Shown piece by piece: positions 1 to 37,897 of a DNA stretch of 37,897 nucleotides. Position numbers and translations under genes: made by a program. The stretch is from Deltaproteobacteria bacterium (lineage in GTDB: Bacteria > Desulfobacterota > Binatia > DP-6). The stretch lies in contig VBKF01000089.1 in the NCBI GenBank assembly GCA_005888095.1, forward strand, positions 1-37,897. Reading direction: 5' to 3'. The notes below the pieces were generated by a model. It was not told the origin of the DNA, did no database searches, and saw nothing but the letters and a program-made list of their open reading frames with translations. How positions within the stretch are numbered: the first letter of the stretch is position 1; each line of letters begins with the position of its first letter.

Positions 1-138
1 ACCGAGGGCTGCGGCCGCCTCCCGCGGCGGGCCGAGCTGGTCGGGCAGCTCGGAGAGGCCGGGTTCGAGGCGATCGAAGCGAGGAGCCTGATACCCGGCG
101 AGAGCTTCCATGCCTTCGTCGGCACTCGCGGCGCATGA
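1..138 (+). CDS. C-terminal fragment of a probable SAM-dependent methyltransferase (5' end outside window)
   Basis: An open frame enters from the left edge and stops with TGA. The visible 45 residues contain an Arg-rich helix, then a 'LxxAGFEAIEARSLIPGESFH' like pattern and end in 'FVGTRGA'. Many class I SAM methyltransferases end this way: a helix (L..AGF..), a strand with the substrate-side loop, and a final strand reading as a variant of 'h.a.r'. The catalytic and SAM-binding parts are outside the window, so substrate and subfamily cannot be told. The stop codon lies 19 nt before the ATG of the next gene, so the two may be cotranscribed. Another Rossmann-type enzyme tail is possible. Confidence 0.45.
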   Translation, partial: TEGCGRLPRRAELVGQLGEAGFEAIEARSLIPGESFHAFVGTRGA

Positions 139-157
139 TCTATACTGGACGATCGAC

Positions 158-1318
158 ATGGAGCCGCTGAACGCCATCGTCGAGCGGGTCCACGCTTCCG
201 GCCGGCGCGTGGTCCTGGCAATCACCGGAGGCGGCAGCGGCGCGATCGCGGCGCTGCTCCGCGTGCCGGGTGGCTCGCGCACCCTCGTCGAGGCCATCGT
301 GCCGTACAGCCCGGACGCCCTCGTCGACTTCCTCGGCCACGAGCCCGAGCAGGCGTGCAGCGCGGCGACGGCCGTCGCCATGGCGCGCCGGGCGCTCGCG
401 CGTGGGGCGCGCCGTTCAGGCCCGGGCGCCCTGCTCGTCGGCGTCGGGGTCACCGCGAGCCTGGTCACCGACCGCCCGAAGCACGGCGACCACCGCTGCC
501 ACATCGCCGTGACCGACGGCGGCCGTGTCGACATCGTGTCGATCGTGCTCGACCGGGGCGCGCGCGACCGGGCGGCCGAGGAGGACCTGGTGGCGCGCGC
601 GACGCTTCTCACGCTGGCGAGGGCCTGCGGCATCGACACGCCCGGCGTCGATTCCCTCCTCGGACCCGACGACAGGCTCACCGTCGCCTCCTCGGTGCCC
701 TCCGACGACCTCGTCGCCCGGCTGCTCGCCGGCGCCCTCGAGCGTCTGACGATGCTTCCCGACGGGCAGCTCGCGACGAACGCCCCCGTCCCCCGTGGCG
801 TGCTGGCCGGCTCGTTCAACCCCCTCCACGCAGGGCACCTCGAGCTGGCCCGCGTGGCGAGCGAGATCCTGGCCGCGCGGGTGACCTTCGAGCTGTCGGT
901 CGTGAACGCGGACAAGCCCGTGCTGGCGGCCGTCGAGGTCCGGCGCCGGCTCGAGCAGTTCAGCTGGCGAGGCACCGTGGAGCTCACCCGCGCGCCGACG
1001 TTTCGCGAGAAGGCCCGCGTCCTCCCCGGCGCGGCCTTCGTCGTCGGCGTGGACACGGCCGCGCGCATTCTCGACCCCCGGTACTACGGCGGCAGTGCCG
1101 CGAGCATGGTGGCCGCACTCGACGAGATCGGGCGCCTCGGCGGTCGCTTCCTCGTCGCCGGGCGGGCCGACCCGGGCGGCCGCTTCGTCACGCTCGCCGA
1201 CCTCGCGGTGCCCGGGCCCGTCGCCCATCTCTTCGAGCAGATCCCCGAGGCTCGGTTCCGCCGCGACATCTCGTCGACCGAGCTGCGTGGCGTGGCAGCC
1301 GGTCCGCAGCCACGCTGA
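158..1318 (+). CDS. CinA/PncC-like domain fused to a nucleotidyltransferase (NMNAT-like) domain
   Basis: The N-terminal ~160 residues resemble the CinA C-terminal (PncC, NMN amidase-type) fold: a TGGGSGAIAALL stretch, a 'VPGGSRT' turn and an 'IVPYSPDAL' strand. The C-terminal part starts with GSFNPLHAGH, a (H/T)xGH-type nucleotidyltransferase loop, and ends with ISSTELR, the ISSTxxR motif seen in NMN/nicotinate-mononucleotide adenylyltransferases. Both domain types belong to pyridine-nucleotide recycling, so a role in NAD salvage is inferred, not shown. The usual PncC catalytic 'ESCTGG' is replaced by 'AITGGG', so amidase activity is doubtful. I chose the internal ATG (MEPLNAIVE) rather than an in-frame ATG 48 nt upstream because the upstream one lies inside the preceding gene; a TATACT box lies 11 nt before the chosen ATG. 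Confidence 0.7.
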   Translation: MEPLNAIVERVHASGRRVVLAITGGGSGAIAALLRVPGGSRTLVEAIVPYSPDALVDFLGHEPEQACSAATAVAMARRALARGARRSGPGALLVGVGVTASLVTDRPKHGDHRCHIAVTDGGRVDIVSIVLDRGARDRAAEEDLVARATLLTLARACGIDTPGVDSLLGPDDRLTVASSVPSDDLVARLLAGALERLTMLPDGQLATNAPVPRGVLAGSFNPLHAGHLELARVASEILAARVTFELSVVNADKPVLAAVEVRRRLEQFSWRGTVELTRAPTFREKARVLPGAAFVVGVDTAARILDPRYYGGSAASMVAALDEIGRLGGRFLVAGRADPGGRFVTLADLAVPGPVAHLFEQIPEARFRRDISSTELRGVAAGPQPR

Positions 1319-1330
1319 CCCGCGTCAGCG
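1313..1330. terminator. Short hairpin spanning two convergent stop codons
   Basis: CGCTGAC and GTCAGCG form a perfect 7-bp stem around a 4-nt loop (CCGC). The TGA of the plus-strand gene and the TCA (TGA on minus) of the minus-strand SDR are part of the two arms. There is no T-tract, so this may be a weak bidirectional terminator or simply a by-product of closely facing stops. Confidence 0.35.
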
Positions 1331-2230
1331 CCGCCACGGGCGGGGCTCGAGCGCGAGCGTCTCGCGCAGCGCCTCGTCGACGGGCCGGCTCCGCCAGCCG
1401 AGCTCCGCGCGGACGCGCGTCGTGTCGTAGGCCCGTCGATACGGGAAGGGGACCGGCAGCGCGAGCCGTGCCGAGCGGCCGCCGGCCTCGCGCCAGGCGC
1501 GGAAGAACCGCCAGACGGTCATGTCTTCGCCCGCGACGTTGTAGGCGCGTCCGATCGCCGCCGGCTTCTCGAGCGCCAGCGCCACCGCCTCCGCGACGTC
1601 GCCCGCGTAGACCATCGGCAGCCAGGTGCACGCCGGCATCACGGCGATCGGCAGCTTCGCCAGGGCGACGAAGATCGGCATGAAGTTGGTGTCGAAGGCG
1701 CCGTAGATCAGGCAGGGACGCAGCGTCGTGAGCGCGAGGCGATGCTCGCGCGCGAGCTGCCAGGCGCGCCGCTCGGCGAGCGCCTTCGAGAGGCCGTAGG
1801 CGGGCGTGAGCCGGCCGGCGTCTTCGCCGAGGAGCGGATGATCCTCGCTCACCGGAATCGGGGCCCGGCCCGCGTAGGCCGAGACGGATGAGACGTGCAC
1901 GATGCGGTGGACGCCGGCCGCCACCGCGGCCGCGAGCACGTTCTCGGTGCCCCGGACGTTGGTCCGCAGGTGATCGGCTCGCCGCCAGTTGCGGACGGGC
2001 AGCAAGGCGGCGTTCGACACCACGGCGTCCGCCCCGGCAAAGCCGCGCGCGAGCAGGTCCGGTTCGGCCAGGTCGGCGCGCCTGAGCTCGACGCCCTCGG
2101 CGACGAGCGCCGGGACCTTGTCCGGGTTCCGCACGACGCCCACGACGCGCGCCCCGCGCGCCGCGAGCGCGCGCACGATGTAGCGGCCGAGAAAGCCGGT
2201 CGCGCCGGTGAGCGCGACGGTGGCGTTCAC
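1325..2230 (-). CDS. NAD-dependent epimerase/dehydratase (extended SDR family)
   Basis: A 301-residue Rossmann protein that begins with VALTGATGFLG, the GxxGxxG NAD(P)-binding loop of extended SDRs. It has a YGLSK (YxxxK) catalytic pair near residue 145 after a HVSSVSAYAG strand and a C-terminal substrate domain. It resembles dihydroflavonol-reductase or nucleoside-sugar epimerase-like proteins; the substrate cannot be read from sequence, but sugar, sterol/hopanoid or hydroxy-acyl compounds are typical for the family. The start is taken as GTG (VNATVALTG) because it puts the nucleotide-binding strand at the extreme N-terminus and lies 2 nt after the stop of the upstream hydrolase gene, implying translational coupling. 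It faces the CinA-like gene convergently. Confidence 0.85.
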   Translation of the reverse strand: MNATVALTGATGFLGRYIVRALAARGARVVGVVRNPDKVPALVAEGVELRRADLAEPDLLARGFAGADAVVSNAALLPVRNWRRADHLRTNVRGTENVLAAAVAAGVHRIVHVSSVSAYAGRAPIPVSEDHPLLGEDAGRLTPAYGLSKALAERRAWQLAREHRLALTTLRPCLIYGAFDTNFMPIFVALAKLPIAVMPACTWLPMVYAGDVAEAVALALEKPAAIGRAYNVAGEDMTVWRFFRAWREAGGRSARLALPVPFPYRRAYDTTRVRAELGWRSRPVDEALRETLALEPRPWRR

Positions 2231-2232
2231 GC

Positions 2233-4662
2233 CTACCTGCAGGTGAGCGCGCTGGCGCCGAGGGCGCAGCTCGGCGACGGCGGCGGGCCGGCAAACGGGG
2301 CCTCGCCGCACTGGCCCGCGGCGGAATCGAAGGCCAGGGTCACGCGCACCGGGACCCCGGCCGGCGTCACCGCATAGCCGCCGTTTCGCCCCGTGGCGTT
2401 GAACTGCACGAGCCCTGGCGTCGAGCTGGTCTTGAACGACGCCTTGACGATCCCCCCGATGCCTCCGAGACCGTTCCGGTAGCTCCATCGCGTACCGGAG
2501 GCGTTCGATTTCCAGCCGGTCTGCGTCGCGTAGTCGTAGGCCCCGCCGGGAATCACGGCGTCGAGGACCGTCGCCGCGCTGGCGTCGGTGATCAGGATGC
2601 GGACGCCGCTCGTCGCCGGGTCGAGTGCCGGCGAGAACGGGAACGGCAGCGTCATCTCGCCGCGCAGCTTCAGGCGGTCGTCGCCCGGTGGCGTGGAGAG
2701 CCCCGCGATCGTGAGCTTCGGCTTCGCGACCGCGGCGCCCCCAGTGCAGGGGTCGCACGCGTCGCCGCTGCCGTCGCCGTCCGCGTCGGCTTGATCCGGG
2801 TTCGGGTCGGCGGGGCAGTTGTCGGCCGCGTCACAGACCCCGTCGCCGTCCGCGTCGGGGCAGGGCGGGATGGTGGTGGTGGTCGTCGAGATCGTGCTGC
2901 TCGTGGTGGTCGGCGGGAGCGTGGTCGTCGTGGTCGTCGAGACGGGCGCGGTCGTCGAGGTCGACGTGCTCGTGGTGCTGGTGGTGGTCGACGTCGTGGT
3001 GCTGGTCACGGTCGTGGTCGGGGGCTCCGTCGTGGTGGTCGGGGGCTCGGTGGTCGTGGTCGGCGGCGCGGTCGTCGTGGTCGAGGGCTCGGTCGTGGTG
3101 GTGGTGGTGGTCGTGGGCGGCAGCGTGGTGGTCGTCGGGGGTGCCGTGGTGGTGGTCGTGGTCGAGGTCGGCGGCGCGGTCGTGGTCGTGGACGTGGTGG
3201 TGGTCGTCGTCGTGGACGTGGTGCTGGTGGTGGTCGTTGTGGTCGTGCTCGTCGTGGTGGTGGTCGGAAGGGTCGTGAGCGTTCCGACGAGGGCGGGGCC
3301 GCCCGAGCGTTCCGAGCGCGTCTTCCACCAGAACGTGGCGTCGTGGCTGTTGTTGGAGTCGTGCGCCTGCTTCCACTTGTAGGTCCCGTTGCACGTCGTC
3401 CCGTTGGTCACGGTGAACTCGGCGAGGGCGATCGCATGGTCGTCGCCGTCGAAGAAGCCGGGGTGCTTGCACACGCCCACGACGTCGATGCCGGGGCCCT
3501 TGGTCCCCTGCGTGACGGTGTCGTCCACCTCTCCCGAGGGACAGGTACTCCCCATCGTGAAGGTGCTGCTGAAGTGATTGTACGCCACCGGCGACGACGT
3601 CGAGTTGGACCCGGTGGCCGCGACCCGCGGCGCCGCCGTGAACAGCCAGTCGAGGATGCGGGTCTTCGCGGCGGCGAGCGCCGCGGCGTGGTTCGCGTCG
3701 CTCGAGTGGTCGATCGCGCTGTGGCAGAAGGAGCCGTACTTCTGCCCGTGCGAGGGCCGGTAGGTCTGGCCCGGCGCCGGCGTCATGTCGAGCCCGACCG
3801 ACCATGGGCTCCCCTGCGCGTCATACGGAAGCGACCCGTCGCTCCATCCCGTCCAGGCCGCCGGCGAGCAGCTCGCCCATGACGTCAGCATCAGCGCGCG
3901 CTTGTTCTTCGCCACCCAGTCGCCGGCCCCGAACCCATCCACCCGACCCGCGTACTCGCACCAGCCGTTGCCCGGCGCGCAGGAGGAGCCGAAGCCGGCG
4001 ATCGCGTCGCCGTCCTTGCAGGCGGTCTCGAAGCTCGTGAAGCCGACGACGTTGTACTTGCTGCTGCCGAGCGCGTCGACCATGCCCTGGATGGTGACCA
4101 CGCCCGCGATGCGATTCTGTACGCCCCAGTCCGTGCTCCCGACGCCGCCCGGGCCCGCGTTGGCGGCGACCTCCAACGCCACCCGCGCCCCGCTGCTGTG
4201 GCCGATCAGGACGATGTTCGCCGCGGGGGCGGGGTAGAGGCGGTTGATCTCGCGGGCGAGGCGGTAGCGCCACTCGTAGGCCGTGGTGCACGGGTCGCCC
4301 TGCTGGGAGGTGGTGCAGCCCGGGTCGCCAACCTCCCAGTCGTCCATGTTGATCGGGTCGGGCGAGTCCGAGGGGTGGTAGCCGGACGGCGTCGCCGTGT
4401 AGAGGTTCGCGCGGGCGCTGTGGGTCACCACGGTGGTCCCCGGATGGGCCGCCTGGTAGCTCGCGATGCGACCCGGAAGGTCGGCGTTCACCGCCTGCTC
4501 GAGGTCCGTGAACGAGCTCTGCGCGTTCTGCCGCTCGTTCTGGCAGCTCTTCACGCCGTGGACGTAGAGGAGATTGATCTCCACGGTGGCCGCCGCCGAC
4601 CCACGCGGGACCAGGAAGAGGAAAGACAGGCTGGCGGCCCAGGCGGGCTGCGTGCGAGCCAT
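2233..4662 (-). CDS. Secreted alpha/beta hydrolase (lipase/esterase-like) with Thr-rich linker, TSP3-like repeats and C-terminal module
   Basis: An 809-residue exported protein. Residues 1-24 are a signal peptide ending in GSAAA. Residues ~28-460 carry an alpha/beta-hydrolase core with NIVLIGHSSGAR; the Ser of GHSSG at ~156 is the likely nucleophile, and a HG motif (LLYVHGV) sits near the first strand. Residues ~461-598 are almost pure Thr/Ser with a few Pro. Residues ~599-640 are Asp-rich calcium-type repeats (DADGDGVCD, DADGDGSGD). The last ~170 residues form a beta-rich module related to the C-terminus of the exported protein at 11865-14831. The ATG directly precedes the signal peptide; the long upstream in-frame extension is antisense to the phosphatase and is not coding. 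Substrate unknown; lipid or ester cleavage at the cell surface is inferred. Confidence 0.8.
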   Translation of the reverse strand: MARTQPAWAASLSFLFLVPRGSAAATVEINLLYVHGVKSCQNERQNAQSSFTDLEQAVNADLPGRIASYQAAHPGTTVVTHSARANLYTATPSGYHPSDSPDPINMDDWEVGDPGCTTSQQGDPCTTAYEWRYRLAREINRLYPAPAANIVLIGHSSGARVALEVAANAGPGGVGSTDWGVQNRIAGVVTIQGMVDALGSSKYNVVGFTSFETACKDGDAIAGFGSSCAPGNGWCEYAGRVDGFGAGDWVAKNKRALMLTSWASCSPAAWTGWSDGSLPYDAQGSPWSVGLDMTPAPGQTYRPSHGQKYGSFCHSAIDHSSDANHAAALAAAKTRILDWLFTAAPRVAATGSNSTSSPVAYNHFSSTFTMGSTCPSGEVDDTVTQGTKGPGIDVVGVCKHPGFFDGDDHAIALAEFTVTNGTTCNGTYKWKQAHDSNNSHDATFWWKTRSERSGGPALVGTLTTLPTTTTTSTTTTTTTSTTSTTTTTTTSTTTTAPPTSTTTTTTAPPTTTTLPPTTTTTTTTEPSTTTTAPPTTTTEPPTTTTEPPTTTVTSTTTSTTTSTTSTSTSTTAPVSTTTTTTLPPTTTSSTISTTTTTIPPCPDADGDGVCDAADNCPADPNPDQADADGDGSGDACDPCTGGAAVAKPKLTIAGLSTPPGDDRLKLRGEMTLPFPFSPALDPATSGVRILITDASAATVLDAVIPGGAYDYATQTGWKSNASGTRWSYRNGLGGIGGIVKASFKTSSTPGLVQFNATGRNGGYAVTPAGVPVRVTLAFDSAAGQCGEAPFAGPPPSPSCALGASALTCR
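2866..3280 (-). repeat. Thr/Ser-codon microsatellite-like linker in the hydrolase gene
   Basis: About 415 nt of ACC/ACG/AGC-type codons on the minus strand (GGT/CGT/GTG on plus) encode a low-complexity Thr-rich spacer. The repeat is imperfect, with changing third bases, so it is protein-selected rather than a clean satellite. Gly/Val-rich frames on the other strand are artefacts of it. Confidence 0.85.
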
Positions 4663-4676
4663 GAGTGGAGCGATCT

Positions 4677-4706
4677 TCGATATGTCGGGGCGGAATGCAA
4701 TGTCAA
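4677..4706 (-). promoter_or_regulatory. Sigma70-type promoter of the secreted hydrolase gene
   Basis: On the minus strand a perfect -35 TTGACA is followed after 18 bp by TATCGA. The -10 ends 14 nt before the ATG, so the expected transcript start lies only about 7 nt upstream of the coding region. No clear Shine-Dalgarno sequence is present, which agrees with a very short leader. Confidence 0.5.
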
Positions 4707-4788
4707 TGTGAAAGATCGGATAGCACGGCAATCCTGCCCGATCCCGCAAGGTGTCGCGGGGGTGGATCGAGTCGCCACGGTCCAGCAC

Positions 4789-7635
4789 GTGGCATGTCTG
4801 TTGCTCGGGCAATGCCTGAGGAGTCCGCCGCTGCGACCGCCGCAGCAAACCACCGCAGGTCTGATAGGCCTCGCCCTCTTGCGGCTCGCGCCTTCCACGG
4901 CGACGGCGGCGACCCTGACCCGAGGCCCCTACCTGCAGCTGCTGACACGGCAGTCGGTCACGGTCGTCTGGAACACGGAGGCGGCGGCCGCCTGCGCACT
5001 TGCGATACGCCCGCTCGACGGGATGCCGACCGTGCGCGCGGGCGGGACCGGGACGGTCTGCGCCATCGCCGTCGACGGCCTGACGCCGGGCGCAGCCTAT
5101 GCCTACGCGCCCCTTGCCGACGGCGTCCCGCTCGCTCCCGAGGCGGTGTTCCGGACCGACGACGCGAACCGGCCCTTCAGCTTCCTGGTCATCGGCGACT
5201 CCGGGTGCGACTGCTCGGATCAGCTGGCCGTGCGCGACACGATGCTCAAGACGCCGGCCGACTTCATCCTCCACACCGGCGACATGGTCTACGACACCGG
5301 CGCGCCACAGGACTTCGACCCCTCCTTCTTCGCGCCCTACCGGGATCTCATCCGCCGGCTCGTGCTCTGGCCCTGCCTCGGGAATCACGACGTCGAGACC
5401 GCGGGCGGCGCGCCCTGGCGCGACGTCTTCCATACCCCGGCCAACAATCCGGCCGGCAGCGAGGACTACTACTCGTTCGACGACGGGAACGCGCACGTGG
5501 TGGTGCTCGACAGCAACGCCAGCACGAGACCCGGCAGCGCGCAGTACACCTTCCTCGACCATGATCTCGCGGCCAGCACCGCCACCTGGAAGCTCGTTGC
5601 TTTCCACCACACGATCTACTCGAGTGGAGGGGTACACGGCAGCAACCTCACCATCCGGGCCAACCTCGTGCCGCTCTTCGACGCGCACGGCGTCGACCTC
5701 GTGCTCATGGGGCACGAGCACAACTACGAGCGCACGAAGCCCCTGCGCGGCAACCAGGTGGTCTCGGCGGGCCAGGGCACGACCTACATCACGACCGGCG
5801 GGGGCGGGCAGGCACTGTACCGGGTCGGGTCGAGCAGCTTCACGGCTCACTCGGAATCGGTCCACCACTTCACGCGCCTGGCGGTGAACGATGGCAGCCT
5901 CCTCGCGCAGATGATCCGCACGGACGGGACGATCGGGGACGAGGTGATGCTCATGAAGGGCGGCGTGCCGCTTCCGCCGCGGTGCGGGGATGGGCTCGTC
6001 AACCAGCCGGGCGAGCAGTGCGACGGGGCGGACCGCGCGGCCTGCGCCGGCCCGTGCGCCGCGGATTGCACCTGCGCGCCGGTGTGCGGCGACGGGCGCG
6101 TCGATCCGCCGGCCGAGGCGTGCGACGGGTCGGATGACGCCGCCTGCCCGGGGCTCTGCCTGTCGAGCTGTCGGTGCGGCGACCCGGCGGACTTCCTCAC
6201 CCTTCCCCCCGCGGCCGACACCTTCATCGAGTCGGGAACCCAGGCGACGTGGGATCACGGCGCCGCCGCCCACCTCGACGCGTCGGCGCTGTCCGACCTG
6301 ATCTATCTGAAGTTCGACCTCTCGGCGGTGCCGGCGCCCGTGACCCGCGCGACGTTGATGCTGCATTGCATCGACGGCTCGGACGACGGCGGAGCCATCT
6401 ACCCCGTCGCGGATTCGCGCTGGGTCGAGGGTGACCGGACCGGACTGGACGCCACGAGCGCGCTCGGGCCGGGCCTCAAATGGAGCGACGTGGACACGAA
6501 CGGCGACGGGGTGGTGGACACGCGCGACACCTCGCCCTGGCTCCCCGAGTTCGCCCGCGCGATGCGCGGGTTCGGCAGCGTGGTGGCCGGCCGCGACTTC
6601 ACGGTCGACGTGACCCCGGCGTTCCAGGCGGGCCCCGGCCTGTACGCCCTGGCAATCACCACCAACAGCAGCAACAAGGTGACGTACTCGTCCCGCGAGA
6701 GTGCGACGCCTCCCGTGCTACGCGTCGAGCTCGCACCTCCGGGGACGACCACCACCACGAGCACGTCGATGACCTCGACGACCAGCTCGACCGTGCCGAC
6801 CACGTCGACCACCGTGCCGACGACGTCCACCTCCACGACGTCGACCACGACGTCGGTCACCTCCACGACGTCCGCCACAACGACCTCGACAACCAGCTCC
6901 ACCACCTCGTCGACCTCGACCACGTCGACCACCGTGCTGGCGACCACGACGTCCACCACCTCCACCACAACAACGACGTCAACGACCAGCTCGACCGTGC
7001 CGACCACGTCGACCACCGTGCCGGCGACCACGACGTCCACCACGACGACCTCGACCAGCACCACGACCACGCCGACATCTCCGAGCGCGACAACCTCCAC
7101 CACGACATCTGTCGTTCCCAGCACGACGACATTGCCGCCGGGAACGACGTCCACCACCACGCCCCCCGACGACTGCCAGACGGATGCCGATTGCGATCGT
7201 GATGATCCGTGCAGGCCGAGGCGCTGCGTGGCGCAGCGCTGTCAGGACGCGCCGCTCATGGGTCTCGAGGCGGTGCGCTGCGCGCTGGCGCTCGAGGGAG
7301 AGCGGGCACTCGCATGTGGCGGGAGGCGGTTACCGCCGACCCTGAGTCTCGCACTCGGCCGGACCCGGGCTGCGATCGAGGCAGCGGAGAGCTCGGGCAG
7401 CGTGAAGCACGCGAGGAATGCCCTCCGCGGCGCCCTGCGGTTGCTCGACGCCGCGGCTCGCAAGCTCCGCAAGACCGAAGCCAGCCATGCGATCGATGCC
7501 GACTGCGGCAGGGCGCTGAGGGGAGTGCTCCGCGACGCGAGGGTCCTGGCCAAGCGCTATCTGAAGAACCGGCCCGAGACTGCCGCGCGGACTGCCGTCC
7601 CGCGCGGGCCCCAGAGGATCGGCACCGCAGACTGA
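4789..7635 (+). CDS. Secreted purple-acid-phosphatase-like metallophosphoesterase with Cys-rich repeats, DNRLRE-like domain and Thr-rich linker
   Basis: Exported enzyme of ~948 residues. After a signal region (GLIGLALLRLA...TATAA) and an Ig/FnIII-like domain, the metallophosphoesterase core shows the family's metal ligands in order: GDSG (~136), GDMVY (~164), GNHD (~198), FHH (~280) and GHEHNYE (~308). Residues ~397-465 hold two Cys-rich repeats starting CGDG. Residues ~467-650 resemble a DNRLRE (carbohydrate-associated) domain beginning 'DTFIESG'. A ~140-residue Thr/Ser linker follows, then a Cys-containing 'DCQTDADC' stretch and a helical C-terminal domain. Likely releases phosphate from organic esters outside the cell. 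The start is uncertain: no ATG is available in frame, and GTG at 4789 or TTG at 4801 give a plausible signal peptide. The gene is divergent from the hydrolase. Confidence 0.8.
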   Translation: MACLLLGQCLRSPPLRPPQQTTAGLIGLALLRLAPSTATAATLTRGPYLQLLTRQSVTVVWNTEAAAACALAIRPLDGMPTVRAGGTGTVCAIAVDGLTPGAAYAYAPLADGVPLAPEAVFRTDDANRPFSFLVIGDSGCDCSDQLAVRDTMLKTPADFILHTGDMVYDTGAPQDFDPSFFAPYRDLIRRLVLWPCLGNHDVETAGGAPWRDVFHTPANNPAGSEDYYSFDDGNAHVVVLDSNASTRPGSAQYTFLDHDLAASTATWKLVAFHHTIYSSGGVHGSNLTIRANLVPLFDAHGVDLVLMGHEHNYERTKPLRGNQVVSAGQGTTYITTGGGGQALYRVGSSSFTAHSESVHHFTRLAVNDGSLLAQMIRTDGTIGDEVMLMKGGVPLPPRCGDGLVNQPGEQCDGADRAACAGPCAADCTCAPVCGDGRVDPPAEACDGSDDAACPGLCLSSCRCGDPADFLTLPPAADTFIESGTQATWDHGAAAHLDASALSDLIYLKFDLSAVPAPVTRATLMLHCIDGSDDGGAIYPVADSRWVEGDRTGLDATSALGPGLKWSDVDTNGDGVVDTRDTSPWLPEFARAMRGFGSVVAGRDFTVDVTPAFQAGPGLYALAITTNSSNKVTYSSRESATPPVLRVELAPPGTTTTTSTSMTSTTSSTVPTTSTTVPTTSTSTTSTTTSVTSTTSATTTSTTSSTTSSTSTTSTTVLATTTSTTSTTTTTSTTSSTVPTTSTTVPATTTSTTTTSTSTTTTPTSPSATTSTTTSVVPSTTTLPPGTTSTTTPPDDCQTDADCDRDDPCRPRRCVAQRCQDAPLMGLEAVRCALALEGERALACGGRRLPPTLSLALGRTRAAIEAAESSGSVKHARNALRGALRLLDAAARKLRKTEASHAIDADCGRALRGVLRDARVLAKRYLKNRPETAARTAVPRGPQRIGTAD
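6745..7161 (+). repeat. Thr/Ser-codon linker repeat in the phosphoesterase gene
   Basis: About 417 nt of ACC/ACG/TCG-rich codons, including near-identical subrepeats such as the block reading 'SSTVPTTSTTVP' that occurs twice. It links the DNRLRE-like domain to the Cys-rich and helical C-terminus. Its internal duplications suggest slippage or unequal recombination in multiples of three. Confidence 0.85.
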
Positions 7636-7639
7636 GCCC

Positions 7640-7933
7640 TCAGCGACGCCCGTTCACGGGCCGGAGGTTGTCCGACGTTCGCCCGTGATACGCGTCGATC
7701 GCCGAGAGAACCTGGAGGTATCCCGGCCAGCCGTAGAGCGGGATCAGCCCGAGCCAGAACTTCTTCTGCGGGCAGTTCTCGAAGAAGTCGCCCCAGCCCG
7801 CGTTGTAGTACTCGCCGAGACCCGGATGGGCGACCGAGAGCCAGGCGGCCCTGCGTGCGTCGCCGATGGTGCGGGCGCCGGCGGGCAGCGCCGCGCCGAC
7901 TACCAGGGCGGTCACCATCATCCACCGTTTCAT
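7640..7933 (-). CDS. Small exported protein of unknown function
   Basis: A 97-residue protein with an N-terminal signal peptide (MKRWMMVTALVVGAALPAGA) and a mature part rich in Trp, Tyr and Gly. The motif HPGLGEYYNAGWG followed by a hydrophobic LGLIPLYGWPGYL segment recalls small proteins with a 'PGLGQ-Y-G' turn between helices, so it may associate with the membrane. I do not recognise a named family. The ATG is preceded by a strong GGAGGTG ribosome site 4 nt upstream, which supports it as a real gene and start. Its stop lies 4 nt from the convergent phosphoesterase stop. Confidence 0.65.
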   Translation of the reverse strand: MKRWMMVTALVVGAALPAGARTIGDARRAAWLSVAHPGLGEYYNAGWGDFFENCPQKKFWLGLIPLYGWPGYLQVLSAIDAYHGRTSDNLRPVNGRR

Positions 7934-8014
7934 GACACCTCCAGATCGTCCCTCGCAGGCGTAGCCGGTGACCGGAGACGAGCGCAATCCCGCTGCGACC
8001 GCCCGCCGCAACCG

Positions 8015-8599
8015 CTAGACCAGCGCAAAGCGGCGCGCGTCCGGTCCCCACGGCGGTGCCCTGCGAATGGCGTCGATGACCACGTCGGACGACCCGACGA
8101 CCCTCCACATGTCGCGGTGGCGCGGGTCCATGAAACGCTCGGCGATGCAGCGCTCGAGCAGCGCGACGAGCGGGTCGAAGAAGCTGCGCACGTTGACGAG
8201 CACGATCGGGTGGCCGTGCAGGCCGAGGCGCTTCCAGGTGATGGCCTCCATCAGCTCCTCGAGCGTGCCGGAGCCCCCCGGGAGGGCGACGATCGCGTCG
8301 ACCTCCTCGATCATCAATCGCTTGCGCTCGTGGAGGTCGCCGACCAGGCGGAGCTCCGTCAAGCGCGGATGCCCCCACTCGAGGTCGTACATGAAGCGCG
8401 GCAGCACGCCGATCACCTTCCCGCCCGCCGCCAGCGCGGCGTCGGCGAGCGCCCCCATGGAGCCGACCGCACCGCCGCCGTAGACGATGGCGACGCCCCG
8501 CTGGGCGAGCGCCCGGCCCAGACACGCCGCCGCTTCGTAGTACGCTCCGTCGGTCTGACGGCTGGACGCGCAGTACACGCACACCCGCTCGAGCCTCAT
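8015..8599 (-). CDS. LOG family protein (nucleoside monophosphate phosphoribohydrolase-like)
   Basis: A 194-residue Rossmann-type protein of the LOG/TIGR00730 family, whose members cleave the N-glycosidic bond of (cytokinin-type) nucleoside 5'-monophosphates. It starts VCVYCASS, has the GGGAVGSMGALADAAL loop corresponding to the family's GGGxxGxMG, and the diagnostic PGGSGTLEE motif at ~106-114 that holds the catalytic Arg/Glu environment; a preceding 'ERKRLM' gives the conserved Arg and Lys. Length fits the short bacterial LOG type. An in-frame ATG 15 nt upstream is possible, but MRLERVCVYC fits the family start. It is divergent from the acyl-CoA dehydrogenase pair and probably a housekeeping or nucleotide-salvage enzyme. 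Confidence 0.88.
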   Translation of the reverse strand: MRLERVCVYCASSRQTDGAYYEAAACLGRALAQRGVAIVYGGGAVGSMGALADAALAAGGKVIGVLPRFMYDLEWGHPRLTELRLVGDLHERKRLMIEEVDAIVALPGGSGTLEELMEAITWKRLGLHGHPIVLVNVRSFFDPLVALLERCIAERFMDPRHRDMWRVVGSSDVVIDAIRRAPPWGPDARRFALV

Positions 8600-8612
8600 G
8601 GTCGAGCGTCGC

Positions 8613-8642
8613 ACTCTAGCGCGCCGTGTCGGGCGCCGTCGA
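8613..8642 (-). promoter_or_regulatory. Putative promoter of the LOG gene
   Basis: Minus-strand TCGACG, 18-bp spacer, TAGAGT; the -10 ends 13 nt before the ATG. Its -35 overlaps the -35 of the opposite promoter through the palindrome GTCGAC, so the two promoters may exclude each other. Confidence 0.3.
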
Positions 8643-8668
8643 CAGGTGCCCGCCCCTCGCGCTAAGGG
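8639..8668 (+). promoter_or_regulatory. Putative promoter of the acyl-CoA dehydrogenase operon
   Basis: TCGACA, 18-bp spacer, TAAGGG; the -10 ends only 7 nt before the ATG, predicting a leaderless mRNA. The AAGGGA at the -10 could alternatively serve as a ribosome site on a longer transcript. Confidence 0.3.
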
Positions 8669-8675
8669 AACCGCG

Positions 8676-9848
8676 ATGTACCTCGACTACACCCCCGAGC
8701 AGCAGGCGCTCCGTCGCGAGCTGCGCGCCTACTTCGGCCGCCTGGTCACGCCGGAGTACCAGGCGGAGCTCTCCCGCAGCGAGGGCGGCGGGCCGCTCTA
8801 CATGCAGGCGGTCCGCAAGCTCGGCGCCGACGGCTGGCTCGGCATCGGCTGGCCCACGGAGTTCGGCGGCCAGGGCCGATCGCCGATCGAGCAGTTCATC
8901 TTCTTCGACGAGGCCGCGCGCGCCGGCGTCATGCTGCCGACGCTCACCATCAATGCCGTCGCGCCGGCCATCATGCAGTACGGCACCCCGGCGCAGAAGG
9001 CCGAATACCTGCCCCGCATCCTGGGCGGTGAGGTGCACTTCGCGATCGGCTACACGGAGCCCTCGGCCGGCACCGACCTCGCCTCGCTCAAGACCCGCGC
9101 CGTGCGCGACGGCGACGAGTGGGTCATCGACGGCACCAAGGTGTTCACCAGCCAGGCCGAGTACGCCGACTACATCTGGCTCGCCGCCCGCACGGACCCG
9201 AACGCCCCCAAGCACAAGGGGCTCTCGATCTTCATCGTGCCGACCAGCTCCCGCGGCTACAAGATCACGCCCATCTGGACGATGGGCGACGTGCGCACCA
9301 ACACCACCTACTACGAGGACGTGCGCGTCCCGGCTGCGAACCTGGTCGGCGAGCTGAACGAGGGCTGGTGGCTCATCGTCACGCAGCTGAACCACGAGCG
9401 CGTCGCCCTCATGTCGCTCGGCCACGTCGACCGCATCTTCGAGGACGTCAGACGCTGGGCGCAGGAGACGCGGCTCGCCGGCGGTGGGTGGGTGATCGAC
9501 CGGCCGTGGGTGCAGACGCACCTCGCCCGCGTGTATGCGGGCCTCGAGGTCCTGAAGCTCCTCAACTGGCAGCAGGCGTGGAGCATGACCCGCGGCACCC
9601 TCAACTATGCTGAGGCGTCCACCGTGAAGGTCTTCGGCAGCGAGTTCTACGTCGAGGCCTACCGCCTGCTGCTCGAGGTGCTGGGCGAGACGGGCGCGCT
9701 CAAGCGCGGCTCGCCCGACGCCGTCCTGCGGGGCCGCGTGGAGCGCATGTACCGCGCCACGCTCATCCTCACCTTCGGGGGCGGCACCAACGAGACGCAG
9801 CGCGACATCATCGCGATGGCGGGGCTCTCGATGCCCCGCTCGCGCTGA
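8676..9848 (+). CDS. Acyl-CoA dehydrogenase, large/catalytic subunit type (FadE-like)
   Basis: A 390-residue full-length acyl-CoA dehydrogenase: N-terminal helical domain (YTPEQQALRREL), central FAD-contacting barrel with GYTEPSAGTDLASLKT, and a C-terminal helical bundle ending GGGTNETQRDIIA. FAD-dependent alpha,beta-desaturation of acyl-CoA thioesters is the family reaction. The Glu used by medium-chain enzymes just before the C-terminal 'GT' is Gly here; a Glu in LNHER (E241) sits where isovaleryl-CoA-type and actinobacterial steroid side-chain dehydrogenases place the base. The next gene encodes a second dehydrogenase-like chain, as in FadE26/27-type heterotetramers acting on steroid or branched acyl-CoAs. 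The upstream in-frame extension to 8598 overlaps the LOG start and is rejected. Confidence 0.92.
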   Translation: MYLDYTPEQQALRRELRAYFGRLVTPEYQAELSRSEGGGPLYMQAVRKLGADGWLGIGWPTEFGGQGRSPIEQFIFFDEAARAGVMLPTLTINAVAPAIMQYGTPAQKAEYLPRILGGEVHFAIGYTEPSAGTDLASLKTRAVRDGDEWVIDGTKVFTSQAEYADYIWLAARTDPNAPKHKGLSIFIVPTSSRGYKITPIWTMGDVRTNTTYYEDVRVPAANLVGELNEGWWLIVTQLNHERVALMSLGHVDRIFEDVRRWAQETRLAGGGWVIDRPWVQTHLARVYAGLEVLKLLNWQQAWSMTRGTLNYAEASTVKVFGSEFYVEAYRLLLEVLGETGALKRGSPDAVLRGRVERMYRATLILTFGGGTNETQRDIIAMAGLSMPRSR

Positions 9849-9856
9849 GGGTGCCG

Positions 9857-10963
9857 ATGGACTTCTCGTTCACGCCCGAGCAGGAGGCGCTCCGCGAGCT
9901 GGCGCGCCGTATCCTCGAGGACCACGTGACGGCCGCGCGCCTGAAGGCGGTCGAGGCCGCGCCCGACGGATTCGATCGGGCAGCCTGGCACGCGCTCGCC
10001 GAGGCGAGGCTCCTCGGGGTGGCGCTGCCTGAGGACGACGGGGGCAGCGGCCTCGGCGTCCTCGAGCTCTGCCTCCTCCTCGAGCAGGTGGGCCGCGCCG
10101 TGGCGCCCGTCCCGGTCTTCCCGACGCTCGTCCTCGGCGCGCTCGCGATCGCCGAGTTCGGCACCGCCGAGCAGCGCCGCCGCTGGCTGCCGGGCGTGGC
10201 GACGGGCGAGGTCGTGCTCACCGCGGCGCTCGTCGAGCCCGGAGCCGACGACCCCGGGATGCCGGCGGCCGCGGCGGCGCGTGATGCCGCCTCGTGGCGG
10301 GTCGACGGCGTCAAGACGTGCGTTCCCGCGGCGCAGCTGGCGGCACGTGTGCTGGTGCCCGCCCGCCTGGCGGACGGCAGCGTCGGCATCTTCCTCGTCG
10401 ACCCGCGCGGCCGCGGCTGCACGCTCGAACGCCAGGTGGCCACCAACCGCGAGCCGCAGGCGCGGCTCGTCCTCGACGGCGCGCCCGGCGACGTCCTGCC
10501 GGGCGCCAACGTCGGCTGGCTCGTCGAGCGCGCGCTCGTCGGACTCGCCGCGATGCAGCTCGGCGTGACCGAGCGGGCGCTCCGGCTGACGGCCGAGTAC
10601 ACGGCGCGCCGCGAGCAGTTCGACCGCCCGATCGCGAGCTTCCAGGCCGTACACCAGCGCGCGGCGGACGCCTACATCGACGTCGAGGCGATCCGCCTGA
10701 CCACCTGGCAGGCGGCGTGGCGGCTCGCGGCCGGTCTCCCGGCGACGGCCGAGGTGGCGGTCGCGAAGTTCTGGGCGTCGGAAGCCGCGCACCGCGTCGT
10801 GTATGCCGCGCAGCACCTGCACGGCGGCATCGGCGTCGACATCGACTACCCCCTCCATCGCTACTATCTCTGGGCGAAGCAGATCGAGCTGACGCTCGGC
10901 TCCGGCACTCGCCAGCTCGTCCGCCTGGGCGCCGAGCTGGCGGCGCGGCCGCCGGACGGGTAG
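9857..10963 (+). CDS. Acyl-CoA dehydrogenase, partner subunit type (FadE-like)
   Basis: A 368-residue acyl-CoA dehydrogenase paralogue that starts MDFSFTPEQEALRE, carries a degenerate flavin-domain motif (LVEPGADDP in place of the TEPxAGSD pattern), and ends with QHLHGGIGVDIDYPLHRYY and GSGTRQL. The usual C-terminal Glu is Ser. The degenerate central motif and the missing base suggest it contributes the second half of the binding sites in a mixed alpha2beta2 enzyme with the preceding gene; this is inference from known FadE pairs. The gap of 8 nt from the preceding stop and a GAGGG ribosome site support coexpression. The GTG two codons upstream is an alternative start. Substrate probably a sterol side-chain, bile-acid-like or branched acyl-CoA. 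Confidence 0.9.
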   Translation: MDFSFTPEQEALRELARRILEDHVTAARLKAVEAAPDGFDRAAWHALAEARLLGVALPEDDGGSGLGVLELCLLLEQVGRAVAPVPVFPTLVLGALAIAEFGTAEQRRRWLPGVATGEVVLTAALVEPGADDPGMPAAAAARDAASWRVDGVKTCVPAAQLAARVLVPARLADGSVGIFLVDPRGRGCTLERQVATNREPQARLVLDGAPGDVLPGANVGWLVERALVGLAAMQLGVTERALRLTAEYTARREQFDRPIASFQAVHQRAADAYIDVEAIRLTTWQAAWRLAAGLPATAEVAVAKFWASEAAHRVVYAAQHLHGGIGVDIDYPLHRYYLWAKQIELTLGSGTRQLVRLGAELAARPPDG

Positions 10964-11700
10964 TGGACCGACGACACCTCGGTCTCGGCCTCCTCTGCGT
11001 CGGGCTCGCGGCGCTCGCCAACCTCCTCGGCGGCGCCGTCGTGACGCTCCGGCGCTGGGACGACCGCTTCCTCCGCTACGCCGTCGCGCTCGGCGCGGGG
11101 TTCATGCTGGCGGCCGTGATCTTGAAGATGCTGCCTGAGAGCCAGCACCTCACGTCGCTCGCTCCCGCCCTGGTCCTCGCCGGCTACCTGCTCGTGCACC
11201 TCTTCGAGCACACGGTCGCGCGCCACTTCCACTTCGGCGAGGAGATCCACCCGGAGCTGCTCTCCGCGAACGCCGGCGCCTCGGCGCTCCTCGGCCTTCT
11301 CGTGCACAGCTTCTTCGACGGCATCTCGATCGGGTCGGCCTTCATCATCGACCGGGCGCTCGGGCTGCTCGTCTTTTCCGCCATCGTCCTCCACAAGGCG
11401 CCCGAAGGGTTCGCCATCGCCTCGGTGGTGCTCGCGACGGGCGGCAGCCGGCGCCAGGCGCTCCTCGCCGCCTCCGCCGTCGGCACGGCAAGCATCCTCG
11501 GCGGGTTCTCGATCTTCGGCCTGCAGACGCTCGTCGGCCCCGCGCTCGGCATCTCGGCCGGCGTGACGCTCTACGTCGCCGCCTCCGACCTGGTGCCGGA
11601 GGTGAACCGGGAGGGAGGCACGGCGATCGCGCTCACGGTGTTCGCGGGCGTGCTGCTCTACTACCTGACCGAGCGGGTGCTCGAGGCCTCGGGGCTCTGA
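10963..11700 (+). CDS. ZIP family divalent metal transporter
   Basis: A 245-residue polytopic membrane protein with about eight hydrophobic segments. It contains the two ZIP signature helices: HSFFDG (H115, D119) and HKAPEG (H144, E148), which make the binuclear metal site in this family; a His-rich loop (HFHFGEE) lies before them. Probably imports or equilibrates Zn(II), Fe(II) or Mn(II) across the inner membrane. The start is GTG, whose G is the last base of the preceding stop codon (TAGTG), so translation is tightly coupled to the dehydrogenase pair. Why a metal transporter is tied to acyl-CoA oxidation is not obvious from the sequence; it may be only operon convenience. Confidence 0.9.
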   Translation: MDRRHLGLGLLCVGLAALANLLGGAVVTLRRWDDRFLRYAVALGAGFMLAAVILKMLPESQHLTSLAPALVLAGYLLVHLFEHTVARHFHFGEEIHPELLSANAGASALLGLLVHSFFDGISIGSAFIIDRALGLLVFSAIVLHKAPEGFAIASVVLATGGSRRQALLAASAVGTASILGGFSIFGLQTLVGPALGISAGVTLYVAASDLVPEVNREGGTAIALTVFAGVLLYYLTERVLEASGL

Positions 11701-11743
11701 GGTCGCCGGGGGGGTACCGAGTTTTTCCAGGTTCCCTAACCTA

Positions 11744-11755
11744 TTGTGGTATAGC
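11744..11755 (+). promoter_or_regulatory. Extended -10 element upstream of the exported protein gene
   Basis: TGGTATAGC matches an extended -10 (TGnTATAAT) in a locally AT-richer stretch. No convincing -35 is found at normal distance. The 164-nt intergenic region holds nothing else I can support apart from the ribosome site at its end. Confidence 0.3.
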
Positions 11756-11850
11756 AACTCACCCCCTAATGGGTGCGCCGGGATGGCGGAGGGCGCTACA
11801 CGCAAGCCCCGACGGTCGCTCCCGGATCGGTCGCTCGACCTGTCAAGGTA

Positions 11851-11860
11851 GGGAGGGAGG
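11851..11860 (+). promoter_or_regulatory. Purine-rich ribosome binding site that fixes a TTG start
   Basis: GGGAGGGAGG lies 4 nt before TTG. No ATG/GTG with a comparable site precedes the signal peptide, so TTG at 11865 is chosen for the following gene. Confidence 0.6.
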
Positions 11861-11864
11861 CAAC

Positions 11865-14831
11865 TTGCGAATCCAGACACGGAGGCTGCGAAGCGCGACG
11901 TCGGTCGTGGCGGGCGCGATCATCGTCCTCGCACTGTCGGGACAGGCCGTCCGCGCGCAGCCCCTGGCGGCGCGCGACGTGGAGCCGGTGGTGCTGACCG
12001 GCAAGCAAGTGCGGGCCTGGTCGGGTCCGGCCGCGGAGGTGACCTGCACGCCCGTGGCCGCCAGTCCCGGGCGCGATGCCCACAAGGGGACCGTCATCGC
12101 GCCCCCGGCTACCGGCGTGCCTGTCGATCAGGTCGTGGCCTTCAAGTGGGACGGGCTGCAGTGGGTCGAGATCCCCGTGCAGGTCGACCAGATGTACTAC
12201 TACTGCCTCGGCAACCCCAACTCCCAGACCTTCGGCCAGTTCTACTCCCAGACCGACAAGGAGCTCACCTACGCCTGGGACGTCGAGGCGTGGAAGAAGA
12301 CGGCGGGCCAGTGCTCCGCCACCTACCCGTCGAGCCCGCCGTCGATGACGGGGCCGATGCCGGATCCGGTCTCCACGCTCGACGACGACGACGAGATCGT
12401 CTTCATGGCCCGCGATACGGGCGCGCAGGTGCCGCTCGGCACGCTGCCGCCTCCCGGCACCAGCAACGGGCAGGCAGTGGCGATCACCGACCCGCTCGAC
12501 CCCTCCAGCGTCCGCTTCGTCTACCTCTTCCTGCGGCCCGGCGGCTCGGCGTTCAACACCTCGAACGGCTACGTCTCCTACGTCCGCGACGCGGACGCCG
12601 ACGAGTGGATCGACAAGTGCAGCTTCCGGGACGACAGCCCCGAGAAGCTCGGCTCGAGCAACTCGGGCTACGGGCCGAACCTCTCCGGGACGGTCTGCCG
12701 CACGGCGAGCAGCGCCCCCGGCGGCTGCCCCAACGTCGCCGACGGCACCCCGCGCCCGTCCACCGACCGCTTCCCGCGTGACGGCGTCACCGTGAACACC
12801 GACACCTACCAGTGGCACGCGAGCGGCCGCTGGATGGTCCGGAGCCTCCAGATCACCAAGCCGAACCAGACCCGCGCCTACGGCCCCGACCTGATCGACC
12901 GCTGGAAGGGGCGCGCCTTCCAGCAGAGCCCGGACTCGACCATCTCGCTGGTCGGCTTCGAGGACGAGCAGGTGAACTGGGAGGGCAACAACGCGCTCCT
13001 CGGCGAGCGCGCCGGCCCGGTGCGCGCCATCCGCGAGATCTGGGGCGCCGACTCGGGCACCAACGTCACCAAGACCGAGACCTTCTACCGCGACGTGATC
13101 ACCTACCACTACCACGTGCGCGTACACCCGATCCCGCCCGACGGCCTCTACACCTCGTGGGACTACAACCGGGGCGTGGTGAGCAAGTACTACAACACGA
13201 TCAAGCCGGACGGCGTCGACATCGACGGGATGAACGACGACACCGGCAACGTGGACGGCGTGTTCGGCATGCCGGCGTACTTCGACGCCCCGGACCCGAC
13301 GTTCAACGCGCCCACGGCCGTCCTCAACTGGGAGGAGGTCTCCGGGGCCAGCGACAACGGGTCGCTCGTCTACATCGTGGAGATCAAGGGCGCCACCACG
13401 GCGGAGAACCCGGCCGTCGTGCCCTACTACCGCGACGACTCGTGCCTCGACGACGGGACCGGCGACGACCCCGTGTCGCGGCCGTGGCCCGGGGAGGCGT
13501 CGGACGACACGCGCGTGATGAACGGCTACTGCGCGGCGGCCGGCAAGCCCAACGGCTGCCACGTCTGCCGGTCGGCCACCGACCCGGGGCCCTGCGACGT
13601 CGACTGCAAGCTCGGTCAGACGCAAGGGGCACATGCCGCCCACGGCATCCACTACTTCTTCAGCAACGACACCGACAACCTCGCCGCGCCCGAGGACATC
13701 ACGGAGATCGACGCCCAGCAGTGGCAGTTCACGGTGCCGACGCCGCAGCCCACGAACGTCGGGCAGCCGTACGGGAACGACGTGATCGCGCCGCTCGAGG
13801 CGGCCGTCGTATCCATCGTCGCGCTGCCGGCGGTCACCACGACGACCTTGCCGGAGATCACCACGACCACCTTGCCCGAGGTCACCACCACCACGTTGCC
13901 GGGGGTGACCACGACCACCCTCCCGGGCCTCACCACGACGACCACCCCCGCCACCACCACGACCTCCACCACCACCACCTCGACGACGCTGCCGAACCCC
14001 GCGCCGCCGAGCGCCGCCAGCGCGTCGGCAGCGACCGATCAGGACACCGCGGTGGACATCACGCTCAGCGGCGCCGACCTGAACGACTGCGAGCTCACCT
14101 TCTCGATCGTCACGCCGCCGGGGCACGGGACGCTCGGATCGATCACGAATCACGCGTGCTCGCTCGGCCTGCCGAGCAGCGACACGGCCACGGTCACCTA
14201 CACCCCGGCCGCCGGCTTCCACGGCAGCGACTCGTTCACCTACACGGTGAACGACGGGTCGACGGACTCGAGCCCCGCCACGGTGAGCATCACGGTGAGG
14301 CAGACGAACCCGGCCACGTGCGCCAACGGCCCCGCCTCCGGCTGCCGCCGGCCCACCCGCTCGCGCGCCGCCTCGCTCTCGCTCCGTGACCGGTCGCCCG
14401 ACAGGAATGACCGGCTGACCTGGCGCTGGGGCCACGGCGCCGCGACCTCCAAGACCGACTTCGGCAACCCGCTCGCCACGACCGACTACCAGCTCTGCGT
14501 CTACGACGGGAACGGGCACACCATCGCGCGCGGCGGGATGCCGCCGGGCGGCACCTGCGGCGGCCGGCCGTGCTGGCGGGAGACGGCGACACGGTTCACG
14601 TACGGGCGAGGGGGGAGCAGCTCGATCTCCCTGCGCCTGCGCCCGGGCCCCGACGGCAAGGCCGAGATCGTCGCCCGCGGCACCGGCGTCGCCCTCGATC
14701 TCTCCCCGCTCCCGGCCTCGCAGCCCGTGACCGTGCAGCTCAAGAACAACGAGGGGAAGTGCTGGGAGGCGACGTTCAGCGCGCCCGCCATCGCCAACGG
14801 ACCGGGGAAGTTCGCCGATCGCAGCGACTGA
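11865..14831 (+). CDS. Large exported modular protein of unknown function with Thr-rich linker, cadherin-like domain and C-terminal module
   Basis: A 988-residue protein. After a signal peptide (SVVAGAIIVLALSGQAVRAQ) comes a ~620-residue region I do not recognise; it is rich in Tyr, Asp and Trp, has scattered Cys (a CHVCRSATDPGPCDVDC cluster near residue 570) and looks like an all-beta secreted enzyme or binding domain. Residues ~657-710 are repeated TTTTLPxV units. Residues ~714-813 form an Ig/cadherin-like repeat with the typical TYTPAAGFHGSDSFTYTVND pattern. The last ~155 residues are a beta-rich module distantly like the C-terminus of the hydrolase at 2233-4662 (shared order: NDRL, a YD.NG strand, VTVQL, G.CWEA.F). 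The protein is probably surface-exposed. TTG start chosen on the ribosome site. Confidence 0.75.
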   Translation: MRIQTRRLRSATSVVAGAIIVLALSGQAVRAQPLAARDVEPVVLTGKQVRAWSGPAAEVTCTPVAASPGRDAHKGTVIAPPATGVPVDQVVAFKWDGLQWVEIPVQVDQMYYYCLGNPNSQTFGQFYSQTDKELTYAWDVEAWKKTAGQCSATYPSSPPSMTGPMPDPVSTLDDDDEIVFMARDTGAQVPLGTLPPPGTSNGQAVAITDPLDPSSVRFVYLFLRPGGSAFNTSNGYVSYVRDADADEWIDKCSFRDDSPEKLGSSNSGYGPNLSGTVCRTASSAPGGCPNVADGTPRPSTDRFPRDGVTVNTDTYQWHASGRWMVRSLQITKPNQTRAYGPDLIDRWKGRAFQQSPDSTISLVGFEDEQVNWEGNNALLGERAGPVRAIREIWGADSGTNVTKTETFYRDVITYHYHVRVHPIPPDGLYTSWDYNRGVVSKYYNTIKPDGVDIDGMNDDTGNVDGVFGMPAYFDAPDPTFNAPTAVLNWEEVSGASDNGSLVYIVEIKGATTAENPAVVPYYRDDSCLDDGTGDDPVSRPWPGEASDDTRVMNGYCAAAGKPNGCHVCRSATDPGPCDVDCKLGQTQGAHAAHGIHYFFSNDTDNLAAPEDITEIDAQQWQFTVPTPQPTNVGQPYGNDVIAPLEAAVVSIVALPAVTTTTLPEITTTTLPEVTTTTLPGVTTTTLPGLTTTTTPATTTTSTTTTSTTLPNPAPPSAASASAATDQDTAVDITLSGADLNDCELTFSIVTPPGHGTLGSITNHACSLGLPSSDTATVTYTPAAGFHGSDSFTYTVNDGSTDSSPATVSITVRQTNPATCANGPASGCRRPTRSRAASLSLRDRSPDRNDRLTWRWGHGAATSKTDFGNPLATTDYQLCVYDGNGHTIARGGMPPGGTCGGRPCWRETATRFTYGRGGSSSISLRLRPGPDGKAEIVARGTGVALDLSPLPASQPVTVQLKNNEGKCWEATFSAPAIANGPGKFADRSD
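13837..13992 (+). repeat. Periodic TTTTLP-type linker repeat
   Basis: At least five consecutive units encode 'TTTTLPx(V/I/L)', in nearly regular 24-nt steps, followed by plain Thr/Ser. Unlike the other two linkers, this one is a clear tandem repeat with Pro at fixed spacing. Confidence 0.8.
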
Positions 14832-14860
14832 GCGTTCCGGCGGCCGGGCCTCGCGACGTC

Positions 14861-14890
14861 TTTTCAAACGCCCCCCGGGGCTGGTACGTT
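14861..14890 (+). promoter_or_regulatory. Putative promoter of the pectinacetylesterase-like gene
   Basis: TTTTCA, 18-bp spacer containing CCCCCCGGGG, then TACGTT followed by CCGCC. The same layout (18-bp spacer with a C/G block, then TACATTCCGCC) occurs before the metallopeptidase-like gene. The start codon is 42 nt downstream with a GGGAG ribosome site. Confidence 0.4.
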
Positions 14891-14932
14891 CCGCCGCCTT
14901 TCGCGAAAACCACGCACACGGGAGACCAATAG

Positions 14933-16702
14933 ATGCCGAACGGACCGAGGCCAACGCTGCTCTGGCTGGCGGCAGGCGCGCTGCTTCTCGCGGGGGCCCG
15001 CAGTGTCGTCGCCGCCCCCTATCCCGCCCGGAGTTGCGTCGCCAGGAAGCTCGAGGCCGCCGCCGGCGCCTGCCGCGGGACCTTCCTGGCGCGGGCGCGC
15101 TTCGAGCGGTCACTAAGGTTTGCGGCGTTCGACGCGAGCCGAACGCGGGTCGCGCACGGTCTCGCCAGCCGCTGGGGTCTCGCGGAGGCGAGCGCCGCTA
15201 AGAAGGGGACCGATTGCGCGGAGGCGAGCGGGACGGCCGCCGAGACGTTCGCCGTCCTGGACAGCGCCGCCGGCGCCTTCTTCGGTCAGGTCGGCGGCCG
15301 AAACTCCGAGGCGTGCATCGGTGCGGCGCTCCGCGCCGCCGGGACCGCCTGCCGGAAGGCCCTCGAGGCCGAGGGACGGAACGTCGCCTTCCCCAAGCGC
15401 GACCCCCAGCGACGGCGCCTGGCAACCACCCGGGACCACGTGCGCGCCCGGCTGCTCGACGCTCTCCCCGCGGGCTGTTACCCGGGGTTCGAGGCGGCGC
15501 TGGCCGACGCGGCCGAGGCGATCATCGACCAGATCGCGGTGAGGCTCCAGACCGCCCCCCACGTGCCGTCGACGTGGGCCATGTACTCGCCCCCGTCGGA
15601 CGTGGAGTACAACGGCCAGACACTCCATCCGATCTGCGCGCGCGGGACGCCCTACTCGTTCTGGGCGCGCCGGGGCACCGTGAACAAGCTCGTCGTCTAT
15701 TACCAGGGCGGCGGCGCCTGCTTCAGCAACCTCTCCTGCGCGCCGGCGGTCCATGCCTTCAAGGACAGCGCCGGCCCGGGCGACGACCCGACCCAGTACA
15801 CCGAGGGCATCGCCAACGTGACCAATCCGGACAACCCGTTCCGCGACTGGAACGCGGTGTTCGTCTCGTACTGCACCGGCGACATCCACTGGGGAGACGC
15901 CACCGTGACCTACGCGGCGCCGGACGCGCCGCCGGTCACGATCAACCATCGCGGCGCGGAAAACGCTCGCGTGGTCGAGAAATGGGCACGCGAGCACTTC
16001 GTCAACCCCGAGGAGGTCTTCGTCACGGGCTCGAGCGCCGGCGCCTACGGCACCATTGCCGGCGCCGCCTACCTGCTGCGCAACGTCTACACGGCGAGCC
16101 GCTTCAACGTGGTCGGCGACGCCGGGGCCGGCGTCGTGACGCAGGCATTCGTCAGCACGCAGCTCCTCGGCTGGGGGATCGAGAAGAACCTGCCGCGCTG
16201 GATCCCCGCGCTCGACGTGACGGATCTCGCGAAGCTCAACATCGCGGATCTCTGGGCGGCCGTCGCCAACTTCTACCCCCGGCACAAGTTCGGCCAGTAC
16301 ACGACGGCGTTTGACGGCGGGCTCGGCGGGCAGACCTTCTTCTACAACGTCATGGTGCAGGGCGACGACGTGGCCCGCTGGCTCCAGTGGTGGCTCAGCA
16401 CCTGCGACTGGCACACGCAGATGCGCGCCATCGTGCAGGACACCGCGGCGCGGGCGCCGAACTTCCGCTACTACATCGGCGCGGGGTCGCGGCATACGAT
16501 CTGGGGCAGCGACAAGATCTACACCGAGACGAAGGGCGGCGTGATTCCCTTCGTCGAGTGGGTGGAGCAGATGCGGATGGACGATCCGGCCTGGTCGAAC
16601 CAGGAGTGCACCGACTGCTCGCTCGACCCGGGCGATCCGGCTCCCAGCCCGCCGGTGCCGCCGTTCAACGCCGACGGCACCGTGAGCTGCCCGGCCTCGT
16701 GA
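14933..16702 (+). CDS. Secreted pectinacetylesterase/Notum-family esterase with an N-terminal Cys-rich helical domain
   Basis: A 589-residue protein. A signal peptide (LLWLAAGALLLAGARSVVAA) precedes a ~170-residue helical domain with regularly spaced Cys. From ~residue 210 on it carries the pectinacetylesterase family pattern: YYQGGGACFS (~257), YCTGDIHWGD (~315), GSSAGAYG with the Ser nucleophile at S368, and GAGSRHTIW with the likely catalytic His at H521. The family removes acyl groups from polysaccharides or, in Notum, from lipidated proteins; here a polysaccharide or polyester substrate outside the cell is likely but unproven. The N-terminal domain is not usual for the family. ATG with GGGAG 8 nt upstream. 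It follows another exported protein and may belong to a secreted set. Confidence 0.85.
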   Translation: MPNGPRPTLLWLAAGALLLAGARSVVAAPYPARSCVARKLEAAAGACRGTFLARARFERSLRFAAFDASRTRVAHGLASRWGLAEASAAKKGTDCAEASGTAAETFAVLDSAAGAFFGQVGGRNSEACIGAALRAAGTACRKALEAEGRNVAFPKRDPQRRRLATTRDHVRARLLDALPAGCYPGFEAALADAAEAIIDQIAVRLQTAPHVPSTWAMYSPPSDVEYNGQTLHPICARGTPYSFWARRGTVNKLVVYYQGGGACFSNLSCAPAVHAFKDSAGPGDDPTQYTEGIANVTNPDNPFRDWNAVFVSYCTGDIHWGDATVTYAAPDAPPVTINHRGAENARVVEKWAREHFVNPEEVFVTGSSAGAYGTIAGAAYLLRNVYTASRFNVVGDAGAGVVTQAFVSTQLLGWGIEKNLPRWIPALDVTDLAKLNIADLWAAVANFYPRHKFGQYTTAFDGGLGGQTFFYNVMVQGDDVARWLQWWLSTCDWHTQMRAIVQDTAARAPNFRYYIGAGSRHTIWGSDKIYTETKGGVIPFVEWVEQMRMDDPAWSNQECTDCSLDPGDPAPSPPVPPFNADGTVSCPAS

Positions 16703-16704
16703 CG

Positions 16705-17127
16705 ATGCGCCCGCACCCGCACGTTCCCGCCGCCCGCGGCCGGATGCTCACCGTCTTCGCGGTCCTGTTCGCGCTCCTCGCGGTCTCGAACTTCCTGAAG
16801 CCCTTCCAGATCGGCGGCGAGCGCACCGGCTTCGTCTTCCTCGGGCGACGGCTCACGGAAACGGCGAACACCATCGTCGGGCCGCTCTTCGGGCTCTATC
16901 TGCTCGTCTACGCGGTGAGCATCTGGCGCATGAAGCGGATCGCGCTGACGATGGGCTGGGCGTACGCGGCCTACGTCGTCGTGAACCTCCTGCTCTTCAA
17001 CCTGCGCACGTCCCGCCCGCCGGGCGCAGGGTACCTCGTCTTCGGGATCGCCTACATCGTCGTGGCGGTCGGCGTGTCGAGCGGCGCGGCGTGGGCGCTC
17101 ACGAAGCGGAAGGACGTGCTCGGCTAG
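16705..17127 (+). CDS. Small polytopic membrane protein of unknown function
   Basis: A 140-residue protein with four predicted hydrophobic segments: one near residues 15-32, then three long ones (GPLFGLYLLVYAV, YAAYVVVNLLLFNL, YLVFGIAYIVVAVGV). The cytoplasmic ends are basic. I do not recognise a family. The start ATG is 2 nt after the preceding stop, so it is likely cotranscribed with the esterase; an internal ATG at residue 14 is an alternative start. The stop overlaps that of the convergent antitoxin gene by 4 nt. Confidence 0.7.
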   Translation: MRPHPHVPAARGRMLTVFAVLFALLAVSNFLKPFQIGGERTGFVFLGRRLTETANTIVGPLFGLYLLVYAVSIWRMKRIALTMGWAYAAYVVVNLLLFNLRTSRPPGAGYLVFGIAYIVVAVGVSSGAAWALTKRKDVLG

Positions 17128-17399
17128 GACGCCCGCCTGCGCCGTAGCTCCGCGACCTTCTCCGCGAGGAGGACCTTCATGAGGGACTGGTAGGGGACGT
17201 CGCGATCCTTCGCCAGCACCCGGATCTCCTGCAGCAGCCGCCGCGGGAGTCGCAGCGTCACGGATCGAGTCGGCCGCTCGACGTCGGGATCGAACTCCAG
17301 CCGTACCCCGGGGCCCGTCCAGTCGATGTCGCCCGCGCTGTCGTGCGTGAGCCAGTAGGCCGCGACTTCAGCGTCGCTCCGCCTTCTGCGTTTCTTCAT
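17124..17399 (-). CDS. brnA: BrnA-like / CopG-type antitoxin
   Basis: A 91-residue protein with a basic start (MKKRRRRSDAEVAAYWLTHD), an acidic middle that would mask a toxin, and a C-terminal ribbon-helix-helix: RSVTLRLPRRLLQEIRVLAKDRDVPYQSLMKVLLAEKV split as beta strand, helix, turn, helix. This is the order in BrnA and related CopG antitoxins, which bind their toxin and repress the shared promoter. Its ATG lies inside the end of the upstream toxin gene (overlap 32 nt), so the order is toxin first, as in brnTA loci. A second ATG three codons upstream is possible. Confidence 0.8.
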   Translation of the reverse strand: MKKRRRRSDAEVAAYWLTHDSAGDIDWTGPGVRLEFDPDVERPTRSVTLRLPRRLLQEIRVLAKDRDVPYQSLMKVLLAEKVAELRRRRAS

Positions 17400-17679
17400 G
17401 GACTGCACGCTCCTTCCGGCTCATCGGTCGTGCCGAGATGATCCGCACCCGGCCCTGCCGCACCGTGAACGAGACGAAGAGCCGACGTCCCTCGTTGGTG
17501 ACTCCCAGCGCAACGTAGCGGTGTTCAACGTCGGGGTGTCGCGTGTCCACCTGGCAGAGCGGGTCGTTCAGCAGGACCTCCTGCGCTTCGGCCGCCGCTA
17601 CCCCGTGTTTCAGCTCCGACTTCCGCCAGTTGGCGCTATCCCAGTCGAAGCCTCTGAGGCCGCGCACGACCAGCTTCAA
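17368..17679 (-). CDS. brnT: BrnT-like ribonuclease toxin
   Basis: About 103 residues with the BrnT pattern: FDWDSANWRKSELKHGV near the N-terminus, then EAQEVLLNDPL, EHRYVALGVTNEGRRLFVSFTVRQGRVRIISARPMSRKER. The family is a RelE-fold mRNA-cleaving toxin; the final Arg/Ser/Lys-rich 'RIISARPMSRKER' segment supplies the usual catalytic-region residues. I place the start at TTG (LKLVVRGLRGFDW) because the upstream in-frame segment is basic, not conserved-looking, and lies in the promoter; no Shine-Dalgarno sequence precedes it, and the -10 box is 9 nt away. It is followed by the antitoxin gene. Confidence 0.82.
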   Translation of the reverse strand: MKLVVRGLRGFDWDSANWRKSELKHGVAAAEAQEVLLNDPLCQVDTRHPDVEHRYVALGVTNEGRRLFVSFTVRQGRVRIISARPMSRKERAVHEETQKAERR

Positions 17680-17688
17680 GCGACGACG

Positions 17689-17717
17689 ACCATACCGCTG
17701 GCGCCGTACCGTATCAA
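17689..17717 (-). promoter_or_regulatory. Promoter of the brnTA operon
   Basis: Minus-strand TTGATA, 17-bp spacer, TATGGT. The -10 ends 9 nt before the TTG start, so transcription should begin at or next to the start codon. The box lies in an AT-richer patch (TATCAATATGTACATGA on plus) that may also hold the antitoxin operator. Confidence 0.5.
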
Positions 17718-17780
17718 TATGTACATGACCGCATCGCCCGGCGTCCGCTGACGGCGGCCACGCGAACCCGCCGGAGGCCG

Positions 17781-17808
17781 TTGACACGTAGAGTCGAATG
17801 GTTTAAAT
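17781..17808 (+). promoter_or_regulatory. Promoter of the arsR-arsI operon
   Basis: A perfect TTGACA, 16-bp spacer, TTAAAT. The -10 ends 10 nt before the ATG of the regulator, predicting a leader of only a few nucleotides. The surrounding DNA is clearly AT-richer than the rest of the window. Confidence 0.6.
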
Positions 17809-17820
17809 ACTTGAACGTAT
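17807..17820 (+). promoter_or_regulatory. Putative ArsR operator
   Basis: ATAC and GTAT form an inverted repeat around TTGAAC, overlapping the -10 box and the start codon. A dimeric winged-helix repressor binding here would block the promoter. The half-sites are short, so this is tentative. Confidence 0.35.
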
Positions 17821-18154
17821 GAACCGGACAGCCGCTGCCAGGTCGACCCTCGAGGCTCCCGACCTCGCGGACCTCGGCCGCTTCCTCGTCGCGCTCGGCG
17901 ACCCGATCCGGCAGGGGATCGTGGTGGCCCTCTCGCGCGAGCGGCTGAACGTCGGGCAGCTCGCCGGGCGCTTTCCGCTCTCGCGCCCCGCGATGTCGCA
18001 TCATCTGAAGGTACTGGCCGACGCCGGGCTCCTCGTCCGCGAGCGGCAGGGGCGCGAGCGCGTCTACCGGCTCGACGTCAAGCGCTGCCGGAGCGCCGTC
18101 GGCCGCCTGCGAAAGTTCGTCCTCGACTGCTGCGCCGGCTCGGCCTGTTGCTGA
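17819..18154 (+). CDS. arsR: ArsR/SmtB-family metalloregulatory repressor
   Basis: A 111-residue winged-helix repressor: LGDPIRQGIVVALSRERLNVGQLAGRFPLSRPAMSHHLKVLADAGLLVRERQGRERVYRL, split into the family helices and wing, with the recognition helix SRPAMSHHLKVL. The E. coli ArsR site (CxC in the helix before the recognition helix) is absent. Instead the C-terminus ends in a cysteine cluster, C104, C105, C110 and C111; C104-C105-N5-C111 has the spacing of the C95/C96/C102 As(III) site of Acidithiobacillus ArsR. So it probably senses trivalent arsenic or an organoarsenical, or Cd/Sb. Directly followed by an ArsI/CadI-like gene. Confidence 0.88.
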   Translation: MNRTAAARSTLEAPDLADLGRFLVALGDPIRQGIVVALSRERLNVGQLAGRFPLSRPAMSHHLKVLADAGLLVRERQGRERVYRLDVKRCRSAVGRLRKFVLDCCAGSACC

Positions 18155-18180
18155 CCGGCGCCAACAACGGAGGTGACAGC

Positions 18181-18597
18181 ATGGCCCAGAACACGTTCCA
18201 CATCGCGCTCCACGTGAAGGACCTCGACGCCGCGATCGCCCGCTACCGCAAGCTCCTCGGCATCGAGCCGGCCAAGGTTCGCCACGACTACGCCAAGTTC
18301 GAGCTCGCCGACCCCCCGGTCATCCTCTCGCTCAACCCCGGCGGCCAGCCGGGCACCGTCGCCCACCTGGGCATCCGCTACCCGGGCACGGCCGACGTCG
18401 CCACCGAGATGGTGCGCGTCAAGGCCGAGGGCGTCGAGGTCCTCCAGCAGACGGGGACCACCTGCTGCTACGCCAAGGCCGACAAGTTCTGGGCGCTCGA
18501 CGCCGACGGCATGCGCTGGGAGATGTACGCGGTCACGGCCGACGCCGACGCGGAGACGGCCGCCGATTCGGACGTCCAGGCGCTCGCCGCGCGCTAG
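18181..18597 (+). CDS. arsI: ArsI/CadI-like vicinal-oxygen-chelate protein (probable C-As lyase)
   Basis: A 138-residue VOC (glyoxalase/dioxygenase-type) protein. Two beta-alpha-beta-beta-beta modules give the metal ligands expected in ArsI: H7, H62 and E114. A TTCCYAKADKFW stretch places vicinal cysteines at C95-C96, where the nonhaem-iron C-As lyase ArsI binds the trivalent arsenic of its substrate. ArsI demethylates MAs(III) and cleaves trivalent aromatic arsenicals; the closely related CadI is cadmium-induced, so that remains the alternative. GGAGGTGA lies 5 nt before the ATG. The gene follows the arsR-like gene by 26 nt and its stop overlaps the convergent EthD/GNAT gene by 4 nt. Confidence 0.85.
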   Translation: MAQNTFHIALHVKDLDAAIARYRKLLGIEPAKVRHDYAKFELADPPVILSLNPGGQPGTVAHLGIRYPGTADVATEMVRVKAEGVEVLQQTGTTCCYAKADKFWALDADGMRWEMYAVTADADAETAADSDVQALAAR

Positions 18598-19526
18598 CCC
18601 ACCAGCCCGCGCAGCTCGGGGTGCCGCGCGAGATACCGGCGGGTGTACGGGCAGGTCGGCACCACGCGGAGGCCCTCGGCCCGCGCGTGCTCGAGCGCGG
18701 CCCGGGTGAGCTCGGCGGCGAGGTTCCGGCCGCGGAGCGCGGGCGGGGTGTAGGTGTGCAGCAGGTCGAGGACGTCGCCGCGGCGCTCGTAGACGAGGAA
18801 CGCCTCCGCGTCGCCGACGCGGATCGAGAACCGTCCGGGACGGTGCTCCACCCAGCGCGCGACGTGCTCCGCCACGTAGTAGGCGTGGATCGTGCCGAGG
18901 AAGCGCCCGACGTCCCGCTCGATCGCGGCCTTGCCCTCGGCCGAGAGGTAGAGCCGCCGCTCGAGGTCTTCCGGGGACGCGAAGTGGATCTCGGCGAAGC
19001 CGTCGTACGGCGGCGCGTCGACCCCGAGGCGCTCCTCGACGACGCTCGTCACGTAGCGGCTCATGCCGTGGTGTTCGAGCGCGAGCGGCACGTGGCGCTC
19101 GAGCCAGTGGCGGAGGAAGTCCTCTCGCGTCTGCCCCGGGGCGCGGCCGAGCGCGACCAGGAGCTTCACGCCCGGCGTCGGGCCGAGGGAGGGGGGCTCG
19201 GCGGGCGCGCGCTGGACGTGCTCGGTGGTCGCGTAGGCGTCGGCGCGGCCGAGGAAGCCGGCCACGTCGCCGGCGATCGCCCGCTCGCCCCCGGGCGAGT
19301 CGTAGAGGCGCTCGCGGTAGTCGGCGAGCGAGTCGAACCAGAGCGTGCCGATCGAGTCGAGCGGGGGCGCGGGCCCTCGCGTGCCTTCGACGACGTTCAC
19401 GACGTAGCGCCTGAGCGTCGGATGGTGGGCGAGCGCGAGCGGCACGTGCCCGCCGAGCAGCCGCTCGACGTACTCGTCGTGCGTGAGATCCCCGCGGCGC
19501 CGGCACAGGAAGAAGAGCTTCGTCAT
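18594..19526 (-). CDS. Tandem EthD-domain protein fused to a GNAT-like acetyltransferase domain
   Basis: A 310-residue fusion. Residues ~1-105 and ~118-225 are two EthD-type dimeric alpha/beta-barrel domains: each begins with a 'KLxxx..RxxxxTxEdFxxHWLexHvPLAlxHp' like helix (HVPLALAHH in the first, HVPLALEHH in the second) and ends with FLG.(A/I).AY. Residues ~232-310 resemble the short GCN5-related N-acetyltransferase type: AEAFLVYERRGDVL, LLHTYTPPALRGRNLAAEL and VVPTCPYTRRYLARHPE, where RGRN..A matches the acetyl-CoA loop. EthD barrels act in ether or polyketide degradation or as small ligand-binding oxygenases. The combination is unusual. Its ATG overlaps the esterase stop (ATGA), so the two are coupled. 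Confidence 0.8.
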   Translation of the reverse strand: MTKLFFLCRRRGDLTHDEYVERLLGGHVPLALAHHPTLRRYVVNVVEGTRGPAPPLDSIGTLWFDSLADYRERLYDSPGGERAIAGDVAGFLGRADAYATTEHVQRAPAEPPSLGPTPGVKLLVALGRAPGQTREDFLRHWLERHVPLALEHHGMSRYVTSVVEERLGVDAPPYDGFAEIHFASPEDLERRLYLSAEGKAAIERDVGRFLGTIHAYYVAEHVARWVEHRPGRFSIRVGDAEAFLVYERRGDVLDLLHTYTPPALRGRNLAAELTRAALEHARAEGLRVVPTCPYTRRYLARHPELRGLVG

Positions 19527-20392
19527 GCTGCCGGATGCGCCTGGAAGAAGCGCCAGATGCGCTCGGTTGCGTCAACCGGCCAGCGGTGCGCCTGCGGGCC
19601 CTCGCAGTAGACGAGGTCCGCGGCGCAGCCGGTGTAGTGCTCGCAGTCCCCGTCGGCCGCCGCGGTGGCGCAATGGTCGGCCCGTGCCCACCAGGCGCGC
19701 GCGGCGGCGATCAGCGCGGCCGGCACGACGCGGTCGGCGCGGCCGTAGAGGATGAGCACCGGCATGGGCCGCGCCGGCACGCAGGAGCCGAGGTCGAGGG
19801 CGCCCGCGACGGGGGCGATCGCCGCGAGCCGCTCGGCCAGCGCGCAGCCGAGCAGGTTCGCGAAGAAGCCACCGTTCGACATGCCGGTCGCGAAGATGCG
19901 CCGCCGATCGACGCACCGCTCCCGCTCGAGGCGGTCGAGGACGGCGCGCACGAAGTCGACGTCGTGCGTCTCGGCGGGCCGCATGTCCCAGCCCCGGCCG
20001 GTCGTGCCGAGCAGCGCCACACCGTCGTGGCCCTCGGGGTGAACGGCGATGAAGCCGTCGCGCCGCGCGAGCTGCCCCCAGCCCGTCCACCAGCGCAGCC
20101 CGCGCGCGCTGGCGCGAAAACCATGGAAAGCGAGCACGACCGGCACCGGTCCGCCCGCAGCGGGCGCGTCGAGCAGGTAGCCGCGCTCCTCGCCTCCTGC
20201 CGCGAGGGTCCGGCGAACGCCGCGCACGGTCCCGAGTCGCCGCCCGCTACAGCCGGCACTGGGCGCTGGCGCCACCTCCTTCGCCACCGCCAGCGCCGCC
20301 CGTTCCGCCTCCGACGGCGGCAGCCCGCGCCCGCACGCCGCCGAGGCAAGGACGACCGCCACGAGCCGCCAGGAGCGGCGCGCCGCGAACAC
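19523..20392 (-). CDS. Secreted esterase of the feruloyl-esterase/PHB-depolymerase (LpqC) type
   Basis: A 289-residue alpha/beta hydrolase. The N-terminus is a signal peptide with a Cys after ASAA, which could be a lipoprotein cleavage site though the -3 position is atypical. The core shows VVLAFHGFRAS (oxyanion loop), IFATGMSNGGFFANLL with the nucleophile at S172, ILYGRADRVVP (Asp loop) and EGPQAHRWP for the catalytic His. These are the marks of the LpqC/ferulic-acid-esterase family that hydrolyses short ester bonds outside the cytoplasm. GTG start, 4 nt after the RND stop; the stop overlaps the next ATG. Probably processes the compound handled by the transport genes of this operon, but that is inference. 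Confidence 0.85.
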   Translation of the reverse strand: MFAARRSWRLVAVVLASAACGRGLPPSEAERAALAVAKEVAPAPSAGCSGRRLGTVRGVRRTLAAGGEERGYLLDAPAAGGPVPVVLAFHGFRASARGLRWWTGWGQLARRDGFIAVHPEGHDGVALLGTTGRGWDMRPAETHDVDFVRAVLDRLERERCVDRRRIFATGMSNGGFFANLLGCALAERLAAIAPVAGALDLGSCVPARPMPVLILYGRADRVVPAALIAAARAWWARADHCATAAADGDCEHYTGCAADLVYCEGPQAHRWPVDATERIWRFFQAHPAA

Positions 20393-20396
20393 GCGC

Positions 20397-23186
20397 CTAC
20401 CTCGCCGTCGCCCGCTGCTCGGGCACGAGCGCGACGTACTGCTCGGTGGTGCGCTGCAGGCGATCGCTCAGCACGCGCGTCAGGTTCAGGAAGACCTTGG
20501 ACGCGATGCGCGGGTAGCGGAGCTGGATGCGGCGGAGGAAGCGCTCGTCCACGGCAAGCACTTCGAGGTCGCCCGCCGCGACGACGTCGGCGCTCCGCTC
20601 GGTGTGGCGCACGAGCCCCATCTCGCCGAACACGTCGCCGCGCCGGTGCTCGGCCACCCGCCGCCGCTCCTGGCCGTCGCCCGCCCAGACCTCGGCGCGC
20701 CCGCGGATGATCACGTACATCTCGTCGCCCAGCTCGCCGCGGCGCACGACCATCTCGCCGGGCGCGAAGCGCTTGAGCTCGCCCATCAGGACGACGATGC
20801 GCGCCTGCCCGGGCCGGAGTCCCGCGAAGAGCGGGATCGTCCGCGCCGGCTCCTGGCCGAGCTTCACCCCGACGAGGTCCCAGAGCGTGATCACCTTGGT
20901 GGTGGCGAGCAGCGCCGGTAGGAGCACGAGGTTCGCCCCGAGCGAGGCGGCCATGGTGAAGCCGGTCAGGATGCCGAAGTTCTGGATCGGCACGAAGCTC
21001 GAGAATCCAAAGGTGAGGAAGCCCAAGAAGAGCGCCACGGTCGTGTACACGATCGGCACGCCGACCGTGCGCACCGTGCGCACCAGCGCCGCCACCTGAT
21101 CGGTCTCCCCCCGCAGCTCGAGGTTCAGCCGCGCCATGTAGTGGATGGTGGAGTCGACCGCGATGCCGAGCGCGATCGCCGCGATCAGGCTCGTGCCGAG
21201 GTTCAGCAGGATCCCGAGCCAGCCCATCGTGCCGAAGAACAGCACGATGGGCACGACGTTCGGCAGGATCGCGAAGAAGCCGATCCGCACCGACAGGAAC
21301 ATGAGAGCCAGGACGACGAAGATGATGCCGAGCGCGAGCGAGAGGCTCTTGATCTGCCCGGCCACGATGTCCGACTCCGTGCCCGAGAGCAGCACGAGGT
21401 TGCCGGTCAGGTGGACGCGCAGCTCGGCCGGGAAGTGCGCGCCGATCCAGGAGCGGATGCGCGCGAGCGTCTCCTCGATGCGGCGCGAGCCGGAGAGGTT
21501 CGTGCGCACGAGGATGTTGGTCTCGCCGAAGTCCTCGGTCACGACGCTCTTGAAGGTGGCCGGGCTGGTCGCGATCATGCTGAGCACGGGCTCGAGGTTC
21601 TTCGGCTCCTCGAGGAACGACCTCGGCTTCGGCGCCGGGACGATGTTGCCCTCCTCGTCGATCACGAGGTCGCCCGCGCCGCTCCGGTTGAGCCCGCTCT
21701 CGAGCAGCTCCATGTAGTCGACGAGCGAGACCGACGAGGTGATCCCGGGTAGCCCGGCGAGGAACCTCTGCAGGTCCTTGATCTCCCTGAGGACCTCCCA
21801 GCGCTTGAGGAAGCCCGGGCTCGGCCCCTCGATGACGATGTAGAAGGGGTTGCTGCCGACGATCTCGCGGTTGATCGTCTCGGTGTCCGTCCGGACCTCC
21901 GACTTCTCGTCGAAGTAGTAGAGGAAGTCGGAGTCGACGCGGATCGCGAGCGCCCCGAGCAAGCCGACGACGCAGAGGACCGCGGCGCCCGCGAGGATCT
22001 TGGCGCGCGAGGCGTACGCGTGCTGGCCGAGCCGCGTGAGCGCCCGGGACAGCCGCGGCGAGATCTTCCCGGAGCGGGCGGTCCGCGGCTCGGTGCCGAG
22101 GAGCTCGAGCGCCGCGGGGAGAAAGCCGAGCGAGGTGCAGGTGAGGCACGCGACGCCCACCACGGCGAAGAGCCCGAGGTCGCGGATCGCCGTGATCCGG
22201 TTCACCCCGAGCGACCCGAAGCCGATCGCGGTCACCACCGCCGAGATGAGAAGCGGGAGCCAGACGCGCAGGAAGGCGCGCACGACCAGCTCCTCGCGCG
22301 GCGCCCGGAGGTCCACCTGCTCGTAGTAGCGGGCCATCACGTGGATGGCGTACGAGCTGCCGACGACCAAGAGCAGCGGGGGCAGGACGAACGTGCCGAG
22401 CGTGAGCGCCTTGCCGTCGAGCACGAGGGCGCCGAGCGTCCACACCAGCGCCATCACGACCGACACGACCGGCAGGACGACGCCGCGCACCGTCCAGAAC
22501 GAGAGCCAGAGGACGGCGAGGATGACGAGCAGCGCGATCGGCGTGAAGCGGAAGAGGTCGCGGCGCATGAGCTCGACCGCGGCCTGCTTCACGTGCGCCG
22601 CCCCGGTATAGAAGAACCGCTCGGGCCCGCTCTCGCCCGCCAGCACGTCGCGGATCTGGTCGTCGATGCCGAGATCGAGGTACTCGGCGTCGGTCAGGTT
22701 CCGGAAGAAGACGTTGATCGCCGCGCCCTTGAAGTCGTCGGCGACGAGGTTCTTGCCGTAGAGCGGAGTGCTCCGGAGCTTCTGCTTGAGCTCCTGGACC
22801 TCGACGCTCGAGGGCGGGATGCTCGGCAGCAGACGGGGCGGCTTGAAGACGTCCTCGGCCGGGTCGACCGCGTTGGCGATGCTGAGCACGCGCTCGACGC
22901 CGGAGATGCGGCCGAGCGCGTCGGTGACGCGCGCGATCTTGCCGATCGTCGCCGGGGCGAAGATGTCGTCGGCCCGGACGCCGACCACGCCGACGTCGTC
23001 GCTGCCGAAGGTGGCGCGCACCCGCGTGTAGTACTCGACCTCGGGGTCGCCCGCGGGCAGCACGCTCTCGAGCGAGCTCTCGATGCGGATGCGGAGCGCG
23101 AAGACCCCGAGCACCGCGGTGACGAGCAGGTTCGCCGCTACGAAGACGACCGGGTAGCGGACGAGCCACCGCGCGAAGCGGGCCAT
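20397..23186 (-). CDS. RND/MMPL (HAE3-type) transporter with C-terminal cyclic-nucleotide-binding domain
   Basis: A 929-residue membrane protein in two repeats. Each half has a first TM helix (FVAANLLVTAVLGVFALRI; ILAGAAVLCVVGLLGALAI), a large periplasmic domain, and five further TM helices; the second half contains the MMPL/HAE3 motif ALGIAVDSTIHY, the first a degenerate SSYAIHVMARY. After the last TM helix, residues ~785-905 form a cNMP-binding beta-roll: PLFAGL, APGEMVVRRGELGDEMY and the phosphate-binding cassette GDVFGEMGL with ERSADV, which keeps the Glu and Arg expected to contact cAMP or cGMP. HAE3 pumps move lipids, hopanoids or sterols. The ATG was chosen next to the first TM helix. 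Confidence 0.88.
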   Translation of the reverse strand: MARFARWLVRYPVVFVAANLLVTAVLGVFALRIRIESSLESVLPAGDPEVEYYTRVRATFGSDDVGVVGVRADDIFAPATIGKIARVTDALGRISGVERVLSIANAVDPAEDVFKPPRLLPSIPPSSVEVQELKQKLRSTPLYGKNLVADDFKGAAINVFFRNLTDAEYLDLGIDDQIRDVLAGESGPERFFYTGAAHVKQAAVELMRRDLFRFTPIALLVILAVLWLSFWTVRGVVLPVVSVVMALVWTLGALVLDGKALTLGTFVLPPLLLVVGSSYAIHVMARYYEQVDLRAPREELVVRAFLRVWLPLLISAVVTAIGFGSLGVNRITAIRDLGLFAVVGVACLTCTSLGFLPAALELLGTEPRTARSGKISPRLSRALTRLGQHAYASRAKILAGAAVLCVVGLLGALAIRVDSDFLYYFDEKSEVRTDTETINREIVGSNPFYIVIEGPSPGFLKRWEVLREIKDLQRFLAGLPGITSSVSLVDYMELLESGLNRSGAGDLVIDEEGNIVPAPKPRSFLEEPKNLEPVLSMIATSPATFKSVVTEDFGETNILVRTNLSGSRRIEETLARIRSWIGAHFPAELRVHLTGNLVLLSGTESDIVAGQIKSLSLALGIIFVVLALMFLSVRIGFFAILPNVVPIVLFFGTMGWLGILLNLGTSLIAAIALGIAVDSTIHYMARLNLELRGETDQVAALVRTVRTVGVPIVYTTVALFLGFLTFGFSSFVPIQNFGILTGFTMAASLGANLVLLPALLATTKVITLWDLVGVKLGQEPARTIPLFAGLRPGQARIVVLMGELKRFAPGEMVVRRGELGDEMYVIIRGRAEVWAGDGQERRRVAEHRRGDVFGEMGLVRHTERSADVVAAGDLEVLAVDERFLRRIQLRYPRIASKVFLNLTRVLSDRLQRTTEQYVALVPEQRATAR

Positions 23187-23196
23187 GCCGACCGGG

Positions 23197-24408
23197 CTAG
23201 AAGGTTCCCTCGACCCCGGCGGTGGGGATGACCGTGTCATTGCGGAGCCCGTCGTCGTTCAGGGCGAAGATGCCGTTGGCGAACACCATGATCTGGCGCC
23301 AGACGACGGCGCGCGCGCCGAACGAGAGGTCGAAGAAGTCCTTGCGGTCGAAGCGGACGCCGAGCAGCGGCCGCTCCTGCACACCGGCCGCCGTCAGGTG
23401 CCGGAAGTTCGTGTCGCTCGCCGCGGCGCTCTCCTTGAACTGGCTGCGGCCGAGGAAGGCGAGCGACACGCCGACGCGCTTGGTGACGTCGACGTCGGCG
23501 CCGAGCCCGTAGCGGGCCTGGCTGCGCTCGACGCCGTCGGTGCGCAGGTCGACGCCCAGGTTGGCGTGCGGCTCGACCCGCGACCAGAGGAAAGTCGACA
23601 GGTAGAGGAACGGCGAAGCCTCGAAGTCGCCGGTGCCCTGGAAGTCGTTCTCGTTGCCCGACGGCAGGCGGAGCTGGAGACCTGCGGCCGAACGGACGCC
23701 ACCCTGCAACTCGGGCAGCTGGTACTTGCCGCGCAGCAGGATGTCGCCCACGCCGACCGCGTTGCCCCGGGTGGTGCCGGTGCGCGGCGGCTCGGGGGCG
23801 GGGCTGAAACCCTGCTGGCCGGGCAGCTGCTCCGCGCGCACCTGGCTCTCGACGCCCACGCGGAAATCCGTGTCGATGACGGGGACGAGCAGGTTGACGT
23901 CCAGGTTGTCGAGCATGCCGTAGGTGAGGCTGAGCGAGCCGATGTTGCTGTGAATCTTGAGGCCGTAGCGCAGCCGGTTGGCGGTCGACCGGAGCAGGTT
24001 GCCGGCGGAGTCGAACTCCTGGATGACGATCCGGTCGGGTGCCTCCAGCCGCTTGATGCTGCGGCCGTCGAACTCGTCGAACTGGACGTACTGGTAGCTG
24101 ACGTTGATGTTGAGCTTGCCCCGCCCGAGCGTATCCGGTCGCTCGAGGAAGATCGGACCGAGGGTCTCCGACGTGCGCTCGAAGATCTCGAGCTGCGCGT
24201 TGTAGCGGTACGTGTAGCCCGCGGAGGCCGAGATGATCGGCAGGTTGCGGGCCGCCGTATCGGCGATGTTGTCGGCGAGGGCGTCGAAGGCGGAGCCTCC
24301 GCTGATGCCGACGGTCAGCGAGCTGGCGCGGAGGCGATCGCGGAGCGACGCCGCCGGCGCCGAGCAAGGGATGAGAACGAGGCACACCAGCAGTCGCGCG
24401 GCTCTCAC
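23197..24408 (-). CDS. Outer-membrane beta-barrel protein (phenol-degradation MetA/transporter-like)
   Basis: A 403-residue exported protein with a signal peptide (MRAARLLVCLVLIPCSAPAA) and many amphipathic strands alternating polar and aromatic residues. It ends in Phe (GVEGTF), the usual sorting signal for the BAM complex, and shows the pattern NINVSYQYVQFDEFDG near residue 100 that recalls putative outer-membrane transporters of the PF13557 type. It likely forms the outer-membrane partner for the RND pump encoded 10 nt downstream. GTG start with a strong GGAGGAGGTGCC site; a minus-strand promoter precedes it. First gene of a four-gene operon. Confidence 0.8.
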   Translation of the reverse strand: MRAARLLVCLVLIPCSAPAASLRDRLRASSLTVGISGGSAFDALADNIADTAARNLPIISASAGYTYRYNAQLEIFERTSETLGPIFLERPDTLGRGKLNINVSYQYVQFDEFDGRSIKRLEAPDRIVIQEFDSAGNLLRSTANRLRYGLKIHSNIGSLSLTYGMLDNLDVNLLVPVIDTDFRVGVESQVRAEQLPGQQGFSPAPEPPRTGTTRGNAVGVGDILLRGKYQLPELQGGVRSAAGLQLRLPSGNENDFQGTGDFEASPFLYLSTFLWSRVEPHANLGVDLRTDGVERSQARYGLGADVDVTKRVGVSLAFLGRSQFKESAAASDTNFRHLTAAGVQERPLLGVRFDRKDFFDLSFGARAVVWRQIMVFANGIFALNDDGLRNDTVIPTAGVEGTF

Positions 24409-24502
24409 GGCACCTCCTCCATTCGGCCGGGCCTCCCGGCCGGACTCCGGAGCGGCTCAGCGCGCGAACGACGCCCTGCCCTTCTGGAGTCGCTTGAGCC
24501 CG

Positions 24503-24531
24503 GCTTTAGGTGTTTTCGCGCCGCGTAGCAA
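24503..24531 (-). promoter_or_regulatory. Promoter of the outer-membrane protein/RND operon
   Basis: Minus-strand TTGCTA, 17-bp spacer, TAAAGC. The start codon is ~95 nt downstream, preceded by a strong ribosome site, so this operon has a normal leader in contrast to several neighbours. Confidence 0.4.
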
Positions 24532-24545
24532 GAGACGCCGCCCAT

Positions 24546-24585
24546 CGCGAAGCAGCGGTCCGGACCCCCGAGGGGCTGCTTCGCG
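24546..24585. repeat. Perfect 10-bp inverted repeat with nested palindromes between divergent genes
   Basis: CGCGAAGCAG and CTGCTTCGCG are exact complements separated by 20 nt. That spacer itself holds GGTCCGGACC (a 10-bp palindrome) and CCCC/GGGG arms. It overlaps the -35 region proposed for the following gene, so it may be an operator or a structured element. Confidence 0.6.
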
Positions 24586-24608
24586 CCGGGACCCGGATGC
24601 GGTAGAAG
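24580..24608 (+). promoter_or_regulatory. Weak promoter candidate of the exported split-barrel gene
   Basis: TTCGCG, 17-bp spacer, TAGAAG; the -10 ends 9 nt before the ATG. The -35 is within the right arm of the inverted repeat. Both boxes are poor matches. Confidence 0.25.
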
Positions 24609-24617
24609 GGGCGCGCG

Positions 24618-25067
24618 ATGCGGGTCCTGCGGTTGGCCGTCCCGATCCCCGCGCTGGTCTTCGCGGCCGTCGCCGCGGCCGCCCTCTCCCCGGAGCTCGA
24701 GCGCTCGCTCAAGGAGAGCAAGTACGTCTACGTGCAGAGCGAGCGGAAGTCGGGCGCCCTCGGGAAGCCCGCGGAGATCTGGTTCTTCTACGACGCGGGC
24801 ACCGTCTACGTCGCCTCCCCGCCCACCGCCTGGCGCGTGCGGCGCATCAAGGCGGGGCGGCGAAAGGCGCGCATCGCGGTCGGCAAGCCGGACGGGCCCT
24901 CGTTCGCGGCCACCGGTCGGACGCTCCACGACCCCGCGCTCGAGGACCGGCTCATGGCCGCCTACGGCCGCAAGTACCCCGACGGCTGGGCGCGCTTCGA
25001 GGAGAAGTTCCGCGCGGGCTTCAAGGACGGAAGCCGAATCCTCATCGCGTACACGCCGGCCGACTGA
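24618..25067 (+). CDS. Exported split-barrel (PNPOx/deazaflavin-binding-like) protein
   Basis: A 149-residue protein with an N-terminal signal peptide (RLAVPIPALVFAAVAAAAL). The mature part resembles the split-barrel flavin/F420-binding family: KPAEIWFFYDAGTVYVAS, a 'WRVRRIKAGRRKARIAVG' strand pair, a TGRTLHDPALEDRLMAAYGRKYP helix region and a final strand ILIAYTP. Such proteins normally act in the cytoplasm, so export is odd, and the cofactor-binding loop is not clearly conserved. It could be a heme- or F420-binding relative, or only share the fold. It is followed 8 nt later by a flavin reductase-like gene, which supports a redox role. Confidence 0.6.
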   Translation: MRVLRLAVPIPALVFAAVAAAALSPELERSLKESKYVYVQSERKSGALGKPAEIWFFYDAGTVYVASPPTAWRVRRIKAGRRKARIAVGKPDGPSFAATGRTLHDPALEDRLMAAYGRKYPDGWARFEEKFRAGFKDGSRILIAYTPAD

Positions 25068-25075
25068 GGCGGCGC

Positions 25076-25552
25076 ATGTTCGACGCGAAGGAGCTGCGCC
25101 GGGTGATGGGCCTCTTTGCCACCGGCGTGACCGTCATCACCACCCGCGACAGCAGCGGCCGGCTCTACGGGCTCACCGCCAACGCGGTCACGTCGCTCTC
25201 CCTGGTCCCACCGCTTCTCCTCGTCTGCGTCGACAAGAAGGCCGAGAGCCACCCGCACTTCCTCGATTCGAAATGCTTCATCGTGAACATCCTGTCCGAG
25301 GACCAGGAAGCGCTCTCGGCGCGCTTCGCCCAGTCCGGCGGCGACAAGTTCACGGGCGTCCCCTACCACCTCGGTCGGCTGGGCACGCCGGTGCTCGACG
25401 GGACGCTCGGCCACGTCGAGTGTCGCATCGTCGGGACGCACGAGGGGGGAGATCACGTGATCCACGTCGGCGCCGTCGAGCACGCCGAGTTCCGCGGTGG
25501 CCCGCCCCTCGTGTTCTTCCAGGGAAAGTACCGCCGGCTGAAGGAGGGATGA
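25076..25552 (+). CDS. Flavin reductase-like FMN-binding protein (HpaC/RutF type)
   Basis: A 158-residue split-barrel protein: LRRVMGLFATGVTVITTRD at the start, GLTANAVTSLSLVPPLLLVCVD with the Ser/Thr residues that contact FMN phosphate, FIVNILSEDQEALSARFA and a final HVGAVEHAEF...PLVFFQGKYR. These are the sequence steps of NAD(P)H:flavin oxidoreductases that supply reduced flavin to two-component monooxygenases. No matching monooxygenase lies beside it, but an LLM-type oxidoreductase is encoded 0.3 kb downstream on the same strand. The ATG is taken because MFDAKELRRVMG fits the family start. Confidence 0.88.
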   Translation: MFDAKELRRVMGLFATGVTVITTRDSSGRLYGLTANAVTSLSLVPPLLLVCVDKKAESHPHFLDSKCFIVNILSEDQEALSARFAQSGGDKFTGVPYHLGRLGTPVLDGTLGHVECRIVGTHEGGDHVIHVGAVEHAEFRGGPPLVFFQGKYRRLKEG

Positions 25553-25622
25553 GCCGGACGGCACCGGGGTGCTTGCGCCGCGCGAGTCACTCCGGCTAAG
25601 GGGCCCGTACGAGGTGCCCGCC

Positions 25623-25871
25623 ATGCGCCACATGATCCGGATGACCGCGCTCGGCCTCGCGCTCGCCGCGCCGGCATGGGCTCAGACCGCCGTCGAGCTG
25701 AAGAAGGAGCTCCTGCCGAAGATCAAGAAGGCCCAGGCCGAGGGCAAGGACCTGGGCCAGGCCGCCAAGGAGTACGAGGAGGGCGACAAGGCATTGAAGG
25801 ACGGGCTCCAGGAGGAGGCCGTCGACCACTTCAAGAAGGCCAAGGCGGCCATGCCCGCCGACGCGAAGTAG
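25623..25871 (+). CDS. Small periplasmic helical protein
   Basis: An 82-residue protein: signal peptide (MRHMIRMTALGLALAAPAWAQ) followed by one long charged helical region with a heptad-like pattern of Leu/Ala and many Lys/Glu (ELKKELLPKIKKAQAEGK, then KALKDGLQEEAVDHFKKAKAA). The second half has a half-TPR look (EGDKALKDG..EEAVDHFKKA). No function can be assigned. GAGGTG lies 9 nt before the ATG, supporting expression. The following GTG start is 4 nt after its stop, so it is likely cotranscribed with the LLM oxidoreductase. Confidence 0.65.
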   Translation: MRHMIRMTALGLALAAPAWAQTAVELKKELLPKIKKAQAEGKDLGQAAKEYEEGDKALKDGLQEEAVDHFKKAKAAMPADAK

Positions 25872-25875
25872 CCGC

Positions 25876-26754
25876 GTGCACCTCGGCATCCTCATGTTCG
25901 TGACCGAGCGGGCGCTCCCGGTCACGGATCTGGCGCGCGCCTGCGAGGCGCGAGGCGTCGAGTCGCTCTGGGTGCCCGAGCATCCGATCGTCCCCGCGCA
26001 GTACGAGACGCGCTACCCGCTCGCGGAGGACGGGAAGATGCCGCGGCCCTACACCGAGCTGCCCGACTGCTTCGCCACGCTCGCCGCGGCCGCCGCGGTC
26101 ACGCAAGAGCTGCGGGTGGCGACCGGCATCTGCCTCGTCCCGGAGCGCGACCCGCTGCACACCGCGCTCCAGGTCGCCACGCTCGACCTGCTCTCCGGCG
26201 GCCGCTTCCTCTTCGGCGTCGGCGCCGGCTGGCTGCGCGAGGAGATGCAGCTCTTCGCGCCCCACTTCCCGCATCGATTCGCGTTCCTGCGCGAGGCGAT
26301 CGCGGCCATGCGCAAGCTCTGGACCGAGGAGCGCCCGTCCTTCGAGGGCCGCTGGGTGCGGTTCCCGCCCGTCGTCTGCCGGCCGAAGCCCGTGCAGAAG
26401 CCCCATCCGCCCGTCATCCTCGGCGGCATGGGGCCGAACGCCCGCAAGCGGGTCGCGGCCTGGGGCGACGGCTGGCTCCCCATCGGCCTCCCACCCGACG
26501 ACGTGGCCGAGGCACGGCGCGAGATCAGCCGGCGCGCACTCGAGCACGACCGCGACCCGGAGGCGATCTCGCTCACCGTGATGATCGGCGCCCCGCCCGG
26601 CCTCGAGACGCCGAGCCTCGAGACGATCCCCGATCGCGACACGCTCGCCCGCTACCGGGACGCAGGCGCCGACCGCGTCGTCGTCTCGCTCCCCACCCTC
26701 GGCGCCGACGACGCCTACCGCCACCTCGACCGCCTCGCCTCCGCCGCGCCGTAG
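25876..26754 (+). CDS. LLM-class (probably F420-dependent) oxidoreductase
   Basis: A 292-residue TIM-barrel protein of the bacterial-luciferase-like superfamily. It shows HLGILMFVTERALPVTDLARACEARGVESLWVPEH, split by the typical first strand and helix, then ATGICLVPERDPLHTALQVATLDLLSGGRFLFGVGAGW, the superfamily's most conserved block, and PVILGGMGPNARKRVAAWGDGWLP. The subtype with 'PEH' and 'RYP' near residues 34-50 corresponds to F420-binding enzymes of TIGR03619 type. It would transfer hydride to or from F420 in a hydrocarbon or xenobiotic step; the substrate is unknown. GTG start after a 4-nt gap. Confidence 0.88.
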   Translation: MHLGILMFVTERALPVTDLARACEARGVESLWVPEHPIVPAQYETRYPLAEDGKMPRPYTELPDCFATLAAAAAVTQELRVATGICLVPERDPLHTALQVATLDLLSGGRFLFGVGAGWLREEMQLFAPHFPHRFAFLREAIAAMRKLWTEERPSFEGRWVRFPPVVCRPKPVQKPHPPVILGGMGPNARKRVAAWGDGWLPIGLPPDDVAEARREISRRALEHDRDPEAISLTVMIGAPPGLETPSLETIPDRDTLARYRDAGADRVVVSLPTLGADDAYRHLDRLASAAP

Positions 26755-26792
26755 CACGGCGCACACAGCCACGCGCACGGCCGTCGCGCTGC

Positions 26793-27257
26793 TCAGCGCC
26801 GGCGGGCGGCGGTCTTTCGGGCCGCGCGCGGGGCGGCGCCGGTCTTCTTGATGATCTTCATCGCCTCGGCGGCCGCCGCATCGTTCTCCAGACCCAGAAC
26901 CGCCGCGAACCGGCGCCCGATCACCTGCGCCATGACGAACGCGATATTGATGCCGGCGTCGGCGAGCGCACGGGCCATCTGGGCGCCCCAGCCGGGCCGG
27001 TTGTCGCCCTCGACGAGCAGGCACGGGATGTCCGACGCGGCGAGCCCGCCCTGCCCGGCCGCCGCCGTCACCCGTCGTCCGCCGACGGGGTAGAGCTCGA
27101 CCGCGGAGCGCTCGGGGGTGGTGGGGAAGCGATAGCCCATCACGACCCGGAGGTCGGCGCCGGCGGCGGCGAGCGGTTCGAGTACGCGGGCCAGCACGCC
27201 GGGCTGGTTCTCCACGTCGGCACGCCAGAGGGTGATGCGCTTCACGCTGAGCGGCAT
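26793..27257 (-). CDS. Tandem ACT-domain protein
   Basis: A 154-residue protein with two ACT-like ligand-binding domains. The first has ITLWRADVENQPGVLARVLEPLAAAGADLRVVMGYRF, with the NxPGxLA signature; the second has PCLLVEGDNRPGWGAQMARALADAGINIAFVMAQVIG, with NRPGWG. The C-terminal tail is Lys/Arg/Ala-rich (TGAAPRAARKTAARRR) and may bind nucleic acid or polyphosphate. ACT domains sense amino acids; no enzyme domain is attached, so a regulatory role is likely. GGAGGTGGCC just before the ATG decides the start; upstream in-frame ATGs are rejected. The gene is convergent with the LLM gene. Confidence 0.8.
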   Translation of the reverse strand: MPLSVKRITLWRADVENQPGVLARVLEPLAAAGADLRVVMGYRFPTTPERSAVELYPVGGRRVTAAAGQGGLAASDIPCLLVEGDNRPGWGAQMARALADAGINIAFVMAQVIGRRFAAVLGLENDAAAAEAMKIIKKTGAAPRAARKTAARRR

Positions 27258-27271
27258 GGCCACCTCCTTCG

Positions 27272-27289
27272 GGGGTGAGATCACACCCC
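27272..27289 (-). promoter_or_regulatory. Hairpin just upstream of the ACT-domain gene's ribosome site
   Basis: GGGGTG and CACCCC pair around a 6-nt loop immediately before the GGAGG. It could hinder or shape ribosome access; whether it senses anything is unknown. The rest of the 282-nt intergenic stretch to the pilin operon shows no further clear signal. Confidence 0.25.
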
Positions 27290-27539
27290 TTACCTCACCT
27301 GGACGACTCGCGGGAAGGCGGGGTCGCTGCCGCGGCGCGTTCGCCAGGGCGGACGCGGGCGTGCAGCACACGGCGCTGCCTGCGGACGCGACGCGCCGAG
27401 GCGGAGCGCCGCTGCAGAGTGGCCCTGCGCACGTGCGGCGAGCGACTCTGACGGAGCGACGCGCGCGTGACGGGCCGCGTGCTGCGACGCCCCGCCGGGC
27501 GTCACGGCGCCCTTGGGCACCGGCGTTGCTAAGTCCGGC

Positions 27540-27989
27540 GTGCGACGTTTTCGAGCCGAGCAGCGCGGGGCAACCCTCCTGGAAGTCCTCATATCAACGG
27601 CGGTGTTTGCCATCGTGCTCGGTATGGCGGTCCCGAATCTGCGCGCCATGTCGGCCCCGTGGGCGCTCTCCGGCGCGACCACCCAGATCGTCGCGGACCT
27701 CCAGGTGGCGCGCCAGCGGGCGATCGCCCGCAATGCCCGCTACCGCATCACGTTCACGGCGCCGCGCAGCTACGTGCTCGAGATCGAGACGTCGCCCAAC
27801 ACCTTCGTCGCCGACACGGCGGTGCAGAAGCTACCCGCCGCGGCGACCCTCGGCACGGTGAATCCGGGCATGCCGATCTTCGACACGCGGGGCATGCTCG
27901 GTGCCACGGTAACTCTTTCGGTGACGGTTCCGAACGCCGGAACCCGGACGGTGACCATCAATGTACTCGGGAAGACGACCGTCAGCTGA
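27540..27989 (+). CDS. Type IV minor pilin / pseudopilin, FimT-GspH like
   Basis: A 149-residue prepilin: basic leader MRRFRAEQRG, then the cleavage site G|ATLLEV with Glu at +5 and a hydrophobic helix (LLEVLISTAVFAIVLGMAVPNL). This is followed by the FimT/GspH pattern 'ADLQVARQRAIARNARYRITF' and a C-terminal beta domain. Such minor pilins prime pilus or type II pseudopilus assembly at the inner membrane. GTG is chosen as start since it leaves a leader of 10 residues; TTG at 27513 is the alternative. It begins a run of four pilin-like genes on the same strand, the next one overlapping by 29 nt. Confidence 0.85.
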   Translation: MRRFRAEQRGATLLEVLISTAVFAIVLGMAVPNLRAMSAPWALSGATTQIVADLQVARQRAIARNARYRITFTAPRSYVLEIETSPNTFVADTAVQKLPAAATLGTVNPGMPIFDTRGMLGATVTLSVTVPNAGTRTVTINVLGKTTVS

Positions 27990-28410
27990 TCGCCGACGGC
28001 GGGCGCGCTCGCGCGGATTCTCGCTCCTCGACGCGCTCGCGGGCCTCACGTTCATCGCGGTGAGCCTCCTCGGGCTCTCCGCGGCGTCGGTGTCTCTCAC
28101 CCGCAACTCCAAGGGCGCCGACTCGACCAGCGCGGGCACTGCGCTCGCGCAGCAGAAGCTCGAGCAGCTGCGCAGCATGCCGCTCGGCGCCACCGAGCTG
28201 AAGCCCGGTATCTACTACGACCCAGCGAACAAGCTGAAGGCCGACGGGACGTCTGGCGGCATCTTCGACCGCAGCTGGACCGTGTCGCTGAACGACACCC
28301 CGCGGGTGGGGCTGAGAACCGTCACGGTGACGGTCGCGTGGACCGACTCGCGGTCCCACTCCACCCAGGTCGCCAGCTACGTGCGCTGCAGCACGATCCC
28401 CTGCTCATGA
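27961..28410 (+). CDS. Type IV minor pilin, PilV-GspI like
   Basis: A 149-residue prepilin-like protein: a long basic leader (MYSGRRPSADRRRRARSRG) before G|FSLLDALAGLTFIAVSLLGLSA. At +5 it has Asp instead of the usual Glu (FSLLD), a conservative but uncommon change at the position needed for N-methylation and assembly. The remainder has the PilV/GspI-type 'ALAQQKLEQLRSMP' helix and a beta domain ending with CSTIPCS. The ATG lies within the end of the preceding gene; the stop overlaps the ATG of the next (ATGA), so expression is tightly coupled. Confidence 0.8.
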   Translation: MYSGRRPSADRRRRARSRGFSLLDALAGLTFIAVSLLGLSAASVSLTRNSKGADSTSAGTALAQQKLEQLRSMPLGATELKPGIYYDPANKLKADGTSGGIFDRSWTVSLNDTPRVGLRTVTVTVAWTDSRSHSTQVASYVRCSTIPCS

Positions 28411-29075
28411 CGCCCTCCCGCCGTCCCCGGAGCCCGGGCTTCTCGACCGCCGAGGTCCTCGTCGGCATGACGCTGTCGCTGCTGGCCGTCGGCACGCTCT
28501 ACTCCTTCTTGCAGGCTCAGCAGAAGGCGCACGCCACGCAGCGCACGTACTCGCAGAGCCAGACCGTCACCCGCACGGCGATCGACCTGATGACGCGCGA
28601 GCTCCGCATGGCGACCTTCGACCCAACGATACCCGGCGCGCTCACGACCTCGCAGCCGCCCAACTGCCCCGGCGTCAAGCAGGGCCTCGTCGAGGCCACG
28701 CCGAGCAAGATCCACTTCAAGCAGGACCTGGACGGCGACGGCCTGCTCACGGGGTCGAGCGAGGACATGGTCTACGACGTGCTCGGCAGCCAGATCCGCC
28801 GCACCGACGGCGCCGCGCTGCCCATCCCGATCGTCGACTACATCCCCGCCGGCGGCCTCAACTTCCGCTACTTCGACGGCTCGAACCCACCGAACGAGCT
28901 GGTTCCGGCCGGCACGCCGCCGCACCTCACCCCGGAGCAGCGCGACTGCGTCACCAAGGTGCGCGTCACGGTCCGGGCGAACCTTCCGAACCCGAACCCG
29001 CGCCTGACGACACCCGTCACCTCGGTCGCCGAGTCGGAGATCGCCATCCGCAACCGCTCGCTCGCCAACTTCTAG
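28407..29075 (+). CDS. Type IV minor pilin, PilW-GspJ like
   Basis: A 222-residue prepilin-like protein: leader MTPSRRPRSPG, then FSTAEVLVGMTLSLLAVGTLYSFL with Glu at +5. The helix continues with TYSQSQTVTRTAIDLMTRELRMA, the typical PilW/GspJ pattern of a polar helix with 'R.L..ELRMA'. The middle of the protein has an acidic loop (DLDGDGLLTGSSEDMVYD) that could bind calcium, as some PilW/PilY1-linked pilins do. Begins at ATGA overlap with the PilV-like gene and ends 19 nt before the PilX-like start. Confidence 0.85.
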   Translation: MTPSRRPRSPGFSTAEVLVGMTLSLLAVGTLYSFLQAQQKAHATQRTYSQSQTVTRTAIDLMTRELRMATFDPTIPGALTTSQPPNCPGVKQGLVEATPSKIHFKQDLDGDGLLTGSSEDMVYDVLGSQIRRTDGAALPIPIVDYIPAGGLNFRYFDGSNPPNELVPAGTPPHLTPEQRDCVTKVRVTVRANLPNPNPRLTTPVTSVAESEIAIRNRSLANF

Positions 29076-29094
29076 CCTGGGGGGAGAATCCGCG

Positions 29095-30279
29095 ATGTCA
29101 CGCAAGCCGAAGAGAGCGGATCGGGGCATGGTCCTCGTCATGGCGCTCTTCACCATGGCGGTACTTCTCGCCGCCGCCACCGGGGCGCTCCTCGTCGGCA
29201 GCTCCGACATCCGCGCCACGCGGAACTACCGGGGCGCGGCGCAGGTCCACTTCGCGGCCGAGTCGGGCATCCTCGACGCGATGCAGACCGTGAACGGTCC
29301 CGGCGTCGTCAACCTACAGAACGAGGTCGTGAACCAGTGGACGGCCCTCTGGGGCACGAGCGCCCGGAACTTCGGGCCGTTCAGCGGCTTCACGTACACC
29401 GTGGCCGTCTACTCCGGTGCGAACCCGGCCAACGACGGCCGCTTCGTCGCCACGGCCAACGGCATCGAGGGCGTGAAGAACGTCGTGGTCGCCAACCTGA
29501 CCCGCTCGAACATCCCGTCCACGGCGCCGGGGGCGATCTACCTCGTGAACGACTCGCAGACCAACGCCACGTTCAACGGCGATGCCTTCACGGTGGACGG
29601 CAACGACCACAAGTACACGGGCGGCATGGGGACCGCCCCGCCCGTCCCCGGCATCTCGACCCGCAACGCCACGAACACGCAGGAGACGCTCAACAGCCTC
29701 GCCGCCCAGCAGAAGGACGACGTCACCGGTCTGGGCTACTCGATGGGTCCGCCCGTCGTCCCGAGCGTCATGACGTCGCCGGCGGCGCCGAGCAGCACCC
29801 AGCTGGACCGGATCATCACCGACATCCTCGGCCGCCGGGGCGACCCGCCCAATCCGCCCGATGACAACACCAAGAACATCAACGGCATCCAGACCTACGG
29901 CACGCCCGCCAACCCGCAGATCACGCACCTGAGCAACACGACCGGTGTGATCCTGAACGGCAACGCCACGGGCGCCGGGATCCTGGTCGTCGAGGGCGAC
30001 CTCACCATCAAGGGAGACTTCAACTTCGTCGGCCTCATACTGGTGCGCGGCCAGACGAGGGTCGACACCGACATCAGTGGCAACGCCACCATCTTCGGGT
30101 CGCTCTGGACGGAGGACCTGAACCTCATCGTCGGCGGCAGCGCGATCATCGACTACAGCTCAGACGCGCTCGCGCTCGCCAACCTGGTGGGGGGAGGCGG
30201 TGCGCTGCCCGCACCGGTGAGGGTCACCTCCCTCGTCGACTGCGGCGACGTCCCGGCCGGCGCCGCCGGCTGCCCGTAG
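29095..30279 (+). CDS. PilX-like type IV pilus assembly/minor pilin protein
   Basis: A 394-residue protein with a basic start and DRGMVLVMALFTMAVLLAAATGALL, the PilX N-terminal hydrophobic segment, followed by RNYRGAAQVHFAAESGILDAM, where 'AESG' is highly typical of PilX N-domains. The rest is unusually long for PilX (often 150-200 residues) and carries a repetitive beta region (ILNGNATGAGILVVEGDLTIKGDFNF...SGNATIFGSLW), like a beta-helix seen in PilX-like proteins of delta-proteobacteria. A GGGGGGAGA site precedes the ATG. The last gene of the pilin run; no PilY1 or main pilin gene follows. Confidence 0.8.
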   Translation: MSRKPKRADRGMVLVMALFTMAVLLAAATGALLVGSSDIRATRNYRGAAQVHFAAESGILDAMQTVNGPGVVNLQNEVVNQWTALWGTSARNFGPFSGFTYTVAVYSGANPANDGRFVATANGIEGVKNVVVANLTRSNIPSTAPGAIYLVNDSQTNATFNGDAFTVDGNDHKYTGGMGTAPPVPGISTRNATNTQETLNSLAAQQKDDVTGLGYSMGPPVVPSVMTSPAAPSSTQLDRIITDILGRRGDPPNPPDDNTKNINGIQTYGTPANPQITHLSNTTGVILNGNATGAGILVVEGDLTIKGDFNFVGLILVRGQTRVDTDISGNATIFGSLWTEDLNLIVGGSAIIDYSSDALALANLVGGGGALPAPVRVTSLVDCGDVPAGAAGCP

Positions 30280-30283
30280 CGGT

Positions 30284-30300
30284 GCGCCCGCTCAGGGCGC
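30284..30300. terminator. Hairpin between the convergent PilX-like and small exported-protein genes
   Basis: GCGCCC and GGGCGC pair around a 5-nt loop (GCTCA), which contains part of the minus-strand stop codon. There is no T-tract; a weak bidirectional terminator is likely. Confidence 0.35.
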
Positions 30301-30729
30301 CTGGCGCTCGAGCTCCTGCATGACCGCGCGGCGCTTCTCCTGCGCGTGGCGGAACTCCCGACCGAGACGCTCGACCGGCTCGCCCCGGTTCTGCGCCTCG
30401 AAGCGCTCCTGCTGCACGCGCAGCAGGTGGCGCTCGACGTGGCGCTTGCGGGCTTCGAGCTCCTCGCGCGACGCCTGATGCCTGGGGGCGGCGGGCGCGA
30501 CGCGCTTGACGGCCGAGGGCGCGCCGCCGCCTTCCTCCCGCTGCACGTGCCGGATGCGCGCCCGCGGCACGCTCAGCTCCACCCCGTCGCGCATGAGGTG
30601 CATGCGGTCGCCGTCCTCCCAGTAGCTGTCGACCGTCATGTGGTCGCCGTTTCCGAAGTCGACGAGGTAGGCTGCGGATGCCGGGGCACCCGACAGCGTC
30701 AGCAGGGCTGCGGCAATCGTGAGGCGCAT
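30292..30729 (-). CDS. Exported small protein with coiled-coil tail
   Basis: A 145-residue protein: signal peptide (MRLTIAAALLTLSGAPASA), a compact beta-type domain (AYLVDFGNGDHMTVDSYWEDGDRMHLMRDGVELSVPRARI), and a charged, Arg/Gln/Glu-rich helix that should form a coiled coil (ELEARKRHVERHLLRVQQERFEAQ). The beta domain resembles small periplasmic domains of the form 'Y..FxxGxxxxv..y...gd.v.l...G..v.vpk..V..I'; no function is known to me. An in-frame TTG 18 nt upstream lies in an inverted repeat and is less likely. Confidence 0.65.
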   Translation of the reverse strand: MRLTIAAALLTLSGAPASAAYLVDFGNGDHMTVDSYWEDGDRMHLMRDGVELSVPRARIRHVQREEGGGAPSAVKRVAPAAPRHQASREELEARKRHVERHLLRVQQERFEAQNRGEPVERLGREFRHAQEKRRAVMQELERQAP

Positions 30730-30731
30730 GT

Positions 30732-30747
30732 TTGCACTCGTGTGCAA
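30732..30747. promoter_or_regulatory. Inverted repeat just before the coiled-coil gene
   Basis: TTGCAC and GTGCAA form a 6-bp inverted repeat with a 4-nt loop, ending 2 nt from the ATG of the minus-strand gene. It could be a repressor site or a hairpin blocking translation. Confidence 0.3.
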
Positions 30748-30929
30748 TCGACATGCCCGCTGGGAAATCGGGCACCTGCGGTCGAGATTCGGGGGCCTCG
30801 GACGTCAGCCGCGTGACCTCGTGACGCGAAAACGCCGCTGGCTGGGGCCGCCACGGGCAGAAATTTCCGCTCGCGGGCCGGCACGAAGGTTGCGATGGTG
30901 AACGCACGGAGGATCGAGGAGGCGAGGCG

Positions 30930-31160
30930 GTGTATCGGACCGGCGACTATGTCTACCCCGCAGACCTGCCCCGGCGCGTGCTCTGCCGCGTCGCGACCGC
31001 GGACAGCGCCGTGACCCCGGCCGGGGAATTCCAGATCCTCACCCTCGAGCCGCTCGAAGGACCGTGGCAGTCGCGGCTCGGCGGGCGGCTCGTCCGCTTC
31101 GACGAGGCCGTGCTGCCCGCACCCGCCGACGACAGGCGCGCATCCGAGCCCGGGCGCTGA
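30930..31160 (+). CDS. Small hypothetical protein
   Basis: A 76-residue, soluble-looking protein (GDYVYPADLPRRVLCRVA, LTLEPLEGPWQSRLGGRLVRFDEAVLP) with the look of a small beta-barrel or SH3-like domain: alternating strands and a conserved-type 'LE.L.GPW' turn. I do not recognise it. The GTG start follows the purine-rich stretch GAGGAGGCGAGGCG, a good ribosome site, which is the main support for it being real. No clear partner among its neighbours. Confidence 0.5.
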   Translation: MYRTGDYVYPADLPRRVLCRVATADSAVTPAGEFQILTLEPLEGPWQSRLGGRLVRFDEAVLPAPADDRRASEPGR

Positions 31161-31290
31161 GGCGCGGGGGCGGCCACCACGTCAAGGACGACGACGGTTC
31201 TCACAAGACATCATGCCGGCTTTCCGTCAACTGCCGCTAACCCGCGCCCAACGGCCACTTGAGCAGCTTTGATGGTGGGGAAAATCGCAA

Positions 31291-31320
31291 TTGACTCGGC
31301 CGGGCCCCCCCCGGTACATT
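31291..31320 (+). promoter_or_regulatory. Putative promoter of the metallopeptidase-like gene
   Basis: TTGACT, 18-bp spacer of C/G runs, TACATT followed by CCGCC. The start codon is 58 nt downstream. The 218-nt intergenic region also has GAGGAGCAACGGCGAAGGCG, a purine-rich leader. Confidence 0.4.
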
Positions 31321-31378
31321 CCGCCCCCCCGACCCCCGGGAGGGGCCGGAAGAGGAGCAACGGCGAAGGCGATCCCCC

Positions 31379-31870
31379 ATGCGAATGATGCTTCCTGCCT
31401 GCCGCGACCGGCGCACCGTCGACGGTTTGCTCACCCGCTTCTTCCGCGAGTATCGGCTCGGGGACTTCCGCCGCGCCATCGGCAGGGTGGCCCGGTTCTA
31501 CGGGCTCAGGCCGCCCCGGGTGGCCTGGTTCGAGTACCTGGACTGGGGGAGAACGGCCGGCAGGACCTACGAAAACGGGGCCGTCCACCTGGTCCACCCC
31601 GAGAACTGGAAGAACGGGCGCAAATACAACTCGGAGCGGCAGTGGATCCACACCGTCTACCACGAGATGGGCCACTACATGCTCTGGGCTGACGCGGAGC
31701 GTAAGGCCGACAACTTCGCCTACCGGTTTGTGCGCGGGGTGTCGTCCAACGGCCGCGACGCCGACGGCACGGCCCACCAGCCGCTTGCGGCAAGTCGGGC
31801 CCGCCGCAAGCGCCCGGGGCTCACCCGGCGACGTCTTCGCCGCCGTCCACGCCGATCACATTCCCGCTGA
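31379..31870 (+). CDS. Small putative zinc metallopeptidase-like protein (HExxH)
   Basis: A 163-residue protein. Residues ~20-120 contain a helix (LLTRFFREYRLGDFRRAIGRVARFYGL), a beta hairpin (RTYENGAVHLVHPENW) and WIHTVYHEMGHYMLW, where HEMGH is a HExxH zinc motif, with a 'ERKADNFAYRF' helix following that could supply the third ligand (Glu or Asp), as in gluzincin/IrrE-like peptidases. The last ~45 residues (Arg-rich) are antisense to the end of the minus-strand reductase gene and probably not a folded domain. No signal peptide is seen. Function unknown; regulatory or toxin-like cleavage is possible but unproven. ATG with a purine-rich leader. Confidence 0.6.
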   Translation: MRMMLPACRDRRTVDGLLTRFFREYRLGDFRRAIGRVARFYGLRPPRVAWFEYLDWGRTAGRTYENGAVHLVHPENWKNGRKYNSERQWIHTVYHEMGHYMLWADAERKADNFAYRFVRGVSSNGRDADGTAHQPLAASRARRKRPGLTRRRLRRRPRRSHSR

Positions 31871-32621
31871 TCCAGCGGGCCCCCGGGAGCGCGAGCGCTG
31901 CGATCGCGCCCGCCACGTCCTCCGGGACGGTCAGGCGCCCGCCGGGGTTGCGCCGCAGCGCCTCCTGGAACATGAACTCCGCGGCCGGGATCTTGCGCGC
32001 GGCCGGGGTGTCGGTGACCCCGGCGCGGACCGCGTTGACCGCGATACCGGCCCGGCCGAGCTCGAGGGCGAGCTGGCGGACGTGCGACTCGAGCGCCGCC
32101 TTGGCGGCCGACACCGCGCCGTAGAACGGCATCACCCGGGCGCCGCCCGCACTCGTCATCGCGAATATGCGGCTTCCCTCGCCGAGCAGGCCCCGCGAGT
32201 GGAGGTCCTGCACCCAGTACACCAGGCTGTGCGCCATGACGTCGAGCGTCATCTCGAGCTGCGCCTTGGTGGTCTGCTGGCCGGGCGCGTCGGAGACGAG
32301 CGGCTTGAGGGTACCGAAGGCGAGCGAATGCATGACGACCCGCAGCCCCTTGCCCCCCGCGAGCTCGCGGGCTCGATCGCAGACGTGCGCCCGCTTCTCC
32401 TCGTCGGCGGCGTTGACGTTGAAGAAATGGGCGGGGGAGCCGGCCGCCCGGACGTCGTTCGCGACGGCCTCGGCGAGGGGCAGCGTCGCCTTGCGGTCGA
32501 GGTGGACACCGAGGATGCCCATGCCCAGGCGGCCGAGCTCCCGCGCCGTCGCGGCGCCAAAGCCGCTGGACGCGCCGAGGATGAGGCCCCACTCCCCGTC
32601 GAACGGCCGCCAGGCGTCCAT
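31821..32621 (-). CDS. FabI-like enoyl-reductase / SDR family oxidoreductase
   Basis: A 266-residue Rossmann reductase. The nucleotide loop is LILGASSGFGAATARELG; downstream come FFNVNAADEEKR, HSLAFGTLKPLVSD and MPFYGAVSAAKAAL, giving a Y-x6-K spacing as in FabI-type enoyl-ACP reductases rather than the YxxxK of standard SDRs. The C-terminus reads RRNPGGRLTVPEDVAGAIAALALPGARWISGNVIGVDGG, typical of both. It would reduce an enoyl or keto thioester with NAD(P)H, but the Gly-rich loop is not the classical FabI SIA-type, so the precise reaction is open. The ATG (MDAWRPFDG) is chosen; the longer upstream frame overlaps the divergent gene. The 3' end overlaps the metallopeptidase-like gene by 50 nt. 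Confidence 0.8.
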   Translation of the reverse strand: MDAWRPFDGEWGLILGASSGFGAATARELGRLGMGILGVHLDRKATLPLAEAVANDVRAAGSPAHFFNVNAADEEKRAHVCDRARELAGGKGLRVVMHSLAFGTLKPLVSDAPGQQTTKAQLEMTLDVMAHSLVYWVQDLHSRGLLGEGSRIFAMTSAGGARVMPFYGAVSAAKAALESHVRQLALELGRAGIAVNAVRAGVTDTPAARKIPAAEFMFQEALRRNPGGRLTVPEDVAGAIAALALPGARWISGNVIGVDGGEDVAG

Positions 32622-32629
32622 GGCGGGGC

Positions 32630-32658
32630 CCCATATCGGAAGCTTGTCGGGGCGGCAA
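32630..32658 (-). promoter_or_regulatory. Promoter of the FabI-like gene
   Basis: Minus-strand TTGCCG, 17-bp spacer, TATGGG; the -10 ends 8 nt before the ATG (leaderless layout). It is interleaved with the promoter of the opposite gene. Confidence 0.4.
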
Positions 32659-32672
32659 CGCTCCGCTAGGTT
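32644..32672 (+). promoter_or_regulatory. Promoter of the divergent hypothetical gene
   Basis: TTGTCG, 17-bp spacer, TAGGTT; the -10 ends 6 nt before the GTG start codon, so the RNA should begin at the start codon. It overlaps the minus-strand promoter by 15 bp. Confidence 0.4.
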
Positions 32673-32678
32673 CGGCGC

Positions 32679-33212
32679 GTGGGCGGCAAAGGCGACCGGC
32701 CGACGGTCGAGAATCGCTGGTGGGTCGACCAGGGCAAGGATGCGGCTGGTCGACCGATCGAGCGCCCGCCGGCGCAGTTCGGCGGACGGTTCTTCCGGAC
32801 CGGCGAAGGCTTCGAGCAGGAGCGGGCGCAGCGCCGGCTCACCGACTCGAACCTGAAGTGGCTCGAGGAGGCCAACCCGCCTGTCGACGGCTGGGCGGTC
32901 GTTCACATGTTCCCCGGCGACCAGTTTCCCGTCCCTCGGTTCGAGAAGATCAAGGCCTCCCTCCGGCTCCCGTCCGGCGGCCGCGGCGTCCTCATCGACT
33001 CCGGCAACTCGGTGCGCGCCATCATGACCGGCCTGCCGGCAGGTGAGCGCCTGGTGGAGGTCCGGCTGGCGGACGAGTCGTCCTTCGACGCCTGGGTGCG
33101 GGGCGAGTGGGTCCGCGAGGCCCTCTTTCCGAGCTTCGCCGAGGCGCTCCGCGGGCTGCCGGCGCTGATCCGGGAGTACCTCGAGACGGACCGCGCGGCG
33201 ACCTTCCTCTGA
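32679..33212 (+). CDS. Hypothetical cytoplasmic protein
   Basis: A 177-residue protein that I do not recognise. It begins with a polar segment rich in Arg/Gly (KDAAGRPIERPPAQFGGRFFRTGEGFEQERAQ without hydrophobic helix) and continues as an alpha/beta domain (DGWAVVHMFPGDQFPVPRFEKIKASLRLPSGGRGVLIDSGNSVRAIMTGL and a last helical part LFPSFAEALRGLPALIREYLE). No signal peptide or membrane segment. GTG is taken as the start because the -10 box is 6 nt upstream and no other codon suits; no Shine-Dalgarno site is visible. It is divergent from the FabI-like gene. Confidence 0.65.
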   Translation: MGGKGDRPTVENRWWVDQGKDAAGRPIERPPAQFGGRFFRTGEGFEQERAQRRLTDSNLKWLEEANPPVDGWAVVHMFPGDQFPVPRFEKIKASLRLPSGGRGVLIDSGNSVRAIMTGLPAGERLVEVRLADESSFDAWVRGEWVREALFPSFAEALRGLPALIREYLETDRAATFL

Positions 33213-33284
33213 CCCCGAGGGGTGCCCTTTACGGGGTCGCCGCGGGTAGGCTATGGACCGCGGCTGACAACAAGGGGGTTGCCC

Positions 33285-33599
33285 GTGGCCACCACCGAGG
33301 ACGAGCTAGCGAAAAAGCAGGTACAGGAAGCGGTCTGGACGTGGTCCGGCCGGGTCATCGTGCTCGCGGTCGTGTTCGGCTTCGGCTTCTTCGCGGCCTG
33401 GATACTCTGGGGCGTGGGCCTGAGCGGCGCGCCCGCCCTGCGCGTCCGCGTGGCGGAGCAGGACGCCCAGCTCCTCGAGCGCAAGAACCGTCAGGTCGAC
33501 ATCGAGGGCAAGCTCACCGTGTGCCAGGGCCGGCTCGACGAGTGCAACCGCTCGCTGGCCGCGAAGTCGGCGGCGGCGCAGCAGCCGGCGGCGCCGTAG
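33285..33599 (+). CDS. Single-pass membrane protein with a short coiled-coil tail
   Basis: A 104-residue protein: a soluble start (ATTEDELAKKQVQEAVWTWSGR), one TM helix (VIVLAVVFGFGFFAAWILWGVGL), then a charged helix (VRVAEQDAQLLERKNRQVDIEGKLTVCQGRLDECNRSLAAKSAAAQQ) with Leu/Ala heptads and two Cys that could form a disulfide. A cytoplasmic-N, periplasmic-C orientation is likely. Function unknown. The GTG start is preceded by AGGGGG at 9 nt. A TAGGCT box lies 32 nt upstream without a clear -35. Confidence 0.6.
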   Translation: MATTEDELAKKQVQEAVWTWSGRVIVLAVVFGFGFFAAWILWGVGLSGAPALRVRVAEQDAQLLERKNRQVDIEGKLTVCQGRLDECNRSLAAKSAAAQQPAAP

Positions 33600-33611
33600 C
33601 GCGCAGGCCGC

Positions 33612-34802
33612 TTAGATCACGCCGGCGGTGCGCAGACGGTCGACTTGCGGCCGCTCCAGTCGCAGGAGGCCTTCGTAGACCTCCTCGTTGTGCTCGCCCA
33701 GCTCTGGTCCGAGGCGATGAACGGCGCCCGGCGTGTGTGACAGCTTCGCGACGACGCCGGGGACGACCACCGCGCCGAGCTTCGGGTGTGGCAGACGGAC
33801 GACCATGTCGCGGGCGAGGAGCTGGGGATGCGCCACGAGCTCGTCGACGCCGTACACGGGTGCGCACGGCACGTTGGCCCGCTCGGGACCGAGCACCCGC
33901 ATGACCTCGGCGACCGAGTGCTCCGCCACCCAGGCGCCGACCACGTCGTTCACCTCGGCACCGTGCTCGAGGCGGGCGGCAGCGCCGCGGAAGCGCGGGT
34001 CGTCGCCCAGCTCGGGCCGTCCGATCGCCGCCGCGAGGCGGCGGAAGATGCGATTGGTGGCGATCGCGATCACCACCCAGCCGTCGCGCGCCCGGTAGGC
34101 GTCGTAGGGAGCGGTCGCGAGATGGCGGTTCCCGACGCGCGCCGGCAGCCGCCCGGTCGCCGCGTGAATGGTGGGCCAGCTGTCGAGCAGCGAGAACATC
34201 GCGTCCTGGCTGGACACGTCGACCGGCTGCCCCGTGCCGGTGCGGCTGCGAGCCGCGAGCGCGGCGAGGATGCCGACCGCGCCGTAGAGGCCCGCGACGA
34301 AATCGCCGAGCGAGCCGCCGCCGCGCGTCGGCGGGCTCTCCGGAAAACCCGTGATCGACATGAAGCCGCCCGCCGCCTGCGCCACGATGTCGTAGGACGG
34401 CCGGGAGGACCACGGTCCCGTCTGCCCGAAGCCCGAAAGGCTCGCGACGATGAGCCGGGGGTGCTCGCGGCAGAGGTCGTCGGGCGCGAGCCCCCACGAG
34501 GCGAGCGTGCCGCCGGCGAAGTTCTCGGCCAGCACGTCGACGTGCGCGAGCAGCCGGCGCAGCAATCCCCGCCCCTCCTCCTGCCGGACGTCGAGGGTAA
34601 TGCCTTTCTTGTTGCGGTTGAGCGCGAGGAAGGCCACCGGGACGCCGTCGGCCGTGGGATAGCCGTAGCGCCCCTCGTCGCCGCCCCGCGGCGCCTCCAC
34701 CTTGATCACCTCGGCGCCGAGGTCGGCGAGGATCGCGGTGCAGAAGGGGCCGGCGAGGAAGCGCGTCAAGTCGAGGACCCGGACGCCGGCGAGCGCGGTC
34801 AC
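33612..34802 (-). CDS. CaiB/BaiF-type (family III) CoA transferase
   Basis: A 396-residue family III CoA transferase: VRVLDLTRFLAGPFCTAILADLGAEVIKVE at the N-terminus, NRNKKGITLD, LAENFAGGTL, and PSYDIVAQAAGGFMSITG followed by GDFVAGLYGAVGILAAL, in which D167 is the position of the catalytic Asp that forms the acyl-anhydride intermediate (Asp169 in formyl-CoA transferase). Ends with typical LLARDMVVRLPHP and GEHNEEVYEGLL. It transfers CoA between carboxylic acids; the substrate (bile-acid-like, aromatic or branched acid) is not readable. GTG start overlaps the upstream stop as GTGA, so it is coupled to the small helical gene. Confidence 0.92.
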   Translation of the reverse strand: MTALAGVRVLDLTRFLAGPFCTAILADLGAEVIKVEAPRGGDEGRYGYPTADGVPVAFLALNRNKKGITLDVRQEEGRGLLRRLLAHVDVLAENFAGGTLASWGLAPDDLCREHPRLIVASLSGFGQTGPWSSRPSYDIVAQAAGGFMSITGFPESPPTRGGGSLGDFVAGLYGAVGILAALAARSRTGTGQPVDVSSQDAMFSLLDSWPTIHAATGRLPARVGNRHLATAPYDAYRARDGWVVIAIATNRIFRRLAAAIGRPELGDDPRFRGAAARLEHGAEVNDVVGAWVAEHSVAEVMRVLGPERANVPCAPVYGVDELVAHPQLLARDMVVRLPHPKLGAVVVPGVVAKLSHTPGAVHRLGPELGEHNEEVYEGLLRLERPQVDRLRTAGVI

Positions 34803-35068
34803 AGGTACGGGACGAAGTTCTTGAGCGCCGAGAGCAGCGCCTCGAGGTCCGCATACTCCTGGAGGTCCGCGTAGAGCGCCGCCCACGTCGCCCGCACGCG
34901 GGCCGTGTCCTGCTCCTCGGCCGGGACGCCGAGCGCCCGCTCGAGCTGCTTCAGGAGCGGCTGGGTCTGGAGCTTCGTCTCGACGGGGATCTCCTCCGAG
35001 ATCGCGATCAGCAGGCGGCTCCGCTCGATCAGCCGCCCGATGATGTACTCGTCGCTCCGCTCGACCAT
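34799..35068 (-). CDS. Small helical hypothetical protein
   Basis: An 89-residue acidic, all-helical protein (SDEYIIGRLIERSRLLIAISEEIPVETKLQTQPLLKQLERALGVPAEEQD, then WAALYADLQEYADLEALLSAL). No Cys, no signal peptide, no known motif. It lies 4 nt after the TPR gene and overlaps the CoA-transferase GTG by 4 nt, so it is part of this three-gene operon. A role as an adaptor or regulator of the TPR protein is possible but not supported. Confidence 0.6.
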   Translation of the reverse strand: MVERSDEYIIGRLIERSRLLIAISEEIPVETKLQTQPLLKQLERALGVPAEEQDTARVRATWAALYADLQEYADLEALLSALKNFVPYL

Positions 35069-35072
35069 GCCG

Positions 35073-35417
35073 CTAGCCGGGCTTCTCCTGCTCTTTCAGC
35101 TGCCGCTTCCAGTCCAGCATGCGCGCCTTGGCGCTCTCGGCTTCCGCCTCCGCGATCATGCCCGCCGCCTGGTAGAACCGTGAAAGACTGGTGTGCGCGA
35201 GCGTGTCGTCGGGCACGAGCTCGACGAGGCGCTTGCCCGCCTCGATCGCCTGGTCGTGCTGCTTGAGCTCGCTGTAGGCCATGGCGAGGCCGTGCCAGGC
35301 GTCGGAGTAGCCCGGGTCGAGGGTGATCGCGGCCCGATAGGTCTCGACCGCCTCCTCGAGCTTGCCGTCCGCGAAGAGGTCGATCGCCCGGTCGTACAGC
35401 TCTTCCTTGCTCGCCAT
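35073..35417 (-). CDS. TPR-repeat protein
   Basis: A 114-residue protein made of about three TPR units: ELYDRAIDLFADGKLEEAVETYRAAITLDPGYSDAWHGLAMAYSELKQHDQAIEAGKRLVELVPDDTLAHTSLSRFYQAAGM, cut here into its repeats, with the usual W/L/G/Y/A/F/A/P positions. The end is a charged helix (AEAESAKARMLDWKRQLKEQEKPG). TPRs mediate protein-protein binding; the partner is unknown. The first gene of the CoA-transferase operon; the -10 box lies 7 nt before its ATG. Confidence 0.85.
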   Translation of the reverse strand: MASKEELYDRAIDLFADGKLEEAVETYRAAITLDPGYSDAWHGLAMAYSELKQHDQAIEAGKRLVELVPDDTLAHTSLSRFYQAAGMIAEAEAESAKARMLDWKRQLKEQEKPG

Positions 35418-35424
35418 CCAACGA

Positions 35425-35454
35425 TGCGTAGCGCATTCTCGCGGCTCGCGGCAA
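35425..35454 (-). promoter_or_regulatory. Promoter of the TPR/CoA-transferase operon
   Basis: Minus-strand TTGCCG, 18-bp spacer, TACGCA; the -10 ends 7 nt before the ATG (leaderless layout). The -35 is 5 bp from the -35 of the divergent luxE-like promoter. Confidence 0.4.
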
Positions 35455-35459
35455 GCGCG

Positions 35460-35488
35460 TTGACACGCTCGGGAAGCGCCCGTACGCT
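35460..35488 (+). promoter_or_regulatory. Promoter of the luxE-luxC-like operon
   Basis: A perfect TTGACA, 17-bp spacer, TACGCT; the -10 ends 8 nt before the GTG start. The two divergent promoters lie back to back, a place where one regulator could control both operons. Confidence 0.5.
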
Positions 35489-35496
35489 CGCCGCGC

Positions 35497-36576
35497 GTGA
35501 GCAGCGCCGTTTCGTTGGAAGCCGGGCTCGCGGCGGCGATCGCGACGCGAGAGGCCCTCGACTTCGAGGCGTGGGCGCAGCGGATCTTCCGTCATCAGTT
35601 CGAGCGCAACGCGCCGTACCGTGCCTTCTGCGAGCGGCGCGGCGTCCGCCCGGAGACCGTGGCGCGCTGGGAAGACGTGCCCGCCGTTCCGGCGGCCGCC
35701 TTCCGTCGCGCCGAGCTCGCGTGCGGGCCGCCGGAGGCGATCTTCCGCACCAGCGGCACGACGGATGCGGAGTCGCGCGGCCGCCACCTCGTCCCGCATC
35801 TCGCCCTCTACCGCGCGAGCGCGCTCGGCGCGTTCGAGCGCTTCGTGCTGCCCGACGGCGCTCGTCTCGCCTGCCTCTTCCTCGTGCCGTCGCCCGCGCT
35901 GCGGCCCGACTCCTCGCTGGCGCGCATGTGCGCGTGGGTGGGCGAGGCGTTCGGCCGCGGCGTCGAGTGGCTCGTCGGTCGGGACGGGCTCGACGTCGAG
36001 CGGCTCCTCGCGTCCCTCGCGGACGCCGAGCGGCGGGGCGAGGCGGTGCTCGTCGGTGGCGTGACGTCGGCGTTCGTCCGGCTGTTCGACGCCTGCGCGG
36101 CGCGCCGGCTCGCGTTCCGGCTGGGCCCCGGCAGCCGCGTGATGGACACGGGTGGCACGAAGGGGCTCGGGCGCCCGCTTTCGCGCGCCGGCTTCCTGCG
36201 CACCTGCTGGACCATGCTCGGCGTCGCCGGCTACCACTGCGTCAACGAGTACGGCATGACCGAGCTCTGCTCGCAGCGCTACGAGAGCGCGCTGCGTGAC
36301 CGCTTCGACGGGCGCGGGCTCGCACCGCGGCGGCTCCTGGCGCCCGCGTGGCTCAGGACGCGCGTCCTCGATCCCGACACGCTGGCGCCCGCCCGGCCGG
36401 GCGAGGTCGGCCTCCTCTGCCATCACGACCTGGCCAACGCCGGCTCGGTCTCGGTGGTCCTCACCGACGATCTCGGACGGACCGTCGGTGAAGACGGCAT
36501 CGAGGTCACGGGCCGCGCGGCCGGCGCCGCGCGGCGCGGCTGCGGTCTGCTCCTCGCGGAGCTCGCCGGCTCGTGA
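35497..36576 (+). CDS. LuxE-like acyl-protein synthetase (adenylate-forming)
   Basis: A 359-residue adenylate-forming enzyme of the LuxE type: FRTSGTTDAESRGRHLV (~83-99) is the ATP-binding loop with the acyl-protein synthetase 'SSGTTxxxSxxR' form, and CVNEYGMTELCSQ (~248-260) corresponds to the A5 motif of the family. The C-terminal ~70 residues hold LLCHHDLANAGSV and VVLTDDLGR. In luminous bacteria LuxE activates a fatty acid as acyl-AMP and passes the acyl group to LuxC. No luciferase (luxAB) lies in the window. GTG start; the stop overlaps the next gene by GTGA. The first gene of the operon. Confidence 0.85.
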   Translation: MSSAVSLEAGLAAAIATREALDFEAWAQRIFRHQFERNAPYRAFCERRGVRPETVARWEDVPAVPAAAFRRAELACGPPEAIFRTSGTTDAESRGRHLVPHLALYRASALGAFERFVLPDGARLACLFLVPSPALRPDSSLARMCAWVGEAFGRGVEWLVGRDGLDVERLLASLADAERRGEAVLVGGVTSAFVRLFDACAARRLAFRLGPGSRVMDTGGTKGLGRPLSRAGFLRTCWTMLGVAGYHCVNEYGMTELCSQRYESALRDRFDGRGLAPRRLLAPAWLRTRVLDPDTLAPARPGEVGLLCHHDLANAGSVSVVLTDDLGRTVGEDGIEVTGRAAGAARRGCGLLLAELAGS

Positions 36577-37817
36577 GCGGCCCTTGCGATACGCCGGCCG
36601 AGCTCGCTGCGCTCGTCGCCGACGCGGTCCGCGCCCGCACCCGGCTCCGCGCCAGGGCGATCGGCGACACCGCCGAGGCGCTCGGCGCGGCCGCGGCGCG
36701 CTGGGGCACCGATGCCGAGCTGCTCCGCGACCTGCCGGCCGTGGCGCGCCTCTCGGCGCCGGTCGTCGCGGCGGCGGTGCGCATCGCGGCCGCCGCGCTC
36801 GACACGTCCGCCATGCTCGCCCTCGTCGAGCACGAGTTCGGTGCGGGGGCCGCCGGTCGCCCCGCGCCCGCGGGGCCTTCGCTGGTGGGCCACGTGCTCG
36901 CCGGGAACGTTCCCGCGCTCGGGCTCCCGGCCATCGCGCTCGGCTGCCTGGTGGGCGCGGCCGTGGTCGTCAAGTCGGGCCGGGACGACCCGCTCTCCGC
37001 GCCCGCTTTTCACCGCGCGCTCGCGGCCGTCGATCCGGCGCTCGCCGCGACGGTCGTGACGGCGTACTGGCCGGGCGGCGAACGCGCGTGGGAGGAGGCC
37101 GCCTTCGCGCGCGCCGACGTCGTCGTCGCGAGCGGCACGGACGAGACGGTGGCGGCGCTCGCGGGACGTCTCGGTGCGCGGCTCCTGGCCCACGGCGAGC
37201 GGGTGAGCGTGGCGGCGGTCAGCCGGGAGGGCCTCGGGCGCGACGAGCCGCTCGCCGAGCGCCTCGCGCTCGACGTCGCGCTCCACGACCAGCGCGGCTG
37301 TCTCTCGCCGTGCGCGGTGTACGTCGAGGCTGACGGGCGCCTTTCCCCGATGGCATTCGCCGAGCGGCTGGCCGCCGCGCTCGACACCGTGGCGCGGGCG
37401 CTGCCGCCGGGGCCGGCCACGATCGAGGAGCGGGCCGCCCGGCGCACGCTCGAGGGCGAAGCCGAGTGGGAGCCCCGCTGTCGCGTGCTCGGCGGGGCCG
37501 GCGGGCTCGTCGTCTACGACCCGCGGCCGGCGTTCCGCCCGATCGCGGGCCGGCGCGCGATCCGGCTCCATCCCCTGGACACGCTCGCCGCGCTGCCCGT
37601 GATGCTCCCGCGAGGCCGGGTCGAGTGCGTCGGGCTGGCGGCGTCGGGTCCCGAGACGGCGGCGCTGGTGCCGGCACTGCGCGCGCTCGGCGTCGCCCGC
37701 ATCTGCCCCATCGGCCGCATGCAGCAGCCGACGCTCGCCTGGCCCCGCAGCCAGCGGCTGCCGCTCGGCTCGCTCCTCGGCCGCCCGGGCCCGAGCGCGC
37801 TCGAGGTCGAGGCGTGA
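36573..37817 (+). CDS. LuxC-like acyl-CoA reductase (aldehyde-dehydrogenase superfamily)
   Basis: A 414-residue protein of the LuxC/acyl-CoA reductase family. It has the nucleotide-binding region SLVGHVLAGNVPALGLPAI (~104-121) and CLVGAAVVVKSGRDDPLSAP, VVVASGTDETVAALAGRLG, and DQRGCLSPCAVYVE, in which C243 aligns with the acylated Cys of LuxC. It would reduce acyl-protein or acyl-CoA to the fatty aldehyde with NADPH, taking the acyl group from the LuxE-like partner. GTG start overlaps the luxE-like stop, and its own stop overlaps the next GTG in the same way, so the three proteins are probably made in equal amounts. Confidence 0.85.
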   Translation: MSGPCDTPAELAALVADAVRARTRLRARAIGDTAEALGAAAARWGTDAELLRDLPAVARLSAPVVAAAVRIAAAALDTSAMLALVEHEFGAGAAGRPAPAGPSLVGHVLAGNVPALGLPAIALGCLVGAAVVVKSGRDDPLSAPAFHRALAAVDPALAATVVTAYWPGGERAWEEAAFARADVVVASGTDETVAALAGRLGARLLAHGERVSVAAVSREGLGRDEPLAERLALDVALHDQRGCLSPCAVYVEADGRLSPMAFAERLAAALDTVARALPPGPATIEERAARRTLEGEAEWEPRCRVLGGAGGLVVYDPRPAFRPIAGRRAIRLHPLDTLAALPVMLPRGRVECVGLAASGPETAALVPALRALGVARICPIGRMQQPTLAWPRSQRLPLGSLLGRPGPSALEVEA

Positions 37818-37897
37818 GCGAGGATGACCTGCACGCGCTCTTCCTGCGCCACGTCTGCCAGACGTCGCCGGCGCCCCTCGGCATCACGGTGGCGCGC
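37814..37897 (+). CDS. N-terminus of a probable class III aminotransferase (cut by the window)
   Basis: Only 28 residues are visible: MSEDDLHALFLRHVCQTSP then PLGITVAR. The pattern 'F.RHV.QTS..PLGL.I.RA' is how class III (acetylornithine/GABA-type, PLP) aminotransferases often start just before their first strand. The call is therefore tentative. The GTG overlaps the luxC-like stop (GTGA), so it belongs to the same operon and could aminate the aldehyde made upstream. Confidence 0.4.
   Translation, partial: MSEDDLHALFLRHVCQTSPAPLGITVAR

Follow-up and report, generated by a model that had tools for sequence, protein, structure and literature searches.

A conserved LuxE-LuxC-class III aminotransferase operon from a member of the Binatia as a candidate route from carboxylic acids to primary amines

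The window analysed here spans 37,897 bases (positions 1-37897 of a contig of 208,793 bases) and stops within an operon of three genes, which encode a LuxE-family acyl-adenylating synthetase, a LuxC-family acyl reductase, and a class III PLP aminotransferase. We consider it fairly probable that the encoded enzymes convert a free carboxylic acid to a primary amine in three steps, the acid most likely being a fatty acid. The predicted course, by way of an aldehyde, finds good support in the genes present, their order, and the active-site residues of their products; the individual reactions, their direction, and the fatty nature of the acid are what we infer. A preliminary description of this DNA had proposed a possible route to long-chain amines. 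Comparison supports its acid-to-aldehyde-to-amine part, whereas the chain length rests on lux precedent and one thioesterase-like locus, which make a long-chain fatty acid the likely substrate.

The LuxE-family gene (35497..36576, + strand; 359 amino acids) and the LuxC-family gene (36573..37817, + strand; 414 amino acids) lie wholly within the window, together with the first 28 codons (37814..37897) of the aminotransferase gene (contig positions 37814..39010, + strand; 398 amino acids). Those codons alone gave no family match, and the whole gene was read from the longer contig (L034:9815-11011). All three genes start with GTG, and the second and third starts overlap the preceding stop codons as GTGA (36573-36576 and 37814-37817), exactly the joins described before. 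The next gene downstream of the aminotransferase is carried on the opposite strand. The single TTGACA promoter proposed earlier fared less well: the hexamer is present (35460-35465) and gives, with TACGCT 17 bases beyond it, a possible promoter (TTGACA-17-TACGCT; 35460..35488, + strand) that stops eight bases short of the LuxE start, but TACGCT agrees with TATAAT at only three of six positions, a consensus scan returned no promoter, and TTGACA is present in four of six aligned sequences, the window's own counted among them. We regard this promoter as weak.

Pfam models placed the first two proteins in the families to which they had been assigned by motif, LuxE in PF04443 (54 bits; gathering cut-off, 24.9) and LuxC in PF05893 (141.5 bits; gathering cut-off, 21). 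The window LuxE carries the TSGTT loop (residues 85-89), the NEYGMTE motif (residues 250-256), and a C-terminal RGC with Cys349, which, following the lux literature, we take to be the acyl-accepting residue; this cysteine is kept in 73/73 aligned rows, and its column also holds Cys in all nine outside LuxE proteins. In LuxC, the cysteine marked earlier as the acylated one, Cys243, is found in 75/75 rows and Asn112 in 74/74. Cys243 aligns with the Cys of 'DQQACFS' in the LuxC of solved structure 7xc6, whose chain A matches the window protein (E 3e-10); the LuxE of that structure is a remote match to the window LuxE (E 2e-13). Neither protein reaches its lux-operon equivalog cut-off in NCBIfam (LuxE, 51.4 versus 550 for NF052244; LuxC, 48.4 versus 750 for NF052251).

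Once the contig was extended rightward, the third gene proved to be a class III aminotransferase, as its opening codons had been read (PF00202, 335 bits versus a cut-off of 30.5; E 5e-100). The PLP lysine, Lys250, is present in 70/70 triad aminotransferase rows. In acetylornithine, ornithine, and GABA aminotransferases, an Arg binds the substrate carboxylate, according to the available excerpt of PMC4244111; the triad rows carry Asp140 instead (71/71), and the equivalent site is Arg in 19 of 20 ArgD-like rows. Glu193 (71/71) and Arg374 (67/68) match the Glu243/Arg426 pair of YgjG, which the same excerpt ties to 2-oxoglutarate (PMC4244111). Loss of the carboxylate Arg, with the Glu/Arg pair for 2-oxoglutarate kept, is consistent with an enzyme that, like TamH and PigE, turns aldehydes into amines. 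In the tree, the 72 triad aminotransferases group as a single clade (support, 96/74, the second value being under the tool's mark of 80), and all 20 ArgD-like rows fall outside it. Two named relatives in this tree are labelled Myxococcota. With the window protein alone as the query, the best PDB match was the acetylornithine/LysJ-type enzyme 1vef (297 bits), the putrescine enzyme 4uox scoring 266; with the family profile as the query, 4uox was best (371 bits). For the PigE aminotransferase domain, 4ppm, the scores were 216 bits (single protein) and 304 bits (profile). Structure prediction gave models of too low a quality to be of use (mean pLDDT, 37 for the aminotransferase and 45 for LuxE).

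The triad is conserved in related genomes: all three genes are present in 77 of 98 class genomes, none in 18, and part in 3 (incomplete genomes), with presence or absence concordant in 95 of the 98. Since 18 genomes are without it, the pathway is dispensable. At 68 of the 76 loci read, the three genes share one strand and the same order, 56 loci being contiguous (estimated gaps, <250 bases) and 12 having a wider gap; the remaining 8 have one gene missing from the stretch read. Six genomes (G010, G013, G046, G063, G070, and G096) have had one gene moved away and still keep all three. The LuxC-aminotransferase distance is 1.7 to 2.6 kb in seven loci; a 145-amino-acid frame lies between these genes in family f3 and an epimerase-type/PRISE protein, on the opposite strand, in family f5. 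Conservation on this scale excludes a chance operon.

It also bears on the reading in which LuxE and LuxC make an aldehyde or alcohol and an ArgD-like aminotransferase merely adjoins them, which was already disfavoured and which we hold to be very improbable. Among NCBIfam models, those for acetylornithine transaminases give the aminotransferase its best scores (argD, 347 versus 410; PRK03244, 364.5 versus 457), and at one locus each in f11, f13, and f15 the aminotransferase gene is followed by one for a zinc alcohol dehydrogenase (L050, L041, and, as a contig-end fragment, L042). Against these points, the protein is below cut-off for all 25 models listed of the 69 matched, the diagnostic Arg is lost throughout the triad rows, the three genes are present or absent together in nearly every genome, and most genomes hold a second, ArgD-like match elsewhere. 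The PigE and YgjG models were likewise not reached (298.5 versus 850 and 300.9 versus 612). We rejected ArgD as the identity of the third gene on the Asp140 replacement, the separate clade, the scores below the ArgD cut-offs, and that second match.

In the proposed pathway, LuxE would use ATP to form an acyl-adenylate and then load the acyl group onto its own Cys349, as its family suggests. The acyl group would pass to the conserved Cys243 of LuxC, where NAD(P)H would reduce it to the aldehyde, again by family precedent. From its active-site residues, the aminotransferase is predicted to take an amino group from glutamate and convert the aldehyde to the amine, a substrate that would need no carboxylate. 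LuxC is part of the wider aldehyde dehydrogenase superfamily, which would also suit the reverse direction, amine catabolism, with an amine transaminated to the aldehyde and this then oxidised to an acyl group. Class III enzymes such as YgjG do degrade amines, an aldehyde dehydrogenase acting next, in the excerpt of PMC4244111. Such catabolism nevertheless seems improbable: an ATP-using LuxE-type enzyme, first in the operon, would suit acid activation rather than release, and no transporter was present among 38 neighbour proteins compared with Pfam.

The commonest of the neighbours counted is a divergent TPR protein (35073..35417, - strand; PF14559 and other TPR models), matched at 42 of the 76 loci and treated here as context outside the proposed pathway. 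The other flanking genes encode proteins of 90 amino acids (30 loci), 177 amino acids (27 loci), and 104 amino acids (18 loci), a release factor (25 loci), and an SDR (PF13561; 23 loci). Because these matches occur in some loci and not in the rest, they point to an old chromosomal neighbourhood rather than to pathway parts, and a pathway role for all six genes was rejected on this patchiness. The SDR is the only recurring counted neighbour with a lipid-type match; in the window it lies on the opposite strand, 2.9 kb from LuxE. The counted neighbours offer no visible destination for an amine product, which counts against the fatty-amine reading. A sphingoid precursor, the other product suggested in the preliminary description, went unsupported, with no gene for such a pathway among the 38 neighbour proteins (part of the neighbours) compared with Pfam.

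The absence of luxAB was upheld past the window's edge: no match to a luciferase family turned up among six genes called across the 9 kb downstream, to the right, and a bioluminescence operon was rejected for want of luxA or luxB among them. PF00296 has 38 matches elsewhere in the genome, some of them fragments, of which one was typed further; the match inside the window (25876-26754, about 9 kb left of the operon) is over the cut-off of TIGR03619 (F420-dependent oxidoreductase). Three outcomes contrary to the preliminary description, namely, a third gene other than an aminotransferase, luxAB past the edge, and an unconserved triad, were thus checked, and none was found.

The same chemistry might instead act on a non-fatty acid (a hydroxy, sugar, or other small acid) destined for a surface glycan or cofactor, a reading that we think unlikely but of some weight. 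Flagellin glycosylation islands contain LuxE/LuxC genes, and RfbN of tetronate synthesis contains a LuxE domain, in the excerpted texts of PMC7874193 and PMC4875605 and of PMC4772473, respectively. On plasmids of Azospirillum and Priestia, a set of ABC transporter genes and an SDR gene come after the pair, in Pantoea an SDR gene does so, and the low identity to lux enzymes leaves the pocket open. However, the 38 neighbour proteins compared with Pfam, a subset of the neighbours that includes several matchless ones, contained no glycosyltransferase, and the sole accessory enzyme inside the operon that indicates a substrate is thioesterase-like: at one of the 76 loci (L045, family f3), a gene matching the acyl-ACP thioesterase models PF01643 and PF13279 is second after the aminotransferase, on the same strand and overlapping. 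Two outside-class LuxE/LuxC pairs with an upstream ACP (L165) or FabA-like gene (L163) hint weakly at fatty acids as well. The FabA-like match is just below its cut-off, and ACP genes are also found in flagellin islands, weakening that hint.

The aminotransferase tree tracks the families, and the genes are retained in most of the genomes sampled; for the fatty-amine pathway, this pattern would favour a core role, in the cell envelope or elsewhere, over one in secondary metabolism. In its fullest form, which we offer tentatively as a possibility, this would be an ancestral, vertically inherited fatty-amine pathway in the core metabolism of the whole class (known here from genome assemblies). 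It would feed an undescribed aminolipid or lipid-anchored envelope component by way of a further class III aminotransferase family, found also in one or more Bacteroidota, whose use of long-chain aldehydes arose separately from that in TamH and PigE. An aminotransferase encoded on a plasmid of Aureibacter (Bacteroidota; L115) groups with the triad clade (100/95) on a long branch. It has QTSPxPLG and VYGE in common with the triad enzymes and, like them, a residue other than Arg at the key site, but the 21 kb read around its gene contained no match to LuxE or LuxC.

Among the open-licence PMC papers listed by literature searches, none describes a LuxE-LuxC-class III aminotransferase operon in its title or in the opening of its abstract. 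The one characterised route from free fatty acid to fatty amine met in the literature examined is the natural-product pair TamA/TamH (excerpt of PMC9594044). If the proposed pathway is correct, it would provide a simple three-protein acid-to-amine cascade with no ACP of its own, useful in biocatalysis, and would lead one to expect a lipid or envelope molecule bearing an amine in a bacterial group known here from genomes only. LuxE and LuxC are related to the enzymes that supply the fuel for bacterial luminescence, and the operon suggests that the two serve as a general unit for carboxylate reduction, with the additional partner deciding whether light, an alcohol, a glycan part, or an amine results.

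Among known systems, the lux LuxC-LuxE fatty acid reductase shares both Pfam families and the conserved cysteines with the window pair, which differs in falling far under the equivalog cut-offs, in having an aminotransferase in its operon, and in having no adjoining luciferase-family gene. TamA and TamH of tambjamine YP1 synthesis (Pseudoalteromonas tunicata) convert a C12 acid to the C12 amine with ATP, NADH, and Glu and, in the excerpt of PMC9594044, offer the closest chemical parallel in ATP-dependent fatty-acid activation, thioester reduction to an aldehyde, and class III transamination with Glu. In TamA, an ANL enzyme and an ACP are fused, and in TamH, a transaminase is fused to a reductase of the acyl-ACP reductase type and not LuxC; the two lie in a natural-product cluster, whereas the window operon has three separate genes, a LuxE/LuxC pair, no ACP among them, and a class-wide distribution. 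PigE of prodigiosin synthesis also joins a thioester reductase to a class III aminotransferase and takes an acyl thioester to an amine (excerpt of PMC8341465), but as a single fused protein with another reductase family; in both TamH and PigE, the reductase and aminotransferase share one chain, in contrast to the separate frames with GTGA overlap seen here. YgjG, the putrescine aminotransferase, is a class III enzyme that has lost the carboxylate Arg and kept the Glu/Arg pair (excerpt of PMC4244111), but Lys replaces its Arg, where the window enzyme has Asp, and it degrades diamines. A search of five plasmid stretches (L054-L058) gave no match to the triad aminotransferase. The LuxE/LuxC pairs of flagellin islands and plasmids resemble the window pair in standing outside bioluminescence and differ in their partners, which are an SDR, an ABC transporter, an ACP, or a glycosyltransferase.

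The class III aminotransferase gene that begins inside the window was completed from the adjoining contig sequence beyond the window edge (window, contig bases 1 to 37,897; contig, 208,793 bases; genome, 5.46 Mb in 271 contigs). It spans contig positions 37814 to 39010 (398 aa), and the whole gene matched PF00202 at 335 bits, as its assignment in the preliminary description had claimed. Upstream at the window's right end are a LuxE-like gene (35497 to 36576) and a LuxC-like gene (36573 to 37817), both on the plus strand, with a GTGA overlap at both junctions (LuxE/LuxC and LuxC/aminotransferase); gene calls, Pfam matches, and sequence confirm the operon. The next called gene is on the minus strand, and the operon therefore ends after the aminotransferase. 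Six genes were called downstream, up to contig base 47998, with matches to a Dictyostelium-repeat model, a beta-helix model, a MoxR-type ATPase, DUF58, and BatA/VWA models (one was matchless); none had a luciferase-family match, in line with the operon having been described as luciferase free.

The gene directly after the operon, on the opposite strand, encodes a large protein that contains a Thr-rich linker and a Dicty_CTDC repeat (L034:11030-14272; contig 39029 to 42271). The window's genome has 38 matches to PF00296 (luciferase-like family), fragments among them; one inside the window (25876 to 26754) exceeds the cut-off of F420-dependent model TIGR03619. Also in the window are a low-complexity stretch (about 6399 to 7160), Val rich on the minus-strand reading, and a gene run (27513 to 30279) resembling type IV pilus minor pilin and PilX-like proteins (N-termini, judged by eye).

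Conservation was assessed in 98 genomes of the window's class, a set that contains the window's genome and those closest to it; these genomes are related, and their counts are hence non-independent, so that a Fisher value from them is not read as a probability. LuxC was detected in 78 and LuxE in 79. The aminotransferase search recovered the triad type, scoring at least 417 bits, in 75 genomes (other whole matches listed, at most 283 bits) and, cut by a contig end, in three further genomes (G001, G075, and G069). All three genes were present in 77/98 genomes, none in 18, and part only in 3 (G006, G073, and G074; estimated completeness, 80 to 88%), so the proposed triad is kept in related genomes. 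Its absence does not follow family alone, because G018 and G041 are without the triad while the same-genus genomes G037 and G015, respectively, carry it.

Gene order was read at one locus per genome in 76 of the 78 LuxC-bearing genomes (G073 and G075 excluded). The three genes were contiguous in 56 loci (estimated gaps, <250 bases), kept strand and order with a wider gap in 12 more, and lacked one gene in the stretch read in 8, four of which (L072, L088, L094, and L109) are ended by a contig edge. In the remaining four of the 8 (G010, G046, G063, and G070), the aminotransferase was missing at the locus and located elsewhere in the same genome, and the displaced gene in G013 and G096 was LuxE (8 and 5 kb away, respectively); parted genes are thus still retained within one genome.

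LuxE and LuxC both passed Pfam cut-offs and scored far below NCBIfam cut-offs for lux enzymes; their nearest solved relatives, the corresponding chains of 7xc6, are both remote (E 2e-13 and E 3e-10, respectively). LuxC Cys243, which lines up with the 7xc6 cysteine, was present in 75/75 aligned sequences and the C-terminal LuxE Cys349 in 73/73, and both are kept in aligned proteins from other contexts (LuxE, 9/9; LuxC, 8/8). Going by the lux literature, we presume that these cysteines would be the acyl carriers.

In a maximum-likelihood tree (99 sequences), 72 triad aminotransferases formed one clade with moderate support only (96/74). Mostly vertical descent would fit, since ten families of the class (f1, f4, f5, f6, f7, f9, f10, f11, f13, and f15) each group within it; f14 does not. 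An Aureibacter plasmid protein branched just outside (100/95, long branch). Acetylornithine-transaminase-type (ArgD-like) paralogues, 20 drawn from lower-scoring matches of the aminotransferase search, clustered elsewhere with six reference proteins in 19 cases; the twentieth (L135) had a very long branch, likewise outside the triad clade. As the key distinction, the ArgD motif FHGRT reads FHGDT in the triad, with Asp140 in 71/71 triad sequences and Arg in 19/20 ArgD-like ones; Glu193 (71/71), Arg374 (67/68), and the PLP lysine Lys250 (70/70) are retained. A family-profile search placed putrescine aminotransferase (371 bits) narrowly above 1vef (369 bits) as top PDB match, and the window's protein alone placed 1vef first (297 versus 266 bits). 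For four proteins tested (the window's, two other triad proteins, and the Aureibacter one), none of the 25 NCBIfam models listed, of 68 to 69 matched per protein, reached its cut-off. On Aureibacter plasmid pAT2 (L115:9418-11179), the triad-type aminotransferase is preceded at a distance of 7 bases by a gene for a GNAT acetyltransferase, which hints at possible N-acylation of the amine in that setting.

Across 297 genomes of the phylum (aminotransferase, E 1e-95 or better; LuxC, E 1e-15 or better), the aminotransferase was found in 11, every one from the window's class, and LuxC in 23, split between 11 class members and 12 genomes from outside the class. LuxE precedes LuxC in all 12 outside loci, and an aminotransferase match was absent from all 12 stretches read, three of them <5 kb. 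Partner genes were named in four: L155 and L158 both have Peptidase U32-like proteins, and L155 additionally has an FAD oxidoreductase and an HMGL-like gene; L163 has an SDR plus a FabA-like gene, the latter match just below its cut-off; and L165 has an ACP and an alpha/beta hydrolase. With partners so varied, LuxE/LuxC looks like a reused module, going by gene content, and the aminotransferase looks like its class-specific partner within this phylum sample. In six outside loci (L155, L156, L158, L160, L161, and L162), LuxE-LuxC recurs in a cluster with genes resembling an FAD oxidoreductase and Peptidase U32, joined in most cases by an HMGL-like gene (Pfam on L155 and one L158 gene only; remainder judged by eye). 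On Azospirillum and Priestia plasmids (L054:6472-12313 and L056:6469-12305), LuxE and LuxC are followed on one strand by three genes of an ABC transporter set and by an SDR; this arrangement, seen in two very distant bacteria, suggests reduction of an imported carboxylic acid to an alcohol. An SDR also follows LuxE/LuxC in a Pantoea plasmid pair.

In the proposed mechanism, LuxE would take acid and ATP, transfer to LuxC and reduction would give the aldehyde, and the aminotransferase, with glutamate as donor, would convert it to a primary amine. A zinc alcohol dehydrogenase, which might divert the aldehyde, follows the aminotransferase at a single locus in each of the families f11, f13, and f15. 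Near 23/76 loci there is an SDR whose match is of the enoyl-ACP-reductase type. In family f3 (L045), a metallophosphoesterase and a thioesterase-like protein follow the aminotransferase on the same strand; the latter matches acyl-ACP thioesterase models (PF01643, E 4e-9; PF13279, E 1e-12), the function that LuxD has in lux operons, but a match to this protein was found in 1/76 loci only. Of the possible fatty-amine route raised in the preliminary description, the acid-to-amine part is well supported, as judged by sequence comparison; fatty acid to fatty amine is the most likely form of the pathway, given the lux precedent and the f3 thioesterase-like gene. The proposed acid-to-aldehyde-to-amine chemistry is like that of TamA plus TamH, which act likewise in vitro on a C12 acid (PMC9594044), and its reduction and transamination steps are like those of PigE, which couples these last two steps (PMC8341465).
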